Positions 1-64,000 of a stretch of 64,000 bases of DNA are shown piece by piece (the first letter of the stretch is position 1; the number at the start of each line of letters is the position of its first letter). The stretch covers positions 186,001-250,000 of the forward strand of contig JADGAZ010000001.1 of the NCBI GenBank assembly GCA_015231755.1, read 5' to 3'. A program made the translations under genes and the position numbers. This DNA comes from Magnetococcales bacterium (GTDB lineage Bacteria > Pseudomonadota > Magnetococcia > Magnetococcales > Magnetaquicoccaceae). Under the pieces are notes generated by a model. That model searched no databases. It had not been told where the DNA came from and worked only from the letters and a program-made list of their open reading frames with translations.

Positions 1-1407
1 TCGGAACAACAGCTTCATTTCCTGGTGCATCACGACTCCCTCACCGGACTGCCCAACCGCTTGCAGCTCAAAGACCGGATGCGGCAATCCTTCTCCTACG
101 CGGTTCGGTTCAATCAGATCGTCGGGGTATTGTTTCTGGGCATCGACCGTTTCACGTTGATCAACGAGGCGGTGGGACGCAATATCGGGGATCGCATTTT
201 GCGGGATGTGGCCTTGCGGTTGACCCAGTGTCTGCGGGATGAGGACTCTTTGGCCCGGGTGGGAGGTGACGAGTTTGTGGTGATCGCCACCGGTCTGCTG
301 CAAGGAGGCAATGCCGGACGTATCGCCCGCAAACTCCTCGCCACCCTGAGCGAACCTTTTTTGGTGGAGCAGGAGCGTTATTATCTGTCCGCCAGCATCG
401 GCATCACCCTGTTCCCCCTGGACGAAGGGGACGAGGACAGCCATCTCAAAAAAGCCGAGTCCGCCATGCGCCGCGCCAAGGAGCAGGGGGGCAACGCCAT
501 CCAGTTTTTCACCAAGGAGATCGACGCGGTTTCATCCAAGCGTATGGCCATCGAGAATGGTTTGCGGCTGGCCCTGGAGCGCAAAGAACTTTTTTTGCAC
601 TATCAGCCCCAAATCGATGTGGTCACCGGTCGTCTCATGGGGGTGGAGGCCCTGGTGCGCTGGAAGAGTCCCGAACTGGGATTGGTTTCGCCGGTCAATT
701 TCATTCCCATCGCCGAAGAGAGCGATCTGATCGCCGCCATCGGGGAATGGGTGTTGCGGACCGCCTGTGAACAGAACATGCGCTGGCAGGAAGAGGGGTT
801 CGCCCCCATTCGCATGGCGGTCAATCTGTCGGCGCGCCAGTTCCAGAATCCGGATTTGCCGGCGAGAATCACCCGGATCCTGAAAGATACCGGGATGGAT
901 TCCCACTATCTGGAGCTGGAATTGACCGAAGGTATGTTCATGCGGGATATCGACGAAACCGTCTCTACCTTGCATACCCTCAAGTCCATGAATCTGCAAT
1001 TGTCCATCGACGATTTCGGCACCGGTTACTCTTCTTTGAGTTATCTGAAGCGTTTTCCCATTCACACCCTCAAGATCGACCGGGCGTTTGTGCGGGACAT
1101 CATCGCCGATCCCGATGACGCCGCCATTACCAAGACCATTGTTTCCATGGCCAAAAACCTGAATTTGCAGGTGGTGGCCGAAGGGGTGGCCGCCCCGGAT
1201 CAGTTGGAGTTTCTCCGTTCCTTGGGCTGCGATCTGGTGCAGGGATTTTTGTTCAGCCAGCCGGTTGCGCCGGAGGAGATCGCCTTGTATTTGGAAGAAG
1301 ATCGCATGTATGGCCAAAAACCCTCTTTTGCGCCCAGATTGCATTCCGGCGGCGCATCGGTGATTATTTTTCCGGAGGCAGTCAAACAACAAGAAGGGAT
1401 TGATTGA
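1..1407 (+). CDS. GGDEF-EAL cyclic-di-GMP signalling protein, 5' end outside window
   Basis: The reading frame is open from the first base, so the gene is cut at its 5' end; a GTG at 25 is internal. The visible part starts at the beginning of a GGDEF domain (DSLTGLPNR), carries an intact GGDEF signature ([10 protein letters not shown], about residue 100) and continues into a full EAL domain with the EAL core (VEALVRW), [10 protein letters not shown] and KIDRAFV motifs. Both domains look catalytically complete, so the protein could make or break cyclic-di-GMP; in such tandem proteins one activity often dominates. Sensor domains are presumably upstream. Its stop overlaps the start of the chemoreceptor gene, so the two are probably co-transcribed. 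Confidence 0.95.
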
Positions 1408-4016
1408 TGATCAATATGAGCTTTTTCCGGGATTTGCCGATTGGCCGCAAGCTGGGGATCGCGTTCGGGATCACCGGGCTGTTTTTTTTGAGTGTGGTCT
1501 GGCAATTTCACGACGCCCTGTTCGACTCCCTGGACTCTTATGAATTTCTGCAAAGCGAATACGGGGATCGCAAGGACCATTTTCTGAACATTCATCGGTA
1601 TCTCCTGGAAGCCCGGCGGGGCGAGAAGGATTTTCTGGCCCGCAAGGAGGTCAAGTATGTGGAGCGGGTGACCCACTATGTGGGCCTGGCCCAAAAGGAG
1701 GCCGAACAACTGAGCCGGTTGAAAGAGCCGGTGGGGGGCATGACCGGTGTGCAGATGGCCGAAAAGGTCCGGGGGCTGATCGGGCAGTATCATACGGCAT
1801 TCCTGGAAATCGTCGAAGCCTGGAAAATCCAGGGGTTGGATCCCGGATCCGGCTTGCAGGGACGGTTCCGCAAGTCTGCCCACGATATGGAAAAGATCCT
1901 CAACGATTTCGATCTGGATCAACTGGTGGTGGAACTCGGGGAGATGCGGCGCAATGAAAAGGATTTTGTGGTGCGGGGCAAGGCCAAATACGTCACCCAG
2001 TTTCAGACCCAGGCGGGTCATTTCAAGGGCTTTCTGGTCGTTTCCCAGGTGAACAAGGAACTCAAGGAGAAACTCGTTGGGGCGTTGAGCGATTATCGCG
2101 CTGCGTTCGAGGCGTTTGTGCCGGTGCGTCACAAGGATGTGTTGACCCAACTGGAAGATCCGCTCTATCTGCGCATGAGCGAAAAGGCCCATGTGGTGGA
2201 AGAGTTGCTGGAGAGCCACTATGTGCCCGGTATCTGGAAGAATTTATTGATGATGCGGCGTCATGAGAAGGATTATCTCATGCGTTTGCAGGATAAATAT
2301 GTCAAGCAGTTGCGTGATGTGGCGGCGGTGATCGTCGGGAATGTCAATGAATCCGCGATTCCCAAAGATGTCAAGGAGCGAATTCTGGCCAATGTCACCG
2401 ATTACGAGGAGAGTTTTGTCGCCCTGGTGGATCAGAATGGACGCATCAACGGGGTGAGCGACAAGATGCGTGATGCGGTTCACCGCATGGAGCCGATCAT
2501 CGACGAAAACGTGACCGCCGCCGTGGAACAGATGAAACGTCTGGAGGTCCAGACCCGGGGAGAATCCCGTACCCGCGCCACGGTGGCGTTGGTGGTGGCG
2601 GTGGTGGCGGGAGTGCTGGCGACGTTGTTTTCGATTGTGATCACCCGGTTGATCACCGGTCCGTTGGGGACGCTCAACCTGTTTGCCCGTCAGGTGGCCA
2701 CCGGGGATCTGAATGCCGGGGTGGATTTCAAGCGCAAAGATGAGATCGGTCAACTGGGGAGGACCATGAACCAGATGGTCGCCTCCTTGCGGGATCTGGT
2801 TCTCAGCATGTCGGGCAATGCCCAGGCTCTGGAGAAGTCCGCCCTGGAGTTGGCGGAGGTCTCCAGTCAGTTGAGTGGCAGTTCCGCCAACATGACCGAA
2901 AAGGCCGGCACCACCGCCTCGGCGGTGGAGGAGTTGAGCGCCACCATGATGCAGGTGTCCTCCTCGGCCCAGGAGGCGAGCGCCAATCTCAACAGCATCG
3001 CCTCCGGCACGACTCAGGCCAGCAGCAACATTCAATCGGTTTTCGAGTCCTCCCAGGAGACCGCCGCGGTGTTGAGTCAGGTGGCGGAAGCCTCGGAGCA
3101 GGTGAGCCACGAGTTGACTGCCATCTCCGCAGGCGCGGTGCGGGCCAATCATTCGGTCACTTCGGCGGCGTCGTCGATTCAGGATGTGACCGCTTCGTTT
3201 CTGGCGGTGCGGGAGCGTTGCGCCTTTGCCGACACCCATTCCCAGCAGGCCGCCGACCGGATCCAGAGTTCCGAGGGGGTGATGGTGCAACTGGCCCAGT
3301 CGGCCCAGGAGATCGGTTCCGTGGTGGATGTGATCAACAACATCGCCGAGCAGACCAACATGCTGGCCTTGAATGCCTCCATCGAGGCGGCGGGGGCCGG
3401 AGACGCGGGTAAGGGCTTCGCGGTGGTGGCCAACGAGGTGAAAGAGTTGGCCCGGCAGACCGGTTTCGCCACCCAGATGATTCAGGATCAGGCCGGGGCG
3501 ATCCAGGGGCAGTCCGGGGAGGTTTCCGACGCGATCCGGGAGATTATCCGTTTGATCGAAGGAATTACGGCGGCCAACAGCGAAATCGCCCAGGCGGTCA
3601 ACACTCAGTCGGCGGCGGCGGAGGCGGTTTCGTTGGCCATGGAGATTTCCGCCGGAGAGACCAGCGAAGTGACGGATCGTCTTGGTGGCGCGGTGGAACG
3701 GCTTTCCGGGAGTTCCGGACAGGTGATGCAGGTGTTCAATCGTTTGCTGGATGTGAGCAATCAGATGGGGCAGGCCAGTCAGGGGATCGAGGATGTCTCC
3801 CGAAGCGTGCACAACGCCTCGGAAGGGGCCGAGGAGATCACCCGCAGCGTCACCGAGGCGGCCACGGCCACGGGAGAAATCGCCCGGGCCATGGCGGCGG
3901 TCAACGATGAAGCGGGTCAGATGCAGATCATCAGCGGCGTGCTCGATCAACGGGCCGGTCAATTGACCGGCATGGCCAGGGAGTTGAAAGGATTGGTGGC
4001 CCGGTTCAAGGTGTGA
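1407..4016 (+). CDS. methyl-accepting chemotaxis protein with three HBM-like periplasmic modules
   Basis: Inner-membrane chemoreceptor of about 869 residues. TM1 lies near residues 12-32, a long helical periplasmic region follows, TM2 is near 391-413, then HAMP and a full cytoplasmic signalling hairpin with the conserved tip ([33 protein letters not shown]). The periplasmic part repeats an RR-x-EKD-[FY] motif followed by KYV at about residues 70, 181 and 284. This motif is typical of helical bimodular (HBM) sensor domains, which usually have two such modules; here there are three. I chose the ATG at 1407, which overlaps the preceding stop and has AAGAAGGG upstream; ATG 1416 is an alternative. 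The ligand is unknown. Confidence 0.93.
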
Positions 4017-4232
4017 ACCGTTTGGCTTTCCTCTTCCTCCCGGACCACCGGAAAGCGGACCAGCAGTGGAAAGATCAACCTCCCGCACAGGTTGGCGCGG
4101 GCAGCGAGGCCCGGAAACGGGTGGTGGAGCGATGGCCATGTCCGGATGACCCCGTTGTCATCCGGGCAACCGGCCTGGAAGCGTTTGGACATGGTTTCCT
4201 TGTTTTTTGTGTGCGGTTCGATGGTTCTGATG

Positions 4233-4412
4233 TCACCCATCCGCCCTGTTGTTCAGGGGGGAATCTTGTTCCTGCATCTTTTCCAAGGTCATGACAACCA
4301 TCTGATTGAAGGAACGGCGTTCCGTTTCGGCCTTGTTTCCGATCCACTCCGCCAGGGATTCGGGAAAGCGCAGGGATTTTTGTACCATTCGGATGTGTTT
4401 GTCGGTTTTCAT
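4233..4412 (-). CDS. small Arc/MetJ-type ribbon-helix-helix protein
   Basis: A 59-residue protein with the pattern of an Arc-like ribbon-helix-helix DNA-binding domain: a basic beta strand (VQKSLRFPESL), helix A (AEWIGNKAETERRSF) and helix B (NQMVVMTLEKMQEQ). The RSFNQ turn is typical of the family. I chose the ATG at 4412 because GGGAG lies about 10 bases upstream; an in-frame ATG at 4430 is possible. It stands alone on the minus strand between two plus-strand operons. No toxin partner is visible next to it, so it could be a free regulator. The 216 bases between it and the chemoreceptor stop (4017-4232) show no gene or clear signal. Confidence 0.7.
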   Translation of the reverse strand: MKTDKHIRMVQKSLRFPESLAEWIGNKAETERRSFNQMVVMTLEKMQEQDSPLNNRADG

Positions 4413-4610
4413 GATTGGGTCGTCTCCCATGGTTTGAAGTCAATTCTGGTGAGCATGATCCATCACGGCGTGGAAGAAAATCAGTTGCATGACTTCAGCA
4501 TGCCGGAAGAAAATGGTGGAGTGGTGGTGTGGTTGAATGGTTTGGGGGTAGAATGAGGATGGTTTGGGTTGGTTTTGCTTCGGGAAGGATGGTGGTGGAG
4601 GTGGGAGGTG

Positions 4611-5261
4611 ATGCCGGAGGAGTGGGTGGTGCTGGTGCATGGATTGTGGCTGGATGGCTCGGAGTTTCTCTGGCTGGATCGGCAGTTGCGCCGGGATGGT
4701 TATCGGGTGTTGACCTTTCAATATCCCACGGCGCGGCGTGACCTGGAAGACAATGCCGAACGGTTGTGGGAGTTTCTGGAACTGCGTTTCGGACCTGGCA
4801 TGAAACGGGTGACGGCGGGTGCGGTTCATCTGGTGTGTCACAGTCTGGGGGGGCTGGTGGCCCTGCGCATGCTGGAACGCCATCCGGAGGCTCCCATGGG
4901 TCGCATGGTGGCTTTGGGGTCCCCGTTCCGGGGGTCGCATTCCGCCCGACGCATGGCCCGCTGGCCGGGTGGGGCCTGGCTGCTGGGTCGCAGTCTTGAG
5001 GGCGCTTTGGATGGTCAACGGGAGTGGCGCGTGCCTCCGGGACGGCAGATCGGCGTTTTGGCGGGCACGCTTCCTTTGGGTCTGGGGCATCTGGTCTTGG
5101 GGCTGGAGTCTCCCAACGATGGGGTGGTGGCGGTGGCGGAGACCCATCTGCCCGGAGCGGTGCATGCCACGGTGCCCATGATGCATGTGGGGCTGGTTTC
5201 CTCCCCCCGGGTGGCGAGTTGGGTGCGACATTTCTTGAAAACAGGAGAGACGGAATGGTGA
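4611..5261 (+). CDS. alpha/beta-hydrolase, lipase/PGAP1-like
   Basis: A 216-residue alpha/beta-fold hydrolase. It begins with the strand and oxyanion loop VVLVHGLWLDG, has the nucleophile elbow CHSLGG (Ser near residue 83), an acid candidate in ESPNDGVV and a late histidine candidate in MMHVGLV. The order fits a lipase or esterase of the PGAP1/triacylglycerol lipase type. There is no signal peptide, so it is probably cytoplasmic or membrane-associated. The ATG at 4611 has GGAGG motifs just upstream and puts the HG motif in its usual early position; upstream in-frame codons are unlikely. It is followed closely by dgkA, suggesting a lipid-related pair. Confidence 0.8.
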   Translation: MPEEWVVLVHGLWLDGSEFLWLDRQLRRDGYRVLTFQYPTARRDLEDNAERLWEFLELRFGPGMKRVTAGAVHLVCHSLGGLVALRMLERHPEAPMGRMVALGSPFRGSHSARRMARWPGGAWLLGRSLEGALDGQREWRVPPGRQIGVLAGTLPLGLGHLVLGLESPNDGVVAVAETHLPGAVHATVPMMHVGLVSSPRVASWVRHFLKTGETEW

Positions 5262-5289
5262 ATCGGGATTGCAACCCTGGGAGACAACC

Positions 5290-5658
5290 ATGAAACCAGG
5301 GGCCACGGGGTTGACCCGGGTGATCAATGCCGCCGGATACTCCATGTTGGGCCTGCGGGCCGCATGGCAACACGAGGCGGCTTTCCGCCAGGAACTGGGA
5401 CTGCTGGTGATTCTGTTTCCCCTGGGGCTGTGGTTGGGTCGCAGCGGGGTGGAGCGGGGATTGCTGATCGGTTCGTTGCTGCTGGTGCTGATTGTCGAGT
5501 TGATCAATTCGGCGGTGGAGGCGGTGGTGGACCGGACCGGTTCGGAATGGCATCCCCTGTCGGGTCGCGCCAAGGATATCGGATCGGCTGCGGTGCTGGT
5601 GGCGATGATCCTGGTGGCTCTGGTGTGGGGATTGATTCTGTGGGAGCGGCTGGCGTGA
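5290..5658 (+). CDS. dgkA: diacylglycerol kinase, prokaryotic DgkA type
   Basis: A small integral membrane kinase of 122 residues that phosphorylates diacylglycerol to phosphatidic acid and so recycles lipid released during membrane-derived glycan synthesis. Three membrane helices are visible. The family signatures are present: EAAFRQE near the N-terminus, ELINSAVEAVVDR and SGRAKDIGSAAV, which holds catalytic and metal-binding acidic residues. The length matches the family. The ATG at 5290 follows a GGGAGA ribosome-binding site; an in-frame codon at 5269 would add seven residues without family support. It lies 28 bases after the hydrolase gene. Confidence 0.93.
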   Translation: MKPGATGLTRVINAAGYSMLGLRAAWQHEAAFRQELGLLVILFPLGLWLGRSGVERGLLIGSLLLVLIVELINSAVEAVVDRTGSEWHPLSGRAKDIGSAAVLVAMILVALVWGLILWERLA

Positions 5659-5688
5659 GCGACGCGGGGAGGCCATAAGGAAGCGCGC

Positions 5689-7854
5689 ATGTCGGAGCGA
5701 ACCGTTCAGCGCATACTGGTGGTCCTGTTGGTGGTGGTGCTGGGATTGTTGTTCATGCGGCTCGGCAAGAGCATGTTCATGCCTTTGCCATCCACTTCCG
5801 GACCGGAAATCCCCCGGGAGATCACCTGGCGAGTGGGGGTGAGCAGTGCCCTGGGTCCGGTCTCCCGCATGGCGGTGGAGCGGCTGGCGGAACGGGTCGC
5901 CGCCATGAGTCATGGCCAGTTTCGGCTCACCCTCCACGCCTCGGCGGAACTGGGGGGGGATGACCGCATGCTGGAATTGGCCAGTCGGGGGGAGTTGCCC
6001 TTGCTGGTGGTTCCCCACGCCGCCCTGGGGGGGCGGATCGAGGCCATGCGGGTGTTTGATCTGCCTTTTTTGTTTCCGTCCCGTGAATTTGTCAATCGGG
6101 CCCTGGACGGGGAACCGGGACGGATTCTTCTCGACAAGGCGCGGGATTTGGGACTGGAGGGGCTGTCCCTGCTGGATGGGGGATGTCGCCATCTGCTGGC
6201 GGATCGCCCGTTGCTGGACCCGGAGGCGTTCGTTGACCTCCAGGTGTTGGATCAGAGCGACAATCGGGTGCGTCAGGAGTTGTTCAACCATCTCAAGGCG
6301 GTGCCGGTGGTGGGCGTCTCCGGTGTCCGTACCGGTCCGGAGCCGGGAATACAGGTGCTGGAAGATACCTTGTGGGGTTTGGCCGGCGCGGCCCGTCCCG
6401 CGGTTTTGAACCATCTGACCTTGAGCGGTCATGGTCATTCGGTGGATTTGTTGGCGGTCAGTCGCGACGCCCTCGACATGTTGACCTTCGGCCAGCAGCG
6501 GATTTTGCTGGACGCGGCCCGGGAAAGCACTTGGTGGGGCCGCGGCGAGCTGCGGGTCCAGGAGGGCAAGATGCTCCAGGAGTTGCGGGACGAGGGGGTG
6601 ACCGTGCATGAACTCTCTCCGGAAGGCCGGGAGCGGTTTCGCGCCAGCTTCGCTTATGCCCCCCGCAAGTTTGAAGAACGCATCGGACCCGATGTGATTG
6701 CCCGCATGGCGGAATGGCTGTTGTTGCGGGGGCAGGAGTCGGATGGGGAACGGCGGGAGATTTTCGTGGGACTGGATGCCCAGTTGTCCGGGGAGAGCGC
6801 CGGAGTTGGGTTGGAGTTGTCCCGTGGGGTATTGCTGGCCATTGAGGAGATCAATGCCCGTGGGGGCGTTTTGAACCGGAAAATGCGTCTGGTGGCCCGG
6901 GACAACCATGGATTGGCCACCCGGGGGGTGGACAATCTGAAATTTTTCGCGGGGCTGGATGATCTGGTGGCGGTGGTGGGGGGACAAAAAAGCTCCGTGG
7001 TGGCCGCGGAGGTGGAAGAGGTTCACGGGTTGGATCTGCCCTTGTTGTTGCCCTGGTCGGCAGCCCGTCACCTGACGGAAAACGGTTTTGCCTCCAATCA
7101 GGTGTTCCGGATGAGTCTCAACGACCGTTGGACCGCCCCTTTTCTGGCGGATGTGGCCCTGGGCCGGGGTTCCCGCATCGCCTTGGTGCTGGAGAATTCC
7201 AGGTGGGGACATGAATTTGAAAAGATCATTGGGCGTCATCTGATCACACGGGGGATTCAGCCGGTGGCGGTCCACTGGGTGGACAATGGCCTGGGGAATT
7301 TCGCCACCATTCTGTCGGCCATCGCCACCGCCGGGGTGGAGGTGGTGATCCTGGTGGATACTTCGGATGAGAGTGTCGGATTTTTGCTGGAACTCTCCCG
7401 TCGTCTGCCAGCCTTGCCGGTGGTCTCCCATTGGGCCATGCTGGGTGCCCGTTTGACCCCGGCTCAGCAGCAGGTGATCGGCAATCTGGATTTGGTGTTT
7501 CCCCAGACCTTTTTTCCTGGGGTTTCCGGCAACAAGGCTGGCGAGCATCTGTTGAAGGCCAGTCGGCGTCTTTTGTCTTTGAACGAATGGGATCCCCCGG
7601 TGCAGATGGGCAGCGGATTTGTCCAGGCCTATGATCTGGTTCAAATGCTCGCCAGCGCCATCCGCGTCGCCGGTTCCACGGATCGTCGGGGCGTGCGGGA
7701 TGCCTTGGAGAAACTGCCGCGCCACGACGGGATGATCCGTCGGCATGAGCCGCCTTTTGATGTCCAGCGTCACGATGCCTTGGGCATCGGCGACTACCGT
7801 TTGGGACGGCTGACCCCGGATGGTCGGATCGTGCCCGCGGATCAGGAGAAATGA
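5689..7854 (+). CDS. membrane-anchored fusion of DctP-type and LivK-type periplasmic binding proteins
   Basis: A 721-residue protein with an N-terminal membrane anchor (residues 9-25) and two complete periplasmic binding folds. Residues about 45-345 resemble the TRAP-transporter solute receptor DctP ([68 protein letters not shown]). Residues about 355-715 resemble the branched-chain amino-acid receptor LivK/LivJ ([57 protein letters not shown]). No TRAP or ABC transporter subunits are adjacent. Instead its stop overlaps (ATGA) the start of a sensor kinase, so I infer a periplasmic ligand receptor feeding the kinase. Lack of a cleavage motif after the hydrophobic stretch favours anchoring over secretion. 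Confidence 0.85.
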
Positions 7855-10775
7855 GCATGGAACCGCTGGCGGGACATGGGGGACAACTGCGACGGCGTTA
7901 TATTCTGCAATTTTCCTCATTCGTGGGGGCGGCGCTGGTGCTGGTGCTGGGACTGCTTCAGGCGGACATGATCCATTCGTTGCGCCAGCAGTCGGTACTC
8001 GGGTTGCGGGCCCATGGCCAGGATCTGTTCGAGCGGGTGGAAACCCGGATCGGCTTTTTGCGGCAAAACCTCGAACAGTTTGCCCGCAATCCCCTGATGA
8101 TCAACGCCATGATGGAAGGAACCGCCAGTGATCCCCATCTGCCGCAACTGGCGCGGAATTTTTCCAGCGGTCGTCACATCGCGGCGTTCAATCTGGTCAA
8201 TTTTGATGGCACCCCCTTGTTTGTGGATCATCATGCTCATGCCCCGGAACTCCACGACTCCGAAGCGGTGCGCAATGCCTTGTCCCTGAGCCGTCCGGCC
8301 CCGATGATCGATCCCACCGGGCGCTATCTGATTCTGAGTCACGCTTTGGTGCTGCATGATGTGATTCAGGGGGCCATGATCGTGCATGTGGATTTTCCCG
8401 GTCTGCTGGCGGAAATCGTCTCCGGGGACAAATCGATTCAACACGCCATTTTGTTGGGGGAGCAGGTCTTGTTCCAGAGCCGGGTTCCGGTTTCCAAGGA
8501 TGTGATCGAACTCACCATGCCACCGCCTCCCGGATCCGCGATTTTGACCCGTTTGGGGGTGCGGCAGCGGTTGACCGTGGACAAGGCGGCGATTCGCGCC
8601 CCGATCTACGAAAGCATTGCCAACGCCACCTTGTTGGGTCTGGCGATTGTGATCGCCTCCATGCTGCTGGCTTTTCGACTCGGCGCCAAGGCTGCGGAAC
8701 CGATTTTGATGTTGTGCGAGCGGGTGCGCCGCGCCACCGAAGATGGCACCTCCGCCATCACCCCGGTGGGCACCGGGGATGAGCTGGAAGAGTTGGCCGC
8801 CTTGTTCGAGGAGCGTACCCGCGCCCTGTGGGTGATACGCAAGGAGTTGGAAAACCGGGTGATGGAACGGACCCGCATTCTGGCCCAACTCAATGTGGAA
8901 CTGGAACACGAAGTGGTGGAGCGCACCCGGGTCGAAACGGAAACCCGGCGTCATCTGGAACTGCTGGATCAGGCGCAACGGATTGCCCATTTGGGCAGTT
9001 GGGAATGGGATCTGGTGGAAGGAACCGTGCAGTGGTCCGCGGAGTTGTTCCGTATTCTGGGATTGAGACCCCATGCCTTGTTGCCGAGCCACAAGCGATT
9101 CTTGTCATCGGTGCACATGGAGGACCGTCGGCTGGTCAACGAGGCCCTGGAGCAGGCGCTGCGTACCCATGCCCTGGAATTTGAACTCGAATTCCGTGTC
9201 GTTGGCTCGGATGGCCACATCCGGTTCACCCAGTGCAATGCCCGCATCAGCCGTGATCTTCAGGGGGAGCCCATTCGGGTGACCGGCACCCTGCTCGACA
9301 TCACCCCCCGCAAGATTCTGGAAGGGGAACTTCGCGCCGCCAAGGAACAGGCGGAAGAGGCCAGCCGCATCAAGGGGGAGTTTTTGGCCAACATGAGCCA
9401 TGAAATCCGCACCCCCATGAATGCCATTATCGGATTCAGCCATTTGTGTCTGCGGACCGCGTTGACCAACCGGCAGCGGGATTATCTGCAAAAGCTTTAT
9501 GTCAGCGCCAATGGGATGTTGCGCATGATCAATGATATTCTGGATTTTTCCCGTATTGAGGCCGGCAATCTGGAAATCGAGCGGATCGAGTTTGACCTTC
9601 ACGAGGTGCTGGCCAGCCTGGAGTCTTTGATGGGGGTCAAGGCCCAGGAAAAATCCTTGCAATTCCGTGTGGAACAGGCGGAATCGACGCGTTTGCCCCT
9701 GATGGGGGATCCGTTGCGTTTGCGGCAGGTGCTGCTCAACCTGACCAACAATGCCATCAAGTTTACCGATCATGGGGAGGTGGTGGTTTCGGTCAAGCCG
9801 GTGGAGGTGAGTGGCCTGGAGATTGTATTGTCGTTCATGGTTTGTGACACGGGCATCGGCATGACCCCGGAACAATTGGAAGGGGTGTTCCAGAAATTTC
9901 ATCAAGGTGATGGCAGTTCCACCCGCAAATATGGTGGAACCGGTCTGGGACTTGCATTATCCAAGAGTCTGGTATCGATGATGGGGGGCACCATCGATGT
10001 GGAAAGTTCTCCAGGGAGTGGAAGCCGGTTTATGTTCACGGTGCGATGTGGCCGGTCGAATGTCGTCGAAAGTTCTGAATCTGATACCGGTTCACAAGAA
10101 CGCTTGTCCCTTTATGCCGCCTCTTTGCCGGTGGAGGAGGGGGAGGTGAAATCCTTCCTGCCCACCCTGCCGGGAATCAACACCCGGGTGGGGTTGCGGG
10201 GCATGGGGGGGGATGTGACCTTGTATCGTCGGGTTATGAACAAGTTTGTCGTCAATCAGACGGATGCGTGTCGGGTGATGAGTGGTTTGCTGGAGGCCAA
10301 GGAGTGGAGCGAGCTGGAACGGGTCGCCCATACCCTCAAAGGTGGTGCGGCCACCATCGGAGCCGTGGATCTGAGTCTGGCCGCCATGAAGATCGAGCAT
10401 GGGGTCAAGGAGCGGATCGGTCGCAAAGCCTTGCGTCCCTTGATCCTGGAAGCAGCCCGGTTGCTGGAATCGGTATTGTTGACCATCGGTACCGCCTTCC
10501 CGGAGCCGCGGGGCAGCGAACCCCCTTCCGGAGTCGCGACACCGATGAATCCGGAGGGTCTGTTGCCTTTGTTTGTCCAGGCCGGGCGGTTGCTGCGTCA
10601 CTTTGATGTGCGTGCCGAAGAGGTGATTCGCGCCATGGAGCCTTGGGCCACGGACAAGGAGAGTCAAGAGGGGTGGCAGATGATGATCAAATATCTAGAA
10701 GTGTATGAATATGATAAATGTAACGATATCTTGATGCAGTGGTCTGCGCGTATGGGTGTGGTTTTGGAGTCGTGA
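7851..10775 (+). CDS. sensor histidine kinase with PAS and C-terminal Hpt domain
   Basis: A 974-residue inner-membrane kinase. Order: TM1 (about 20-40), periplasmic sensor region, TM2 (about 256-280), HAMP-like and coiled-coil linker, PAS/PAC (about 370-490), HisKA with phosphoacceptor His517 ([15 protein letters not shown]), HATPase_c ([23 protein letters not shown]) and a C-terminal Hpt domain with His827 ([13 protein letters not shown]). There is no receiver domain between kinase and Hpt, so phosphoryl transfer to this Hpt must pass through a separate receiver, most simply one in the next gene. AGGAGAA precedes the ATG. Its start overlaps the binding-protein fusion gene, which is the obvious candidate signal partner. 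Confidence 0.92.
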
Positions 10776-10776
10776 C

Positions 10777-12846
10777 ATGGAGAGCCAATCCCTTGGAATC
10801 AATCCGGATCTGATCGGCGATGCCCGCAAGCGCATCGTGTTGCTGGTGGATGATCAACCGGAGAACATCGACATCATCCGCAGCGCCCTGGATGACCATT
10901 TCCAGATTCTGGTGGCCACCCATGGGGTCAAGGCGTTGCAGGTGGTGCGACGGGTGGTGCCGGACATCATTTTGTTGGACATCATGATGCCGGTGATGGA
11001 TGGCTACGAAACCTGCAAGCGGCTCAAGGAGGATCCCCTGAGCGCGGCGATTCCGGTGATTTTTCTTACCGCCAAGACCGAGTTTGAAGACGAGGCCATG
11101 GGGCTGGCCCTGGGGGCCATCGACTATATTCGCAAGCCGTCCAGCCCCCAGATCATTCTGGCCCGGGTCAAGAATATCGAGCATCTGCTGTTGGCCCGTC
11201 GCGCCCTGGAGCAGAAAAATCTCGCCCTGGACACCGCCCGTTGCAACGCGGAACAGGCTTTGGAAAAACTGGCGGAAAACGAACGGGAACTGCATGCCGC
11301 CATGCTGGCTGCGGAACGGGCCAACATGGCCAAAAGCGAGTTTCTGGCGGTGATGAGCCATGAAATTCGTACCCCCTTGAACGGCATTTTGGGCATGGCC
11401 GAGCTGTTGATGGATCTGGAACTGGCGGAGGAGTATCGGCTTTATGTCGAGACGATTCGTCGTTCCGGTGAAAATCTGCTGGTGATCATCAATGACATCC
11501 TGGATTTTTCCAAGATCGAGGCGGGCCGGCTGGAGTTGGAGGAGATTCCGTTTGGTCTGTGGGGACTGCTGGACGAGTTGAATGTGTTGTTCGGGCAGGT
11601 GGCGGCCAACAAGGAGATCGGTTTTGGCGTGGAGTATGGAGGATTGTTGCCCCGGGATTTGATCGGGGATCCGGTGCGGGTGCGGCAGATTTTGACCAAT
11701 TTGCTTTCCAATGCCCTCAAGTTCACCGAGGCCGGCAGTGTGTTGCTGGCGGTGGAGCCGCTGCGGGTGTCGGCGGAACAGGCCATGATCTGTTTTATTG
11801 TCCGTGACACGGGCATCGGCATCAGTTCGGAGAATTTTTCCCGTTTGTTCGACGCCTTTTCCCAGGTGGACAGCTCCACGACCCGCAAGTTCGGCGGTAC
11901 CGGACTGGGGTTGAGCATCACCAATCGGCTGGTGCGCATGATGGATGGCAAGATCAGTGTGGACAGCACCCCGGGCGTGGGCAGCACCTTCCGGGTGGAA
12001 ATTCCCTTCAAGATGGCCCGTATCGCCCTGCCCAGCGAAGACGGGGTACACATTCCCGTGCCCCGTTCCGTGGAAATCCCCCTCAACCGCTCCTTGTTGC
12101 TGGTGGAAGACGATCCCATCAATCTGGCGGTGATCAAGGGCATGTTGAAACCGTTCCAGATTCGCATCGAAGTGGCCGCCAATGGTCGCATCGCCCTGGA
12201 TCGACTTTCCCGGCAGCCCTTCGATTTGGTGTTGATGGACTGCCTGATGCCCGAAATGGATGGTTATACCGCCTGTCGGGAGTTCCGCAAGCAGGAGTTC
12301 GTCTCCGGTACCACACGGCGTACCCCGGTCATCGCCCTGACCGCCAATGCCATGCAGGGGGATCGGGAAAAGTGTCTGGCCGCCGGCATGGATGATTATT
12401 TGAGCAAACCATTCAAGCGCGGTGCGCTGCTGGCGGTGTTGGCCCGATGGTTGTCCCGTGGTCCGGCGGCGTTGTCTTTTGCCGAGTTTTCCCGGGAGGG
12501 AGAACCCCGGCGGGAACCAATCGATCGGGCTAAGATCCAAGAGTTGCAGGAGGATCTCGGAGATGAGTTCCATAATGTGCTGCGGACTTTTCAGATGGGG
12601 CTCGCCGACCGTGCGATGCGCATTCAGGCTGCGTTGGCGGCCCGGGATCCCAATGGCTTGCGTCTGGAAGTACACTCCTTGAAAAGTCTGTGCGCCCAGT
12701 TCGGTCTGAGTCGCATGCGTCCGGTGGTGGTGGAGTTGGAAACCATGGCCCGGGCCGGCCTGCTGGAAGGGGTTCCCGCCCTGGCCGAACAGCTCTTCGA
12801 GGAGATCCGGATGGCGGACAAGGCCTTGCAGGCCTATTGCAGGTAA
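10777..12846 (+). CDS. soluble hybrid kinase, REC-HisKA-HATPase-REC-Hpt
   Basis: A 689-residue protein without membrane segments. Order: N-terminal receiver with Asp68 ([13 protein letters not shown]), coiled coil, HisKA with His195 ([14 protein letters not shown]), HATPase_c ([32 protein letters not shown]), second receiver with Asp488 ([13 protein letters not shown]) and Hpt with His633 ([12 protein letters not shown]). It has every element needed for an internal His-Asp-His relay and an extra input receiver that could accept phosphate from the preceding kinase or its Hpt. The ATG at 10777 begins just after the preceding stop; upstream in-frame codons would overlap that gene. It is in the same operon as its neighbours on both sides. 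Confidence 0.93.
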
Positions 12847-12860
12847 GTGGAGTGGAATCG

Positions 12861-13883
12861 ATGAACGTACATGACGAGTCCAGGGAACTGGGCCGACACT
12901 ATCGACCAGGAGAGATCATTTTTCGTCAAGGCGACTCTTCCGACAAATTTTACATGGTGCGCAAGGGTCGGGTTTTGCTCACCCGTGAAACCTCCGCCGG
13001 CAAAAGCATGCGGGTGGAAATCGGTGACGGCGAAATTTTCGGGATCGCTTCGGCCTTCACGGTCAATCATGAGCGCTTTGCCACGGCCACGGTGCTGGAA
13101 GACTCCTATATTCTCGGGATCGATGAAAAAATGTTTATCTCCCGCATGCATCAGGATCCCTCCATCGCCTTTCGCCTGATTCGTCACCTCTCCCAGCGAC
13201 TGTTCGATCTGGAACATGGTTCCAGTTCCCACTCCACTGGCAAAGGCAACAAGAAACTGGCCCGGTTGGCCAAAAACGACAAAATCGGCAAGACGGAGTC
13301 CGCCTCGGTTGCCAATCCCTGCCGCAAGTTGCCCAATGTCCATGATTTCAGTGTCTGTTATCATTTTTTGATCGTGGAAGACGAATTGGAGTATTTTTCG
13401 GTGATTCAGGGGTGGCTGGCCAACTCGGTGGAAAATCGGGACGATCCCTTGCGCATTCCCACCTACAAACTGACCCACGCCACCACCTTTGCCGAAGCCG
13501 AGTCCCTGTTGCGCCAGGACAAATTCGACCTGATTCTGTTGGACTTGAACCTTTCCGACAGCCAGGGCTATGAAGAGACCTTTATGCGCATGCAGACTCA
13601 GGCGTTCGACACCCCGATCATCGTGTTCACCGGCATGGATGACGATCAGCAGGCCATTCAGGCGGTGGAGGATGGGGCTCAGGACTATCTGGTCAAAGGA
13701 CAGGTCAATCGCCGTACCCTGGTGCGGGCCATTCAACACGCCCTGTCCCGCCACAAAACCCAAAAGGCGGCCCTGGACGAACTGGGAACCCCACAGGAAG
13801 AGAATGGTCACAAATATGCCGTCATGCTGCGGGATTGGTTGAATCGGTGTATCGTGCCCCATCATGAGTATTCAAAAGTATAA
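12861..13883 (+). CDS. cyclic-nucleotide-binding domain fused to a receiver domain
   Basis: A 340-residue cytoplasmic protein. Residues about 12-125 form a CAP_ED/cNMP-binding beta barrel (YRPGEIIFRQGDSSDKFYMV, GEIFGIASAF). A basic linker follows, then a receiver domain (about 165-295) with the acidic pair ED, phosphoacceptor Asp228 (LILLDLNLSD), FTGMDDDQQAI and the conserved Lys (YLVKGQ). No DNA-binding, GGDEF or other output domain is present, so it probably acts by protein contact. It is the last signalling gene of the operon and the likely phosphorelay terminus. The ATG at 12861 begins 14 bases after the kinase stop; its end overlaps btuC by 20 bases. Confidence 0.88.
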   Translation: MNVHDESRELGRHYRPGEIIFRQGDSSDKFYMVRKGRVLLTRETSAGKSMRVEIGDGEIFGIASAFTVNHERFATATVLEDSYILGIDEKMFISRMHQDPSIAFRLIRHLSQRLFDLEHGSSSHSTGKGNKKLARLAKNDKIGKTESASVANPCRKLPNVHDFSVCYHFLIVEDELEYFSVIQGWLANSVENRDDPLRIPTYKLTHATTFAEAESLLRQDKFDLILLDLNLSDSQGYEETFMRMQTQAFDTPIIVFTGMDDDQQAIQAVEDGAQDYLVKGQVNRRTLVRAIQHALSRHKTQKAALDELGTPQEENGHKYAVMLRDWLNRCIVPHHEYSKV

Positions 13884-14889
13884 ACCGGTTTCTCCTTTGA
13901 CTCCCTTTTTTCGTCAGGAAGGGCAGGGCGCGGTTTTGGCTCTGCTGCTGTTGATCGCCTGCGTGATTTTTCTGGCTGCGTTGTCGGTGGGGGGCATGCC
14001 GGGAGGCATGCCGGGGGTGTTGGATCTGCTGCGGGGGCAGGGGGATGGGCTGCTGGGCCGGGTGATTCTGGAATTGCGACTGCCCCGGGCGTTGGGTTCC
14101 ATGGGGGTCGGGGGTCTGTTGGCTCTTTCCGGGGTGTTGATGCAGGTGCTGTTGCGCAATCCTTTGGCGGATCCGTATGTGCTGGGACTTTCCGGAGGGG
14201 CGGCTTTCGGGGCGATTTTGGCTTTGATGGCCGGGGGTTCCGGACTGTGGGTGGATGGGGGAGCCTGGCTGGGGGCCATGGCCACCATGCTGGTGGTGTT
14301 CTGGCTTGCCGGTGGACCCGGCGGGTGGGAACGGGGATCCCGACTGTTGTTGACCGGGGTGGTGGTGGCTTCCGGCTGGGGGGCCGGGGTGAGTTTTTTG
14401 CTGTATTGGATGCCGGATGAACGGTTGCGGGGGGCTTTGTTCTGGATCATGGGGGATCTGGCCCGGGGCGGGGATCCGCTTCCCTCGCTGGTGGTGTTGG
14501 TGTTGGTGCTGGGGTGTGTCTGGCCTTTTTCCCGGGCCTTGAATCTGTTGGTCACCGGTCCGGCCCGGGCCGCCTCTCTGGGCGTGGCGGTCACTCCGGT
14601 GCGTTTGGCATTGTACCTGCTCTCCTCTTTGGCGGCGGCTTCGGCTGTGGCCACCGCCGGCAGTATCGGTTTTGTTGGTTTGGTGATTCCCCATCTGTTG
14701 CGCATGGTCGGTTGTGTGGACCATCGGATTTTGTTGCCCGCCTCCGCCCTGCTCGGGGGCGCCTTGCTGACTCTCGCCGATCTTTTGGCCCGTACCCTCA
14801 TCGCCCCTCAACAGATGCCGGTAGGTATCCTCACCGCTTTGCTGGGCGCTCCCCTCTTTTTGTGGCTGTTGCGTCGGAGCCTCCGGTGA
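13864..14889 (+). CDS. btuC: BtuC/FecCD-family ABC importer permease
   Basis: A 341-residue polytopic membrane protein (about nine to ten helices) of the BtuC/FecCD/FhuB family. Family motifs include RLPRALGSMGVGGLLALSGV, RNPLADPYVLGLSGGAAFG, the cytoplasmic loop with WIMGDLARG, and IGFVGLVIPHLLRM, the helix that contacts the ATPase. The family imports cobalamin, haem or iron-siderophores. Cobalamin is inferred because btuB, btuF and cobUTS lie about 11 kb downstream, but no B12 riboswitch precedes this gene. It overlaps the receiver gene upstream and the ATPase gene downstream (GTGA), so it is translated with both. Confidence 0.8.
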   Translation: MSIQKYKPVSPLTPFFRQEGQGAVLALLLLIACVIFLAALSVGGMPGGMPGVLDLLRGQGDGLLGRVILELRLPRALGSMGVGGLLALSGVLMQVLLRNPLADPYVLGLSGGAAFGAILALMAGGSGLWVDGGAWLGAMATMLVVFWLAGGPGGWERGSRLLLTGVVVASGWGAGVSFLLYWMPDERLRGALFWIMGDLARGGDPLPSLVVLVLVLGCVWPFSRALNLLVTGPARAASLGVAVTPVRLALYLLSSLAAASAVATAGSIGFVGLVIPHLLRMVGCVDHRILLPASALLGGALLTLADLLARTLIAPQQMPVGILTALLGAPLFLWLLRRSLR

Positions 14890-15659
14890 CGGCACCACTG
14901 CTGGCGTTGCAGGAGGTGGATCTGGGGGTGGGGGAGCGGCGTTTCTGTCGCAAACTGGATTGGTCGGTGCGTCCCAGAGAGCGTTGGGCGGTGTTGGGCC
15001 CCAATGGCGCGGGCAAATCCACTTTGTTGCACGCCCTGGCCGGATTGCAGCCGGTGGATGGGGGGGAGATTTTCCTGGAAGGGCGTCCCCTGCGCGCTCT
15101 GAGCCGTCGGGCCGTGGCCCGGAGGGTGGGAATTTTGTTTCAGGAACAGGAGTATCCCTTTCCCGCCACGGTGCTGGAGTGTGTGTTGGCGGGTCGCACC
15201 CCCCATGTCCCTTTCTGGGCGCGGGATACGATGGACGATCATCAACTGGCTTTGGACGCCTTGCGGGAAACCGGATTGGAAGCTCTGGCCCACCGTCAGG
15301 TGGAAACCCTGTCCGGCGGGGAGCGCAGACGCATGGAAGCCGCCACGTTGCTGGTGCAATCCCCGCGACTGCTGCTGCTGGATGAACCCACCAATCATCT
15401 CGACTTGGGGCATCAGATCGGTCTGCTGGAGTTGCTGGTCCGCAAGACCGCAGCGTCGAACGGTGCCATGATTCTAGTGCTGCACGATATCAATCTGGCG
15501 GCGCGGTTTTGTGATCGTTTTTTGTTTCTGTTCGGTTCCGGGGAGAGTCTGATGGGGGATCGGGAGCAGATGTTGCAACCGGCGCTGCTCTCCCGCCTGT
15601 TCCGACATCCCATGCGGGCGGTGGCGTGGGGGGAGAGGGGGTTCTGGATGCCGGAGTGA
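14886..15659 (+). CDS. btuD: BtuD-type ABC transporter ATPase
   Basis: A 257-residue ABC ATPase with Walker A (GPNGAGKST), Q-loop (ILFQEQEYPFPATV), signature (LSGGERRRMEAA), Walker B (LLLLDEPTNHLD) and H-loop (LVLHDINLAARFCD). It pairs with the permease immediately upstream to power import of cobalamin or a related chelate. The GTG at 14886 overlaps the permease stop (GTGA). The frame is open far upstream but that part overlaps the permease in another frame and is not coding. The protein ends 13 codons after the RHPMRAV segment, normal for the family. Confidence 0.88.
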   Translation: MTAPLLALQEVDLGVGERRFCRKLDWSVRPRERWAVLGPNGAGKSTLLHALAGLQPVDGGEIFLEGRPLRALSRRAVARRVGILFQEQEYPFPATVLECVLAGRTPHVPFWARDTMDDHQLALDALRETGLEALAHRQVETLSGGERRRMEAATLLVQSPRLLLLDEPTNHLDLGHQIGLLELLVRKTAASNGAMILVLHDINLAARFCDRFLFLFGSGESLMGDREQMLQPALLSRLFRHPMRAVAWGERGFWMPE

Positions 15660-15681
15660 GTGGTCCATGGTCTGGGGTGAT

Positions 15682-15724
15682 GTTTCAAAAGTGCAACTGG
15701 TTTGTTGCATTGATGAAACATGGC
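15682..15724 (+). promoter_or_regulatory. inverted repeat, probable upstream activator site of the sigma-54 activator
   Basis: Left arm 15682-15697 and right arm 15704-15719 are complementary at 13 of 16 positions, with a 6-base centre. The right part, 15704-15724, matches 18894-18914 at 19 of 21 bases (mismatches at 15712 and 15716). It lies about 49 bases before a -24/-12 promoter, a normal place for an enhancer bound by a sigma-54 activator. Binding by the product of 17343-18764 is inferred. Confidence 0.65.
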
Positions 15725-15772
15725 GGCAGGCGGCAGGAAGAAGCAGCCCTTGCTGGGTTCCAGGATTGAATT

Positions 15773-15788
15773 TGGCGGTATTATTGCA
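15773..15788 (+). promoter_or_regulatory. sigma-54 (-24/-12) promoter for the sensor-activator pair
   Basis: TGGCGGTATTATTGCA fits the sigma-54 consensus TGGCAC-N5-TTGCW: GG at 15774-15775 and GC at 15786-15787 are exactly ten bases apart, and only two of the eleven consensus positions differ. Predicted start is near 15799, about 33 bases before the ATG at 15832. Confidence 0.75.
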
Positions 15789-15831
15789 TCCTTGATTCGG
15801 AATAACCTTGAACCTGGATGGATGGAAGAAT

Positions 15832-17337
15832 ATGCGTCTTTTTCAATCGTTGAGCCATACGGTTTGGGTGGGCTTGGTGATCCTCGGTGGTCTCTTGATC
15901 GCGGTATCGTTTTTGTTATTTCAGGAAACGGGCCGGATTCATCAGCAGGCCATGAATGATCACGGTTTCCTGAGCCTGTTGAACACCGTGCTGGAAGTGC
16001 GTAGATTTGAAAAAAGCTATTTGATCTATCATGAAAAAAGTGCATTTGAAAACACTTTAAGTTATCTTGATCAGACGGATCGGCAATTGCGGGAATATCG
16101 TGGTGCCATCCTTTCCAGACCGGATGGGGAGAAAATTTTTCAACGGATGTTGAATGTTTCGGTGGAGTATCGGGATCATTTTCTGCGTTATCCTTTATTG
16201 CTGGAACAAGATCCCAAGGCCATTCAGACCCTTGAAATCACGTTGCATCAGTTGGGCAAGCAGTTGATCGGATTGGCTGAGCAGCTTGCCGCGGATACCG
16301 AGGATAATATTTCGGTGATTCTGGGTGATACCCGCATCTTCATCATTTTGGCGAATGTGTTCTTTCTCGGTTTGTTGATTCTCTATGGGATTGTTTTGTT
16401 GCGTCGGGCTGTGTTGCCGTTGCGGGAGTTGCAGGAAGGATTGTCATCGATTCTGGAAGGGGATCGGGATCAATTGGATCCTCCCTGTCAGGATCGGGAG
16501 ATCGTGTCGTTGAGCCGGATGATCAATTTGGCTTTGAAGACCATTGGACAGAATCGGGAGGAACGTTCCAGGCAGGCGCAATTCGTCTATTCGGATGCGG
16601 TGTTGTCCCGGTTGGTCAAAACTCTTGAGAAACCCATGGCCAATATTTCCACCACCTGCCAGATTCTGATGGAAGAACAGCCGGAAAATGGCTCCCAGGA
16701 CATGCTGGTGAGGATTCATCAGCAGGCGGAGCAGGGAAGCCGTCTGTTGACTGCGATTCAGGAATACGCCCACGCGCAAGATAAACCCAATAGCCCGATT
16801 CCATTGGCTCCGTTGTTGGATCGGGTGTTGAACGTCTTGAAAGAGACTCGGCCATCCGTGGGGATGGTGGGCTTGGAGGTGTCCACGGATCTGGTGGTGA
16901 TCGGCAATCCGGCCACGCTTGCACAGGGGTTGAGTGATTGGATGCTTCATGTTTTGGGATCGTCTCCCGTTGGCATGGCATGCGACCTGAAAGCCCGACG
17001 GCTTTCGGAAGTGGAGATGCGCGCCACCTTGGAACGCTCCGTATTGCGTCCTCTGGTTTGGTTGTCCCCCGAATGCCATGAAGTGGTGGAGATTTCTTTG
17101 CCGTGGATCGGGGAAATCCCTTCGACTCCGGAACAGCCGTTACAGGATGTCTCCTGGCTTTGTCTTCCTGGAGAAGATGGCAATCCGGGAATCTGTCTGT
17201 TGCCGGGCATCATCCGCCGTCATGGTGGCGCCATGTTGGTGGAGTCGAGGGAGGACGCCCGTGTGCGTTTTTGTCTTTGGTTGCCTGCAAGCCATGAAAG
17301 GATGGGGGCAACGGATCCCTTGCTCCGGGAGCGTTGA
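15832..17337 (+). CDS. degenerate sensor histidine kinase lacking the phosphoacceptor histidine
   Basis: A 501-residue membrane protein with TM1 (about 8-28), a helical periplasmic domain, TM2 (about 170-192), a HAMP-like linker and a kinase-like C-terminus. The periplasmic part carries VRRFEKSYLIY, close to the HBM motif of the chemoreceptor at 1407-4016. In the HisKA-like helix the segment VKTLEKPMANI aligns with the usual SHELRTPLxxI, with Lys263 where the histidine should be. The ATP-binding part lacks a clear N-box asparagine and the G2 glycine loop, keeping only an RRHGGAMLVES end. It is therefore probably not a kinase but a regulator of the next protein. I prefer ATG 15832, after GGAAG, to a TTG at 15808. 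Confidence 0.8.
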   Translation: MRLFQSLSHTVWVGLVILGGLLIAVSFLLFQETGRIHQQAMNDHGFLSLLNTVLEVRRFEKSYLIYHEKSAFENTLSYLDQTDRQLREYRGAILSRPDGEKIFQRMLNVSVEYRDHFLRYPLLLEQDPKAIQTLEITLHQLGKQLIGLAEQLAADTEDNISVILGDTRIFIILANVFFLGLLILYGIVLLRRAVLPLRELQEGLSSILEGDRDQLDPPCQDREIVSLSRMINLALKTIGQNREERSRQAQFVYSDAVLSRLVKTLEKPMANISTTCQILMEEQPENGSQDMLVRIHQQAEQGSRLLTAIQEYAHAQDKPNSPIPLAPLLDRVLNVLKETRPSVGMVGLEVSTDLVVIGNPATLAQGLSDWMLHVLGSSPVGMACDLKARRLSEVEMRATLERSVLRPLVWLSPECHEVVEISLPWIGEIPSTPEQPLQDVSWLCLPGEDGNPGICLLPGIIRRHGGAMLVESREDARVRFCLWLPASHERMGATDPLLRER

Positions 17338-17342
17338 CTCCG

Positions 17343-18764
17343 ATGTCTGAACCCGTTCGCGTTCTTCTGGTGGATCGCGACAAGGCGGCCTTGCATATTC
17401 TGGAGCATATCCTGCGCAAAGCAGGATGTCGGGTCATGACCGTCCCAGGTGGGGTATCCGCATTGCAATATCTGGAACGACACGTGGCGGATCCGGAACC
17501 CGTTGAGGTGATTCTCGCCGACTTGGGGTTGGACCCTATGGATGAGAGTCATTTTCTGCGCCATTGTCAGCGTTTGCTACCCTCCAGCGCCTTGATTTTC
17601 GTATCCGACACGATTTCGGTCTCTTCGGTGGTCGATGTCATTCGACAAGGTGCCTTTCATTATCTGATCAAGCCCATTCGGCCCCAGGATTTGCGGCAGA
17701 CTGTCGCCAGTGCCGCCGAGAACAGTCGTCGTCAATCGGCACAACAGGGAAATCCCGCCAGCGGAGTGATTGCCGGATGGCATCATCCGTTGATCACGCA
17801 GGATCCGGTCATGTTGCGTCTGCTGGCTCAGGTCTCCAGGATCGCGGGATTGGATCTGCCGGTTCTGATCACCGGGGAAACCGGAACCGGCAAGGAGATT
17901 CTGGCCCGACTGGTCCATGACCTGAGTACTCGGGCCAAAAAGCCTTTTGTAGCCGTCAATTGCGGGGCATTTCAGGAGGAGTTGCTGGCCAACGAGTTGT
18001 TTGGTCATGCACGGGAAGCCTTCACCGGCGCGGTGCGGGATCGCAAGGGTGTGGTGGACGCTGCCGCCGGAGGGAGTTTGTTTCTCGATGAGATTACCGA
18101 AATGTCATTGTCCATGCAGGTCAAGTTGTTGCGTGTCATCCAAGAAAAAGAGTTGCTGCGATTGGGCATGAGCAGGCCGGTTCCCATCGATGTGCGTTTC
18201 ATGGCCGCATCCAATCGGGATATTCGTCAGGAGGTGGAAGCGGGTCGTTTTCGACGTGATCTGTATTATCGATTGAATGTGGTGGATTTTCATCTTCCTC
18301 CCCTGTCGGAGCGTCAGGGGGATATTCCCTTGCTGGTGCAGCATTTTATCGAAAAACACGCCAAGGCTCTGAACAAAAGAATCACTGGTATCAGCCCCCA
18401 GGCCATGGCGCTGCTGTGTGATCACCGGTTTCCGGGCAATGTGCGGGAACTGGAGAATGTCATTTTGCGTGCCGTGGCCTTTGCCACCACGGCTGAGGTG
18501 GGGGTTTCTGAACTACCTGAATCATGGAGTGTCGCTGAGTCGTTGCATCTGTTCAAGCGTTCGGATGATCAGAAATATCTTTCATTGGAGGAGATGGTCC
18601 AGCGCTATATCGTCTGGATTTGTCAGGAGACCCAGGGCAACCAGGGATTGGCGGCCAGAATACTGGGGCTGGATCGGGTCTCCCTTTGGAGACGATTGAA
18701 GAAAATCCGCGCCCATTCCAACAGTGTGGAACCTGCCGACCGGCCATCAGACGACCATTCTTGA
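17343..18764 (+). CDS. sigma-54-dependent response regulator (REC-AAA+-Fis HTH)
   Basis: A 473-residue activator. The receiver keeps Asp60 (VILADLGLDP) and the late Lys (YLIKPI), but its acidic pair reads VDRD, with Arg12 replacing one acid. The AAA+ domain has Walker A (GETGTGKE, about residue 178), Walker B (GGSLFLDEI) and sensor II region (FPGNVRELENV). The sigma-54 contact loop is EAFTGA (Glu225) instead of GAFTGA. A Fis-type helix-turn-helix closes the protein (NQGLAARILGLDRVSLWRRL). It sits 5 bases after the degenerate kinase, and both its own operon and the glycosylation operon downstream have sigma-54 promoters with a common upstream site, so it is the likely activator of both. Confidence 0.93.
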   Translation: MSEPVRVLLVDRDKAALHILEHILRKAGCRVMTVPGGVSALQYLERHVADPEPVEVILADLGLDPMDESHFLRHCQRLLPSSALIFVSDTISVSSVVDVIRQGAFHYLIKPIRPQDLRQTVASAAENSRRQSAQQGNPASGVIAGWHHPLITQDPVMLRLLAQVSRIAGLDLPVLITGETGTGKEILARLVHDLSTRAKKPFVAVNCGAFQEELLANELFGHAREAFTGAVRDRKGVVDAAAGGSLFLDEITEMSLSMQVKLLRVIQEKELLRLGMSRPVPIDVRFMAASNRDIRQEVEAGRFRRDLYYRLNVVDFHLPPLSERQGDIPLLVQHFIEKHAKALNKRITGISPQAMALLCDHRFPGNVRELENVILRAVAFATTAEVGVSELPESWSVAESLHLFKRSDDQKYLSLEEMVQRYIVWICQETQGNQGLAARILGLDRVSLWRRLKKIRAHSNSVEPADRPSDDHS

Positions 18765-18893
18765 AAATTGGCTTGCAATGGCTGTCGCCTCTGATTTCAA
18801 CCCGGATTTTCCAGTGAGAGATTGCTGAATCCCCGATTTTTGTTTCCCGACCCATTGAGCGGATTTCTGTGGGTTTGTGTTGCGGTCTGGCGG

Positions 18894-18914
18894 GTTGCAT
18901 TTATGCAACATGGC
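18894..18914 (+). promoter_or_regulatory. palindromic upstream activator site of the glycosylation operon
   Basis: GTTGCAT-TT-ATGCAAC is a perfect inverted repeat at 18894-18909. The 21 bases to 18914 repeat 15704-15724 with two mismatches. The site ends 58 bases before the sigma-54 promoter at 18973. The rest of 18765-19052 is AT-rich and shows no gene. Confidence 0.7.
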
Positions 18915-18972
18915 AGGCCGCATGGTTGTTAAAATACGAATTAATATGCTGATTATTAAGTATAAAATTGAA

Positions 18973-18988
18973 TGGCGTAGGGCTTGCT
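18973..18988 (+). promoter_or_regulatory. sigma-54 (-24/-12) promoter of the glycosylation operon
   Basis: TGGCGTAGGGCTTGCT matches TGGCAC-N5-TTGCW with two substitutions and correct GG-to-GC spacing (18974-18975 and 18986-18987). Predicted start near 18999 gives a leader of about 54 bases before the ATG at 19053. Confidence 0.78.
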
Positions 18989-19052
18989 CCTGAGGTGGGT
19001 ACATGTCCACTCGGTCATTGAGTCTGACCGGATGTTGCAAGAGGAGCAACCG

Positions 19053-20045
19053 ATGAATTATGCGCACAGGAAGGTGCTGATTACTGGTGGCCTGGGATTG
19101 ATCGGTTCCAATCTGGCTCGCCGTCTTGTGGCCATGGGAGCCCAAGTGGCCATTTTGGATGTGCTGCTTCCCGGCCATGGGGGGAATCTGTTCAATATTC
19201 GTGACATTCGTTCTGAGATTGCCCTCCACATCCAGGATGTGCGGGATCCTTTGGCCTTGGAAGCGTGTCTGCCGGGACAAGATATTGTCTTCAATCTCGC
19301 GGCCCAGACGGGACATTTGGAGTCCATGATCGATCCTGCGATGGATTGTGCCATCAATGTCGGTGGTCAACACCTTTTTCTGGAAACCTGTCGCAGGTTG
19401 AATCCGCAGTTGCGTATCGTTTTTGCCAGTACCCGGCAGATTCATGGCAAACCCTGTTATTTACCCTTGGACGAACGGCATCCGGTTCAACCGGTGGATT
19501 TCAATGGAATCCACAAGGCAACGGCAGAGTATTATCATCAATTGTATCACACCGTGTACGGTCTTGAAGTGACAATAATACGTATGACCAATACTTATGG
19601 CTGTGGTATGCGCATCATGGATGCGCGCCAGTCGTTTTTGGGATATTGGTTTCGCCTGCTGCATGAAGGCAGAATTTTGCCTGTTTTCGGAGATGGTGAG
19701 CAACTGCGGGATTTCAATCATGTGGATGATTGTGTGGAGGCCTTGTTGCTGGCCGGATCATGTCCGGAGGCCATCGGCAAGGTCTATCTGTTGGGCGGGG
19801 AAGAGGTGGTGTCGTTGCTGGATTTGGCCAGGAGCATGAGCAGTTTTACCCAGCAGGGAGGCTATGAACTGGTGCCGTTTCCCAGAGATCGGCAAAAAAT
19901 CGACATTGGGAGTTGTTATGGAAATTTTTCCAGGATCGCCTGCGAACTGGGATGGAGACCAAAAATTGACCTGATGGCGGGATTGCGGAGTACGATTAAT
20001 TATTATAATTGTTTTTACGACCACTATGTTCAGGCGGATTCATGA
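19053..20045 (+). CDS. NAD-dependent nucleotide-sugar epimerase/dehydratase
   Basis: A 330-residue extended short-chain dehydrogenase. The N-terminal Rossmann motif is ITGGLGLIGSNLARRL; later motifs are NLAAQTGH, FASTRQIHG and RMTNTYG. The active-site segment reads FNGIHKATAEYY, so the YxxxK tyrosine position holds Asn while the Lys is kept; I recall DxNGxxK variants within the sugar epimerase superfamily, so this may be natural. It probably remodels an NDP-sugar that is aminated by the next gene. ATG 19053 has GAGGAG seven bases upstream. Its stop overlaps the next start (ATGA), making the first gene of a three-gene sigma-54 operon. Confidence 0.87.
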   Translation: MNYAHRKVLITGGLGLIGSNLARRLVAMGAQVAILDVLLPGHGGNLFNIRDIRSEIALHIQDVRDPLALEACLPGQDIVFNLAAQTGHLESMIDPAMDCAINVGGQHLFLETCRRLNPQLRIVFASTRQIHGKPCYLPLDERHPVQPVDFNGIHKATAEYYHQLYHTVYGLEVTIIRMTNTYGCGMRIMDARQSFLGYWFRLLHEGRILPVFGDGEQLRDFNHVDDCVEALLLAGSCPEAIGKVYLLGGEEVVSLLDLARSMSSFTQQGGYELVPFPRDRQKIDIGSCYGNFSRIACELGWRPKIDLMAGLRSTINYYNCFYDHYVQADS

Positions 20046-21211
20046 ACGTTCAAGCCGGTCATTTGCCAGTGTGTGACAGACCCGACATTCCGATGACTGA
20101 TCTGACCGGAGGACCGGCAGCGATGCATCGGGCCATGTTGCAGGCGGTTGAACGGGTATTGTCCTCTGGACGATATGTGCTGGACCGGGAGGTCGAACGG
20201 TTCGAGCAGCTATGGGCCGAGCAGTGCGGGGTACGGTTTGGGATTGGGGTGGGTAACGGCATGGATGCCATAGGTATCGCCTTGTGTGCCAGCGGGATCG
20301 GTCCGGGGGATGAGGTGATTGTGCCGGCGATGACCGCTTTTGCGACGGTATTGGCTGTGATTCGTACCGGAGCCACTCCGGTTTTGGCGGATATCGATCC
20401 CGCGACCGCGTTGTTGAGTCTGGAAAGCGCACAACGGGTTCTGAACATGCGTACGCGGGCTGTGGTGGTGGTGCATCTGTATGGCCGGATGGTGGAGATG
20501 GAAGCATGGGTTGTCTGGTGTCGTGAGCACGGCTTGGCGTTGATCGAGGATTGCGCTCAGGCGCATCTGGCCAGCAGACACAGCAAGATGGCTGGTTCGT
20601 TTGGTCTGGTGGGAGCCTTCAGCTTTTATCCCACCAAGAATCTCGGCGCCATCGGAGATGCGGGCATGTTGATCACCGACGATGAAATGATTGCCAAAAA
20701 GGCTCGACAATGGCGGGATTATGGTCGGAGTGCTGCCGATGGCTCTGGATTGCATCTGTTGGCCGGCATGAACAGCCGTCTGGATGAAATTCAGGCTGCT
20801 TTGTTGGCCGTACGACTTCCGTGGCTGGAAACGTTCAACGCAGCCAGACGAACCACTGCAGGGAAATATCGGGAACGGATGTGCAATCCTTGGGTAACGT
20901 TGCAACCCGACGCAGAAGAACCGACTGGTCATGTCTATCATCAATTTGTGGTGAATGTGCCCCAGCGTCATGCCTTGCGGGCGCATTTGCGAAAGAAGGG
21001 TGTGCATACCGGGTTGCATTACGCCTTGCCGATCCATTGGCAACCCGCGTGGTCGAATGCTCCATCCGATCCCCTTGGACTCATTCACGCCGAACGGCAC
21101 GCATGCCGTTGTCTTTCCTTGCCCTGTCACCCATTTTTGTCCATTGAGTCGGTGGACAGAGTGGTTGCGGCGCTCAATGCCTTTGTGCCCACCGGGGATG
21201 GGGCGCCATGA
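20042..21211 (+). CDS. DegT/DnrJ/EryC1-family PLP sugar aminotransferase
   Basis: A 389-residue aspartate-aminotransferase-fold enzyme of the sugar aminotransferase family, which transfers an amino group to a keto nucleotide sugar. Visible motifs are GVGNGMDAIGIAL, GDEVIVPAMTAFATVLAV, LIEDCAQAH and the PLP-lysine segment FSFYPTKNLGAIGDAG, with a GMNSRLDEIQAALL region typical of the family. Start and stop overlap both neighbours by four bases, so the enzyme is translationally coupled to the epimerase before it and the glycosyltransferase after it. Together they suggest synthesis of an amino sugar used in protein (probably flagellin) glycosylation. Confidence 0.92.
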   Translation: MNVQAGHLPVCDRPDIPMTDLTGGPAAMHRAMLQAVERVLSSGRYVLDREVERFEQLWAEQCGVRFGIGVGNGMDAIGIALCASGIGPGDEVIVPAMTAFATVLAVIRTGATPVLADIDPATALLSLESAQRVLNMRTRAVVVVHLYGRMVEMEAWVVWCREHGLALIEDCAQAHLASRHSKMAGSFGLVGAFSFYPTKNLGAIGDAGMLITDDEMIAKKARQWRDYGRSAADGSGLHLLAGMNSRLDEIQAALLAVRLPWLETFNAARRTTAGKYRERMCNPWVTLQPDAEEPTGHVYHQFVVNVPQRHALRAHLRKKGVHTGLHYALPIHWQPAWSNAPSDPLGLIHAERHACRCLSLPCHPFLSIESVDRVVAALNAFVPTGDGAP

Positions 21212-23244
21212 AGCCCCCATGCAGTGGGCATTCCGGAGGGGTTCATAAATGCCTGGTGGCTGGATTGTCCTTGACTCGAACCCCCGTATCCGAGACGGAT
21301 TGGTGGCAAAAAGGAATAGAATATCATCTGGCGGGTGATTTGGCCATGGCGGAATGGTGTTATGGGCAAGTATCATCAAATAAGCCGGAATATGTTTGCG
21401 TTCTGGGAAATTTGAGTGTGATCCGCAGTGCCCAGGGGCGGTTTGCCGAATCGGCACATTTTTGTCGCCTTGCCTTGGGGATTCGACCGGATTTTGTGGG
21501 CGCTCATATCAATCTGGCCAATGCCTTGTCCTGCATGGGACGCCACCAGGAGGCTGAGGTGGTCTGCCGGCACGCTTTGGCATTGGAACCGGATTCTTTG
21601 TCTGCCCTGGAGGCATTGGGCAACGTCTTGAGCGCCATGGGGCGCATGGAAGAATCTGAGGGTTGTTTGCGTCGTGTTTTGGCCGTGGAGCCGGACAATG
21701 TGCGGACACATCTGGCGTTGGGGGTTGTGTTGACTCAATCGGCCCGTTATCCCGAGGCTGAAATAACCTTTCGTCATGTTTTGGCCTTCAACCCGGATGA
21801 TGGGGCGGCGCTCAACAATCTGGGGAATGTATTGACTTCCATGGGCCGCTTTGTCGAGGCGCGTGATCTGTTGTTGCGGGCGGTTGCCTTGAAACCCGAG
21901 GATGCGCGGACTTTGTTGAATCTGGGGGTGGTTTGCAATAATCTAGGGAAATTTAAAGAGGCTGAAAATTATTATCGTCTGGCTATTAAATATGATTATA
22001 ATTATCTTGACTCTCTGAGTAATTTGCTTTTCATGCAGAATTACCACGGAGATGGTCGCATGGAAAAGGCGATGGAGGATGCCCAGCAATATGGCGCATT
22101 GGTGGCCTCAAGAGCCAAGCCATTCAGTCATGCTGCCGATGCTGCCGCGGTGGGGCGCACCTTGCGGGTGGGAATGGTCTCTGGAGACCTGCTCAACCAT
22201 CCTGTCGGATATTTCCTGGATGGGTTGTTGCCTTGTTTGTCAGGAGAAGAGGTCGAGCTTTACGTTTACTCCAATCATTTTCAAGAGGACGACCTGACGC
22301 ATCGTTTGAAGCGGGTGACACCCCATTGGCGCATGGTTTTTGGCATGAGTGATGAGGTGTTGGCCCATGGCATTCATCAAGACAGGGTGGATATTCTGGT
22401 GGATCTGTCCGGTCATACAGCCCGCACCCGGTTGTCGGTATTTGCCTGGAAACCGGCACCGGTTCAGGTGACTTGGTTGGGTTATTTCGCCACGACTGGT
22501 GTGTCCGCCATGGATTATATTCTCGGAGATCGGTTCAATCTGCCGGAGTCGGAAGTGGATCATTTCACTGAAACGCCATGGCGTCTGCCCGATTGTTATT
22601 TTTGTTTCACCCCTCCGGAATCCGCTCCGCCGGTCTCCCCTTTGCCTGCCTTGCAACACGGGTTTGTCACCTTTGGATCTTTCAACAATACCAACAAGAT
22701 GACCGATGATGTGGTCGGATGCTGGAGCGGCATCCTGCGGGCTGTTGCGGGCAGTCGTCTGTTCCTGAAGAATAAATCTCTGCTGGATCCAGGCATGAGA
22801 CAATCGGTGATCGAACGGTTTGCTGTTCATGGAATCACCAGCGATCGATTATGGCTGGAAGGACCATCCGATCGGAAACGCTATTTGAGCGCCTATCATC
22901 GGGTGGATATCGCCTTGGACAGTTTCCCTTATCCAGGAGTGACCACCAGTATGGAAGGTTTATGGATGGGGGTGCCGGTGATCACCCGGAAGGGTAATCG
23001 TTTTTTGTCGCATCAGGGGGAGTCCATTCTGGCCAATGTCGGCTTGGCTGACTGGATCGCGGTGGACTGTCAGGAGTATGTGGCCAAGGCGATGGCTTTT
23101 TCTGCCGATTTGCCCGGATTGGCTGCGTTGCGTGCCGGTTTGCGTCTTCGGATGGCCGGTTCACCGGTGCTGGATACGGCTTTGTTCGCAAAGAATCTGG
23201 CTGGTGCCTGGCGGGAGATGTGGCGGATCTGGTGTCAATCGTAA
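21208..23244 (+). CDS. TPR-containing O-GlcNAc-transferase-like glycosyltransferase (GT41/SPINDLY type)
   Basis: A 678-residue protein. Residues about 30-275 contain roughly six tetratricopeptide repeats (for example AHINLANALSCMGRHQEAE and ALNNLGNVLTSMGRFVEAR). Residues about 300-670 form a GT41 catalytic domain (VDILVDLSGHTARTRLSVF, KPAPVQVTWLGYFATTG, FGSFNNTNKMT, LDSFPYPGVTTSMEGLWMGVPVI). Such enzymes add sugars to serine or threonine of proteins. The sigma-54 promoter and amino-sugar genes upstream favour flagellin or another surface protein as target, which is inference. No flagellar structural gene is in the window. Confidence 0.92.
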   Translation: MKPPCSGHSGGVHKCLVAGLSLTRTPVSETDWWQKGIEYHLAGDLAMAEWCYGQVSSNKPEYVCVLGNLSVIRSAQGRFAESAHFCRLALGIRPDFVGAHINLANALSCMGRHQEAEVVCRHALALEPDSLSALEALGNVLSAMGRMEESEGCLRRVLAVEPDNVRTHLALGVVLTQSARYPEAEITFRHVLAFNPDDGAALNNLGNVLTSMGRFVEARDLLLRAVALKPEDARTLLNLGVVCNNLGKFKEAENYYRLAIKYDYNYLDSLSNLLFMQNYHGDGRMEKAMEDAQQYGALVASRAKPFSHAADAAAVGRTLRVGMVSGDLLNHPVGYFLDGLLPCLSGEEVELYVYSNHFQEDDLTHRLKRVTPHWRMVFGMSDEVLAHGIHQDRVDILVDLSGHTARTRLSVFAWKPAPVQVTWLGYFATTGVSAMDYILGDRFNLPESEVDHFTETPWRLPDCYFCFTPPESAPPVSPLPALQHGFVTFGSFNNTNKMTDDVVGCWSGILRAVAGSRLFLKNKSLLDPGMRQSVIERFAVHGITSDRLWLEGPSDRKRYLSAYHRVDIALDSFPYPGVTTSMEGLWMGVPVITRKGNRFLSHQGESILANVGLADWIAVDCQEYVAKAMAFSADLPGLAALRAGLRLRMAGSPVLDTALFAKNLAGAWREMWRIWCQS

Positions 23245-23252
23245 GAGTGATC

Positions 23253-23290
23253 CCCCATGGCCTTTCAATGGATTCGGCCATGGGGTGTTT
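23253..23290. terminator. bidirectional terminator between convergent genes
   Basis: CCCCATGGCC (23253-23262) and GGCCATGGGG (23276-23285) form a perfect 10-bp stem with a 13-base loop, followed by TGTTT. It lies between the glycosyltransferase stop and the NhaD stop. Confidence 0.7.
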
Positions 23291-23306
23291 CCTGGTGTGA
23301 CGTTTT

Positions 23307-24632
23307 TCAAGGGGTCGGGACGACCGCTCCCAAAGAGGTGGGATGCCATCCCATCAAAACAAGCATCACCACAAATCCCACCACATAGCCCAAGGCCACA
23401 TGCCAACCGTTCTTGAGCCAGGCTCCCACCGATTTGGCCTCGGGAATGATGTTGGAGATTGCCACTCCCGCCGAAGAGCCAAACCAGATCATGGAGCCGC
23501 CAAATCCCACCGAGTAGGCGAGCATGCCCCAGTCATAGCCCCCCTGTTTGATCGCCAGGGCGGTGAGGGGGATGTTGTCGAAGATGGAGGAGATGAAGCC
23601 CAGAATCAGGGAGGATGACCAGGAGGCTGGGGGGAGTTTTTCCACCGGCATCAAAGAAGCGCAGGTGACCAGGGCCAATAGGAACAAGGAGCCGCGTGCG
23701 GTTTCCGGGATCAGTTTCCAGTTGGGGGCGCGCCACGGGGCGGTGGCCAGCAGCGCCACCCACACCGCAACCCCGATGAAGGGGAAATGATCCGCCAGTA
23801 CGGCGAATTTGATGTTGATGACGACATTGGTGACCACCGCCGCGATCAGAATGATGAAGACAATCGCCACCCGGGCCTTGTCGATGTGGAGGGTCCGGGA
23901 GCCGGCGGTGAGCATCTCCGCGTGTTTGCCTTGCTGCATGGAGGCGGGGATGCCGAAGACGAACAGCGCGGTTATCGCCGCCACATACGCGGGCACAACG
24001 TCCAGGGGATTGACGCCGGCGATCCACATCATGGTGGTGGTGGTGTCTCCCACCACGCTGCCGGCGCCTCCGGCGTTGGAAGCGGCCACGATGGCGGCCA
24101 CATAGCCGATGTGAACCCGACGTTTGTAGATGGACATCGCCACCGTTCCGCCGATGATCGCCGCTGCGATATTGTCCAGGAAACCGGAAAGCACGAAAAT
24201 CAACACCAGCAGTATAAAGGCTCCCTTCCAGCCCTGTGGCAGCAGTCGGGGAATCCATTCCGGCACATGGCTGCGCTCGAACTGATCCGCCAGCAGCGCA
24301 AAGCCCACCAGCAGACAGAACAGGTTGGTCAGGATCACCCATTCGTGTCCAAAATGGGCCGCCAGTCCCTGAAAACCAGCCCCATGCTTGAATCCCGTCA
24401 CCGAGACATTATACAAAACGATTACCGCCAGCCCCCCCAGCGCCACGTGCAGTACCCGGTTGTGAAACAGGGCGACGCCGATCAGGGTCAGGCCAAACAA
24501 AATGAAGTCAACCGGGACTCCGGCCACGGTCGGACCATCCAGCCGGGATTGGGCCCAGGCGTTGTCGGGCAACAACAAGGTCAGGGCCAGCGATCCGGCG
24601 TGTTGACTGGTGCGGGTGAGGAATCGGTTCAC
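23307..24632 (-). CDS. nhaD: NhaD-type sodium/proton antiporter
   Basis: A 441-residue polytopic membrane protein of the ion transporter (ArsB/NhaD/citrate) superfamily with about a dozen helices. Two conserved half-repeats are visible: FLDNIAAAIIGGTVA with ASNAGGAGSVVGDTTTTMMW, and FDNIPLTALAI with GSSAGVAISNIIPEAKSVG. An N-terminal cleavable-looking segment (LTLLLPDNAWAQ) precedes the first helix, as in many NhaD homologues. I chose GTG 24632 because AGGAG lies eight bases upstream; the frame is open further upstream but without a ribosome site. The exact substrate (Na+, or another anion or cation) cannot be fixed from sequence. It stands alone, convergent with the glycosylation operon. Confidence 0.82.
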   Translation of the reverse strand: MNRFLTRTSQHAGSLALTLLLPDNAWAQSRLDGPTVAGVPVDFILFGLTLIGVALFHNRVLHVALGGLAVIVLYNVSVTGFKHGAGFQGLAAHFGHEWVILTNLFCLLVGFALLADQFERSHVPEWIPRLLPQGWKGAFILLVLIFVLSGFLDNIAAAIIGGTVAMSIYKRRVHIGYVAAIVAASNAGGAGSVVGDTTTTMMWIAGVNPLDVVPAYVAAITALFVFGIPASMQQGKHAEMLTAGSRTLHIDKARVAIVFIILIAAVVTNVVINIKFAVLADHFPFIGVAVWVALLATAPWRAPNWKLIPETARGSLFLLALVTCASLMPVEKLPPASWSSSLILGFISSIFDNIPLTALAIKQGGYDWGMLAYSVGFGGSMIWFGSSAGVAISNIIPEAKSVGAWLKNGWHVALGYVVGFVVMLVLMGWHPTSLGAVVPTP

Positions 24633-24791
24633 AACGCAGCTCCTTTCGTGGGTGGGCATGGGGGCGCAGAAGGCCGTGAATGGGTGTCGGGAATGGTAGG
24701 GGAGGGCGGATAATTTATGCAATTGATAATCGTCTCTGGAGGTTTGGAAATTTCTTGAAATTTTATAATTCACCCTAATGGATTTTTCAAT

Positions 24792-24811
24792 AACTTAATA
24801 ATTATTAAGTT
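24792..24811. promoter_or_regulatory. perfect 20-bp AT palindrome in the 364-bp intergenic region
   Basis: AACTTAATAA followed by its exact complement. It lies between the divergent NhaD and DAC-like genes (24633-24996), about 160 bases before NhaD and 185 before the DAC gene. It could be an operator or a stem in a leader. The rest of this AT-rich interval shows no gene. Confidence 0.4.
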
Positions 24812-24996
24812 TTTATATTGGTTGTTTAAGCTATGATTCAGTTATGCTCCGCGATGCATTTTTGAGGTGTTCAGGCCGATAATCGGTTTCCAGGGATGGT
24901 ATTCCGAATGATTATGTGTTACTGAAGTGCAGGAAGGTGATGCAACAGTTTGGGATCGCTTGAGGTTTGAGCCGTTGACAAGGGGAGAGAATCGTC

Positions 24997-26226
24997 GTGT
25001 TTGATCCGGTCATTATCGAGGAGATCATCGCACTGTGGAAGCCTGGAGCGCCGGTTTCCGAGGATCCGATTCTGTTTCAGAAAGTCAGAACCATCATGGA
25101 GATGGTTTTTCTGGCCGGACTCAAGCGCGACGAGGACCGTCCCGTGCGGGTTGGCGTCTCCCTGACGGATCCCGCGTTGCTGCCGGACAAGGGCCGATCC
25201 GGAGAGAGCATCGTCATGCGCATGTCCCCCAAGCCCCTGCTGACGGTGGATACCCTGGTCAAGCTGGCTCCGGCCTTTGATCCGGATACCACGCTGCTGG
25301 CGGTATGGGGTACCGAGGAGGATCCCACGGAACTGGAGATCTGGAGTGCCATTTTCACCACCCATCGGGGGCGCAACCGCTTTGATCCCCTGCCTTTGGA
25401 ACAACCGGCGCCCAACTCCCTGGCCATCATCTCGAAAAGAACCGGTTCACTGTCCATCTATCAGGGGGATGAACTGATCGCCCGTTTCAAGTCCGGGAGA
25501 TTTTTGGAACCGGTTCACACTCATTTCACCTCCGGTCTGATGGGATGGCGTTTTCTGGAAGTGGTCAAGCGTCATCCGGAATTCCAGAAGCTGGGGATGA
25601 AATATTGGCATACCTATCGGGACTTCATCGACTATCTGCTCATGGAGACGGACCGGCGGGGACATGGGGGGATCATTGTCTGGCTGCCCACCGATTCCAT
25701 CGACACCACCGAGTCCTCCGGCATCATCACCAAGCATAATCTTTTGGAAAGTCCGGACGGGGTGGCACTGCTGGGAGACCTGTGCGATGTGGAACAAAAA
25801 CAGGAGCGTTTCCGTCAGGAGATGGAGGAGTCCTCCTCCCTGGCCACCATCTGCATCATCGGCGAAACCGTGCTGGAGTGCAAACGCAAGGTGATCGAAC
25901 ACGCCGAATTGCTGGCTCAGATGACCTGTGTGGATGGAGCGTTGATCCTGTCGGACCGGTTGCGCCCCCTCTCTTTTGGGGCGTTTTTATCCGCTCCCAT
26001 TTGGCAGGAGCGGATCATCTATTGGAAAAACAACAAGGCCCGTCAACTGCCCCGGGAGGAGTTGTTCTCCCGTTACGGCACCCGCCACAATGCCACGGTT
26101 AATTTTGTCGGGCACTGTTCCGGTTCGGCGGCTTTCGTGATCTCTCAGGATGGCCCCATCAGTGGATTGACCAAAAAGGATGACCAGGTGATCCACTGGT
26201 GGCCGGATTGCCTTGGCAAGTATTGA
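24997..26226 (+). CDS. DisA_N/DAC-like nucleotide-domain protein, function unknown
   Basis: A 409-residue soluble protein. The C-terminal third resembles the diadenylate cyclase (DAC, DisA_N) fold: VDGALIL (DGA at 313-315), then SFGAFL, then GTRHNA (363-365) and AAFVISQDGPISGL. True cyclases have DGA and RHR; here the second motif reads RHN, so catalysis is doubtful and a nucleotide-sensing role is possible, as proposed for DACNV-type sensor domains. The N-terminal 170 residues are unassigned, and a middle part (GGIIVWLPTDS) may be a further alpha/beta segment. It starts with GTG 24997 after AGGGGAGAG. It is monocistronic, between NhaD and the B12 riboswitch. Confidence 0.65.
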   Translation: MFDPVIIEEIIALWKPGAPVSEDPILFQKVRTIMEMVFLAGLKRDEDRPVRVGVSLTDPALLPDKGRSGESIVMRMSPKPLLTVDTLVKLAPAFDPDTTLLAVWGTEEDPTELEIWSAIFTTHRGRNRFDPLPLEQPAPNSLAIISKRTGSLSIYQGDELIARFKSGRFLEPVHTHFTSGLMGWRFLEVVKRHPEFQKLGMKYWHTYRDFIDYLLMETDRRGHGGIIVWLPTDSIDTTESSGIITKHNLLESPDGVALLGDLCDVEQKQERFRQEMEESSSLATICIIGETVLECKRKVIEHAELLAQMTCVDGALILSDRLRPLSFGAFLSAPIWQERIIYWKNNKARQLPREELFSRYGTRHNATVNFVGHCSGSAAFVISQDGPISGLTKKDDQVIHWWPDCLGKY

Positions 26227-26234
26227 GGTTTGTA

Positions 26235-26268
26235 AATCATGAACCGGTATTTTTTCCGGTTCATGATT
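26235..26268. terminator. strong hairpin after the DAC-like gene
   Basis: Arms 26235-26247 and 26256-26268 are perfectly complementary over 13 bp around an 8-base T-rich loop. No T-tract follows the stem, so termination is probable but not certain. Confidence 0.55.
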
Positions 26269-26350
26269 AAGCCTGTATGTCCCCCGCAGACCCCACGGAT
26301 TATTTTCCTTGACCTGGTTTACAATCCCTCACTATCTTTCCTCCCAAGCC

Positions 26351-26566
26351 TCAAGGTTCCCCCCTTGACCGGGGGGTGAAACGGGAAGACCGGTAACCAT
26401 CCATCTTTAAAGGTGGATCAATCCGGCGCTGCCCCCGCAACGGTGATCGAGTCAAAGCAAAAAGGTTCTTGGCCACTGCCCTATGGGTGGGAAGGTGTTT
26501 TTTGCTGATTCGGGAAAAAGAGTTTTTTTCCGAGTCGCTCGTCAGCCCGGAGACCGGCCTTGTGGA
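26351..26566 (+). ncRNA. cobalamin (B12) riboswitch upstream of btuB
   Basis: The leader has the conserved adenosylcobalamin aptamer elements in order: GGGAAG with GGTAACCATCC, GCTGCCCCCGCAACGG (about 26430-26445), GCCACTG and GGGAAGGTG near 26474-26500, and the B12 box GTCAGCCCGGAGACCGGCCT (26541-26560). The known function is repression of translation or transcription when B12 is present. The region from 26567 to the btuB start may hold the expression platform. Confidence 0.93.
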
Positions 26567-26734
26567 CAAAAAACAAGTCGCGTCGCGCGGGGCGGCGGCT
26601 TGGAGACCGTTGTGCCCAGAGTGGACGGTTTTCCCGGCTCGATCCGTTTGGTATTCTCCATTCTTCGCGTGGACGCCTTCAGTGGTTTCTTTGTGGTGCG
26701 GGAGAGCACCCGAAGATCAAACGCGAGGCCAGCC

Positions 26735-28717
26735 ATGAACCGTCTGACTTATCTGACTCTTTTGTCCCTGCTGTACCCAACGTCCGTTGTTTTTTCCGAT
26801 GACACCCCCCCCGATCCGTCCTCCACCGTGGATGAGATGGTGGTGACCGCCACCCGTTTTCCCACCAAACGGACCACCATTCCGGCTCATGTGACGACCT
26901 TGACCCATGAGGAGATTCGGGCGAGTTCGGCCACCTCCATTCCCGAATTGCTGCGGGGACAGGCCGGGATTCACGTCATGGACATGACCGGAAACGGTCG
27001 AAATTTTATTGTGGACTTGCGGGGATTTGGAGAAAGCGCGGCAACCAACGTGCTGGTTTTGGTGGATGGCAGGCGCTTGAATCAGGCGGATCTGGGAGGA
27101 GTGGATTGGGCACGGATTCCTTTGGAACAAGTGGAACGTGTCGAGATCATCCGGGGTGGATCCGGAGGGGTGCTTTATGGGGATAATGCCTCGGGGGGGG
27201 TGATCAACATCCTGACCCGCTCGGGACAAAAGGATGCCACTGAAATCAAACTCCAGGCGGGAAGCCATGGCCGGGCCAAAAGTCATCTGACAGTCGAGGG
27301 TAATAAAAATCAGCTATCGTATTCTTTAAGTGCCGGATATCGCACCGAGGATGGTTATCGGGACAATGGGGATATCCAGGCCAGGGAGGGGGGAGCAAAA
27401 CTCCGATTTCAGCCAAACAATACTTTTGGTATCGATGTGAGTGCCGGTTATCAGAACGACGCCACCGGCATGCCTTCGGCCCTGAAAGAGAGCGATTTTG
27501 CCAAAGGTATGTCCAGAAGATCCACCCTGACGCCGGATGACTTCTCCAAGGTGACAGACACCTTCATCCATATCATTCCGGAAATCGCTTTCCGGGGGGA
27601 GGACCGTTTTCTGGTGGACCTCTCCTGGCGTGACCGTGAGGTCACCAACTTTTCCAATTTTACCGGGGGGCAGTTTACCGGGCAGAACGACACACAGGTT
27701 TGGGGCATCTCCCCTCGTACGCAATTGCATGCCGCCTCCGGCCTGTTTTCGGATCGTTTGACCGTGGGGGGGGATTATCTTTCCGATCACGAGTCGATCC
27801 GCAACGATTCGCTGTTTTTTGGAACCCGAACCCTTGGAGACTTCTCCTTGCGCAAAAGAACGCTCGGAGGATATGCGCACAATGAGATTCAAATCGACAA
27901 GCGTTGGAGTCTGACTCAAGGCGTGCGGATCGATCGGGCCATGTTCGATTTTCTGCCGAGCACTCCGGAGCGGGTCAACCTGGATCAGCAGGCTTATTCA
28001 TTCGGGATGCGTTACGATCTGAATGATCAAAATCATCTTTATCTACATGGATCCAAGAGTTACCGCTATCCGTTGCTCGACGAGCAGTACAGTTTTTTCA
28101 CCAACACGGTCAACACCGCGTTGAAACCCCAACGTTCTGTGGAGTGGCAACTGGGTTGGCATCGTGATTTTTCTCCCACCTTGAGCGGTGAACTCTCCGG
28201 GTTTTCAGTCATGACCCGCGATGAACTCTATTTCGATATTCTGACCTATAACAATGCCAATCTGAATGGTTCCGTGCGTCGTAACGGGGTGGAGTTGGAA
28301 TTGGAGAAACGTTACGATCAGTGGTCGGTTTCCGGCAACGTCACCTGGACCGAAGCGGAGATTCGTTCCGGGATCTACAGCGGCAAGGATTTTCCCGGCG
28401 TGCCCTCTTTCCAGAGTGGTGCCAAGGTCAAGTATCTGCCCACGGATCGATTCACCTGGGAGTGGAGCGGTCGGTATGTGGGATCCAGGCCCTTCATCAG
28501 CGACTTTTCCAATGCGTTCGGGGATCAGTCCGGTTATGTGGTGTTGGATACCGGTTTACGTTATAAATGGACAAACGTAACCGGATGGTTCGATGTCACC
28601 AATCTGACCGGTCGGGAATATGCGGAATACGGGGTGCTGGGGGGCTTTCCGGTGGAGCGGGCCTGGTTTCCCTCAGCCGAACGCCGGTTCATGATTGGAG
28701 CCACGGCCCGGTTCTAG
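26735..28717 (+). CDS. btuB: TonB-dependent outer-membrane cobalamin receptor
   Basis: A 660-residue outer-membrane beta barrel. It begins with a signal peptide (about residues 1-21, ending VVFS), then a TonB box-like segment (DEMVVTATRF), the plug domain (SIPELLRGQAGIHV, LVLVDGRRLN, IPLEQVERVEIIRGGSGGVLYG, GGVINILT) and the barrel, ending in the typical aromatic terminus (MIGATARF). The B12 riboswitch upstream makes cobalamin or a cobamide the likely substrate. ATG 26735 starts at the signal peptide; the open frame upstream overlaps the riboswitch. It converges with btuF, the two stop codons overlapping. Confidence 0.93.
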   Translation: MNRLTYLTLLSLLYPTSVVFSDDTPPDPSSTVDEMVVTATRFPTKRTTIPAHVTTLTHEEIRASSATSIPELLRGQAGIHVMDMTGNGRNFIVDLRGFGESAATNVLVLVDGRRLNQADLGGVDWARIPLEQVERVEIIRGGSGGVLYGDNASGGVINILTRSGQKDATEIKLQAGSHGRAKSHLTVEGNKNQLSYSLSAGYRTEDGYRDNGDIQAREGGAKLRFQPNNTFGIDVSAGYQNDATGMPSALKESDFAKGMSRRSTLTPDDFSKVTDTFIHIIPEIAFRGEDRFLVDLSWRDREVTNFSNFTGGQFTGQNDTQVWGISPRTQLHAASGLFSDRLTVGGDYLSDHESIRNDSLFFGTRTLGDFSLRKRTLGGYAHNEIQIDKRWSLTQGVRIDRAMFDFLPSTPERVNLDQQAYSFGMRYDLNDQNHLYLHGSKSYRYPLLDEQYSFFTNTVNTALKPQRSVEWQLGWHRDFSPTLSGELSGFSVMTRDELYFDILTYNNANLNGSVRRNGVELELEKRYDQWSVSGNVTWTEAEIRSGIYSGKDFPGVPSFQSGAKVKYLPTDRFTWEWSGRYVGSRPFISDFSNAFGDQSGYVVLDTGLRYKWTNVTGWFDVTNLTGREYAEYGVLGGFPVERAWFPSAERRFMIGATARF

Positions 28718-29637
28718 TGGATCCCTGGACGGCGCTGGCGGGCGGTCTCCAACAGGGGGCACAACCGTTCGGCGCCGTCGAGAATCCGCGGGGTGTGGCG
28801 CTGGAGCAGATCCGGAGGAATGAAAAACAGATTGTTCCGGATTACCGCGGTCAGGGGTTGCCACTCCCGCCAGTGATCCAGCCACTCCGGGCGTTGTTCG
28901 TCCATGCCGCTGGCCACGATCACTTCCGGATTGGCGGCCAGCACCGCCTCCAGGTCGATCACCGGAGCCAGGGCCGGCAAGGAAGCGAAGACATTTTCCC
29001 CGCCGCACAAGGTCATCACGTCACTGATCAGATGGACGCCGTTGATGGTCATCAGGGGTTGGTGCCACACCTGATAGAACATCCGCACCCGGGGGGCATC
29101 CCGATGGCGGGTCCGCAACGCCGCCAGCCGGGTGCGAAAGGCTTGCGCTTCGGTTGCGGCCTGTTGGACGTGACCGGTCAAGGTGCCCAGACGCTCCAGA
29201 TCCAGGGGAATTTCATCCAATCGCAGGGGATCGGCTTTGAATACGGTCAATCCGAACCGCTCCAGCAGTTCCAGAGAGGCGGAAGGGTTGCCGCTGCTCC
29301 ATCCCAGCACCAGATCCGGGCGCAAGGCGATGACCGTTTCGGGATCGAAGCGGTCGTATCCGCCGATGCGGGGGATCTGTCGGGCCGGCGGGGGAAAGTC
29401 GCTGTGATCCGCCGCTCCGATCAATTGGGCTCCGGCCCCCACGGCGAACATCATTTCGGTGAGATTGGGGGCCAGGGAGATCACCCGTTGGGCCGGATGG
29501 GGCAGCCGGACCTCTCGACCCGAGGCATCCCGGGCGAAAACCGTCGCGTCGGTGGCGGCTGGCAGGGTCCGGGGCAGTCCGAGAGCGAGCAAGAGCGGGA
29601 TGATCAGTCGGGAGGTAAGGTATGGTTTGATTCGCAT
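28714..29637 (-). CDS. btuF: periplasmic cobalamin-binding protein, BtuF-like
   Basis: A 307-residue periplasmic binding protein of the BtuF/FhuD class with an N-terminal signal peptide (LIIPLLLALGLPRTLPAA). Family motifs are RVISLAPNLTEMMFAVGAGAQLIGAADHSDFP, RIGGYDRFDPETVIALRPDLVLGW and the late VIVASGMDEQRPEW. It should deliver cobalamin to the BtuCD complex encoded at 13864-15659. It faces cobU across a 104-bp divergent region. ATG 29637 is placed at the signal peptide; a clear ribosome-binding site is not visible. Confidence 0.88.
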   Translation of the reverse strand: MRIKPYLTSRLIIPLLLALGLPRTLPAATDATVFARDASGREVRLPHPAQRVISLAPNLTEMMFAVGAGAQLIGAADHSDFPPPARQIPRIGGYDRFDPETVIALRPDLVLGWSSGNPSASLELLERFGLTVFKADPLRLDEIPLDLERLGTLTGHVQQAATEAQAFRTRLAALRTRHRDAPRVRMFYQVWHQPLMTINGVHLISDVMTLCGGENVFASLPALAPVIDLEAVLAANPEVIVASGMDEQRPEWLDHWREWQPLTAVIRNNLFFIPPDLLQRHTPRILDGAERLCPLLETARQRRPGIH

Positions 29638-29741
29638 GGGAGAAGGGATTATGCTTTTATCGCATCTTTGTTGGGTTTTCGATCGGGATCCACGGTTCAA
29701 GCTACTCCACTCCTGCCCTGGGGCGCAAAAGGAAAACGGGA

Positions 29742-30272
29742 TTGTCGGTTCATTTGATATTGGGAGGGGCCCGTTCCGGCAAAAGCGCCATGGGGGCCCG
29801 ATTGGCCTCGGAGAGCGGTTTGCCGGTGGTGTTCATTGCCACGGCCACCGCCGGGGATGCGGAGATGGCCGAGCGCATCGCCCGCCATCGACTGTCCCGT
29901 CCCGCCGGGTGGCAGGTGGTGGAAGAGCCGCTGGCTTTGGCGGACGCCCTGGCTGAACACGCCGCCTGCGGACGGTTTGTGGTGGTGGATTGCCTGACTT
30001 TATGGTTGGCTCATGTGCTGTTCGTTCCCGGCGACGACGGGAGCGTCTGGTTGCGGGAACGCCGGGCACTGCTGGAGCGGCTGCCCCGTCTTGCCGGTTC
30101 CGTGGTGCTGGTGAGCAACGAAACCGGACTGGGCGTGGTGCCCATGGGTGCCATGAACCGTCGTTTCATCGATGAAAGCGGCTGGCTGCATCAGGAGTTG
30201 GCCCGTTTGTGCGACCGGGTGACCTTGATGGTCGCCGGTCTCCCCTTGACCCTCAAAGGATCTGCCACATGA
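29742..30272 (+). CDS. cobU: adenosylcobinamide kinase/guanylyltransferase
   Basis: A 176-residue enzyme of the bifunctional CobU/CobP family, which phosphorylates adenosylcobinamide and then adds GMP. It has the P-loop ILGGARSGKSAMGARL, the family segment IATATAGDAEMAERIARHR, the DCLTLWLAHVL motif and VSNETGLGVVP. It starts with TTG at 29742 after AAAAGGAAAACGGG. Its stop overlaps the cobT start (ATGA). It opens a cobU-cobT-cobS operon for nucleotide-loop assembly or salvage; no corrin-ring synthesis gene is in the window. Confidence 0.93.
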   Translation: MSVHLILGGARSGKSAMGARLASESGLPVVFIATATAGDAEMAERIARHRLSRPAGWQVVEEPLALADALAEHAACGRFVVVDCLTLWLAHVLFVPGDDGSVWLRERRALLERLPRLAGSVVLVSNETGLGVVPMGAMNRRFIDESGWLHQELARLCDRVTLMVAGLPLTLKGSAT

Positions 30273-31318
30273 CCCCATCCTGGTTGTCCGAGTCCATTCC
30301 CGCCCCCTCCCTGACCCGTATGGAGGCGGCCAAGGCCCGTCAAAACCTGTTGATCAAACCCCGTGGTTCCCTGGGTCGGTTGGAGGAGATGGCGGTACGT
30401 CTCGCCGGTTTGCAGGATCGGGAGTATCCGTCGGTGGAATCGGTGCGCATCGCGGTGTTTGCCGGAGATCATGGGGTCACCGCCGCCGGGATCTCCCTTT
30501 ATCCCCAGTCCGTGACCGTGGAGATGATCCGCAGTTTTTCCCATGGCGGGGCGGCGATTTGCGTGTTGTCCCGGGCCATCAATGCCCATTTGGAGGTGGT
30601 GGATGTGGGGGCGGCCAGCGATCCTGGCCCGTTGCCCGGGGTGATCTCCCATCGGGCCGGCGCGTCCACCAACGATTTCCGGGTGCAACCGGCCATGAAC
30701 GGCGAAGCGTTAAGGATCGCCTTGCGGGCCGGAGCCGAGGCCGCTTGGCGGGCTGCCGAAGCTGGCGGCCAACTGTTCATCGGTGGGGAGATGGGCATTG
30801 GCAATACCACCTCCGCGGCGGCTGTGGCCTGTGCCTTGACCCGCAAGGCGCCGATCCTGGTGGCGGGTCCCGGTGCCGGTCTGGATGCCCGGGGCGTGGC
30901 CCACAAGGTGGAGGTGATCGAACAGGCTTTGGAGCTGCATCAACACCTGCTGAAAACGCCTCTGGGTGTGCTGAGTGTGCTGGGCGGCTTCGAGATCGTC
31001 GCCCTGGTGGGGGCGTTCATTGCCGCGGCCCAGCGGCGCATGCCGGTGCTCGTGGATGGTTTCATCGCCTCCGTGGCGGCTTTGGCGGCCACCCGGTTGC
31101 GGGCGGATCTGGCCCCCTGGCTGATTTTCGCCCATGAGTCCGCCGAACCGGGCCATCGGGTGGTGCTCGACGCCATGAAGGTGACACCCTTGTTGAGCCT
31201 GGGCATGCGTCTCGGCGAGGCCAGCGGTGCCGCGGTGGCGGTACCGTTGCTGCGTCTGGCCTGCCTGCTGCACCGGGAGATGGCCACCTTCGACGAAGCC
31301 GGAATCGCCGCAGGTTGA
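30269..31318 (+). CDS. cobT: nicotinate-nucleotide-dimethylbenzimidazole phosphoribosyltransferase
   Basis: A 349-residue CobT that activates the lower-ligand base by transferring phosphoribose from nicotinate mononucleotide. Motifs include KPRGSLGRLEEMAVRLAGLQ, VFAGDHGVTAAGIS, GGEMGIGNTTSAAA, LGGFEIVALVGAFIAAA, and the active-site segment AHESAEPGHRVVLDAM. The length is normal. ATG 30269 overlaps the cobU stop. It lies 10 bases upstream of cobS, so all three loop-assembly genes form one operon. Confidence 0.95.
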   Translation: MTPSWLSESIPAPSLTRMEAAKARQNLLIKPRGSLGRLEEMAVRLAGLQDREYPSVESVRIAVFAGDHGVTAAGISLYPQSVTVEMIRSFSHGGAAICVLSRAINAHLEVVDVGAASDPGPLPGVISHRAGASTNDFRVQPAMNGEALRIALRAGAEAAWRAAEAGGQLFIGGEMGIGNTTSAAAVACALTRKAPILVAGPGAGLDARGVAHKVEVIEQALELHQHLLKTPLGVLSVLGGFEIVALVGAFIAAAQRRMPVLVDGFIASVAALAATRLRADLAPWLIFAHESAEPGHRVVLDAMKVTPLLSLGMRLGEASGAAVAVPLLRLACLLHREMATFDEAGIAAG

Positions 31319-31328
31319 TCCGGTTCCC

Positions 31329-32060
31329 ATGTGGTCTTCCTTTTTGATGGCTTTGGGGCTGCTGACCCGTATTCCGGTTTCTTGGAACGGTTTTGCTCCG
31401 GAGCCTGGGGCGGTAGGCCGTTCGGTGCTGTTTTATCCGGTGGTGGGCGTGCTGGTGGGGGGGATGCTGGCGGGTCTGGCCTGGATCCTGATGGCCGCCG
31501 GCGTCGAGGCGGGAGTGGGGGCGGCGTGGTTGCTGATCGCCTGGGTCTGGCTGACCGGGGGCATGCATCTGGAGGGGTTGTCGGATACCGCCGATGGCTG
31601 GATTGGCGGCATGGGCAATCGGGAACGGGCGCTGGCGATCCTGAAGGATCCCCACTGCGGGCCGTTCGGGGTCATGGCTTTGGTGTTGCTTTTGTTGCTC
31701 AAATGGAATCTGGTGCGGGTGCTGTGGCAAACCGGATCCTGGGAGCCGTGGCTGGTGGCGGCGCTGCTGGGTCGGGTGGGGATCGTGGGGCTGTTTCTGA
31801 CCCTGCCTTACGTGCGACCCGGCGGCATGGGTGAGGCGGCGGCCCGGGCCATGCCCCGGGGAGCGGCCTGGATGGTGTGTCTGCTGGGGATGGGGTTGGC
31901 TGCGGGATGGGGGGGATGGCGGGTGTTGCTCTCCGGGGCGGGGGCGTGGCTGCTGGTACGGCGGGGATGGTTGAGCCGTTTTGGGGGCGTCACCGGAGAT
32001 ACCGCAGGGGCGGCGTGTGAACTGCTTGAAACGGTGGTGTTGATGGCATGGCTGCTGTGA
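31329..32060 (+). CDS. cobS: adenosylcobinamide-GDP ribazoletransferase (cobalamin synthase)
   Basis: A 243-residue integral membrane enzyme that joins adenosylcobinamide-GDP and alpha-ribazole to complete cobalamin. Typical motifs are ALGLLTRIPV near the start, GGMHLEGLSDTADGW, RALAILKDPHCGPFGVMAL and the C-terminal GGVTGDTAGAACELLETVVL, with several hydrophobic helices between. ATG 31329 follows the cobT stop by 10 bases and matches the family start. The next gene may be co-transcribed. Confidence 0.95.
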   Translation: MWSSFLMALGLLTRIPVSWNGFAPEPGAVGRSVLFYPVVGVLVGGMLAGLAWILMAAGVEAGVGAAWLLIAWVWLTGGMHLEGLSDTADGWIGGMGNRERALAILKDPHCGPFGVMALVLLLLLKWNLVRVLWQTGSWEPWLVAALLGRVGIVGLFLTLPYVRPGGMGEAAARAMPRGAAWMVCLLGMGLAAGWGGWRVLLSGAGAWLLVRRGWLSRFGGVTGDTAGAACELLETVVLMAWLL

Positions 32061-32077
32061 GGCGCGACAACACATCA

Positions 32078-33733
32078 ATGGGGCATTCGGGCATGGGGCG
32101 TTCGTTTCGGTTCGGAATCGGTTTCTGGTGTCTGGTGTGGATGGGGATCCTGCTGCCTTTGGGGGTGGGGGGTGCTGGGGTGTTCGACGCCGAAGCCCAG
32201 TTGAGCCGCTATGTCACGGTCCCTTTGGAAGCGGATCTTTCCGGCTTGAGCAGCGTGGAGCGCCAGATGATCCCCCTGCTCACCGAGGCGGCCCGGGCCA
32301 TGGAGTCGGTTTTCTGGCGTCAGAGCGTGGGGGACCCGGAGGCGTTGTTCGCCGTGCCCTGGACTCAGCCGGTACGCCAGTTGCTGGCGATCCATTATGG
32401 TCCCTGGGACCGGATGGAGAACAATCGGCCCTTGCTGCCGGGGATCGCCCCCAAGCCCGAGGGGGGCCGTTTCTATCCGGAGGATCTGACCCGGGAGGCC
32501 TTTGAAGCCGCGGCCCTGGAGCAACCCGCCTTGAAGGATCCTTTTGCCCTGGTGCGTCGGGATGGGAGAGGAGGGCTGAAGGCGGTTCCTTATCATCAGG
32601 CTTTTCACGCGTTTCACGTGTTGGCTGCCGAGCGTCTGCGGCGGGCTGCGGCCCTGGCCACGGATGAGGCCCAGGCCCGTTATCTGAATTTGCGCGCCGA
32701 GGCGTTGCTCACCGATCGTTACCAGGAGAGCGACCGGGCCTGGATGGAGATGAAGAACAATCGTCTGGATCTGATCATCGGCCCCATCGAGACCTACGAG
32801 GATGGACTGATGAGCATCAAGGCTGCCCATGAGGCGTTGCTGTTGATCAAGGATCCGGCCTGGGAGCGGCGTTTGGAGCGTCAGACCCGGCGGCTGGGGG
32901 CGTATCAGGCCCATTTGCCGGTGCCGGAGGCGTATCGGGCGGAACTTCCCGGCGCCGAGTCGGACCTCGGGGTGTACGACGCCCTGCTGATGACCGGTGA
33001 CGCCGCCGCCACCCGACCCATTGCCGTCAATCTGCCCAACGACCCCCAGGTGCAATTGGAAAAAGGCTCCCGGCGGTTGCAATTGCGCAATGTCATGCGC
33101 GCCAAGTTCGACCGGATTCTGTTGCCCATGGCGCAAACGTTGCTGGATCCGGCCCAGGTGTGTCAGGTGACCTTCGGGGCGTTGTTCGTCAATACGTTGT
33201 TTCACGAGGTGGCCCATGGTCTGGGGATCAAGAAGGTGATCCGGGGGGACGAGTCCGGCGGCACGGTCAACGACGCCTTGAAAGAAGACGCCTGGATGAT
33301 GGAAGAAGGCAAGGCGGATGCCCTCTCCTTGTGGCTGGGGGATCTGGATGGGGAGATGGAGTTGTGGGACTCCTCCCCCGACGGGATGCTGATGACCGAG
33401 GAGAGTCGCGCCGTCACCGAATTCGCCTCCCTGTTTCGCGCCATCCGTTTTGGTCCCGGCAGTGCCCATGCCCGCGCCAATTTGATCCGGTTCAATTTTT
33501 TGCAGGCGGGTGGGGCCTTCGCACGGGACCGGCAGGGTCGCTATCGGGTGGATGTGGCCCGCATGCGGGAAGCCTCCCGGGAACTGGCCAGCCGCATCCT
33601 GATTTTGCAGGGCAATGGGGATTTGAACGGCGTCCGGGAGCTGGAACGGCGCTACGGGACTCTTTCCGCCGAGTTGCTGGCGGATTTGCGACGGGTGGAG
33701 GAGGCGGGCATTCCGGTGGATGTCGCCTTCTGA
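32078..33733 (+). CDS. DPP III-like (M49-related) zinc metallopeptidase, exported
   Basis: A 551-residue protein with an N-terminal hydrophobic signal segment (FWCLVWMGILLPLGVGGAGV). It carries DPP III-family hallmarks: NNRLDLIIGPIETYEDGL, the zinc motif HEVAHGLG (His400-His404 approximately), and EEGKADALSLW with the downstream glutamate. Classical DPP III has HExxxH; this bacterial branch has a standard HExxH. It probably removes peptides in the periplasm or at the membrane; the substrate is unknown. Starts at 32078 or 32093 are both possible; upstream ATG 32048 overlaps cobS. It follows cobS closely but has no known link to cobalamin. Confidence 0.72.
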   Translation: MGHSGMGRSFRFGIGFWCLVWMGILLPLGVGGAGVFDAEAQLSRYVTVPLEADLSGLSSVERQMIPLLTEAARAMESVFWRQSVGDPEALFAVPWTQPVRQLLAIHYGPWDRMENNRPLLPGIAPKPEGGRFYPEDLTREAFEAAALEQPALKDPFALVRRDGRGGLKAVPYHQAFHAFHVLAAERLRRAAALATDEAQARYLNLRAEALLTDRYQESDRAWMEMKNNRLDLIIGPIETYEDGLMSIKAAHEALLLIKDPAWERRLERQTRRLGAYQAHLPVPEAYRAELPGAESDLGVYDALLMTGDAAATRPIAVNLPNDPQVQLEKGSRRLQLRNVMRAKFDRILLPMAQTLLDPAQVCQVTFGALFVNTLFHEVAHGLGIKKVIRGDESGGTVNDALKEDAWMMEEGKADALSLWLGDLDGEMELWDSSPDGMLMTEESRAVTEFASLFRAIRFGPGSAHARANLIRFNFLQAGGAFARDRQGRYRVDVARMREASRELASRILILQGNGDLNGVRELERRYGTLSAELLADLRRVEEAGIPVDVAF

Positions 33734-33744
33734 AAAAGGGGGGA

Positions 33745-35367
33745 TCAGTTGCCCGCCGTGGTGGGGGGATTCACCAGTTCCGCCAGTTTGAGCAGATCGG
33801 TTTTGCCATTGGCGTTCAAGGGGAGCAGGGCCAGCCGTTGCAGGTGGCGGGGCACCATGTAATGGGGCAGCCGTTGGGCGCAGGTTTCCAGGATTTCCGC
33901 ATCGGTGCGTTTCGAGTCGCAGACAAAGCCCACCACACAGGTGACATTCTCCCCCGAGGCGGGCCAGCCCACTACCGCCACCTGATCCGACTGGGCGGCC
34001 TGACGCAGGGTGTGTTCGATTTCCGACAACTCCACCCGGTAGCCGCGGATTTTCAATTGCCGGTCCACCCGGTCCAGATAGTGATAGCCCACCCCGGTCT
34101 GCCAGCGCACCAGATCCCCGGTTTTGTACCACCGTCGGGAGTTCCCGGTGGCATCCGTTTGCGAAAAATAGCTCCGTTGGGTTTCGGTGGGATTGTTCCA
34201 ATAACCCGGAGTCACCTGTGAGCCGGAAAGACACAACTCCCCTTGCATTCCTTCCGTCTCTTCGAGCAGGTTGCCATCCACCAGTATCGCCGCGGATTGT
34301 CCCGGATAGGGGATGCCGATGGGGACAATGCCGTTGAGGCACTCTTCCGGGGAGTGTGCGGCGTTCCAGAGATATCCGGTCACGCAGATGGTCCCTTCCG
34401 TGGGGCCGTAACTGTTGTCGATCACCGCGTTGGGAGCGGCGTTTTGCCACAGGCGCGCCGCCTCCCGGGTGAGCCGTTCGCCGCCGAACACGCACCAGCG
34501 CAATGACGGAAACGCCCCGGCCCGCAGCAGGCGCATGCGCTGCATGAAGGTGATCACCGCAGGCACGGATTCCCAGAAGGTCAGGGCGTGATCCTGGATG
34601 AATCGGGCCGGAGCCATGCGGCTGGCTTCCGGAACCGGATACAGACAGGCTCCCGCCGCCCAGCAGACGAATTGGTCATAGACCGACGCGTCGAAGGTCA
34701 GATCGCTGTGTTGGGAGAAGCGATCCTGGGGGCCGGGTTGATAACGCTCCAGCATGCCGACCACAAAGGCTTCGACATTGGCATGGGAGACCATCACCCC
34801 CTTGGGAATGCCGGTACTGCCGGAGGTGAACAGCAGATAGGCGACGGGTCCTCCGTCCGGCTGCGGTGCCGTCACATGGGGCGAGACGGCGAACAATTCG
34901 GTTTGCGTCACAAAACGATGCCGGGAAAGGGATTGGGTCCACTCCGGCAGGGTCGGGTGTTCGGGGAGCAGGATGGTCAGAGCGTTGGCGCTGGTTTCCA
35001 ACAACGCCTGGGCCGACTCGGCGCAGCGGGTATCCAGGATCAGCAGTTGCACCCCGGACAAGTCGGTGATGTGCCGGTTGCGGGATACGGGAAAATGCGG
35101 ATTCAGGGGCACATATCCCTTGCCCGCGTACAGGATCGCCAGAATGGAGGCGTAGGCGGTCAGGGAGCGGTATCCGAAGAGAGCCACCGTGGGATTGGCA
35201 GGGTCCGGGTTGAACCGTTCGATGGCCGAGGCGAGTTGCAAGACCCGCTCCCGCAGCTCCCCGTAACGGTAGCCGGTGTCGCCGAGAAACAGGGCGGGCT
35301 GCTCCGGTTGTCGCAGGGCGGTTTGATGGAACCGTTGGGCGATGTTGATCGGTTGCGGATTGGTCAT
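33745..35367 (-). CDS. amino-acid adenylation enzyme, DltA-like
   Basis: A 540-residue stand-alone adenylation enzyme of the NRPS/DltA family. Core motifs are all visible: LLFTSGSTGIPKGVMVSH, the Y-x-P-T-E motif in NSYGPTEGTICVTGYLW, YKTGDLVRW, DRQLKIRGYRVELSEIE and the catalytic Lys region NANGKTDLLKL. It should activate an amino acid as adenylate and load it on a carrier protein. It is the last gene of a minus-strand run, 13 bases after the MBOAT gene and with the carrier protein two genes upstream, giving a DltC-DltB-DltA-like set. The activated amino acid cannot be read from sequence with confidence. Confidence 0.88.
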   Translation of the reverse strand: MTNPQPINIAQRFHQTALRQPEQPALFLGDTGYRYGELRERVLQLASAIERFNPDPANPTVALFGYRSLTAYASILAILYAGKGYVPLNPHFPVSRNRHITDLSGVQLLILDTRCAESAQALLETSANALTILLPEHPTLPEWTQSLSRHRFVTQTELFAVSPHVTAPQPDGGPVAYLLFTSGSTGIPKGVMVSHANVEAFVVGMLERYQPGPQDRFSQHSDLTFDASVYDQFVCWAAGACLYPVPEASRMAPARFIQDHALTFWESVPAVITFMQRMRLLRAGAFPSLRWCVFGGERLTREAARLWQNAAPNAVIDNSYGPTEGTICVTGYLWNAAHSPEECLNGIVPIGIPYPGQSAAILVDGNLLEETEGMQGELCLSGSQVTPGYWNNPTETQRSYFSQTDATGNSRRWYKTGDLVRWQTGVGYHYLDRVDRQLKIRGYRVELSEIEHTLRQAAQSDQVAVVGWPASGENVTCVVGFVCDSKRTDAEILETCAQRLPHYMVPRHLQRLALLPLNANGKTDLLKLAELVNPPTTAGN

Positions 35368-35380
35368 GACGGTCCAGGTC

Positions 35381-36817
35381 TTACCAGTGCAGGCCTAACA
35401 GTCCGAGGAAGAACGTGGTGTCTTCCACGAATGAAGAGTCGGTACGGTCCCAGATGCGCAGGATGGCAAAAAAGATCCAGACCCCGGCCACCTTGCGGAT
35501 GGTCACCAGGGTGGTGCAAGGGGCCGAGTGTTTTCCCCGCTGATTCTGCTCCCGCAGGATGCTCACGAAGATGGCGATGCCCAGGATGAACGTATAGAAC
35601 ACATACGAGGTGAAACGCGCAAAGGAGAGAATCTCGCCGTTGATGATCAGGCGGTCAAAGTGTTGCAGAATGTGATAATAGAGGTTGCCGAAAAAGGCCG
35701 ACGCCATGGTGGCGGCGAAGATACGCCATTTCGGGTGTTGCTTGAAATAGGAGAGGTAAACCGGGAAGAAAAAGAAATCAACCAGCAGTTCCTTGAAATA
35801 AAAATAGTAACGGTTCCAGAAGTCGATCAGGGTCTTGGCCAGCAGCGGCTTGTAGGTGTTGCGGAACAGATTGAAGCCGAACAGCCGCAGACAGCCGATG
35901 ATCAAATGACCGACGATGGCCAGTTGGGTGGTTTCGTAGACCATATCCATGATCAGGCTGCCCCAGACCGTGATCGGGTCCGGCATCCGGGTGGCGCTCA
36001 GGATGATCAGTTCGTTGATGTGGTGCAGCTTGAACAGGGGAATGGCCCCATCGGCGGAATCGAAGAAGGACCAATCGAGCAGATCCAGGGCCGAATCCCA
36101 TATCGAAGCCAGAATCAGCAGCTTGATTCCCGCCAGTTGGATGCGGGCCAGATCGAGTCGTCCCGTGGCGCGTTTGGAATACAGATAGTCGAGGCCTTTG
36201 CCATAAGGAACCTGACTGGAACCCAGGTAGGGCAGACAGTAGATCAGGTGGTCCACGAATCCGTTTTGCTTAAGGGATCCCCGTTTGCCCGAATACAGCA
36301 AAAAGCCGATGCGCCAGACCAGAAACGAGAAAAAGACCAGGGCGGCATTCAGGTTGGTGGCCACGATCCAGGAGGGATCATCGCGGAAATCCACCGGAAA
36401 GAACAACATGACGATGATCCAGATCCATAAAGTGATGTGCAAAAAGATCTGGGGATGATTTCTGGCGATTTTTGGTAGCAATGTAAATGATTTTGCGATA
36501 CTGTAAAAAATATAAAGTATTCCGACAATCAACAGCGAGTCGATTGTCAGCCAAAAAATGCCATCGACGTTCAGTTGGTTCAGTTTGGTATAAAGAAACA
36601 GTCCACCGCAGCCCACCGCCATGATCCAGGCGCGCTGGTTGGGAAACAACTGCGTCAGAATCATCAAGGGCAACAGGGCAAGATATTTTGTGGTATACAA
36701 CAGCGCAAAAACGATTACCCAAAGAATAACATTTCCCGGAGTCGACACCGAAAACTCATGCAGACGGCTGTCTTCGTGAAATTGGGAAATCTTATGATAA
36801 TAACTGTGGAAAATCAT
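35381..36817 (-). CDS. MBOAT-family membrane acyltransferase, DltB-like
   Basis: A 478-residue polytopic membrane protein with about ten to eleven helices. It has the MBOAT core arrangement: DFWNRYYFYFKELLVDFFFFPVYLSY followed later by the histidine-bearing NLYYHILQHF, in which the His is the usual active-site residue. DltB and AlgI proteins of this fold move acyl groups from a carrier to a substrate across the membrane. Its start overlaps the carrier-protein stop (ATGA) and the adenylation gene follows by 13 bases, strongly supporting a carrier-to-membrane transfer role. Substrate and acceptor are unknown. No DltD homologue is adjacent. Confidence 0.8.
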   Translation of the reverse strand: MIFHSYYHKISQFHEDSRLHEFSVSTPGNVILWVIVFALLYTTKYLALLPLMILTQLFPNQRAWIMAVGCGGLFLYTKLNQLNVDGIFWLTIDSLLIVGILYIFYSIAKSFTLLPKIARNHPQIFLHITLWIWIIVMLFFPVDFRDDPSWIVATNLNAALVFFSFLVWRIGFLLYSGKRGSLKQNGFVDHLIYCLPYLGSSQVPYGKGLDYLYSKRATGRLDLARIQLAGIKLLILASIWDSALDLLDWSFFDSADGAIPLFKLHHINELIILSATRMPDPITVWGSLIMDMVYETTQLAIVGHLIIGCLRLFGFNLFRNTYKPLLAKTLIDFWNRYYFYFKELLVDFFFFPVYLSYFKQHPKWRIFAATMASAFFGNLYYHILQHFDRLIINGEILSFARFTSYVFYTFILGIAIFVSILREQNQRGKHSAPCTTLVTIRKVAGVWIFFAILRIWDRTDSSFVEDTTFFLGLLGLHW

Positions 36818-37068
36818 TTTGTGTATCGGTCGATCAGATCCAGGATTTTCTGAATGGATTCGAGTTCAACGGGATCGACTCCGGTATCCGAGAAATCAAT
36901 GGCGAATCGGGATTCCAGAAAGGCGATGATCTCCAGCATGGCCAGGGAGTCGATGAGACCGGACTTGATCAGACCATCGCTGTCGGCGATGCCATCCAGG
37001 GGCAGATCCGGACGTTTGATGGTGGCCAGAAACTGGATCAGGAGTTCTCGATTTTTCTGAGTATCCAT
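36814..37068 (-). CDS. acyl/peptidyl carrier protein, DltC-like
   Basis: An 84-residue carrier protein. The phosphopantetheine attachment site is SGLIDSLAMLEIIAFLE, with the serine of DSL near residue 43. Helix pattern and size match acyl carrier proteins and DltC. It is translationally coupled (ATGA) to the MBOAT gene. I infer that the downstream adenylation enzyme loads it with an amino acid that the MBOAT protein then transfers. The ATG at 37068 is the first methionine with proper length; the longer open frame to 37230 has no domain support. Confidence 0.9.
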   Translation of the reverse strand: MDTQKNRELLIQFLATIKRPDLPLDGIADSDGLIKSGLIDSLAMLEIIAFLESRFAIDFSDTGVDPVELESIQKILDLIDRYTK

Positions 37069-37498
37069 TGGATTCCTATCGGTTTGAAACGGTTGTGCCC
37101 CGGGGCGGTATCGCCTCTTGGCGTGTGATCCGTCATGGATGGAACAGGGTTCCAACAGGCGGATTTGACATGGATTCTTTTCATCACAACAGCAGGTTGT
37201 CCCATTCCAGGCGATCCGGGAACTCGGCATGGAAGAGGTCGCGGGTATGGGTGGATGGGCACCTCGGCATCAGGAACCTGTTTGCCACCACCACAAAATG
37301 CCCTATTTTTTTCACAATTTCAAGTGACCTGCTTTTTTTTGCCAGGATCGGTCCGGAGCGGTTGGTAAAGGTTCCGGCTGGAGTGGGCGTTGTGGGTTGT
37401 ATCCGTTGGCCATTTTCCTTTTTTTCCGGTACGAACAATCCCTGTCGCCTCCCGGTCGCAAAGTCAGGAACCGGGGGGAGCAACAGGGTTTGTTGCGT
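37069..37498. other. 430-bp interval with no clear gene, possible gene remnant
   Basis: No protein with recognisable domains is seen. A minus-strand open frame at 37184-37483 (99 codons) ends in HAEFPDRLEWDNLLL, which looks protein-like and could be the end of a decayed transferase, but there is no ribosome-binding site or family match I can support. Short T-tracts near 37305 and 37330 do not follow a stem. Confidence 0.3.
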
Positions 37499-39079
37499 TC
37501 ACCACTCTGCCAATCGCCACACGCCCAGGAAGCGTTCGTGCCGGGCTTTGCCGTCCGGGATCAGCATCACGGGTTGCGGCAATCCGAAGGGGGGAGCGGT
37601 CAGGTTGACCTTGTGCCAGTGGCCCAACCTGGAGGCTCCATTGGTGGCGTTCGGAAAGGTGGTGGCGATCAGATAACGGGCTTCGCTGCTTTTGAAGTGG
37701 CGCAGCGCCTGGGTTCCCAGTGCGTCCGGCAGATGGGTCAGGGTGTTGCGGCACAGCACCGCGTCGGCCCGGGGCAGCACCTGATGGCAGATGTCCGCCA
37801 CATTGAAAAAATGGTTTTTGCGCAGGGCGAACAGGGTGCGATTGTGGGCGATGATCTCCGGAACCACATCGAATCCCAGATACAGATCCCACTCCGCCGA
37901 CAGCGACGCAATCCAGTTCAGATCCCCGCAGCCCGCATCCACCAGGGTGCGCACCCCCAGTTGGCGCAAGGCGTCTTGCAGATGGGGACGCATCTCCCGG
38001 GTGGCGCTCATCAGGGAGCCGGACCCGCTGCGGGTTTCGCTGGCGCCCCACTGGTTTTCCTGATGGATCTTGGTAAACAGTTTTTGGATCTCCACCGAAG
38101 TTCCGGTGGTGGGGGGATGGGGTGGAAATCGACCGTCCGCGCCGCGGGTGCCGATGCGGCGGCGGCGCAGATCCACATCCGCGTAGGCTTCGTATTCCGC
38201 CAGGGTGCGTATTTTGCCCAGACCATGGCGTTCGATCTCCTGCAATACCTCCGGATCCGTGGAGGCGTGGATTTCCAGCAGATGTTCCAGCCGGGCCACG
38301 GATTGGCGTTGCAGCCTGCTCCAGTCGATTTTGTGGTCATCCCAGTGGCGGCGGCGGGTCCGGTCGGTGTAGTCGTGATACAGAATCACCCCGTTGGGAC
38401 TGTAGAGGTCATAACCGTGGGTCCACAATCGGACCGACAGGGTGATCTCCTCCCCCTGGAAATACAGATAGGGATCATAGGGCACTTCGTGAACCAGGGA
38501 GCCGGGACCGAACAGCAATCCGCCCCCCACGAAAGCCGAGGGACGGGGTACCGCCGGGCGGTCTTCCAGATCCACATACTCCCCCTGGGGCACCAGGATG
38601 CCATCCCGATTGAATTTTTTCGCCCGCAGATAGGGATAGCCTCTGGCAAACCGTTCATCCGGGGGAATGTACTTGTTGGGATGGGTGGAGAGGATCGCCT
38701 TGGGGGAGGGACAGGCGTGGAGCATGTCGATCAGTTGCGCGTCCCAGCCCGGATCGAAGCGGGTATGGCTGTCCACCTGTAGATAGTAGCTCTCCCCCTG
38801 GTAGAACTCCACCTGAATCCGATGGCGCGCCCAGCAGGCTCCCCGGCTGTCGTCGATGTGGATCACCCGTCCCCGCACCTGATCGGCCCATTCCGGGGGA
38901 ACCCGGAGAAAGGTGGCGTGGTCGTCTTCTTCCGGGAGGATCTGCCACAACACCCCCACCCTGATCCGTTCCGGATGGCTGGCCTTGGCGAACAGATCCG
39001 TCAGGGTCCAGGGGCATTCGCTGTCGCGATAACTGGCAATCGAGACGAACAGGGTGGCGGTGTCGTGGGCGCGCTCCAT
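37499..39079 (-). CDS. GlcNAc-type glycosyltransferase fused to a SAM methyltransferase domain
   Basis: A 526-residue two-domain protein. Residues about 8-275 match the GlcNAc (Skp1-type, GT60-like) transferase family: LFVSIASYRDSECPWTLTDLF, GACWARHRIQ, YYLQVDSHTRFDPGWD, PYDPYLYFQGEEITLSVRLWTHGYDLY. Residues about 355-500 form a Rossmann methyltransferase-like domain (VRTLVDAGCGDLNWIASL, YLGFDVVPEIIAHN, DAVLCRNTLTHLPDALG). The pair suggests addition of a sugar and methylation in one protein, for example methylated GlcNAc on a glycan or peptide. It lies in the minus-strand run between the ParB-like gene and the carrier protein. Confidence 0.82.
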   Translation of the reverse strand: MERAHDTATLFVSIASYRDSECPWTLTDLFAKASHPERIRVGVLWQILPEEDDHATFLRVPPEWADQVRGRVIHIDDSRGACWARHRIQVEFYQGESYYLQVDSHTRFDPGWDAQLIDMLHACPSPKAILSTHPNKYIPPDERFARGYPYLRAKKFNRDGILVPQGEYVDLEDRPAVPRPSAFVGGGLLFGPGSLVHEVPYDPYLYFQGEEITLSVRLWTHGYDLYSPNGVILYHDYTDRTRRRHWDDHKIDWSRLQRQSVARLEHLLEIHASTDPEVLQEIERHGLGKIRTLAEYEAYADVDLRRRRIGTRGADGRFPPHPPTTGTSVEIQKLFTKIHQENQWGASETRSGSGSLMSATREMRPHLQDALRQLGVRTLVDAGCGDLNWIASLSAEWDLYLGFDVVPEIIAHNRTLFALRKNHFFNVADICHQVLPRADAVLCRNTLTHLPDALGTQALRHFKSSEARYLIATTFPNATNGASRLGHWHKVNLTAPPFGLPQPVMLIPDGKARHERFLGVWRLAEW

Positions 39080-39117
39080 GGGTGGGATCCTGGTTTCTCA
39101 AGGATGGAAAGAGGGGG

Positions 39118-39606
39118 TCATGTCTGGACCGCGCGTCGGAACCAGACAAAATCATGGCCCATCCGGGGGTGAAAGCCGACGAAGACCGTCTGTCCCACCA
39201 GCAGGCCCAGTTGCTGCAAGGCGACGGCCCGATGGTTGCCATCGATGATCACGAAGGGGCCTTCTCCCGAAAAGGCGGTCAGAATGAGAGGCTCGAAGGA
39301 GTCCCCCACGGCGAGGGCTTTTTTCATGCTCTGGATGCGGGATTTGTGGCGGTAATCGTCCGTGCCCAGGCAGGGATCCGCGGCCACAATCGGCAGACGA
39401 CAGGAACCGAACAGCAGTTTCCAGTCCTGGGAGCCGATCACATAGAGCTTGTCGCAGTCAGCCGGTTCCATGCGACAGCGAAACCAGCACACCCCGGCGG
39501 GCAGGGGTTGCCACACCTCGGGTTTGGGCTGGGGCTTGCCTCCCGACGAACGATGCCAGGAGTGGAGCACATGGTTGTGCCATTCCACTGCGCGACCGAT
39601 TTGCAT
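39118..39606 (-). CDS. ParB/sulfiredoxin-fold-like small protein
   Basis: A 162-residue protein. The segment PFVIIDGNHRAVALQQLG matches the core motif of ParB/Srx-fold domains (IDGNHR), which bind or hydrolyse nucleotides. An upstream Cys-rich part (AGVCWFRCRMEPADCDKLYVIG) is unassigned. There is no helix-turn-helix, so a partition role is unlikely. It begins 6 bases after the AsnB-type gene stop and ends 38 bases before the glycosyltransferase, so it belongs to this biosynthetic operon. A nucleotide-dependent modification role is only a guess. Confidence 0.6.
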   Translation of the reverse strand: MQIGRAVEWHNHVLHSWHRSSGGKPQPKPEVWQPLPAGVCWFRCRMEPADCDKLYVIGSQDWKLLFGSCRLPIVAADPCLGTDDYRHKSRIQSMKKALAVGDSFEPLILTAFSGEGPFVIIDGNHRAVALQQLGLLVGQTVFVGFHPRMGHDFVWFRRAVQT

Positions 39607-39612
39607 GGAATC

Positions 39613-41481
39613 TCAATCGCCTCCCGGGGTTGACGTGGCATGATACTGGGCGCTCAACCAGCTCCACAAAAAGAGGCGATGATCCCCCCGACCTCCGCGA
39701 TGCTCCTGCCAGCGTTGTGCCACCCAGGCAAGGTCGGTTCCGGCCATGGGGAGCATGGGGGGAAGAAGCGGATCGGTTTTCAGCCAGTCGGCGATGGGCA
39801 CGCCAAATCCTTTTTTGCGACGATGGATGATGCCATCGGGCAGCAGACCGGTCATGGCCTTTTTGAGCAGATATTTGCGCACCCCCCGACGCAACTTGAG
39901 GGCGTGGGGCAGTCGTTGGGCAAAGGCCACCACATCGTTGTCCAGAAATGGTGCCCGCACCTCCAACGAGGCCATCATCGAGGCCCGATCCACTTTGGTG
40001 AGAATGTCGTCCGGCAGGTACAGATGGGTGAAATACTCCAGGCTTTTGTCGATGGGATGGGTGACTTCGGAATCGTGCCAGACCGCCAGGGCTTCGGCGT
40101 ACAGCTCCTCGGGGTCCATGGGCTGATGGAACAGTTCTCCGATCTCCTCGGGTGCCAGGGGGGCCATCCAGGTGGGATTCCACAACGGCATGGGGTGGGA
40201 GAGTCCGGCCAGGAAACGGCGTACCTTGAAATCCAGGCTCATGTTGCGACCCGATACCGGCAGTCGTGCGGTCAGGTTTCTCAAACCCCGATGCAGGAAA
40301 CCCGGCATCAGGCGGTGGTAAAGCTGGCCGGGCCCCAAGGCCAGAAAGGGATCGTATCCGGCGAACAGTTCATCCCCCCCATCCCCCCCCAGGGCCACGG
40401 TGACGTGCTGGCGGGTGAAGTGGCTCAAAAGATGGGTGGGCAGAATGGACGGATCCCCCAGAGGCTCGTCCAGACGTCCCAGCACCGCAGGGATCAGGGT
40501 TTTGGCCCCATCCAGGGTGAGGATCTGCTCCCGATGGTTGGATCCGATCCGTTGCGCCTCCTGACGGGCATAGGCGGATTCGTCGAAGGAGGGTTCTTGA
40601 AAGCCGATGGCAAAGGTGTTCAGGGAGGCGGGGGGGGCGTGTCGGGCCGCCAAAGCCAGAATGGCGCTGGAGTCGATGCCTCCGCTTAAAAAAAATCCCA
40701 GCGGGACATCGCTTTCCATGCGGCGCTTGACCGCCTGGGAGAGCAGGGCCCGCAGCTCTTCCGCCAGGGACTCTTCCCGCCGCTCCAGCAGGGCCGGATC
40801 CGGGGTGAGACGAAAGCGCCAGTAGCGTTGCTGCCGCAGGGTGAAGCGGGTCAAATCCAGCTCCAGCCAGCTTCCTCCCGGCAGTTTGCGACTGCCCTGA
40901 TACAAGGCGTTGGGAGCCGGAATGAAGCCATAAGCGAAATATTTCTGCAACACCTTGGGATCGATGCCGCCGGTGAAACCCGGATGCCGCCGCAGGGCCG
41001 ACAACTCGGAGGCAAACAGGAATAAATCCTTTTGCAAGGCGTAATAGAACGGTTTCTTGCCGAAGCGGTCCCGGGCGGCGAACAGCCGTCGGTTGTCGGG
41101 ATCGAAGATCACGAACGCGAACATGCCGTTGAGCCGTTCGGGCAGTCCCGTGCCCCACTCCCGGTAGCCGTGGAGCAGGGTTTCGGTATCCGAGTGGTGG
41201 GAGACGAAGCGGTGACCCCGCTGGATCAAGGTGGCGCGCAAGGCCGCGTGGTTGTAGATCTCCCCGTTGAAGACCACGCACAGCTTCCGGTCTGTGGTCC
41301 ACATGGGCTGTTTGCCCCCGTCGATGTCCAGGATCGCCAGGCGTCGGTGTCCCAGAAAGACCCGCTGTGCCTCATCGGCGCACAGACCCTCGCCGTCCGG
41401 TCCCCGATGGGTCAGGGCACGGGTCATCCGTTCCAGGTCGGTCTGGGTTCCTGGACCCGCGAATCCGGTGATGCCGCACAT
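39613..41481 (-). CDS. asnB: glutamine-dependent asparagine synthase-family amidotransferase
   Basis: A 622-residue protein with the N-terminal glutaminase nucleophile Cys2 (MCGITGFAG), HRGPDGEG, the glutaminase loop FNGEIYNHAALR, and a C-terminal synthetase domain with the PP-loop SGGIDSSAILAL and GGDGGDELFAGYDPF. Length and order fit AsnB. In polysaccharide and peptide clusters such enzymes amidate sugar acids or build amide bonds, so the substrate may not be aspartate. It is in the minus-strand run with the glycosyltransferase and Dlt-like genes. The start is set by Cys2; an open frame upstream of 41481 has no support. Confidence 0.92.
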   Translation of the reverse strand: MCGITGFAGPGTQTDLERMTRALTHRGPDGEGLCADEAQRVFLGHRRLAILDIDGGKQPMWTTDRKLCVVFNGEIYNHAALRATLIQRGHRFVSHHSDTETLLHGYREWGTGLPERLNGMFAFVIFDPDNRRLFAARDRFGKKPFYYALQKDLFLFASELSALRRHPGFTGGIDPKVLQKYFAYGFIPAPNALYQGSRKLPGGSWLELDLTRFTLRQQRYWRFRLTPDPALLERREESLAEELRALLSQAVKRRMESDVPLGFFLSGGIDSSAILALAARHAPPASLNTFAIGFQEPSFDESAYARQEAQRIGSNHREQILTLDGAKTLIPAVLGRLDEPLGDPSILPTHLLSHFTRQHVTVALGGDGGDELFAGYDPFLALGPGQLYHRLMPGFLHRGLRNLTARLPVSGRNMSLDFKVRRFLAGLSHPMPLWNPTWMAPLAPEEIGELFHQPMDPEELYAEALAVWHDSEVTHPIDKSLEYFTHLYLPDDILTKVDRASMMASLEVRAPFLDNDVVAFAQRLPHALKLRRGVRKYLLKKAMTGLLPDGIIHRRKKGFGVPIADWLKTDPLLPPMLPMAGTDLAWVAQRWQEHRGGRGDHRLFLWSWLSAQYHATSTPGGD

Positions 41482-41531
41482 CTGGACTCCTTGACCCTGT
41501 TTCGGGTTCGGCAGCGTGACGGGTGGTGGTG

Positions 41532-42374
41532 TCAGGGGGCGGAAGGGGCGGTCGGAGTCTGGGGCTTGACGCCGGAGACCGACCAGGACATCTGGTTGGT
41601 CCACACCGAGACGATATCCGTCAAACCCGCTTGTCGCAGCAGATTTTCCGCCTCCTCCCGACGGTAGTACAGGGCGATCTGGGGTAACATGTGATCGAAG
41701 GTGATCTGTTTCAGATGGCGCAGGGTGGTTTTGCGGAGCAGGTCGTGATAGGGCAGCCGTCCCCAACCCAGATGCAGCATGACCCACAGTACCACCGCCA
41801 GTCCCCACGACAGGTGATCCGTGATGCGGATCGGCAGCCGACTGAAGAGAAAACGGCGTACCGGATTGAACAGATGCACGATCCAGCCATTGTTTTCCCG
41901 GCCATAGAGCCACACCAGCACCCGGCCACCGGGTTTGGTGGCTTTGGTCATGTTGCGCACCGCCAGTTCGGGATTTTCCAGGTGGTGGATCACCCCGAGG
42001 CTGAAGGCGATGTCGAAGTGGTCCTGGAAGTCGATCTGATAGGCGCTCATCCAGCGCACATCCACCGGCACATCGGTCTTGGCGCGCAGGATGTCGCGGG
42101 CGAACGCCAAAGCACCTTCATCCACGTCGATGGCCACACCGGGACCGGCTCCTCTTTGGGTGGCCCACAGGGAGTTGCGTCCCATGCCGCAGCCCACATC
42201 CAGAAAAGAGGCCTCTTTCCAGAGTTCCCGGGGCAGGGCCGCAGTCCAGCCGTCGAACTGTTCCACATGGATGTCCAGCAGTTTCTTGAGCACATGGGAA
42301 TAGCCGAAACGGTCCGGGGAGCCGGCGTGAATGTCGGGTGTGTTGCGCTGGGATGGATCGGATGGGTGGGTCAT
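41532..42374 (-). CDS. class I SAM-dependent methyltransferase
   Basis: A 280-residue methyltransferase. Motif I is FLDVGCGMGRNSLWA, the acidic residue ending strand 2 is in VAIDVDEGALAFAR, and the FDIAFSLGVIHHLENPELAV segment and GGRVLVWLYGRENNG are typical of the type-11 family. Hydrophobic stretches near VLWVMLHLGWGR may bind a membrane or lipid. It lies 50 bases upstream of the amidotransferase gene and belongs to the same run. Substrate unknown. ATG 42374 is used; a TTG nine bases earlier is possible. Confidence 0.85.
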   Translation of the reverse strand: MTHPSDPSQRNTPDIHAGSPDRFGYSHVLKKLLDIHVEQFDGWTAALPRELWKEASFLDVGCGMGRNSLWATQRGAGPGVAIDVDEGALAFARDILRAKTDVPVDVRWMSAYQIDFQDHFDIAFSLGVIHHLENPELAVRNMTKATKPGGRVLVWLYGRENNGWIVHLFNPVRRFLFSRLPIRITDHLSWGLAVVLWVMLHLGWGRLPYHDLLRKTTLRHLKQITFDHMLPQIALYYRREEAENLLRQAGLTDIVSVWTNQMSWSVSGVKPQTPTAPSAP

Positions 42375-42512
42375 AGTGATCAATCAAGGGACAAGGGAAG
42401 AGAGTGGACCGGAAGCAGGGCAAAGATTTTCTTTGGCAATGCAAAGTGTTATCAGTCTACAGAGGCTGGGAGGGCGCGTCAAGTCCCGTTGCCGGGAGGA
42501 AGCGGGACGGCA

Positions 42513-43703
42513 TCAGGCGTCGTCGGTGCCCCGCAGGGCGAACCACAGGGTGCCGGCCACGCCGAACCCGGTGGCGGCCCAGAGGTTGACGGCGGGTCCG
42601 AGTTGCCACAGATAGGCCCCGCCCAGAGCCCCCAGTGAGACGAACAGATCCCGCACCAGATAATAGGCCCCGAACGCGGCAGCCCGATGATCCGGGGGGG
42701 CGAGGTCGAGGATCAGGGCCTTGCGGGCCGGTTCGCCGAACTCTTTCAAGCCCCGCACCACGAAGGCCACCACCAGCATGCCAAAGGAGTCGGCGTGCAG
42801 CAGCATCAGGGGAAAGGCGGTGAAAAACAAAAAGGTGATCAAGACGAAGGGTTTTTTGCCGGTGCGATCGGCCATCCAGGCCACAGGCAGATAAATCAGC
42901 ACGGCTGTGGCCATTTCGATGGAGGTGAGCAGGCCGAATTCCACCGCCGTGACCGGTTGGGCGATGTTTTTCATGCACCACACCACCACGAAGGCGTAGG
43001 GAATGTGTTCACAAAAGCGGATCAGGATATCCGAAACCAGCAGACGGCGCATGTTGGGGGTGAGCAGGGCGAGAATCTGGCCCGGCGCGGTGGGGGGCGT
43101 GGGTCCGGGACGGTCGTCGGGGATGAGCCGTTGCTGGGCGAAGAGTCCCATCAGGGCCAAAACCAGGGCCATGACAAAGGAGAGACGAATGCCGTCCACC
43201 TCCCCGAACCGGTCGATGCACACCCCTCCCATGATGGGGCCCAGGGCCATGGGAATCCGTTTGACCAAAGAGTGCATGGTCACGCCCATGGTGCGTTTGT
43301 TGGCCGGGAGTACTTTGGCGATCAATCCCATGCTGGCCGGAAGCGACAGGGAACTCCAGGCCAGGAAAAGGATGGCTCCCACCAATACCGCCTCCCAGCG
43401 GGGAATCAGGATCACCAGCAGATAGCCGCTCATGGCGGTCAGATTGATGATCAACAGGCTTTTGCGGATGCCGAAGTGTTCCGCCAGATAGCCGCCGGGC
43501 AGGGAGTAGAGGGCGGACAGGAGATTGTTCATGGCCCCGAGCAGGCCGATCACCCAGGGTCCGCCCCCCAGGGCCAGGAGATAGATGGGCAGAAACCGTT
43601 CCGCCATCCGTTCCCCCAACCCCACCAGAATCACCAACAGCAGCAGCCCCACGGTTTCGCGTTTCAGGGCCAGAAAGGTGAACAGGTGTCTGGAGCGGGT
43701 CAT
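42513..43703 (-). CDS. major facilitator superfamily transporter
   Basis: A 396-residue membrane protein with about twelve helices. The first cytoplasmic loop GGYLAEHFGIRKSLLI resembles the MFS GxLaDrxGrrk signature, repeated in the second half as VAWMADRTGKKPFVL. MFS members export or import small solutes by proton coupling. Position is ambiguous: it starts 40 bases after chrA and ends 138 bases before the methyltransferase. It could therefore serve chromate/metal stress or export the product of the biosynthetic run. Confidence 0.85.
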   Translation of the reverse strand: MTRSRHLFTFLALKRETVGLLLLVILVGLGERMAERFLPIYLLALGGGPWVIGLLGAMNNLLSALYSLPGGYLAEHFGIRKSLLIINLTAMSGYLLVILIPRWEAVLVGAILFLAWSSLSLPASMGLIAKVLPANKRTMGVTMHSLVKRIPMALGPIMGGVCIDRFGEVDGIRLSFVMALVLALMGLFAQQRLIPDDRPGPTPPTAPGQILALLTPNMRRLLVSDILIRFCEHIPYAFVVVWCMKNIAQPVTAVEFGLLTSIEMATAVLIYLPVAWMADRTGKKPFVLITFLFFTAFPLMLLHADSFGMLVVAFVVRGLKEFGEPARKALILDLAPPDHRAAAFGAYYLVRDLFVSLGALGGAYLWQLGPAVNLWAATGFGVAGTLWFALRGTDDA

Positions 43704-43743
43704 GGGAATGTCTGGATGGCTTCATGGAGTGATGGAATGAGAC

Positions 43744-45087
43744 TCATCCAATGGTGAAGACCTGAATAAGTCCGATCACCATGCATACACCGATGACCCG
43801 CATGATGTCCAGCTTGAAGCGAAACAGGGCGATAAAGGCGGCGGCGGCGATCAGGGCCTGCAAGCCGGCGAAACCTCCGGAAAAAGGGGCGCCCTCGGTG
43901 GCATGGGGCCAAAGCACGTGCCAGGCGAAGAAAACCGCCAGATTGACCACCACTCCCACCACAGCGGCGGTGATGGCGGTGAGGGGCGCGGTGAACTTGA
44001 GGTCCCCGTGGGTGGCTTCGATCAGCGGCGCGCCCGCCAGGATGAAGAGATAAGAGGGCAGAAAGGTGAAAATGGTGGCCACCGTTGCCCCGGCCACACC
44101 GGCTACGAACAGGGCGTCGGCTCCGAACAGGGCCTTGGTCCAGCCGCCCACGAATCCCACGAAGGCCACCACCATGATCAAGGGACCGGGAGTGGTCTCT
44201 CCCAGGGCCAGTCCATCCACCATCTGGGCGCCGGTTAGCCAGCCGAAGGTTTCCACGCCGCCTTGATAGACATAAGGCAGCACCGCGTAGGCCCCCCCGA
44301 AGGTGACCAGGGCCGCCTTGGAGAAGAACAGTCCCATGTCGTGGAGGGTGGGGTTGGTCAGCAGGGCCATGATCCCGCCCCAGATGGCCAGAGAAACGAC
44401 GATCATCACCCCCAATCGACCCGGTTTGAAACGCACGTGTTCGGGTTGGGGGGTGTCGTCATCCAGGAGGGCGGGGCCGTAATGCTTGCCCTGGGAGCCA
44501 TGTCCCCCTCCGGCCTTGAAGGAGTCCGGGGCCAAGCGTCCCCCCACGGCTCCGAGTATGCCGGCAGCCAGCACGATCAGGGGAAAGGGCAGATGCATGA
44601 CGAAGATCGCCAGAAACGACAGGATGGCCAGAGTCCACAACACCCGGTTTTTCAGGGTGCGGGAGCCGATGCGCCACGCGGCGAAGAGTACCACCGCCAC
44701 CACCGCCGGCTTGATACCGAGGAAGATCCCCTGGACCCACTGCACCGTGCCGAAGGCGATGTACAGATAGGTGAGGGCGATCAGAATCAGCAGCGAGGGG
44801 AGTACGAACAAGGTGCCCGCCACGATGCCCCCCCAGGTGCGGTGGAGCAGCCAGCCGATGTAGATGGTGAGTTGCTGGGCTTCGGGGCCGGGGAGCAGCA
44901 TGCAGAAATTGAGGGCATGCAGAAACCGGTGTTCAGAGATCCAGCGGCGTTTTTCCACCAGTTCCTGATGCATCACCGCGATCTGTCCGGCTGGACCGCC
45001 GAAACTGATGAATCCCAGTTTCAGCCAGTAGAGAAACGCCTCCCGGAATGAAGGATGGGGGGGGCGTTGTTGTGGGGTGTCAGCCAT
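43744..45087 (-). CDS. chrA: chromate transporter ChrA
   Basis: A 447-residue two-domain chromate/sulfate exporter of the CHR family. Each half has the characteristic start: KLGFISFGGPAGQIAVMHQELVEKRRWIS in the N-terminal half and KAALVTFGGAYAVLPYVYQ with LGETTPGPLIMVVAFVGF in the C-terminal half. The known role is extrusion of chromate from the cytoplasm. The ATG at 45087 overlaps the chrB stop by eight bases and has GAGGA at a good distance; ATG 45093 is also possible. Confidence 0.92.
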   Translation of the reverse strand: MADTPQQRPPHPSFREAFLYWLKLGFISFGGPAGQIAVMHQELVEKRRWISEHRFLHALNFCMLLPGPEAQQLTIYIGWLLHRTWGGIVAGTLFVLPSLLILIALTYLYIAFGTVQWVQGIFLGIKPAVVAVVLFAAWRIGSRTLKNRVLWTLAILSFLAIFVMHLPFPLIVLAAGILGAVGGRLAPDSFKAGGGHGSQGKHYGPALLDDDTPQPEHVRFKPGRLGVMIVVSLAIWGGIMALLTNPTLHDMGLFFSKAALVTFGGAYAVLPYVYQGGVETFGWLTGAQMVDGLALGETTPGPLIMVVAFVGFVGGWTKALFGADALFVAGVAGATVATIFTFLPSYLFILAGAPLIEATHGDLKFTAPLTAITAAVVGVVVNLAVFFAWHVLWPHATEGAPFSGGFAGLQALIAAAAFIALFRFKLDIMRVIGVCMVIGLIQVFTIG

Positions 45088-46039
45088 CGGCATGGTCCTC
45101 GTTGGAGAAAAAGAGATAAAAATCATCGAATATCGGGGTGCAGGCCGCCAGCAGGGCGTCGTCGTCCGGGATGCGGGTGCGCATGCTTTTGAGCAGCGCC
45201 TCCAATCCTCCCGCCTCCGGGTGGGCTCCTCCCACATCCAGGGCGTGGACCATGCGACCCAAGGCCATCAGAGCCGGATCGTTTTCCAGATCGAAGGCGG
45301 CCAGCAGGGTCTGGAAGGTGATCCGGTCGCAAACGTGGGAGAACTCGGCACCGTCGAAATCAAAGCCCACCGCCTCTGGCGGCGGAACCTGACCGCTTTG
45401 AAGCCAGAGAAAACGGGCCTGGGGATCGATGCAACGCCGGATCAGCCACGCCGAGGCCAGCCGGTCCACCCAAAGATGGGCGCGGGTGACCCAGAGTCGC
45501 CCCTGGAAGGCTTTCGCATCGCATCGGGGGATGGGGTTGTGGATCGGGTGGGGTTCGTCCGGGTGGAATCGTTTGAGGATGCGGCGTTCGAGGGCGGTCA
45601 AGGTGTCCAACATCCGGGATTGGGTCTCGTCCGGAAAAAAATCGATGGCGCTGAGTTCCTCGAAGCGCCGGCGGGCCAGTCGGGCGGCCCGTTTGAGGGG
45701 GGTGGATTCCAGCCGTTCCGGATCGATTCCCGCAATGGTGTCTTGCAAGACCAGATAATCCCCCTGGCGATTGAACAGGGCGCGCAATCCTGCGTGCTGG
45801 ATGTCGGAATGGGGCTGAATGCCCACCAGTTCGGCCATGCCTCCGGCTGCCCGGGTGGCTTCCGCCACCCCGGTGAGCATGGTTTCCCGTTTTTCTCCGG
45901 AGGGGAGCAGATAGACCCCATCCCGGAGCATGGCCCCTCCCATGGATTTCAGGGCGCGCCAAGTGCGCATCCGTTCCGTGGCGTTGCGGGCGGGCAGACT
46001 GAAAATCAAAGCCACAAAGGGGACGGATTCGGCAGACAC
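45080..46039 (-). CDS. chrB: chromate resistance/regulatory protein ChrB
   Basis: A 319-residue protein combining both ChrB parts: an N-terminal region (RMRTWRALKSMGGAMLRDGVYLLPSG) and a C-terminal domain (LWVTRAHLWVDRLASAWLIRRCIDPQARFLWL, FDFDGAEFSHVCDRITF). ChrB is known as a chromate-responsive regulator or enhancer of chrA. The GTG at 46039 has AGGAG about ten bases upstream. A 7-bp inverted repeat at 46112-46129 lies upstream and might be its operator. It is translationally coupled to chrA. Confidence 0.9.
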   Translation of the reverse strand: MSAESVPFVALIFSLPARNATERMRTWRALKSMGGAMLRDGVYLLPSGEKRETMLTGVAEATRAAGGMAELVGIQPHSDIQHAGLRALFNRQGDYLVLQDTIAGIDPERLESTPLKRAARLARRRFEELSAIDFFPDETQSRMLDTLTALERRILKRFHPDEPHPIHNPIPRCDAKAFQGRLWVTRAHLWVDRLASAWLIRRCIDPQARFLWLQSGQVPPPEAVGFDFDGAEFSHVCDRITFQTLLAAFDLENDPALMALGRMVHALDVGGAHPEAGGLEALLKSMRTRIPDDDALLAACTPIFDDFYLFFSNEDHADG

Positions 46040-46111
46040 CTGACCAAGGCTCCTGAATGGGTAAATCAATTCGTATTGAACTTTACATCTTTGTAGAGAT
46101 CATTGCAAGAT

Positions 46112-46129
46112 TGATTGGGAATCCAATCA
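46112..46129. promoter_or_regulatory. inverted repeat upstream of chrB, possible operator
   Basis: TGATTGG-GAAT-CCAATCA is a perfect 7-4-7 inverted repeat about 75 bases before the chrB start, within an AT-rich stretch (46040-46191) likely to hold the chrBA promoter. Role is inferred only from position. Confidence 0.35.
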
Positions 46130-46191
46130 GGATGAGGCATTTTATAAATAAAGTAATATTTGTGAACGGAGAGCCTTCCTGGAGCCGATGG

Positions 46192-46224
46192 CCCCTCCCC
46201 CCTTCGGCTGGATGGGGGGAGGGG
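46192..46224. terminator. GC hairpin, terminator-like
   Basis: CCCCTCCCCCC (46192-46202) pairs perfectly with GGGGGGAGGGG (46214-46224) around an 11-base loop. It lies beyond the ppk2 end on the minus strand, after a second hairpin. Confidence 0.5.
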
Positions 46225-46235
46225 GTGTCTTCGGG

Positions 46236-46286
46236 CTGATTCAGCTTCCCCCAAGGCCTGGATGGCCATGGAGGAAGCTGAATCAG
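46236..46286. terminator. long hairpin downstream of ppk2
   Basis: CTGATTCAGCTTCC (46236-46249) and GGAAGCTGAATCAG (46273-46286) are perfectly complementary; a smaller GGCC pair sits in the loop. It is 44 bases past the ppk2 stop and probably ends the minus-strand phosphate operon. No strong T-tract follows on the minus strand. Confidence 0.55.
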
Positions 46287-46329
46287 GGATGACTCCCGCT
46301 TGAGTCCGTTTCCGGATGGTGTGGCTGGA

Positions 46330-47217
46330 TCAGTCGATGCCGATTTCCTCGAAGACCGTGCGTACCACGCGCTTGTCGTAGTCGAGGAGTTCCGGGTTTT
46401 TGCCCGTGTAAGGCAGGGTGCTGAGCAGGTATTTGATGGTGTTGATGCGGGCCTGCTTTTTATCGTTGGACTTGATGATGGTCCAGGGGCACTGCTCGGT
46501 GGAGGAGTAGAAGAAGGTATCCTCCTTGGCCTTGGTATACTCGTCCCACTTGTCTTGGGACTCTTTGTCCACGGGGGAGAGTTTCCACTGTTTGAGGGGA
46601 TCGTCCTGGCGGCTGTTGAAGCGGCGCAGTTGCTCCTCTTTGCTCACCGAGAAATAGAATTTGTACAGGATGATCCCGGACGCCACCAGTTGGCGCTCGA
46701 ATTCGGGCACGGTGCGCAGGAACTCTTTCACCTGGTCTTTGGTGCAGAAGCCCATGACCCGTTCCACGCCGGAACGGTTGTACCAGCTGCGGTCGAAGAG
46801 ATGGATTTCACCGGCGGAGGGCAGGTGCTTGACGTAGCGTTGGAAATACCACTGGCTGCGTTCCTGGTCCGTGGGTTTTTCCAGGGCGATGACGTGGCAT
46901 CCACGGGGATTGAGATGCTCGATGACCCGTTTGATGGTGCCGCCCTTGCCCGAGGCGTCACGACCTTCAAAGATTGCGATAATTTTGTGGCCGTTCTCTT
47001 TGACCCAGTTCTGCATCTTGACCAGCTCGATGTGGAGCGGGTTCATGATTTTCAGATACTCTTCTTCCGACAACTTTTTGAGCTTGGGTTGAGCGGACCG
47101 CTTGGCCTTCTGACTCCCGGTGCCCAGGACGATTTCTTTGTCGCGGGTACTTGAATGATGGCGGTTCTTGGTGGTGTCGTCGTTTTTTTTGGAGTCTTCA
47201 GGCTTCGTATTGGACAT
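46330..47217 (-). CDS. ppk2: polyphosphate kinase 2
   Basis: A 295-residue PPK2-family kinase that transfers phosphate between polyphosphate and nucleotides. Walker A is GRDASGKGGTIKR; the lid and Walker B region reads RSQWYFQRYVKHLPSAGEIHLFDRSWYNRSGVERVMGFC. The charged N-terminal extension (about 45 residues, Lys/Ser-rich) is variable in the family. A single kinase domain suggests class I. The ATG at 47217 follows GGGAGA by seven bases. It is the last gene of a minus-strand run after a Pit permease and two DUF47 genes, linking phosphate uptake to polyphosphate storage or use. Confidence 0.95.
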   Translation of the reverse strand: MSNTKPEDSKKNDDTTKNRHHSSTRDKEIVLGTGSQKAKRSAQPKLKKLSEEEYLKIMNPLHIELVKMQNWVKENGHKIIAIFEGRDASGKGGTIKRVIEHLNPRGCHVIALEKPTDQERSQWYFQRYVKHLPSAGEIHLFDRSWYNRSGVERVMGFCTKDQVKEFLRTVPEFERQLVASGIILYKFYFSVSKEEQLRRFNSRQDDPLKQWKLSPVDKESQDKWDEYTKAKEDTFFYSSTEQCPWTIIKSNDKKQARINTIKYLLSTLPYTGKNPELLDYDKRVVRTVFEEIGID

Positions 47218-47349
47218 AGGGCGGTCTCCCATAAAAAGTGTGATTATTACCGGGCAGGTATTCTAGCATTCGATGGATGAATTATCCATGGCTTTTTTGT
47301 GGGAAAGGTGGAGGCGGGGAAACCCGCCTCCACCTTGGGGTGCTGCGGA

Positions 47350-48393
47350 TCAATAAGCCAGGGTGGCGAAGACCCAGTAGGTGGCGGCGGAAACCAAGCC
47401 GGAACCCGGGATGGTGATCACCCAGGTGCTGACGATTTCCGAAGCCTTGGCCCAGCGGACCGCTTTGGGTTTGTCGGAGGTGCCCACACCCATGATCGCG
47501 GAGCTGGCGACGTGGGTGGTGGAGACCGGGGCGCCCCAGATGGCGGCGCCGAAGATCAACGTTCCGGCGGTGAGCTGCGCGGAGAAGGCATGCTGCGGAC
47601 GCACCTTGTAGATACCGAAGCCGATGGTGCGCACGATGCGCCAGCCGCCGGACAGGATGCCGAGGGTGATGCATCCGGCGCAGGCGACGATCACCCAGGT
47701 GGGCACTTCGAATTTGGTCAGGGAGCCTCCCAGGACCATACACAGCGTGATGATACCCATGCTCTTTTGCGCGTCATTGGAGCCATGGGAGAAGGCCAGG
47801 CTGGCGGCGCTCAAGTATTGGAACCGCTTGAGCCAGGTATTGGCCTTGGGGGTGGCGCCGGTCAGCACGAAGCCCACCAGCTTGTTGAACAGGTAGCCGA
47901 CGATGAATCCCAGAATCGGCGACAGAATCAGGGACAACACCACCTTGGCCACGCCACCCATCTTGCCAGTGGCGAAGAACTCTTTGAAGCCCCACAGCAC
48001 GTGATCGGCGCCAGCGGCCACGATCACGGCACCCATCAATCCACCCACCAGGGCATGGGAGGACGAGGAGGGCAGACCCACCCACCAAGTGAGCAGGTTC
48101 CAGAAGATGGCGCCGAAGATGCCCCACAACAGCACGATGATGGAGATGTTGGGCGGCAGGTCTCCGATGCTGATGAATTTGCCGATGGTGTTGGCCACGG
48201 CGGTTCCGGCCAGCATGGGCCCGAGCATTTCAAAAATGGCCACCACGAGCACCGACTGGATCGGGGTCATGGCGCGGGAGGCGATGATGCTGCCGATGAT
48301 GTTGGAGGCGTCGTGAAAACCGTTAGTGTAATCGAAAATGAGAACAACTACGATCGTTGTCCACATCAGGGTATGAATAAGACTGGTATCCAT
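47350..48393 (-). CDS. pit: low-affinity inorganic phosphate transporter, Pit family (copy 1)
   Basis: A 347-residue membrane permease of the PiT family, importing (metal-)phosphate with protons. The duplicated signature is visible: FDYTNGFHDASNIIG in the first half and SHGSNDAQKSMGI in the second, with SSSSHALVGGLMGA and PVSTTHVASSAIMGVG. It is closely similar in sequence to the second Pit at 57464-58522. It lies 107 bases after a DUF47 gene and 132 before ppk2 in a minus-strand operon. DUF47 proteins are known to accompany and modulate Pit transporters. Confidence 0.93.
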   Translation of the reverse strand: MDTSLIHTLMWTTIVVVLIFDYTNGFHDASNIIGSIIASRAMTPIQSVLVVAIFEMLGPMLAGTAVANTIGKFISIGDLPPNISIIVLLWGIFGAIFWNLLTWWVGLPSSSSHALVGGLMGAVIVAAGADHVLWGFKEFFATGKMGGVAKVVLSLILSPILGFIVGYLFNKLVGFVLTGATPKANTWLKRFQYLSAASLAFSHGSNDAQKSMGIITLCMVLGGSLTKFEVPTWVIVACAGCITLGILSGGWRIVRTIGFGIYKVRPQHAFSAQLTAGTLIFGAAIWGAPVSTTHVASSAIMGVGTSDKPKAVRWAKASEIVSTWVITIPGSGLVSAATYWVFATLAY

Positions 48394-48500
48394 AGGACTC
48401 CGTTTTGATCCCTGGTGAGATGCGCTTCGATACTTGTGTTTTTGAGGAATCTTGACCGGGCCTCAAAGCCCTGGCTCCGGTCATTCCTTCAGGTTTTGGA

Positions 48501-49196
48501 TCAGGCGACCTGGACCACGATGTCGTGGAGGACCTTGCCGGCATTTTTCATGTCGATGGCGGCATCCAGCAGATGACGATAGATTTCGCGACGCTTGAAG
48601 ATGTCGAGCACATAGGCCATGGCTTGGGCTTCGGCGCCGGTCTGCTTGTCGTGCATCATCTGGACATACTTGTCACCCTGGAAGAGTTGGGCCAGGGCGG
48701 CACGGAAGATTTTTTCGATTTTCTTGCGGGCCTGTCCGACCAGTTGGGCATCCTTGTCGGAGTCGGCGGGGGAGGTGGAGAGCTTTTTGTAGCCGGCGCT
48801 CAGGTTTTCCACCGAGTTGCGCAGGGTGGCGGTCATGTCGGTGATGAAGGGGTCGGTCTTGATGTTGAGGGCATCCATCTCGGAGACGATGCTGTGGGCA
48901 TGGCTCAGGATGCAGTCCACCGTGACATAAGCGCGGTAGATGTCTTCCCGGTCCATGGGGGTGGCGAAGGCGTTCTTCAGGACATCCAGATTGCGTTGAC
49001 GCAGAACTTCGCTGTCCTGTTCCAGTTTCAGGATCTGGTCGGCGCGGGATTTGTTGCCGGTTTGCACATACTCTTCGAGCAGGGCGGCGGCCTGATTGGC
49101 CAGTTCACACTGTTCGAGGATCAGCCCGTAGAAGTTGGGCATGCGGGGAAAGACGCGATTGGTGAGCTTGGAAAACGTGGTGCTGGATCCAGACAT
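48501..49196 (-). CDS. DUF47/PhoU-like protein (copy A)
   Basis: A 231-residue all-helical protein of the PhoU-like DUF47 type, expected to be a cytoplasmic accessory of Pit transport. It shares the plan of the copies at 56371, 58589 and 62296: an N-terminal region FPRMPNFYGLILEQCELANQAA, a central NAFATPMDREDIYRAYV, and a C-terminal FKRREIYRHLL...GKVLHDIVVQVA. The ATG at 49196 has AGGAGA upstream; a long upstream open frame is not coding. Located between a divergent DUF47 (copy B) and the Pit gene. Confidence 0.85.
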   Translation of the reverse strand: MSGSSTTFSKLTNRVFPRMPNFYGLILEQCELANQAAALLEEYVQTGNKSRADQILKLEQDSEVLRQRNLDVLKNAFATPMDREDIYRAYVTVDCILSHAHSIVSEMDALNIKTDPFITDMTATLRNSVENLSAGYKKLSTSPADSDKDAQLVGQARKKIEKIFRAALAQLFQGDKYVQMMHDKQTGAEAQAMAYVLDIFKRREIYRHLLDAAIDMKNAGKVLHDIVVQVA

Positions 49197-49246
49197 GTTG
49201 AATTCTCCTGCAATTTGTTGATGGGGTTGCTTGTGAATGGTTTTTT

Positions 49247-49894
49247 TTAAGACACGACCGAGTTCATGGGTGCCCTTCTCATGAAGAAGATGGCCAGCCA
49301 TGCCGCGATCTCTTCCGCCTTGTTGGCGGGTTCGTCCACCTTTTCCGCAAAGCGGCGCAGGTGGATTTTTTGGGCCAGAGGAATGGACTCGATGGAGAAG
49401 ATCGCCTTGATCAACCCCATGGCCCGTTTGTCGGCCTCCTTTTCGTAGAAGGCCACCTTGCTTAAATATTCTCCCACTTTTTCCGTTTCGTGGAAAAAGA
49501 CGTGTCCGGCTTCCACGCAGGTCTCCACGGCCATGGAGACCGATTGACACAGATCTGTGAAAAGAGGGTGCAACAGGGACGGAATTTCCGGGTTTTCGGC
49601 CTCGAACTCCTGGAGATTCTTCACCAGAAGTCGTTGCAGTCGGCTCAGTTGTTCCAGCAGTTGCAACACGTCCCCGCGCAACTCCGGCACAATCGGTTGC
49701 GCACGCAATTGGGCTTCGATGAACCGGCTCAAAGTATCCAATTCCCGTTCGTGATGAATCAGAAGTTGCAAACGGGATTGAAAACGAGAACCATTCGTAT
49801 TTTCTGCCAGATAAAGTCCCACACCCGCCCGAAACAGAATATTGGCCTCGGAGAGTAGATTGAGGAACTCCTCGATTTGCTTCTCCAGGTTCAT
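49247..49894 (-). CDS. divergent DUF47/PhoU-like protein (copy B)
   Basis: A 215-residue helical protein. It has a DUF47-type plan (MNLEKQIEEFLNLLSEANILFRAGVGLYL near the start; VGEYLSKVAFYEKEADKRAMGLIKAIF; KVDEPANKAEEIAAWLAIFFMRR at the end) but lacks the KRREIYRHL signature of the other four copies, and is closer to the classic Pit-associated form. It starts the minus-strand operon, 50 bases before copy A. ATG 49894 has GGAAAG upstream; 49933 is an alternative start. The palindrome cluster in front of it suggests special control. Confidence 0.78.
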   Translation of the reverse strand: MNLEKQIEEFLNLLSEANILFRAGVGLYLAENTNGSRFQSRLQLLIHHERELDTLSRFIEAQLRAQPIVPELRGDVLQLLEQLSRLQRLLVKNLQEFEAENPEIPSLLHPLFTDLCQSVSMAVETCVEAGHVFFHETEKVGEYLSKVAFYEKEADKRAMGLIKAIFSIESIPLAQKIHLRRFAEKVDEPANKAEEIAAWLAIFFMRRAPMNSVVS

Positions 49895-50093
49895 GGTCTT
49901 TCCAAAAAGGAGGAAAGATTGATTGGGCATCATGTTTGACTCTCTCGTTGGTGCATCTAACTGGGTAGCAAAACCCGATCGCTTATGATCTTCTATAGTA
50001 CAAGAAGCGGGCCATAGTGGATTTTTAGGATTAAATTGTTTGTTTACAATGGGTTGAGAGTCTATTTTCCGGATTTTTATTTTTTTGGGAGGG

Positions 50094-50109
50094 TGCAGCA
50101 AAAGCTGCA
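50094..50109. promoter_or_regulatory. perfect palindrome, nearest to the DUF47-Pit-PPK2 operon
   Basis: TGCAGC-AAAA-GCTGCA, about 200 bases upstream of the copy B start at 49894. Distance suits an enhancer-type activator site. Confidence 0.6.
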
Positions 50110-50302
50110 TTTGGAGTGTGTTCCCAAACACGGAGCGGTCTGTTATCGGAAGTCCGATTGGCTGGGCGGGGCGGGTGCAGCAAAATGCTCTACCCGGTGA
50201 TCGGTGCGAATTGGCGTGATTGCTTGATGTTAAGGGGGGGTGAGGCGATTTGTGTCAATGGGCGCGTATCCTGTTTGCAATGGGTGCAGCAAATTGTTAT
50301 AG

Positions 50303-50318
50303 TGCAGCCAATGCTGCA
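50303..50318. promoter_or_regulatory. perfect palindrome, second copy
   Basis: TGCAGC-CAAT-GCTGCA, with half sites on both sides at 50285 and 50335, giving three TGCAGC units at 18- and 32-base steps. Confidence 0.6.
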
Positions 50319-50586
50319 CCCATTGCCGGCATGTTGCAGCATGGTGAATATATTGGTATGAAGACATATTTGATGTTTCGTATATATTGGTTTAACGGAT
50401 CGTTAACGGTGAATATTTCAGTGTGTTAATTTTATTATATTAGAATATTCTGATTAACCAAGGGTCGTTTCTTCCCGAAAGTCACCCAAAAAGGGGAGGA
50501 TCCGCTGGGGGCTGGAAAATTTTCCCCCTGGTAATGAAGGAAATCGAGAACTTTTGTTGGCGGCGTGTATGATGGAACGACGCAAT

Positions 50587-50602
50587 AGCAGCAAAAGCTG
50601 CA
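50587..50602. promoter_or_regulatory. near-perfect palindrome just after the activator gene
   Basis: AGCAGC-AAAA-GCTGCA lies 6 bases past the activator stop. The minus strand here reads GGGTGCAGCTTTTGCT, a weak -24/-12 resemblance, but no T-tract follows, so it is not an obvious terminator. Confidence 0.5.
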
Positions 50603-50608
50603 CCCCCC

Positions 50609-52066
50609 CTATTCCAGGTCGAGGGCCGATTGTTTCGAGCGCATATTGATGAGTCGTCGATTCAGGGACTGGCGGGTGATGCCCAGCAGGGTGGCCGCGA
50701 TGCCCTGATTGTTGTTGGCCCGTCGCATGGCCTCCATCACCATGGCGTCGATCCCCTCCTTGAGGGGCGGAAACGGACCGGAGGAGAACATTCCGGCCAA
50801 CGGGGTGGCGGTTTCGTTGGGGCTGCGTTCCGGAAGTGTGCCGGTGGGCTGGTTGTTGGCCCGGATCGCCTGGTGAAAGCTCTCCATGGAGAGGGTGGGA
50901 CTGCCGGGATGTCGGGCCACGGCGTCGAACACCAAAGCCCGCAATTCCCGCACGTTGCCGGGAAAATGATGGGTCGCCAACAAGGTCAGCAACTGGGGCG
51001 GGGTGTTGGGCACGGCCTTGTTCATGGCCCGGGCGGCGTCCTGGGTGAAAAAGCCCAGCAGCAGCGGAATGTCTTCGGGCCGCTCCCGCAAGGGGGGAAT
51101 CTCCACCCGGTGGGATGTCAGGCGGTAATACAGATCCTGCCGGAACTCGCCACTGGCGATCATTTTGCGCAGATCGTTGTTGGTGGCCGCCACAATGCGG
51201 GCGCTGCTCAACTTGGGCACGTCCGAGCCCAAAGGGTAGTAGCTTTGCTCTTGCAGCAGTCTCAGCAGCTTCACCTGGGAGGCAGGTTTGAGATCGCCGA
51301 TTTCATCGAGAAACAAGGTGCCCCCCGCCGCCCGCGTCACCAAGCCTTCCCGGTTGGTGTCGGCTCCGGAAAAGGCCCCTTTGCGATGGCCGAACAGGGT
51401 ATCGGAAAACAGCGTGTCGTCGAGTCCGGCCACGTTCAGGGAGATGAATCCCCCGGCCCGACCGCTGACCCGATGGACCGCTTCCGCCAGCAATCCTTTG
51501 CCGACTCCGGTTTCTCCGGTGATCAGAATGGTTTCGCCGCTGCCGGCCACCGCCTCGATGTATTGAAAGATGCCCCGCATCTGGCTGGAGTTGGTGAGAA
51601 TGCGGCTGAAGGCCTCTTTCTGGTTGAGTCCGCCGTGAATCAGATAGCTTTTCAGGGCGTGGACCTCCTGGCGGAGCATGAAGGTATCCACGGCGCGGCG
51701 CACGCTGGTGACGAAGCGGGTTCGTTCCACCGGTTTCACCAGATAGTCGAACGCCCCTTCCCGCATGCAGGCCACGGCGGTTTCCACCTCCTGGGAGGCG
51801 GTGACCACCACCACCGGTACCTCGGGAAAATGGCGGATGATCTCCGGCAGCAGTTCGATGCCGGACAGATGGGGCATGAAGAGATCCAAGATCACGGTCA
51901 TGGCCTTTTGGCGCAGCATCAGGGGCATGAGGTCGCGGCTGTCTTGCACCGTGACCACCTCCTTGAAGCCCGATCCACGCAGAAACAGGCTCAGGCTGTC
52001 AAGGACGTGTTCCTCGTCGTCCACGAGGAAGACCGGGGGCATGCCGGAGAGTGGACCTTCTTGCAT
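50609..52066 (-). CDS. sigma-54-dependent response regulator with GAFSGA loop
   Basis: A 485-residue activator. The receiver is intact: acidic pair Asp16-Asp17, Asp61 (VILDLFMP), Thr near VVVTAS and Lys111 (YLVKPV). AAA+ motifs are GETGVGKG (Walker A, about 184-191), GGTLFLDEIGD and FPGNVREL. The sigma-54 contact loop is GAFSGA at 230-235 (nt 51362-51379), Ser replacing the usual Thr. A Fis-type helix-turn-helix (NNNQGIAATLLGITRQSLNRRL) ends the protein. Its start abuts the stop of the CHASE kinase gene, its likely partner. It lies within a phosphate gene island. Confidence 0.93.
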   Translation of the reverse strand: MQEGPLSGMPPVFLVDDEEHVLDSLSLFLRGSGFKEVVTVQDSRDLMPLMLRQKAMTVILDLFMPHLSGIELLPEIIRHFPEVPVVVVTASQEVETAVACMREGAFDYLVKPVERTRFVTSVRRAVDTFMLRQEVHALKSYLIHGGLNQKEAFSRILTNSSQMRGIFQYIEAVAGSGETILITGETGVGKGLLAEAVHRVSGRAGGFISLNVAGLDDTLFSDTLFGHRKGAFSGADTNREGLVTRAAGGTLFLDEIGDLKPASQVKLLRLLQEQSYYPLGSDVPKLSSARIVAATNNDLRKMIASGEFRQDLYYRLTSHRVEIPPLRERPEDIPLLLGFFTQDAARAMNKAVPNTPPQLLTLLATHHFPGNVRELRALVFDAVARHPGSPTLSMESFHQAIRANNQPTGTLPERSPNETATPLAGMFSSGPFPPLKEGIDAMVMEAMRRANNNQGIAATLLGITRQSLNRRLINMRSKQSALDLE

Positions 52067-54241
52067 TCAGCAGTCTCCCACGCAGGGCAGATGGATGAAG
52101 ACCGTGGTGCCGCTGTCCACCTCGGACTCGAAGCGCAGTCGGCCACCATGATTCTTGATGATCGAGGCGGAAATGGAAAGTCCCAAACCGGTTCCTCCCC
52201 GTTCCAGACGGGTGGTGAAAAAGGGTTCGGTGATTTTTTCCAGATAGGTGGGATGAATCCCCCGACCGTGATCCCGCACGATCAGTACCACCTCATGGCC
52301 CGATTCGTCCAGGGTGGCTTCCAGATGGACCGCCCGGTTCCGGTCCGGCAGGGATTGCAGGGCGTTGACGATCACGTTGATCAGCACCTGTTCCAGTTGC
52401 CGGGCATTGCCCATGACCGGAGGCAGATGGGGCGGAATGTGGGAGATGAACCGTTCCGTGTGTTTCTGGATGGTGTTGTTGAGCAGCAGCAGAGTCCCTT
52501 GAGTCAACTGGTGGAGGTCCACGGGCTGCTTGTCCATCCCCGTATCGTCCCGGGCGAGGTTTTTGAGCAGTTCGACGATTTTCTTGATCCGTTCGGTATT
52601 TTCCAGGATCCAGCCGATGATGCGGGGGATTTTTTCCCCCATTTCGGAGTAGGGCAGGCCAGAAATGGCGAACTCCCCGTTTTCGCGGAAGTATTCGTCC
52701 AGGATCGGCTTGACCGTATTCCAGGCGTCGGCCAGCAAGGAGGCGTTGTAGTAGATGGAGTTGTTGGGATTGTTGATTTCGTGGGCCACGCCGGCGGCCA
52801 TGAGACCCAACGAGGCGAGACGGGCATTTTTGGCCGCTTGTTCCTGAAGCATTTTGTTGTCGGAGATGTCGGTGGCCACCACCATGGCGGAGGTGATGCC
52901 GGTCTCTTCGTTCAGGGGGACGATGCGCACCTCCCACCATCGATCATTCCTGGCCCGGTGGTGGAAGTGGTTGGTCTCGTGCAGATCGAAGGCCCGTTCC
53001 AGAGCCTGGAGGTACTCCTTACGGAACTCCGGCGAAGCCGCCCGCAACGGATCCGCGGGATCCGACTCTCCGGACGCGGGCAGACGATTCACCAGCAACG
53101 GTCGTCCCTTCCGGTCCACCAGACGGATGATGTCCGGCGAACGGTGAAACAGCACGCTCAACAGCCGTTCCGATTTTTCCAGTTGTTGGGCCATGTCGGT
53201 ACGGATGGCCAGATCGGTCTTGATGCGCAGCAGATAGTGGGTCAACAGCCAGGTGAGCAGAATGCCGGTCATCAGGGTAACCCAGTCACCATGGATGAAC
53301 CATTCGGCGGAACGGAAATGGCTGGTCTGGGAACAGGTGATCGACCAGTGCTGATTGCCCAGACGGGTGGTGGCGGACAGCTTGGGATCCGGCTGTGTGA
53401 GCCAGCGTTGCCAATCCTCGGGATGGTGGAAGGTGAAGCTGGAGTCGGTGAGACGGGAGGCGTAAAAGTGCAAAAAACGTTCGGCCTCGGAGGCCTGGTC
53501 GTCGAGGATCATGCACTCCACGCCCCGGGGTTCCAGCATGGAGATGGCCTCTTCGGCCAGATTGGCAAACTGGAACACCCCGATGATGTAACCTTTCAGA
53601 CCGTGATGGCGTTCCAGAACCGTGGCCAGTGCCACGTTGGGCTGATAGACCGGCTGGGCGGCGAGAAAACCGAGACGGTGGGGATTGTCCGGGGAGAGGG
53701 GAATGCGACCGCTGACCACCATGCGGCCTGTGTCTCTGGCTTCTTCCAGGAGCTTGCGTCGCGTGGGATCGGAATAGTGGTCCAGGCCGACGTGTGTCAT
53801 GGCTCCATCGGATGGCTCCTGAAAGTGGATCCGGGCCTGTTCGTCGCCGTTGGATCCGGGGGCCGGCTCCATGGGAACCCATTGCAGGGATTCGATTTCC
53901 GGATAACGGGAGCGGATCAGGTTCGCCACCTGCTGGAAGGTCGGCTCCTGAATCCCGGGGGAGGACAGAAACAGATCGTTGAGTTCATGAATGGCGCCCA
54001 GGGCCGATTCCAGCCCTTTGCGCACCGCCCGGTGACGGTCCTGGGCGACCCATTCAAACTCCTGTTTCAGATGATGGGTGATTTGCGCCCGTACCCCGAA
54101 AAAGGTCACCACGGAAAACAGCAGTCCGGAGGTGGCCACCAGCAGAATCATGCTGTGGGTGCGCAGAAACGGATCCCTTTTTGGCCATTGGGCGGGAAGA
54201 GGATCCGGGGAGGGCGGTTGGAAAGAGGGAACAGGGTTCAT
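52067..54241 (-). CDS. CHASE-domain PAS sensor histidine kinase
   Basis: A 724-residue inner-membrane kinase. TM1 is near residues 30-52. A periplasmic CHASE domain follows (PTFQQVANLIRSRYPEIESLQWVP, GLDHYSDPTRRKLLEEARDTG), then TM2 near 324-344, PAS/PAC (LLSVLFHRSPDIIRLVDRKG ... VVATDIS), HisKA of the NtrB/HPK4 type (GVAHEINNPNNSIYYNASLL) and HATPase_c ([33 protein letters not shown]). This kinase class typically partners sigma-54 response regulators, here the one directly downstream. The ligand is unknown. Its start is 86 bases from the divergent phoB. Confidence 0.93.
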   Translation of the reverse strand: MNPVPSFQPPSPDPLPAQWPKRDPFLRTHSMILLVATSGLLFSVVTFFGVRAQITHHLKQEFEWVAQDRHRAVRKGLESALGAIHELNDLFLSSPGIQEPTFQQVANLIRSRYPEIESLQWVPMEPAPGSNGDEQARIHFQEPSDGAMTHVGLDHYSDPTRRKLLEEARDTGRMVVSGRIPLSPDNPHRLGFLAAQPVYQPNVALATVLERHHGLKGYIIGVFQFANLAEEAISMLEPRGVECMILDDQASEAERFLHFYASRLTDSSFTFHHPEDWQRWLTQPDPKLSATTRLGNQHWSITCSQTSHFRSAEWFIHGDWVTLMTGILLTWLLTHYLLRIKTDLAIRTDMAQQLEKSERLLSVLFHRSPDIIRLVDRKGRPLLVNRLPASGESDPADPLRAASPEFRKEYLQALERAFDLHETNHFHHRARNDRWWEVRIVPLNEETGITSAMVVATDISDNKMLQEQAAKNARLASLGLMAAGVAHEINNPNNSIYYNASLLADAWNTVKPILDEYFRENGEFAISGLPYSEMGEKIPRIIGWILENTERIKKIVELLKNLARDDTGMDKQPVDLHQLTQGTLLLLNNTIQKHTERFISHIPPHLPPVMGNARQLEQVLINVIVNALQSLPDRNRAVHLEATLDESGHEVVLIVRDHGRGIHPTYLEKITEPFFTTRLERGGTGLGLSISASIIKNHGGRLRFESEVDSGTTVFIHLPCVGDC

Positions 54242-54327
54242 GGTGTCCGTGGGAGTGGTCTGGATTCGGCCCGGTACCCGTTTCTGGGAGCGAGCAGGGC
54301 CGTTGGCACGATAATGGGGGGGTGGCT

Positions 54328-55032
54328 ATGAGTGTTTTGCGTTCCAAGGTGTTGATCATCGATGACGAATCCGCCATTCGGGATACGGTCTGTCTGATTC
54401 TGGCCAATGCCGGGTTTGAAAGTCTGGAAGCCTCCAGCGTTCACGAAGCCCAGGGGCTGTTGCGGCACATCACCCCCAATTTGATCCTTTTGGATTGGAT
54501 GCTCAAGGGAGTTTCGGGACTGGAGTATTTGCGTCTGCTCAAAAAAGATGAAATCACCCGACCCATTCCGGTCATCATGCTCACCGCCCGGGGCGAGGAG
54601 TCGGACAAGGTCAACGGTCTGGAGCAGGGCGCGGATGATTATATCACCAAACCGTTTTCCGCCAAGGAGTTGCTTGCCCGGATCAAGGTGGCGTTGCGTC
54701 GCATCGAACCCGTTTCTCTGGAAGATGAGGTGGTCTTCGATGAACTGGTGCTCAATCGCGCCAAGCATACCATCCGGATCGGTCATCAATCCCTCAAGTG
54801 CAGTGCCATGGAGTTCCGATTGTTGGGTTTTTTCATCACCCATCCGGATCGGGTCTACCATCGGGATCAGTTGTTGGATCTGGTATGGGGGCGCAATGTT
54901 CATGTGGGGGATCGCACGGTGGATGTGCATGTACGTTCCCTGCGCAAATTGTTGGAACCGTCTGGCAAGGAGGGGTTGCTGCAAACGGTTCGGGGTGCGG
55001 GATACATGTTTTCGGCCAATTTGCAATCATGA
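54328..55032 (+). CDS. phoB: OmpR-family response regulator, PhoB-like
   Basis: A 234-residue regulator with a receiver (acidic pair in IIDDESAI, Asp in LILLDWMLKGVSG, Lys in YITKPFSAKEL) and a C-terminal winged helix (CSAMEFRLLGFFITHPDRVYHRDQLLDLVWG, VGDRTVDVHVRSLRKLLEP, GLLQTVRGAGYMF). The C-terminus is close to PhoB. Gene context (PhoR-like kinase overlapping, phosphate genes around) supports the PhoB assignment. The ATG at 54328 is the domain start; the open frame upstream lies in the divergent promoter region. No convincing Pho box was found by eye. Confidence 0.9.
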   Translation: MSVLRSKVLIIDDESAIRDTVCLILANAGFESLEASSVHEAQGLLRHITPNLILLDWMLKGVSGLEYLRLLKKDEITRPIPVIMLTARGEESDKVNGLEQGADDYITKPFSAKELLARIKVALRRIEPVSLEDEVVFDELVLNRAKHTIRIGHQSLKCSAMEFRLLGFFITHPDRVYHRDQLLDLVWGRNVHVGDRTVDVHVRSLRKLLEPSGKEGLLQTVRGAGYMFSANLQS

Positions 55033-56306
55033 TTCCGAAAAGCGGGATGGCATGGATTTTTTTGCTGTCTTTTGCGCCGGCTGTGTTGTTGAGCCTGCGC
55101 CATGTCCCGTGGATCGTCTGGGTGGTGCCGGTGGTGTTGGCGTATGCGTTCCGACGGCAATGGGAGGGGGAAGGGGAGTCCGACCGACGGGCCATGCTGG
55201 AGCGGCAGGAAGAGCCGCCTGACTTTTGCTTCGCCTTTGAAACCGGTTCAAGCACCCGCGAACGCTGGAAAAGCGCCATTTTGCGTTGGCGCATGGCGGT
55301 GGATGCCCTGCCCGACGGGGTGTTGATGCTGGATTATCGTTTTGCCCTGTGCTGGTTCAATCCCGAGGCGCGTCATTTGTTGGGATTGTTCGACCAACGT
55401 GATCTGGGCAAGCCTTTGGCCTATCGTCTGGGACAGCCGGTGCTGGACGACTATCTGCAACGGGGGGATTTCAGTCAACCCCTTGATCTGCCTTCGCCGG
55501 TGGATGGGGGGCGCATGCTGAATCTTCGGTTTGTGCTGCTGGAACAAGAGCATTTCTGGCTGGTATTGGTTCTGGATATTACCGATAGATATCAAATGGA
55601 TCGTCAGCATCGGGACTTCATGGACAACATTTCCCACGAATTGAAGACCCCCATCACCGTGTTTCGCGGGGTGCTGGAGTTGTTGCCGGATTTGCCCCAG
55701 GACTCCCCCCAGTGGGAAAACGCCCTGGGTTTGTTGCGCAAACAGACCCAGCGCATGCAAAACCTGATCGAAGATCAGACCGCCTTGCTGCGGCTTGGTC
55801 CTGCCCGTCACGGTTTTCCGGTGGAGGCGGTGGCCATGGAGCCGTTTCTCCAGGAGATGATCGAGGCGGCGGAATCGTTGAGCGGTGCGCGCAAACACGT
55901 TTTTCTGTTGAGCTGTGAGGATGGATTTGCGTTTCACGTCAATCGGGAGTTGTTGCGTTGTGTGGTGGCCAATCTGCTGTTCAACGCGGTCAACCATACC
56001 CCGGATCAAACCGAGGTGCGGGTGGAGTGGAAACAGGATGATCGTCGCCGTCCAACCTTGACCGTGGGTGACAACGGGCCGGGGATTGCCAGTTATCATC
56101 TGCCGAGACTGACGGAAAAGTATTACCGGGTGACGTTCCAGAGCGGAAACAGCCGGAAGCATCATCCCGAATATCAGGGCACCGGCCTGGGACTCTCCTT
56201 GGTGAAAGAGGCCATGGAACGGGCGCAGGGCAAGTTAGAGATCGTCAGTCAGGCGGGAATCGGCAGTCGTTTCATCTGTCGTTTTCCGGCTGTTGCGGAG
56301 GTTTGA
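55029..56306 (+). CDS. phoR: PhoR-like sensor histidine kinase
   Basis: A 425-residue kinase with PhoR layout: a short N-terminal membrane hairpin (about 6-45) without a periplasmic domain, a PAS domain (AVDALPDGVLMLDYRFALCWFNPEA), HisKA (DFMDNISHELKTPITVFRGVLELL) and HATPase_c (VANLLFNAVNHTP, DNGPGI, GTGLGLSLVKEAM). PhoR of this type senses phosphate state through the Pst-PhoU complex rather than by a periplasmic ligand. The ATG overlaps the phoB stop. A DUF47 gene follows 64 bases downstream and may act as the PhoU-like partner. Confidence 0.9.
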   Translation: MIPKSGMAWIFLLSFAPAVLLSLRHVPWIVWVVPVVLAYAFRRQWEGEGESDRRAMLERQEEPPDFCFAFETGSSTRERWKSAILRWRMAVDALPDGVLMLDYRFALCWFNPEARHLLGLFDQRDLGKPLAYRLGQPVLDDYLQRGDFSQPLDLPSPVDGGRMLNLRFVLLEQEHFWLVLVLDITDRYQMDRQHRDFMDNISHELKTPITVFRGVLELLPDLPQDSPQWENALGLLRKQTQRMQNLIEDQTALLRLGPARHGFPVEAVAMEPFLQEMIEAAESLSGARKHVFLLSCEDGFAFHVNRELLRCVVANLLFNAVNHTPDQTEVRVEWKQDDRRRPTLTVGDNGPGIASYHLPRLTEKYYRVTFQSGNSRKHHPEYQGTGLGLSLVKEAMERAQGKLEIVSQAGIGSRFICRFPAVAEV

Positions 56307-56370
56307 CCGTCGTTGTGGCGCGTCATGCGTGTTGAATGACCCATTAACCCAAAAGAACAAGGAGATTTTC

Positions 56371-57045
56371 ATGAGCAAAATGCTGGATCATATTCTGCCC
56401 CCCATGCCCGCGTTTTTGAACATGGTCAGCGATCAGGCGGAACTGTTGGCCAAATGCATGGTGACCGCCGTGGATTGTCTGAACGATCCGGATTCCATCC
56501 GTTACCAAGCGTTGGCCGACATCGATACCAAGGCCAAGGAGTTGCGCAGCCGTCATTTGGACAAATTGAACGACTCCTTTTCCACGCCGATTGATCGTGC
56601 CGATCTGTTGCAGGCGATCAATACCCTGGAAATTCCCGTGGAGACCATGCGGGAAGCGTTGGAAGAGATGCGCGCCTTGAAGGTTTCGTCGGACCGCTAC
56701 TGTCTGGAAATGGCCGTGGTGCTGCGGGAGGCGGCGTCGGCGCTGCATCGTGGTTATTCCAGGCTGGCCACCAAACCAGGCATGTCCGAACCCGAAGCCC
56801 AGATGGCCATGCAGGCGCCCGCCAGTGTGGATCATGTGTATCGCAAGGCGGTGGGCAAACTGTTCACCATTGATGACGACACAAAACAGGCCCTCGCCCA
56901 GGAAGAAGATACCCATATCGCCACCTTCATCCAGACGGTGGATATCCTCAAGCGTCGCGAGGCTTATCGTCATTTGCGCACCATCTCGGTCCAGATGGGA
57001 GAGGCTGCCGCTGTGCTGCACAGCATTGTCATGCAGAACGGTTGA
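56371..57045 (+). CDS. DUF47/PhoU-like protein (copy C)
   Basis: A 224-residue helical protein of the PhoU-like group. Shared features with copies A, D and E: PPMPAFLNMVSDQAELLAKCM, the segment LNDSFSTPIDRADLLQAI and the C-terminal LKRREAYRHLRTISVQMGEAAAVLHSIVMQNG. The ATG follows AAGGAGA. It comes straight after phoR, before a strong terminator at 57102, so it may be the PhoU of this PhoBR system, or an accessory of the Pit encoded next. Which is true cannot be settled from sequence. Confidence 0.85.
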   Translation: MSKMLDHILPPMPAFLNMVSDQAELLAKCMVTAVDCLNDPDSIRYQALADIDTKAKELRSRHLDKLNDSFSTPIDRADLLQAINTLEIPVETMREALEEMRALKVSSDRYCLEMAVVLREAASALHRGYSRLATKPGMSEPEAQMAMQAPASVDHVYRKAVGKLFTIDDDTKQALAQEEDTHIATFIQTVDILKRREAYRHLRTISVQMGEAAAVLHSIVMQNG

Positions 57046-57101
57046 TTTCATATCCGTTGCGCCATGGTGTGTGGCGCGGGGGGTATGGGTTTTGACAAGT
57101 G

Positions 57102-57133
57102 TGAGGGAGGCGAAAGTCTCCCTCATTTTTTTT
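57102..57133 (+). terminator. rho-independent terminator of phoB-phoR-DUF47
   Basis: TGAGGGAG and CTCCCTCA form a perfect 8-bp stem with an 8-base loop, followed by eight T residues (57126-57133). Confidence 0.92.
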
Positions 57134-57463
57134 GGATTTTTTATTATTTTAATTATTGTTTATCCAATGATAAATTTTTCAAAAGGATGAATCGATCATT
57201 TAAGATATCCAATGATCGATTACTGTTATGGATAAAGTTTGTCAGTATTTAATGGACCCTTAATAATCCCTTTATCAGGTGTTAACAAAGCTTCGTTACA
57301 ATGCGGCACCATTGATTAACGGATTGTTTGTCTTGGGGGTCGTTCGTCCGGAGACGACGATCAACACGGTCTGGTTACCATTCATTTCCAAAAGGAGCAG
57401 AGGTTATACAGATGGATAACAGAATTTTCAGGAACATTAAAATCACGGGAGAGGTGAGGCACG
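57134..57463. other. AT-rich 330-bp region before the second Pit gene
   Basis: No gene is visible. The stretch is markedly AT-rich (runs of TTAAT, TTATT) and must hold the promoter of the Pit-DUF47 operon. Two ATCGAT-type inverted bits near 57190-57220 (ATGATCGAT/ATCGATCAT-like) and a GTTAACAAAGC...GTTAC segment at 57281-57299 might be regulator sites; none fits a Pho box well. Confidence 0.4.
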
Positions 57464-58522
57464 ATGGATAATACCACGATTATGATGATGATGTGGACAG
57501 CGATTGTCATTGTGCTGATTTTCGACTTCACCAATGGCTTCCACGACGCCTCGAATATCACCGGGACCATCATCGCCTCCCGGGCCATGACCCCCATCCA
57601 GGCGGCGCTCCTCACCGGAGTGTTTCACTTCATCGGGCCGTTGCTCGGTGGCACGGCGGTGGCCAATACCATCGGAAAGTTCGTCAAGATCGATGACTTG
57701 AATGCGAACATGTCGCTGATGATATTATTATGCGGCATTTTCGGGTCGATCTTTTGGAACATTTTCACTTGGTGGTTTGGTTTGCCCTCTTCCTCGTCTC
57801 ACGCCCTGGTGGGTGGTGTGGCGGGTGCGGTGCTGTTCGCCGCCGGTTCCAATCACGTGATGTGGGGTTGGGAAGATTTGATCTTGAAGGGCAAGATGTC
57901 CGGCGTGATGAAAGTGGTGTTGTCGTTGTTTGTGTCACCCATTCTGGGTTTCTGGTTTGCGTGGATTTTTCAGAAGATCATACGACGACTGGTGGCCAAC
58001 GCCAAACCGCGGATTGATGGGTTTTTCAAGTATTCCCAGTGGATCAGCGCGGCGGCTCTGTCGTTCTCCCACGGCACCAATGACGCGCAAAAAAGCATGG
58101 GCATCATCTCTCTGGCCTTGCTGCTGGGGGGGAGTATCGACAAGTTCTATGTGCCCACCTGGGTGATCTGGATTTGTGCGGCCCTCATCACGGCGGGCAA
58201 CATGTTCGGCGGCTGGCGCATCGTGCGTACCGTGGGCTTCGGCATCTTCCGGGTTCGTCCCATCCACTCCTTCAATGCCCAACTGACGGCTTCCGCGGTG
58301 ATCTTCGGCGCCGCCACCATGGGCGCTCCGGTCTCCACCACCCACGTGGCTTCCTCCAGCATCATGGGTGTGGGCACCGCCGAACAGCCCAAAGCGGTCA
58401 AATGGCGCAAAGGCAAGGAGATCTTCGCCACCTGGATCCTCACCATTCCCGGCTCCGGCCTGGTGGGTGGTTTGACCTACCTGTTGGCCGATCTGCTTAC
58501 CGGTGTCAGCGGCGTGCGCTGA
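57464..58522 (+). CDS. pit: low-affinity inorganic phosphate transporter, Pit family (copy 2)
   Basis: A 352-residue PiT-family permease. Signatures FDFTNGFHDASNITG and SHGTNDAQKSMGI, plus SSSSHALVGGVAGA and PVSTTHVASSSIMGVG, match copy 1 (47350-48393), and long blocks are shared, so the two are recent paralogues or conserved variants. It is followed by a DUF47 gene 66 bases downstream in one operon ended by a terminator. The mirrored arrangement (DUF47 and Pit on both arms of the island) suggests duplication with strand inversion. Confidence 0.93.
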   Translation: MDNTTIMMMMWTAIVIVLIFDFTNGFHDASNITGTIIASRAMTPIQAALLTGVFHFIGPLLGGTAVANTIGKFVKIDDLNANMSLMILLCGIFGSIFWNIFTWWFGLPSSSSHALVGGVAGAVLFAAGSNHVMWGWEDLILKGKMSGVMKVVLSLFVSPILGFWFAWIFQKIIRRLVANAKPRIDGFFKYSQWISAAALSFSHGTNDAQKSMGIISLALLLGGSIDKFYVPTWVIWICAALITAGNMFGGWRIVRTVGFGIFRVRPIHSFNAQLTASAVIFGAATMGAPVSTTHVASSSIMGVGTAEQPKAVKWRKGKEIFATWILTIPGSGLVGGLTYLLADLLTGVSGVR

Positions 58523-58588
58523 TCCGGTTCGATCCAACATCATTCACTTGAATTCAATACCCAGATTCAACTCACCAAGGAGAGTTTC

Positions 58589-59284
58589 ATGAGCGGTGGT
58601 TCTTCCCCCTTTACCAAGATGCTGGACAATGTTTTTCCGCGTATTCCCCCATTCCTGGATATGATCGGTGTGCAGGCCGAACTGTTGGCCAAGGGCATGA
58701 CTGTGGCGGTGGATTATCTTTCCGAGTCGTCCACGGCCAGATTCCATGAAATCATGAAGATCGAAACCCAGGCCCAGGAGTTGCGGGAGAAACATCTGGA
58801 TGTGTTGAACAATGCCTTTTCCACCCCCATCGATCGGGAAGATGTGCTGCGTTCCATCGTCAGCCTGGAAGTCCCGGTCCGCTCGATCCGGGTGGTGGTC
58901 GAGGAGATGGAAGCCCTCAAGATCAAAACCGACAACTACATGCTGGAAATGGCCGTGGTGTTGCGGGAATCCGCATCCGCCATGCAACGGGGCTTCTCCA
59001 AGCTCGACACCACCCCGGCCCAGGCCGAACCCGATGCCCAACTGGGATTGCAAACCCTGTCCAACGTGGACAAGGTGTACCGCAAGGCCCTGTCCAACCT
59101 CTACTCCATCGACGATGACCTGTCCAAAATGCGCGCCCGTGCCGATGGCGCCGAAATCCAGGCCATGATTCATGTGGTGGAAATGCTCAAGCGTCGCGAG
59201 ATCTATCGGCATCTGCGCAACATCGCCGGCAAACTGGGGGATACCGCCTCGGTGCTGCATGGCATCGTGATTCAGATCGGTTGA
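58589..59284 (+). CDS. DUF47/PhoU-like protein (copy D)
   Basis: A 231-residue helical protein with the same plan as copies A, C and E: FPRIPPFLDMIGVQAELLAKGM, LNNAFSTPIDREDVLRSIV and LKRREIYRHLRNIAGKLGDTASVLHGIVIQIG. It is closest to copies A and C by eye. It is the partner of the Pit gene upstream. The ATG has AAGGAGAG at the right distance. A rho-independent terminator follows at 59320. Confidence 0.86.
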   Translation: MSGGSSPFTKMLDNVFPRIPPFLDMIGVQAELLAKGMTVAVDYLSESSTARFHEIMKIETQAQELREKHLDVLNNAFSTPIDREDVLRSIVSLEVPVRSIRVVVEEMEALKIKTDNYMLEMAVVLRESASAMQRGFSKLDTTPAQAEPDAQLGLQTLSNVDKVYRKALSNLYSIDDDLSKMRARADGAEIQAMIHVVEMLKRREIYRHLRNIAGKLGDTASVLHGIVIQIG

Positions 59285-59319
59285 TTTTTGCAGCCATTCT
59301 GGCGGGGATTGGTTGCACG

Positions 59320-59353
59320 CCCCGGCTCCCTTTTGTGGGGGCCGGGGTTTTTT
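59320..59353. terminator. rho-independent terminator after Pit-DUF47
   Basis: An 11-bp GC-rich stem (59320-59330 with 59337-59347, one G-U pair on the plus strand) with a 6-base loop, followed by six T residues at 59348-59353. It may also act against read-through from pgk on the other strand. Confidence 0.85.
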
Positions 59354-59384
59354 GTTGGTGGTATTCCTGGAGGGTTGCTGGCTG

Positions 59385-60572
59385 TCACCCATCGGTCAAG
59401 GCGTCGATGGCCGGCAGGGTGCCTTTTTCCAGCAGTTCCAGAAAGGCGCCGCCGCCGGTGGAAATGAAGGAGATCCGATCCGCCACCCCCGCCTGTCTGA
59501 CCGCCGCGTCCGTATCCCCTCCACCGATGACCGTCAACCCTCGGGATGCGGCCACGGCCCTGGCCAGTTGCAGGGTGCCACGGGCAAAAGGAGCCATCTC
59601 GAAGACGCCCATGGGACCGTTCCACAAGATGGTTTGCATGTCTTTGAGCGCGGTGGTGAAATGACTCACCGTGCAGGGGCCAATGTCCAGTCCGAGCCAG
59701 TTGGCCGGAATCTCGTCGATGAAGACCTCACGGGTCTCGGCAGCCGGATCGATCCGTTGGGCGGTCACCACATCCAGCGGCAACAGCACCTCCACCCCCC
59801 GCTTTTGGGCCGCATCCATGGCTTTACGGGCGGTATCTAGCATGTCGGGTTCCACCATGGATCCCCCCACCGGTTTGCCCTGCGCGGCCAGAAAGGTGAA
59901 GGCCATGCCTCCACCGATCAGCAGCTTGTCCACTTTGGTGGTCAACGCTTCGATGACCCCAATTTTGGTGGAGATCTTCGATCCGCCGAGAATGGCGGCA
60001 AAAGGGCGTTCCGGCTGACGCACGCTTTTGTCGAACCAAGCGATTTCAGCCGCCAACAGGGTGCCCGCCACCATGGGCCGCACGAATTGTCCGATGCCCG
60101 CGTTGGAGGCGTGGGCGCGATGAGCGGCCCCGAAGGCGTCATTCACCACCACATCCGCCAATCTGGCCAACTGGCGGGCAAAATCCGGATCGTTCTTTTC
60201 CTCTCCGGGGTGGAAACGGACGTTTTCGAGCATCAGCACCTCACCCGGAGCCAGGGCTGAGACCAGAGCTTCCGTCTCTGCGCCTACGCAATCCGGCGCC
60301 AGGACAACCGGTTGTCCCAGCAATTGGGCCAGCCGTTCGGCCACCGGTTTCAGGGAATATTTTGCCTCCGGTTTTCCTTTGGGACGTCCCAGATGGGAGG
60401 CCAGAATCACCCGGGCGCCTTGTTCCATAGCGTGACGGATGGTGGGCAGGGCGGCACGGATGCGGGTATCTTCGCGGATGTGGCCCGTTTCGTCCTGGGG
60501 TACGTTGAAATCCACGCGAATCAGGAGACGTTTGTTCGACAGATCAACATCATGAATGGACAGCTTGCGCAT
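59385..60572 (-). CDS. pgk: phosphoglycerate kinase
   Basis: A 395-residue glycolytic/Calvin-cycle enzyme converting 1,3-bisphosphoglycerate and ADP to 3-phosphoglycerate and ATP. Motifs: LLIRVDFNVPQDE, ILASHLGRPKGKPEAKYSLKPVAERL, LMLENVRFHPGEEKNDPDFARQLA, FAAILGGSKISTKIGVIEAL and the C-terminal GGGDTDAAVRQAGVADRISFISTGGGAFLELLEKG. Full length and complete. It is a lone housekeeping gene inside the phosphate island; no gap, tkt or fba gene is adjacent. Confidence 0.97.
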   Translation of the reverse strand: MRKLSIHDVDLSNKRLLIRVDFNVPQDETGHIREDTRIRAALPTIRHAMEQGARVILASHLGRPKGKPEAKYSLKPVAERLAQLLGQPVVLAPDCVGAETEALVSALAPGEVLMLENVRFHPGEEKNDPDFARQLARLADVVVNDAFGAAHRAHASNAGIGQFVRPMVAGTLLAAEIAWFDKSVRQPERPFAAILGGSKISTKIGVIEALTTKVDKLLIGGGMAFTFLAAQGKPVGGSMVEPDMLDTARKAMDAAQKRGVEVLLPLDVVTAQRIDPAAETREVFIDEIPANWLGLDIGPCTVSHFTTALKDMQTILWNGPMGVFEMAPFARGTLQLARAVAASRGLTVIGGGDTDAAVRQAGVADRISFISTGGGAFLELLEKGTLPAIDALTDG

Positions 60573-60797
60573 GGTTTCCCCCGTGGCCCGGTTTGAAATT
60601 TTTAGATGAGGATGGTTTGTGTATATGTTTTATCGAATATATGTGTATATAAATATGCAGTCAAGAGAATATTTTGGTCGGCTTGCGATGGGATGCGGTG
60701 AGCGGATTTCCGGGTTGACCAGGACATCTGGATTAGTGTATATTTGATTTTGTGAATGTGTCGACAACGGCCAAACCACATCGAAGGGGATTTCCGG
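60573..60797. other. divergent promoter region between pgk and the permease
   Basis: No gene fits. An AT-rich stretch at 60616-60660 carries repeated TATATG-like units that could be an ArsR-type operator or a promoter. The permease ribosome-binding site AAGGGGA is at 60784-60790. Confidence 0.35.
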
Positions 60798-61763
60798 ATG
60801 CTGGAAATGTTTGGCAGGCTTGCCGACGCGACGGTTCATGCCGGACTGGGACTGGATCCCACCTCCGCGCTGGGTCGGTCGTTGCATTTTTTCGTGGAAG
60901 ACACCACCAAGATTTTTTTTCTGTTGGTGGTCATCGTGTTTGTCATGGGGCTGTTCCGAACGCTGCTTGCGCCGGAAAAGGTCCGTGGCTATATCGAAGG
61001 CCGATCCCGGGGAGTGGGATATCTGCTGGCGGTGATTCTGGGTGCGGTCACGCCGTTTTGTTCCTGTTCTTCGGTGCCGCTGTTCATTGGGTTTCTGGAA
61101 GGCGGTATTCCGCTTGGGGTGACCATGGCCTTTCTGATCACCTCTCCGTTGGTGAACGAGGTCGCCGTGGTGATTCTGGGATCGATCATGGGCTGGAAGA
61201 TGGCGACCGTCTATGTGATCACCGGCATGAGCGTGGGTGTGCTGGGAGGATTGGTGATCGACCGGTTGCGTCTGGAACGTTGGGTCGAACCGTATGTCTG
61301 GAACATCCGCATGGGTGCGGTCGCCACCGGGCAGGTGGATGGCTCGTTGCCGGGACGGGTTCGCTATGCTTGGCAGGAGGTCCAAACCATTGTCGGGCGT
61401 ATTTGGGGGTATGTGCTGGTGGGCATTGGCCTGGGAGCGGCGTTGCACGGTTATGTGCCCCAGGAGTGGTTTTTGCGTTATGCAGCGGCGGACAATCCGT
61501 TCGCCGTGCCCGCCGCGGTGTTGATGGGGCTGCCCCTTTATTCCAATGCCACGGGGATCATTCCGGTGGCCGAGGCGTTGTTGGCCAAGGGGGTTCCGGT
61601 CGGGACGGTGATTGCGTTCATGATGAGTGTGGTGGGGGTGTCGATTCCGGAGTTTGTCATCTTGCGCAAGGTGCTCAAGGTGGAAATGCTGGTGTTTTTC
61701 GCCTGTTTTTTGCTGGTGGCCTTCACCGTGGTGGGTTGTCTGCTCAATGTCCTTTTCGTCTGA
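60798..61763 (+). CDS. permease of the YraQ/SO_0444 (DUF318) family
   Basis: A 321-residue membrane protein with about eight helices. The family signature is PFCSCSSVPLFIGFLEGGIPLGVTMAFLITSPLVNEVAV with its CSCSS motif, repeated partly in the second half as LMGLPLYSNATGIIPVAEALLAKGVPVGT. Members are poorly characterised permeases, in some cases tied to copper, arsenic or other metal/thiol export. It is followed 22 bases later by a small thioredoxin-like protein, a common pairing. ATG 60798 has AAGGGGA upstream; the codon at 60756 is not supported. Confidence 0.85.
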   Translation: MLEMFGRLADATVHAGLGLDPTSALGRSLHFFVEDTTKIFFLLVVIVFVMGLFRTLLAPEKVRGYIEGRSRGVGYLLAVILGAVTPFCSCSSVPLFIGFLEGGIPLGVTMAFLITSPLVNEVAVVILGSIMGWKMATVYVITGMSVGVLGGLVIDRLRLERWVEPYVWNIRMGAVATGQVDGSLPGRVRYAWQEVQTIVGRIWGYVLVGIGLGAALHGYVPQEWFLRYAAADNPFAVPAAVLMGLPLYSNATGIIPVAEALLAKGVPVGTVIAFMMSVVGVSIPEFVILRKVLKVEMLVFFACFLLVAFTVVGCLLNVLFV

Positions 61764-61785
61764 ACCCAAGGAGAACTATCAAATC

Positions 61786-62022
61786 ATGAAATCCTTCAAA
61801 GTGCTGGGGCCGGGCTGTCGGAACTGTCTTGCCGCGGCCAGATTGATCGAAGAAAAGGCCCAAAAAATGGGGGTGGAGGTGCAGGTGGAAAAAATCACCG
61901 ATATGGCCGCCATTCTCGGTCATGGGGTGATGTCCACGCCGGGTGTGGTCCTGGATGGGCGGGTGATTCATGTGGGCAGTGTGCCCAGCGATCATCAGGT
62001 GGAGCGGTGGTTGAAACCATAG
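61786..62022 (+). CDS. small redox-active disulfide (thioredoxin-like) protein
   Basis: A 78-residue thioredoxin-fold protein of the TM0996/MTH895 type. The active-site motif GCRNC (Cys11 and Cys14) is followed by the cis-proline segment VMSTPGVVLDGRVI. It is likely a partner of the DUF318-type permease, perhaps delivering electrons or a thiol-bound metal. The ATG at 61786 follows AAGGAGA. The permease and this gene form a two-gene operon. Confidence 0.88.
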   Translation: MKSFKVLGPGCRNCLAAARLIEEKAQKMGVEVQVEKITDMAAILGHGVMSTPGVVLDGRVIHVGSVPSDHQVERWLKP

Positions 62023-62295
62023 TCCCCGGTATCGCTGAATTCCCGTCCATTTCTGTCCATCATGCGGATGGGGCGTGAGGGTCTCAAAGAGTCGGCTGGT
62101 TGTATCCCGACGGCTTTCTTAACGACAGTGCCCCATCGGCCCGTTCGTTTTTTTCATCATTTCTTAACCTCCTGTTGCTCAATCCTTCATGGATTCATTA
62201 CTCCCCGTTAATGGCCCCATGAAAGAATGGTTTCCAAATCGATCGACATGGAAACCATTGGCCGACCAGGCTCGGCAAACCAGGAGGATCCATCC
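62023..62295. other. 273-bp region before DUF47 copy E
   Basis: No gene is visible up to the ATG at 62296 (AGGAGG upstream). TTCTTAAC appears twice (62115 and 62161 area), resembling spaced half-sites of a regulator, but the distance does not fit a standard Pho box. Confidence 0.3.
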
Positions 62296-62991
62296 ATGAC
62301 CCGCACCACGCCCCTTCTCCAGACCGGAGACCCCCATCCCCATTTTTGTGACCCGATGGCGTCAACCCTGCCGGAGTTGTTCGGCCTGATGGTGGAGCAA
62401 TGCCATCTGACCGAGGGGATGGCGGTTTTGTTGGAAAGTTATCTTCGGTTCGAGGATCCGACCCTTGTGGAGCGGATGCAGCGGTTGGAAAATCAAGGAG
62501 TGCAGCTGCGGGAGCGCAACGTGGAGCGGGTGAAGGAGGAAACGGCGGTGCTGCCGGATCGAGGTTCCCTGTTGCAGGCCTGTTTTTTGGCGGAGGCGGT
62601 GCAGGGATCCCTGATGGGGATTGTCCTGGATATGGATGCCCTGGGGATCCGGGGCGTTTGGCCGATTCTGGAAATGGTGGCCCAATTGCGTCATGCCATC
62701 GAGATGTTGCGGAGCGGACATGAAAAACTCCTCCACACCCCGGCCGGGATCGGCGTCGAGATGAGCGCGATTCTCGCGGCGCGCAAGGCCATGGAAAGAA
62801 GTTATCATTGCGCTTTGGAAAGACAGTTGGTGGAGGAACGGAGTGCGTTGCAACGGCACAACCCGGAGAATCTGCAACGGATCTTGCAACTTTTCAGACA
62901 TCGGGAAATTTATCGGCGCATCCGCGATGTGGGGATTGAGATTGCCAATTGCGGCCGGGTGTTGCAGGATATCGTCTATCAGTTCGCATGA
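62296..62991 (+). CDS. divergent DUF47/PhoU-like protein (copy E)
   Basis: A 231-residue helical protein. The ends follow copies A, C and D (LPELFGLMVEQCHLTEGMAVLLESYL near the start; FRHREIYRRIRDVGIEIANCGRVLQDIVYQFA at the end), but the middle differs: the conserved [SA]TPIDRED-like motif is replaced by LPDRGSLLQACFLAE. It is thus a clear but diverged paralogue. It lies 73 bases upstream of pstS rather than next to a Pit gene, so it may serve the Pst high-affinity system as its PhoU. ATG 62296 follows AGGAGG. Confidence 0.8.
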   Translation: MTRTTPLLQTGDPHPHFCDPMASTLPELFGLMVEQCHLTEGMAVLLESYLRFEDPTLVERMQRLENQGVQLRERNVERVKEETAVLPDRGSLLQACFLAEAVQGSLMGIVLDMDALGIRGVWPILEMVAQLRHAIEMLRSGHEKLLHTPAGIGVEMSAILAARKAMERSYHCALERQLVEERSALQRHNPENLQRILQLFRHREIYRRIRDVGIEIANCGRVLQDIVYQFA

Positions 62992-63064
62992 TCGTTGATG
63001 GTTTGGTGGATTTGTGGAGGGTCCATGAGTCCGAACAACACTTGCCGGAAAAAGGTGTTCAAGC

Positions 63065-63952
63065 ATGCAATCGAATCGGTTGACCATTGTTGTCACTGTG
63101 GCCGTTGGTCTGGTCGCAGGCATTGCGACCACTGCCCAGGCGCGCACCATGATTCAGAACAAAGGCTCGGATACCCTGGTGAATGTCGCCCAGGCCTGGG
63201 CCGAGGCTTACCAGAAGATCAAGCCGGACGTGGCGGTGGCCGTGACCGGTGGGGGGTCCGGAACGGGGATCGCCGCCATGATCAACGGCACCGTGGATCT
63301 GGCCAACTCCAGCCGCTCCATGAAGGATAAGGAGATCGAATCGGCCAAGAAAAATGGCATCACCCCCATCGAGCATCTGGTCGGTTATGATGCCCTGGCG
63401 ATTTTTGTCCACAAGGACAATCCGATCCAGTCCATCACCATCAAGCAACTGGCCGACATCTATGGCGATGGGGGCCCGGTGACCAAATGGAGCCAACTGG
63501 GCTTGAAGGTGCCGGGATGCAAAGGGGATCAGATCATCGTGGTCAGCCGTCAGAACAATTCGGGCACCTATGTCTATTTCCAGGAGGCGATTCTGGGGGA
63601 GGACAAGGATTTCCGTTTGGGCACCAAGGACATGCACGGCTCCAAGGATGTGGTGGATCTGGTGGAGAAAACCCCTTGCGCCATCGGTTACAGCGGTCTG
63701 GCCTACGACTCCCCCCATGTGAAAAAACCTCCGGTGGCCAAGGATGACCACTCCACCCCGGTGGAGGCCAACATGGAAAATGCGGTCTCACGACTGTATC
63801 CCATCGCCCGGCCTTTGTTCATGTATACCAAGGGCGAGCCGGTCGGTCCGGTCAAGGAGTATCTGGACTGGATCAAGACCGATGGGGGACAGTGCATCAT
63901 TCAAGACAAGGGGTATGCTCCGATGCGACCGGTTAAATGCGAGAAGAAATAA
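63065..63952 (+). CDS. pstS: periplasmic phosphate-binding protein PstS
   Basis: A 295-residue periplasmic binding protein with a signal peptide (IVVTVAVGLVAGIATTAQA). Phosphate-site motifs include NKGSDTLVNVAQAWAEAY, VTGGGSGTGIAAMINGTVDLANSSRSMK, SRQNNSGTYVYFQEAIL and AIGYSGLAY. It is the receptor of the high-affinity Pst ABC importer; the membrane and ATPase genes (pstC, pstA, pstB) presumably lie beyond the right edge. It probably shares an operon with DUF47 copy E. Confidence 0.93.
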   Translation: MQSNRLTIVVTVAVGLVAGIATTAQARTMIQNKGSDTLVNVAQAWAEAYQKIKPDVAVAVTGGGSGTGIAAMINGTVDLANSSRSMKDKEIESAKKNGITPIEHLVGYDALAIFVHKDNPIQSITIKQLADIYGDGGPVTKWSQLGLKVPGCKGDQIIVVSRQNNSGTYVYFQEAILGEDKDFRLGTKDMHGSKDVVDLVEKTPCAIGYSGLAYDSPHVKKPPVAKDDHSTPVEANMENAVSRLYPIARPLFMYTKGEPVGPVKEYLDWIKTDGGQCIIQDKGYAPMRPVKCEKK

Positions 63953-64000
63953 TCGGTTTCTGGGCTTGTGGCCCCCGGTTGACTGTGGTCGGCGGGTGGT

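Follow-up and report, generated by a model that had tools for sequence, protein, structure and literature searches.

A published Gram-negative analogue of the locus described here is AlmEFG of Vibrio cholerae (PMC3783018, PMC11253843), in which an adenylation (A) enzyme and a carrier feed a lipid acyltransferase without a DltD-type partner (PMC3783018). The glycine pocket of AlmE contains L248 and C316, and the D-alanine pocket of DltA contains L198 and C269 (PMC11253843). In characterised envelope MBOAT systems the acyl group passes to the tyrosine of an FxYxxF motif, located either in DltX or at the C-terminus of the MBOAT, and from there to an SGNH protein (PMC12148441); among these, PatAB, AlgIJ/X and WssHI use an acyl-CoA donor, a C-terminal FxYxxF on the MBOAT and an SGNH partner (PMC12148441). 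A Gram-negative setting is not in itself unusual for such genes, as both AlmEFG and enterobacterial-type Dlt-like operons exist, the latter being represented in the comparison by three enterobacterial-type genomes (L080-L082) with a full Dlt-like operon including DltX and a protein in the DltD position.

The window, a stretch of 64,000 nucleotides, belongs to a Magnetococcales genome of 3.84 Mb that is 98% complete, and holds a carrier gene, a gene for a multi-pass membrane protein and a gene for an A enzyme (Table 1), together called the trio. The initial annotation, made from the sequence, had proposed a three-gene cassette in which the carrier and MBOAT genes are coupled by ATGA and followed by a stand-alone A enzyme, in a cell with an outer membrane; the coordinates were right, the ATGA was found in the sequence and the outer membrane is supported. 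The 4-nt overlap is present at 7 of 13 compared loci, the window locus counted in, and longer alternative starts of the carrier are not conserved. The nearest upstream gene is 430 bp away from the carrier gene. In five genomes (the window genome, L024, L026, L027 and L028) the carrier is preceded, at variable distance, by a block resembling GAAAAAAATAGGGCATTTT. The copy in the window is likely to be the promoter of the trio operon, and the gap together with the common upstream block indicates that the trio is probably an operon of its own.

Table 1. Coordinates of the trio and associated features, in positions of the window.
Feature	Position	Strand	Description
Adenylation (A) enzyme gene	33745-35367	minus	540 aa, stand-alone
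Membrane protein (MBOAT) gene	35381-36817	minus	478 aa, multi-pass
Carrier protein (ACP) gene	36814-37068	minus	84 aa, ATG start
ATGA stop/start overlap of carrier and MBOAT genes	36814..36817	minus	read in sequence
Upstream block CTTGAAATTGTGAAAAAAATAGGGCATTTTGTGG	37291..37325	minus	220-260 nt before carrier start

All core motifs were found in the A enzyme, with D226 and K522 (the equivalents of Asp235 and Lys517) invariant. The enzyme scored 325.9 bits against the amino-acid adenylation model TIGR01733, above the cut-off of 317.4, whereas the best fatty-acyl ligase model, PRK06187, gave 172 bits against a cut-off of 476; by these profiles it is an amino-acid ligase and not a fatty-acid ligase, and the placement within a fatty-acid ligase clade that the initial annotation had named as fatal to its proposal was not found. 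The DltA equivalog TIGR01734 gave 229 bits (cut-off 559.85), and among PDB sequences AlmE (4oxi) outscored DltA, with 274 versus 164 bits.

The pocket residues were mapped on the core motifs, using motif positions that we take to correspond to PheA numbering and that agree with the alignments to PDB relatives, and read D226, A227, Y230, E266, V293, G295, S319, I327, C328 and K522 (DAYEVGSICK). All 14 orthologues share this code, the only changes being Y/H, V/I and S/T. At the places of L198 and C269 in DltA, and of L248 and C316 in AlmE, the A enzyme has A227 and G295, so that the comparison with DltA went against a Dlt-like D-alanylation; D-alanine is an unlikely substrate because the pocket is unlike that of DltA. 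An amine-binding Glu occupies code position 4 in the ornithine-activating module 2 of BacB, and lysine-activating homopolymer enzymes have Ala at code position 2 (PMC10522769). The code of the A enzyme has Glu and Ala at these two positions, which makes a cationic diamino acid, ornithine or lysine, the best guess for the substrate.

The phosphopantetheine serine of the carrier is S41, within G-L-I-D-S-L, and the DSL is invariant in 14 orthologues. Its best relatives in NCBIfam and the PDB are amino-acyl and peptidyl carriers, DltC being a weak match (16.5 bits to the equivalog NF003464, cut-off 68). An ornithine-lipid ACP model gave 30.6 bits against a cut-off of 130, and this identity was set aside since the components reported for the pathway in question are an alpha/beta hydrolase and a GH3-like enzyme (PMC12493201).

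The membrane protein had been labelled an MBOAT by a sequence-only guess. The Pfam MBOAT family PF03062 matched none of the 16 family members, even at an E-value of 5; the NCBIfam DltB model TIGR04091 matched four of the 16 (best E 8e-5), the window protein not being among them, and no PDB sequence was matched when the MBOAT alignment was used as a profile. Profile-profile comparison by hhalign with six canonical DltB/AlgI-type MBOATs gave values of 94.5-97.2%, strongest near the FWRRWH region. An earlier AF2 model, built from 13 close sequences, had a pLDDT of 66 and no meaningful Foldseek match; this was remedied with a diverse alignment, which yielded a pLDDT of 76.5 and a pTM of 0.74. For the latter model Foldseek gave a probability of 1.00 to DltB, HHAT and MBOAT7, with DltB the best, and VIA gave Z-scores of 21.3 and 20.7 to DltB structures 8jem and 6bug, respectively, over 370-373 aligned residues at an rmsd of 4.4. 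The top 24 chains in the VIA ranking were all MBOATs (Z 9.6-21.3), the first non-MBOAT chain following at Z 6.7. On the strength of the profile-profile comparison and the predicted structure, the membrane protein is a divergent MBOAT by fold; the guess was right, the membrane acyltransferase fold is present in the model, and the three-part logic of A enzyme, carrier and MBOAT holds by families and by fold. The His of FWRRWH is replaced by Tyr or Thr in the family (Tyr in the window protein, FWNRYY). A His following a conserved Gly/Ala-Asn, H382 in the window protein, is present in 16 of 16 members and may be the catalytic residue, although it lies one to two residues off the canonical WHG His in what is a crude alignment.

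The partners of the characterised systems were then sought. DltD (PF04914) was absent from all 10 genomes tested, the window genome included, with a positive control, in agreement with the annotated lack of DltD. A scan of the window and the trio loci for ORFs ending in FxYxxF (DltX-type) found none in the whole window or at any trio locus, and each of the five control loci gave one, namely the Dlt-like loci of enterobacterial type (L080, L081 and L082) and the two loci of ordinary MBOATs (L043 and L087); comparison of the C-termini of the trio MBOATs likewise revealed no FxYxxF shuttle motif. The window genome has no MBOAT recognised by PF03062 and so offers the trio no such system from which a partner could be borrowed. 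Other MBOATs do occur in some of its relatives.

The membrane protein has orthologues, at 52-88% identity, in 14 genomes of its family, of which the window genome is one; none was found in four less complete genomes of the same genus (57-88% complete). Carrier and MBOAT genes are adjacent in 12 of the 13 other cassette genomes of the family, an HTH-type gene being inserted between them in G026, and the A gene directly follows the MBOAT gene in 11 of the 13. The remaining two, G027 and G032, keep the A-gene orthologue on a separate contig, where its neighbours encode a CRP-like regulator and a polysaccharide deacetylase; its retention despite the broken gene order points to a functional link. 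Across the family the three genes share about 51-98% identity while the neighbours vary (tRNA-modification genes, sensor kinases, cobalamin genes or RND pumps adjoin the trio in other genomes), which argues that the cassette is not due to chance. The conserved unit is exactly carrier, MBOAT and A enzyme.

The cassette is thus real, conserved and previously unlabelled, a variant of the A enzyme/carrier/membrane-acyltransferase type that is neither Dlt nor AlmEFG. No description of it was found in the literature searched, a body that lies outside most subscription journals. AlmEFG is the nearest functional precedent and shares the stand-alone A enzyme, the carrier, the membrane acyltransferase, the Gram-negative setting and the lack of DltD; AlmG, however, is of the LPLAT family, whereas the transferase candidate of the trio has an MBOAT fold, and the L248/C316 of the AlmE glycine pocket are replaced by Ala and Gly. 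Dlt (DltABCXD) shares the A enzyme, the carrier and an MBOAT whose nearest fold and profile is DltB, but the trio lacks DltD in the genomes tested and DltX or FxYxxF at its loci, neither its A enzyme nor its carrier passes the corresponding equivalog model (DltA or DltC), its pocket differs, and its MBOAT is too divergent for the Pfam family, with Tyr at the first conserved His. The trio resembles teichoic-acid alanylation and lipid A glycylation without their usual export partners. With PatAB, AlgIJ/X and WssHI it has in common the inner-membrane MBOAT fold; their acyl-CoA donor, C-terminal motif and SGNH partner were not found for it.

The reading we prefer, with a probability of roughly 0.55, is that the trio is a self-contained, carrier-dependent module which passes a cationic amino acid straight on to an acceptor embedded in the membrane. 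Judging from the families of its members, the A enzyme would activate one alpha-amino acid with ATP, most likely the cationic diamino acid suggested by the pocket, and attach it in thioester linkage to the carrier's phosphopantetheine arm; the carrier would dock on the cytoplasmic face of the MBOAT, which would take the aminoacyl group from the thioester, as in the DltC-DltB precedent. Since the searches revealed no tyrosine shuttle motif and no SGNH partner, we infer that the MBOAT hands the aminoacyl group directly to a hydroxyl or amine of the acceptor, for which AlmG acting on lipid A and the lipid- and protein-acylating MBOATs offer precedents. Candidate acceptors are a phospholipid, diacylglycerol, lipid A or another lipid-linked molecule, and the likely effect would be a membrane or envelope lipid that is less negative. 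Direct acylation of lipids is known from MBOATs such as LPCAT3 and MBOAT7, which makes a lipid acceptor plausible, and we regard such an acceptor as at least as likely as a glycan. Two features sit less easily with the preferred reading. The literature search on codes gave almost nothing and no characterised match to the exact ten residues, cationic homopolymer enzymes having Glu at position 3 rather than at position 4 as in the A enzyme here; and in the MBOAT the first His is Tyr, with H382 displaced from the WHG His as noted above.

The first of these bears on the amino acid. A small or aromatic substrate, which would leave the mechanism otherwise unchanged and overlap with the other readings, has some appeal, as IdnL7 (6akd, small L-amino acids) and AlmE (glycine) are among the high-scoring PDB relatives and the code begins D-A like that of PheA, with Tyr or His at position 3. 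The invariant Glu at position 4 in 14 orthologues is nevertheless hard to square with a neutral side chain, and we hold such a substrate to be possible but on the unlikely side. Whatever the amino acid, it might instead be exported in the manner of Dlt or PatAB, crossing the membrane to an unlinked periplasmic SGNH transferase whose target is LPS, capsule or some other glycan. The resemblance to DltB in fold and profile would fit, as would the pairing of characterised envelope-polymer MBOAT systems with SGNH proteins (PMC12148441) and the polysaccharide deacetylase beside the A gene in G027 and G032. The partner may also be an SGNH protein from a family other than PF04914, with its gene away from the trio. 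Such an export route appears doubtful given that PF04914 is missing from every genome tested, that FxYxxF occurs on neither an MBOAT nor a microprotein at any trio locus, and that no neighbour is conserved across the family.

This last point also concerns the genes next to the trio, which the initial annotation had counted as part of the system (a glycosyltransferase, a methyltransferase and an amidotransferase). In the window these are a glycosyltransferase/methyltransferase fusion, a ParB-like gene, an asparagine-synthetase-like gene, a methyltransferase and an MFS transporter. That the trio and the glycosyltransferase, methyltransferase, asparagine-synthetase-like and MFS genes (37499-43703) make an aminoacylated secreted glycoside or peptide might be argued from their adjoining position on the same strand in both the window and L024, and from the frequency of asparagine-synthetase-like and methyltransferase genes in such clusters. 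In the neighbourhood comparison, however, no neighbour was conserved across the 13 other cassette genomes, and this set was common to the window genome and its closest relative, L024, alone (1 of 13); the 430-bp gap, moreover, holds a separate promoter-like block. The comparison already largely refutes a joint product, which we consider very improbable, and the glycosyltransferase, methyltransferase and asparagine-synthetase-like genes were rejected as components of the system.

If the acceptor of the preferred direct transfer is a lipid, the product would be of a class similar to that of MprF or OlsB/OlsF, a cationic amino acid on a membrane lipid; MprF uses aminoacyl-tRNA, and OlsB/F N-acylate free ornithine. 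Neither an MprF-type LPG synthase (PF09924) nor an OlsB/OlsF-type acyltransferase (PF13444) was present in the six same-family genomes tested, which is weakly consistent with a lipid acceptor. PF13444 proteins do occur in G039, a related genome that has no trio, and in G130 and G048, whose trios are diverged. A bolder and tentative proposal, to which we give rather low odds, is that the trio forms an undescribed, tRNA-independent route in which a new MBOAT subfamily passes a carrier-bound diamino acid directly to a lipid and replaces MprF/OlsB/OlsF; the product may then be a cationic aminoacyl membrane lipid, such as an ornithyl or lysyl ester or amide. A conserved module of A enzyme, carrier and MBOAT, apparently without the tyrosine motif and SGNH protein, suggests that an MBOAT supplied by a carrier is able to acylate an acceptor in the membrane without intermediaries, and the trio would be a third solution to the same task beside Dlt and AlmEFG. 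It also provides a defined three-gene system in a group, the magnetotactic-type bacteria, about whose lipids little is known.

A phylum-level search of about 400 genomes identified two further clear relatives, G130 and G048. In G130 the order is A-MBOAT-carrier, with a proton pyrophosphatase gene on one side and a BamE-like gene two genes away on the other; in G048 it is A-carrier-MBOAT, adjoining clp genes. No other family member was found among 385 genomes of the class of G130, two weak matches being ordinary MBOAT systems; the class-level search around G048 comprised one genome, and plasmid searches gave weak matches to ordinary MBOATs or none. The module is therefore rare and recurs as a complete set in unrelated contexts. 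More distant trios have other pocket codes (DNFFMGCCIK and DHFFLALVDK), as expected if one transfer chemistry serves different amino acids, and because trio members differ in their adenylation pockets there may be a whole family of distinct membrane aminoacylations. In other Magnetococcales families the MBOAT is a longer version of about 570 residues, with the order A-carrier-MBOAT in L039 and L040. Housekeeping genes surround the diverged trios of G130 and G048, and in L039 and L040 genes of the phosphatidylserine decarboxylase and sulfatase families lie nearby.

The PF11397 glycosyltransferase/methyltransferase fusion adjoins the cassette only in the window and at the locus of its nearest relative (L024), and several genomes of the genus keep the Peptidase M49-like protein close to their cassette. 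No Pfam match was obtained for the 162-aa protein and its SerK-like match was weak. The carrier and MBOAT genes of the same-family genome G026 are separated by an HTH (XRE-type) gene, an apparent insertion splitting the cassette.

Coordinates in the window and in compared loci of other genomes (L handles)
Feature	Coordinates	Remark
GlcNAc-type (PF11397) glycosyltransferase-methyltransferase domain fusion	window 37499-39079	
162-aa protein	window 39118-39606	between glycosyltransferase and asparagine-synthetase-like gene
Peptidase M49-like protein	window 32048-33733	
Gene with HTH (XRE-type) region at its start	L038:12162-12836	G026
A-carrier-MBOAT module and neighbours	L039:5996-10960; L040:7424-14482; L042:7840-15504	other Magnetococcales families
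Full Dlt-like operon	L080:6716-10786; L082:7174-11066	enterobacterial-type genomes
Paralogous adenylation enzyme and own carrier	L048:8619-10477; L049:8693-10530; L050:5193-7033	

Close to the module in other Magnetococcales families lies a phosphatidylserine decarboxylase-family gene, in which LGST is replaced by WGSQ, and at two of these three loci also a sulfatase-family gene; such neighbours may be a hint that the acceptor is a phospholipid.

The enterobacterial-type operons comprise a DltD-position protein, a 40-aa DltX ending in FEYQKF or FEYQQF, an MBOAT protein carrying WNG instead of the usual WHG, an adenylation enzyme and a carrier. The paralogous adenylation enzyme has a DltA/AlmE-like code (DLHVLCLVAK, with different final residues in L050) and no MBOAT gene beside the enzyme-carrier pair at its three loci. 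There, its own carrier is directly coupled to it and polysaccharide-type or methyltransferase genes adjoin it.
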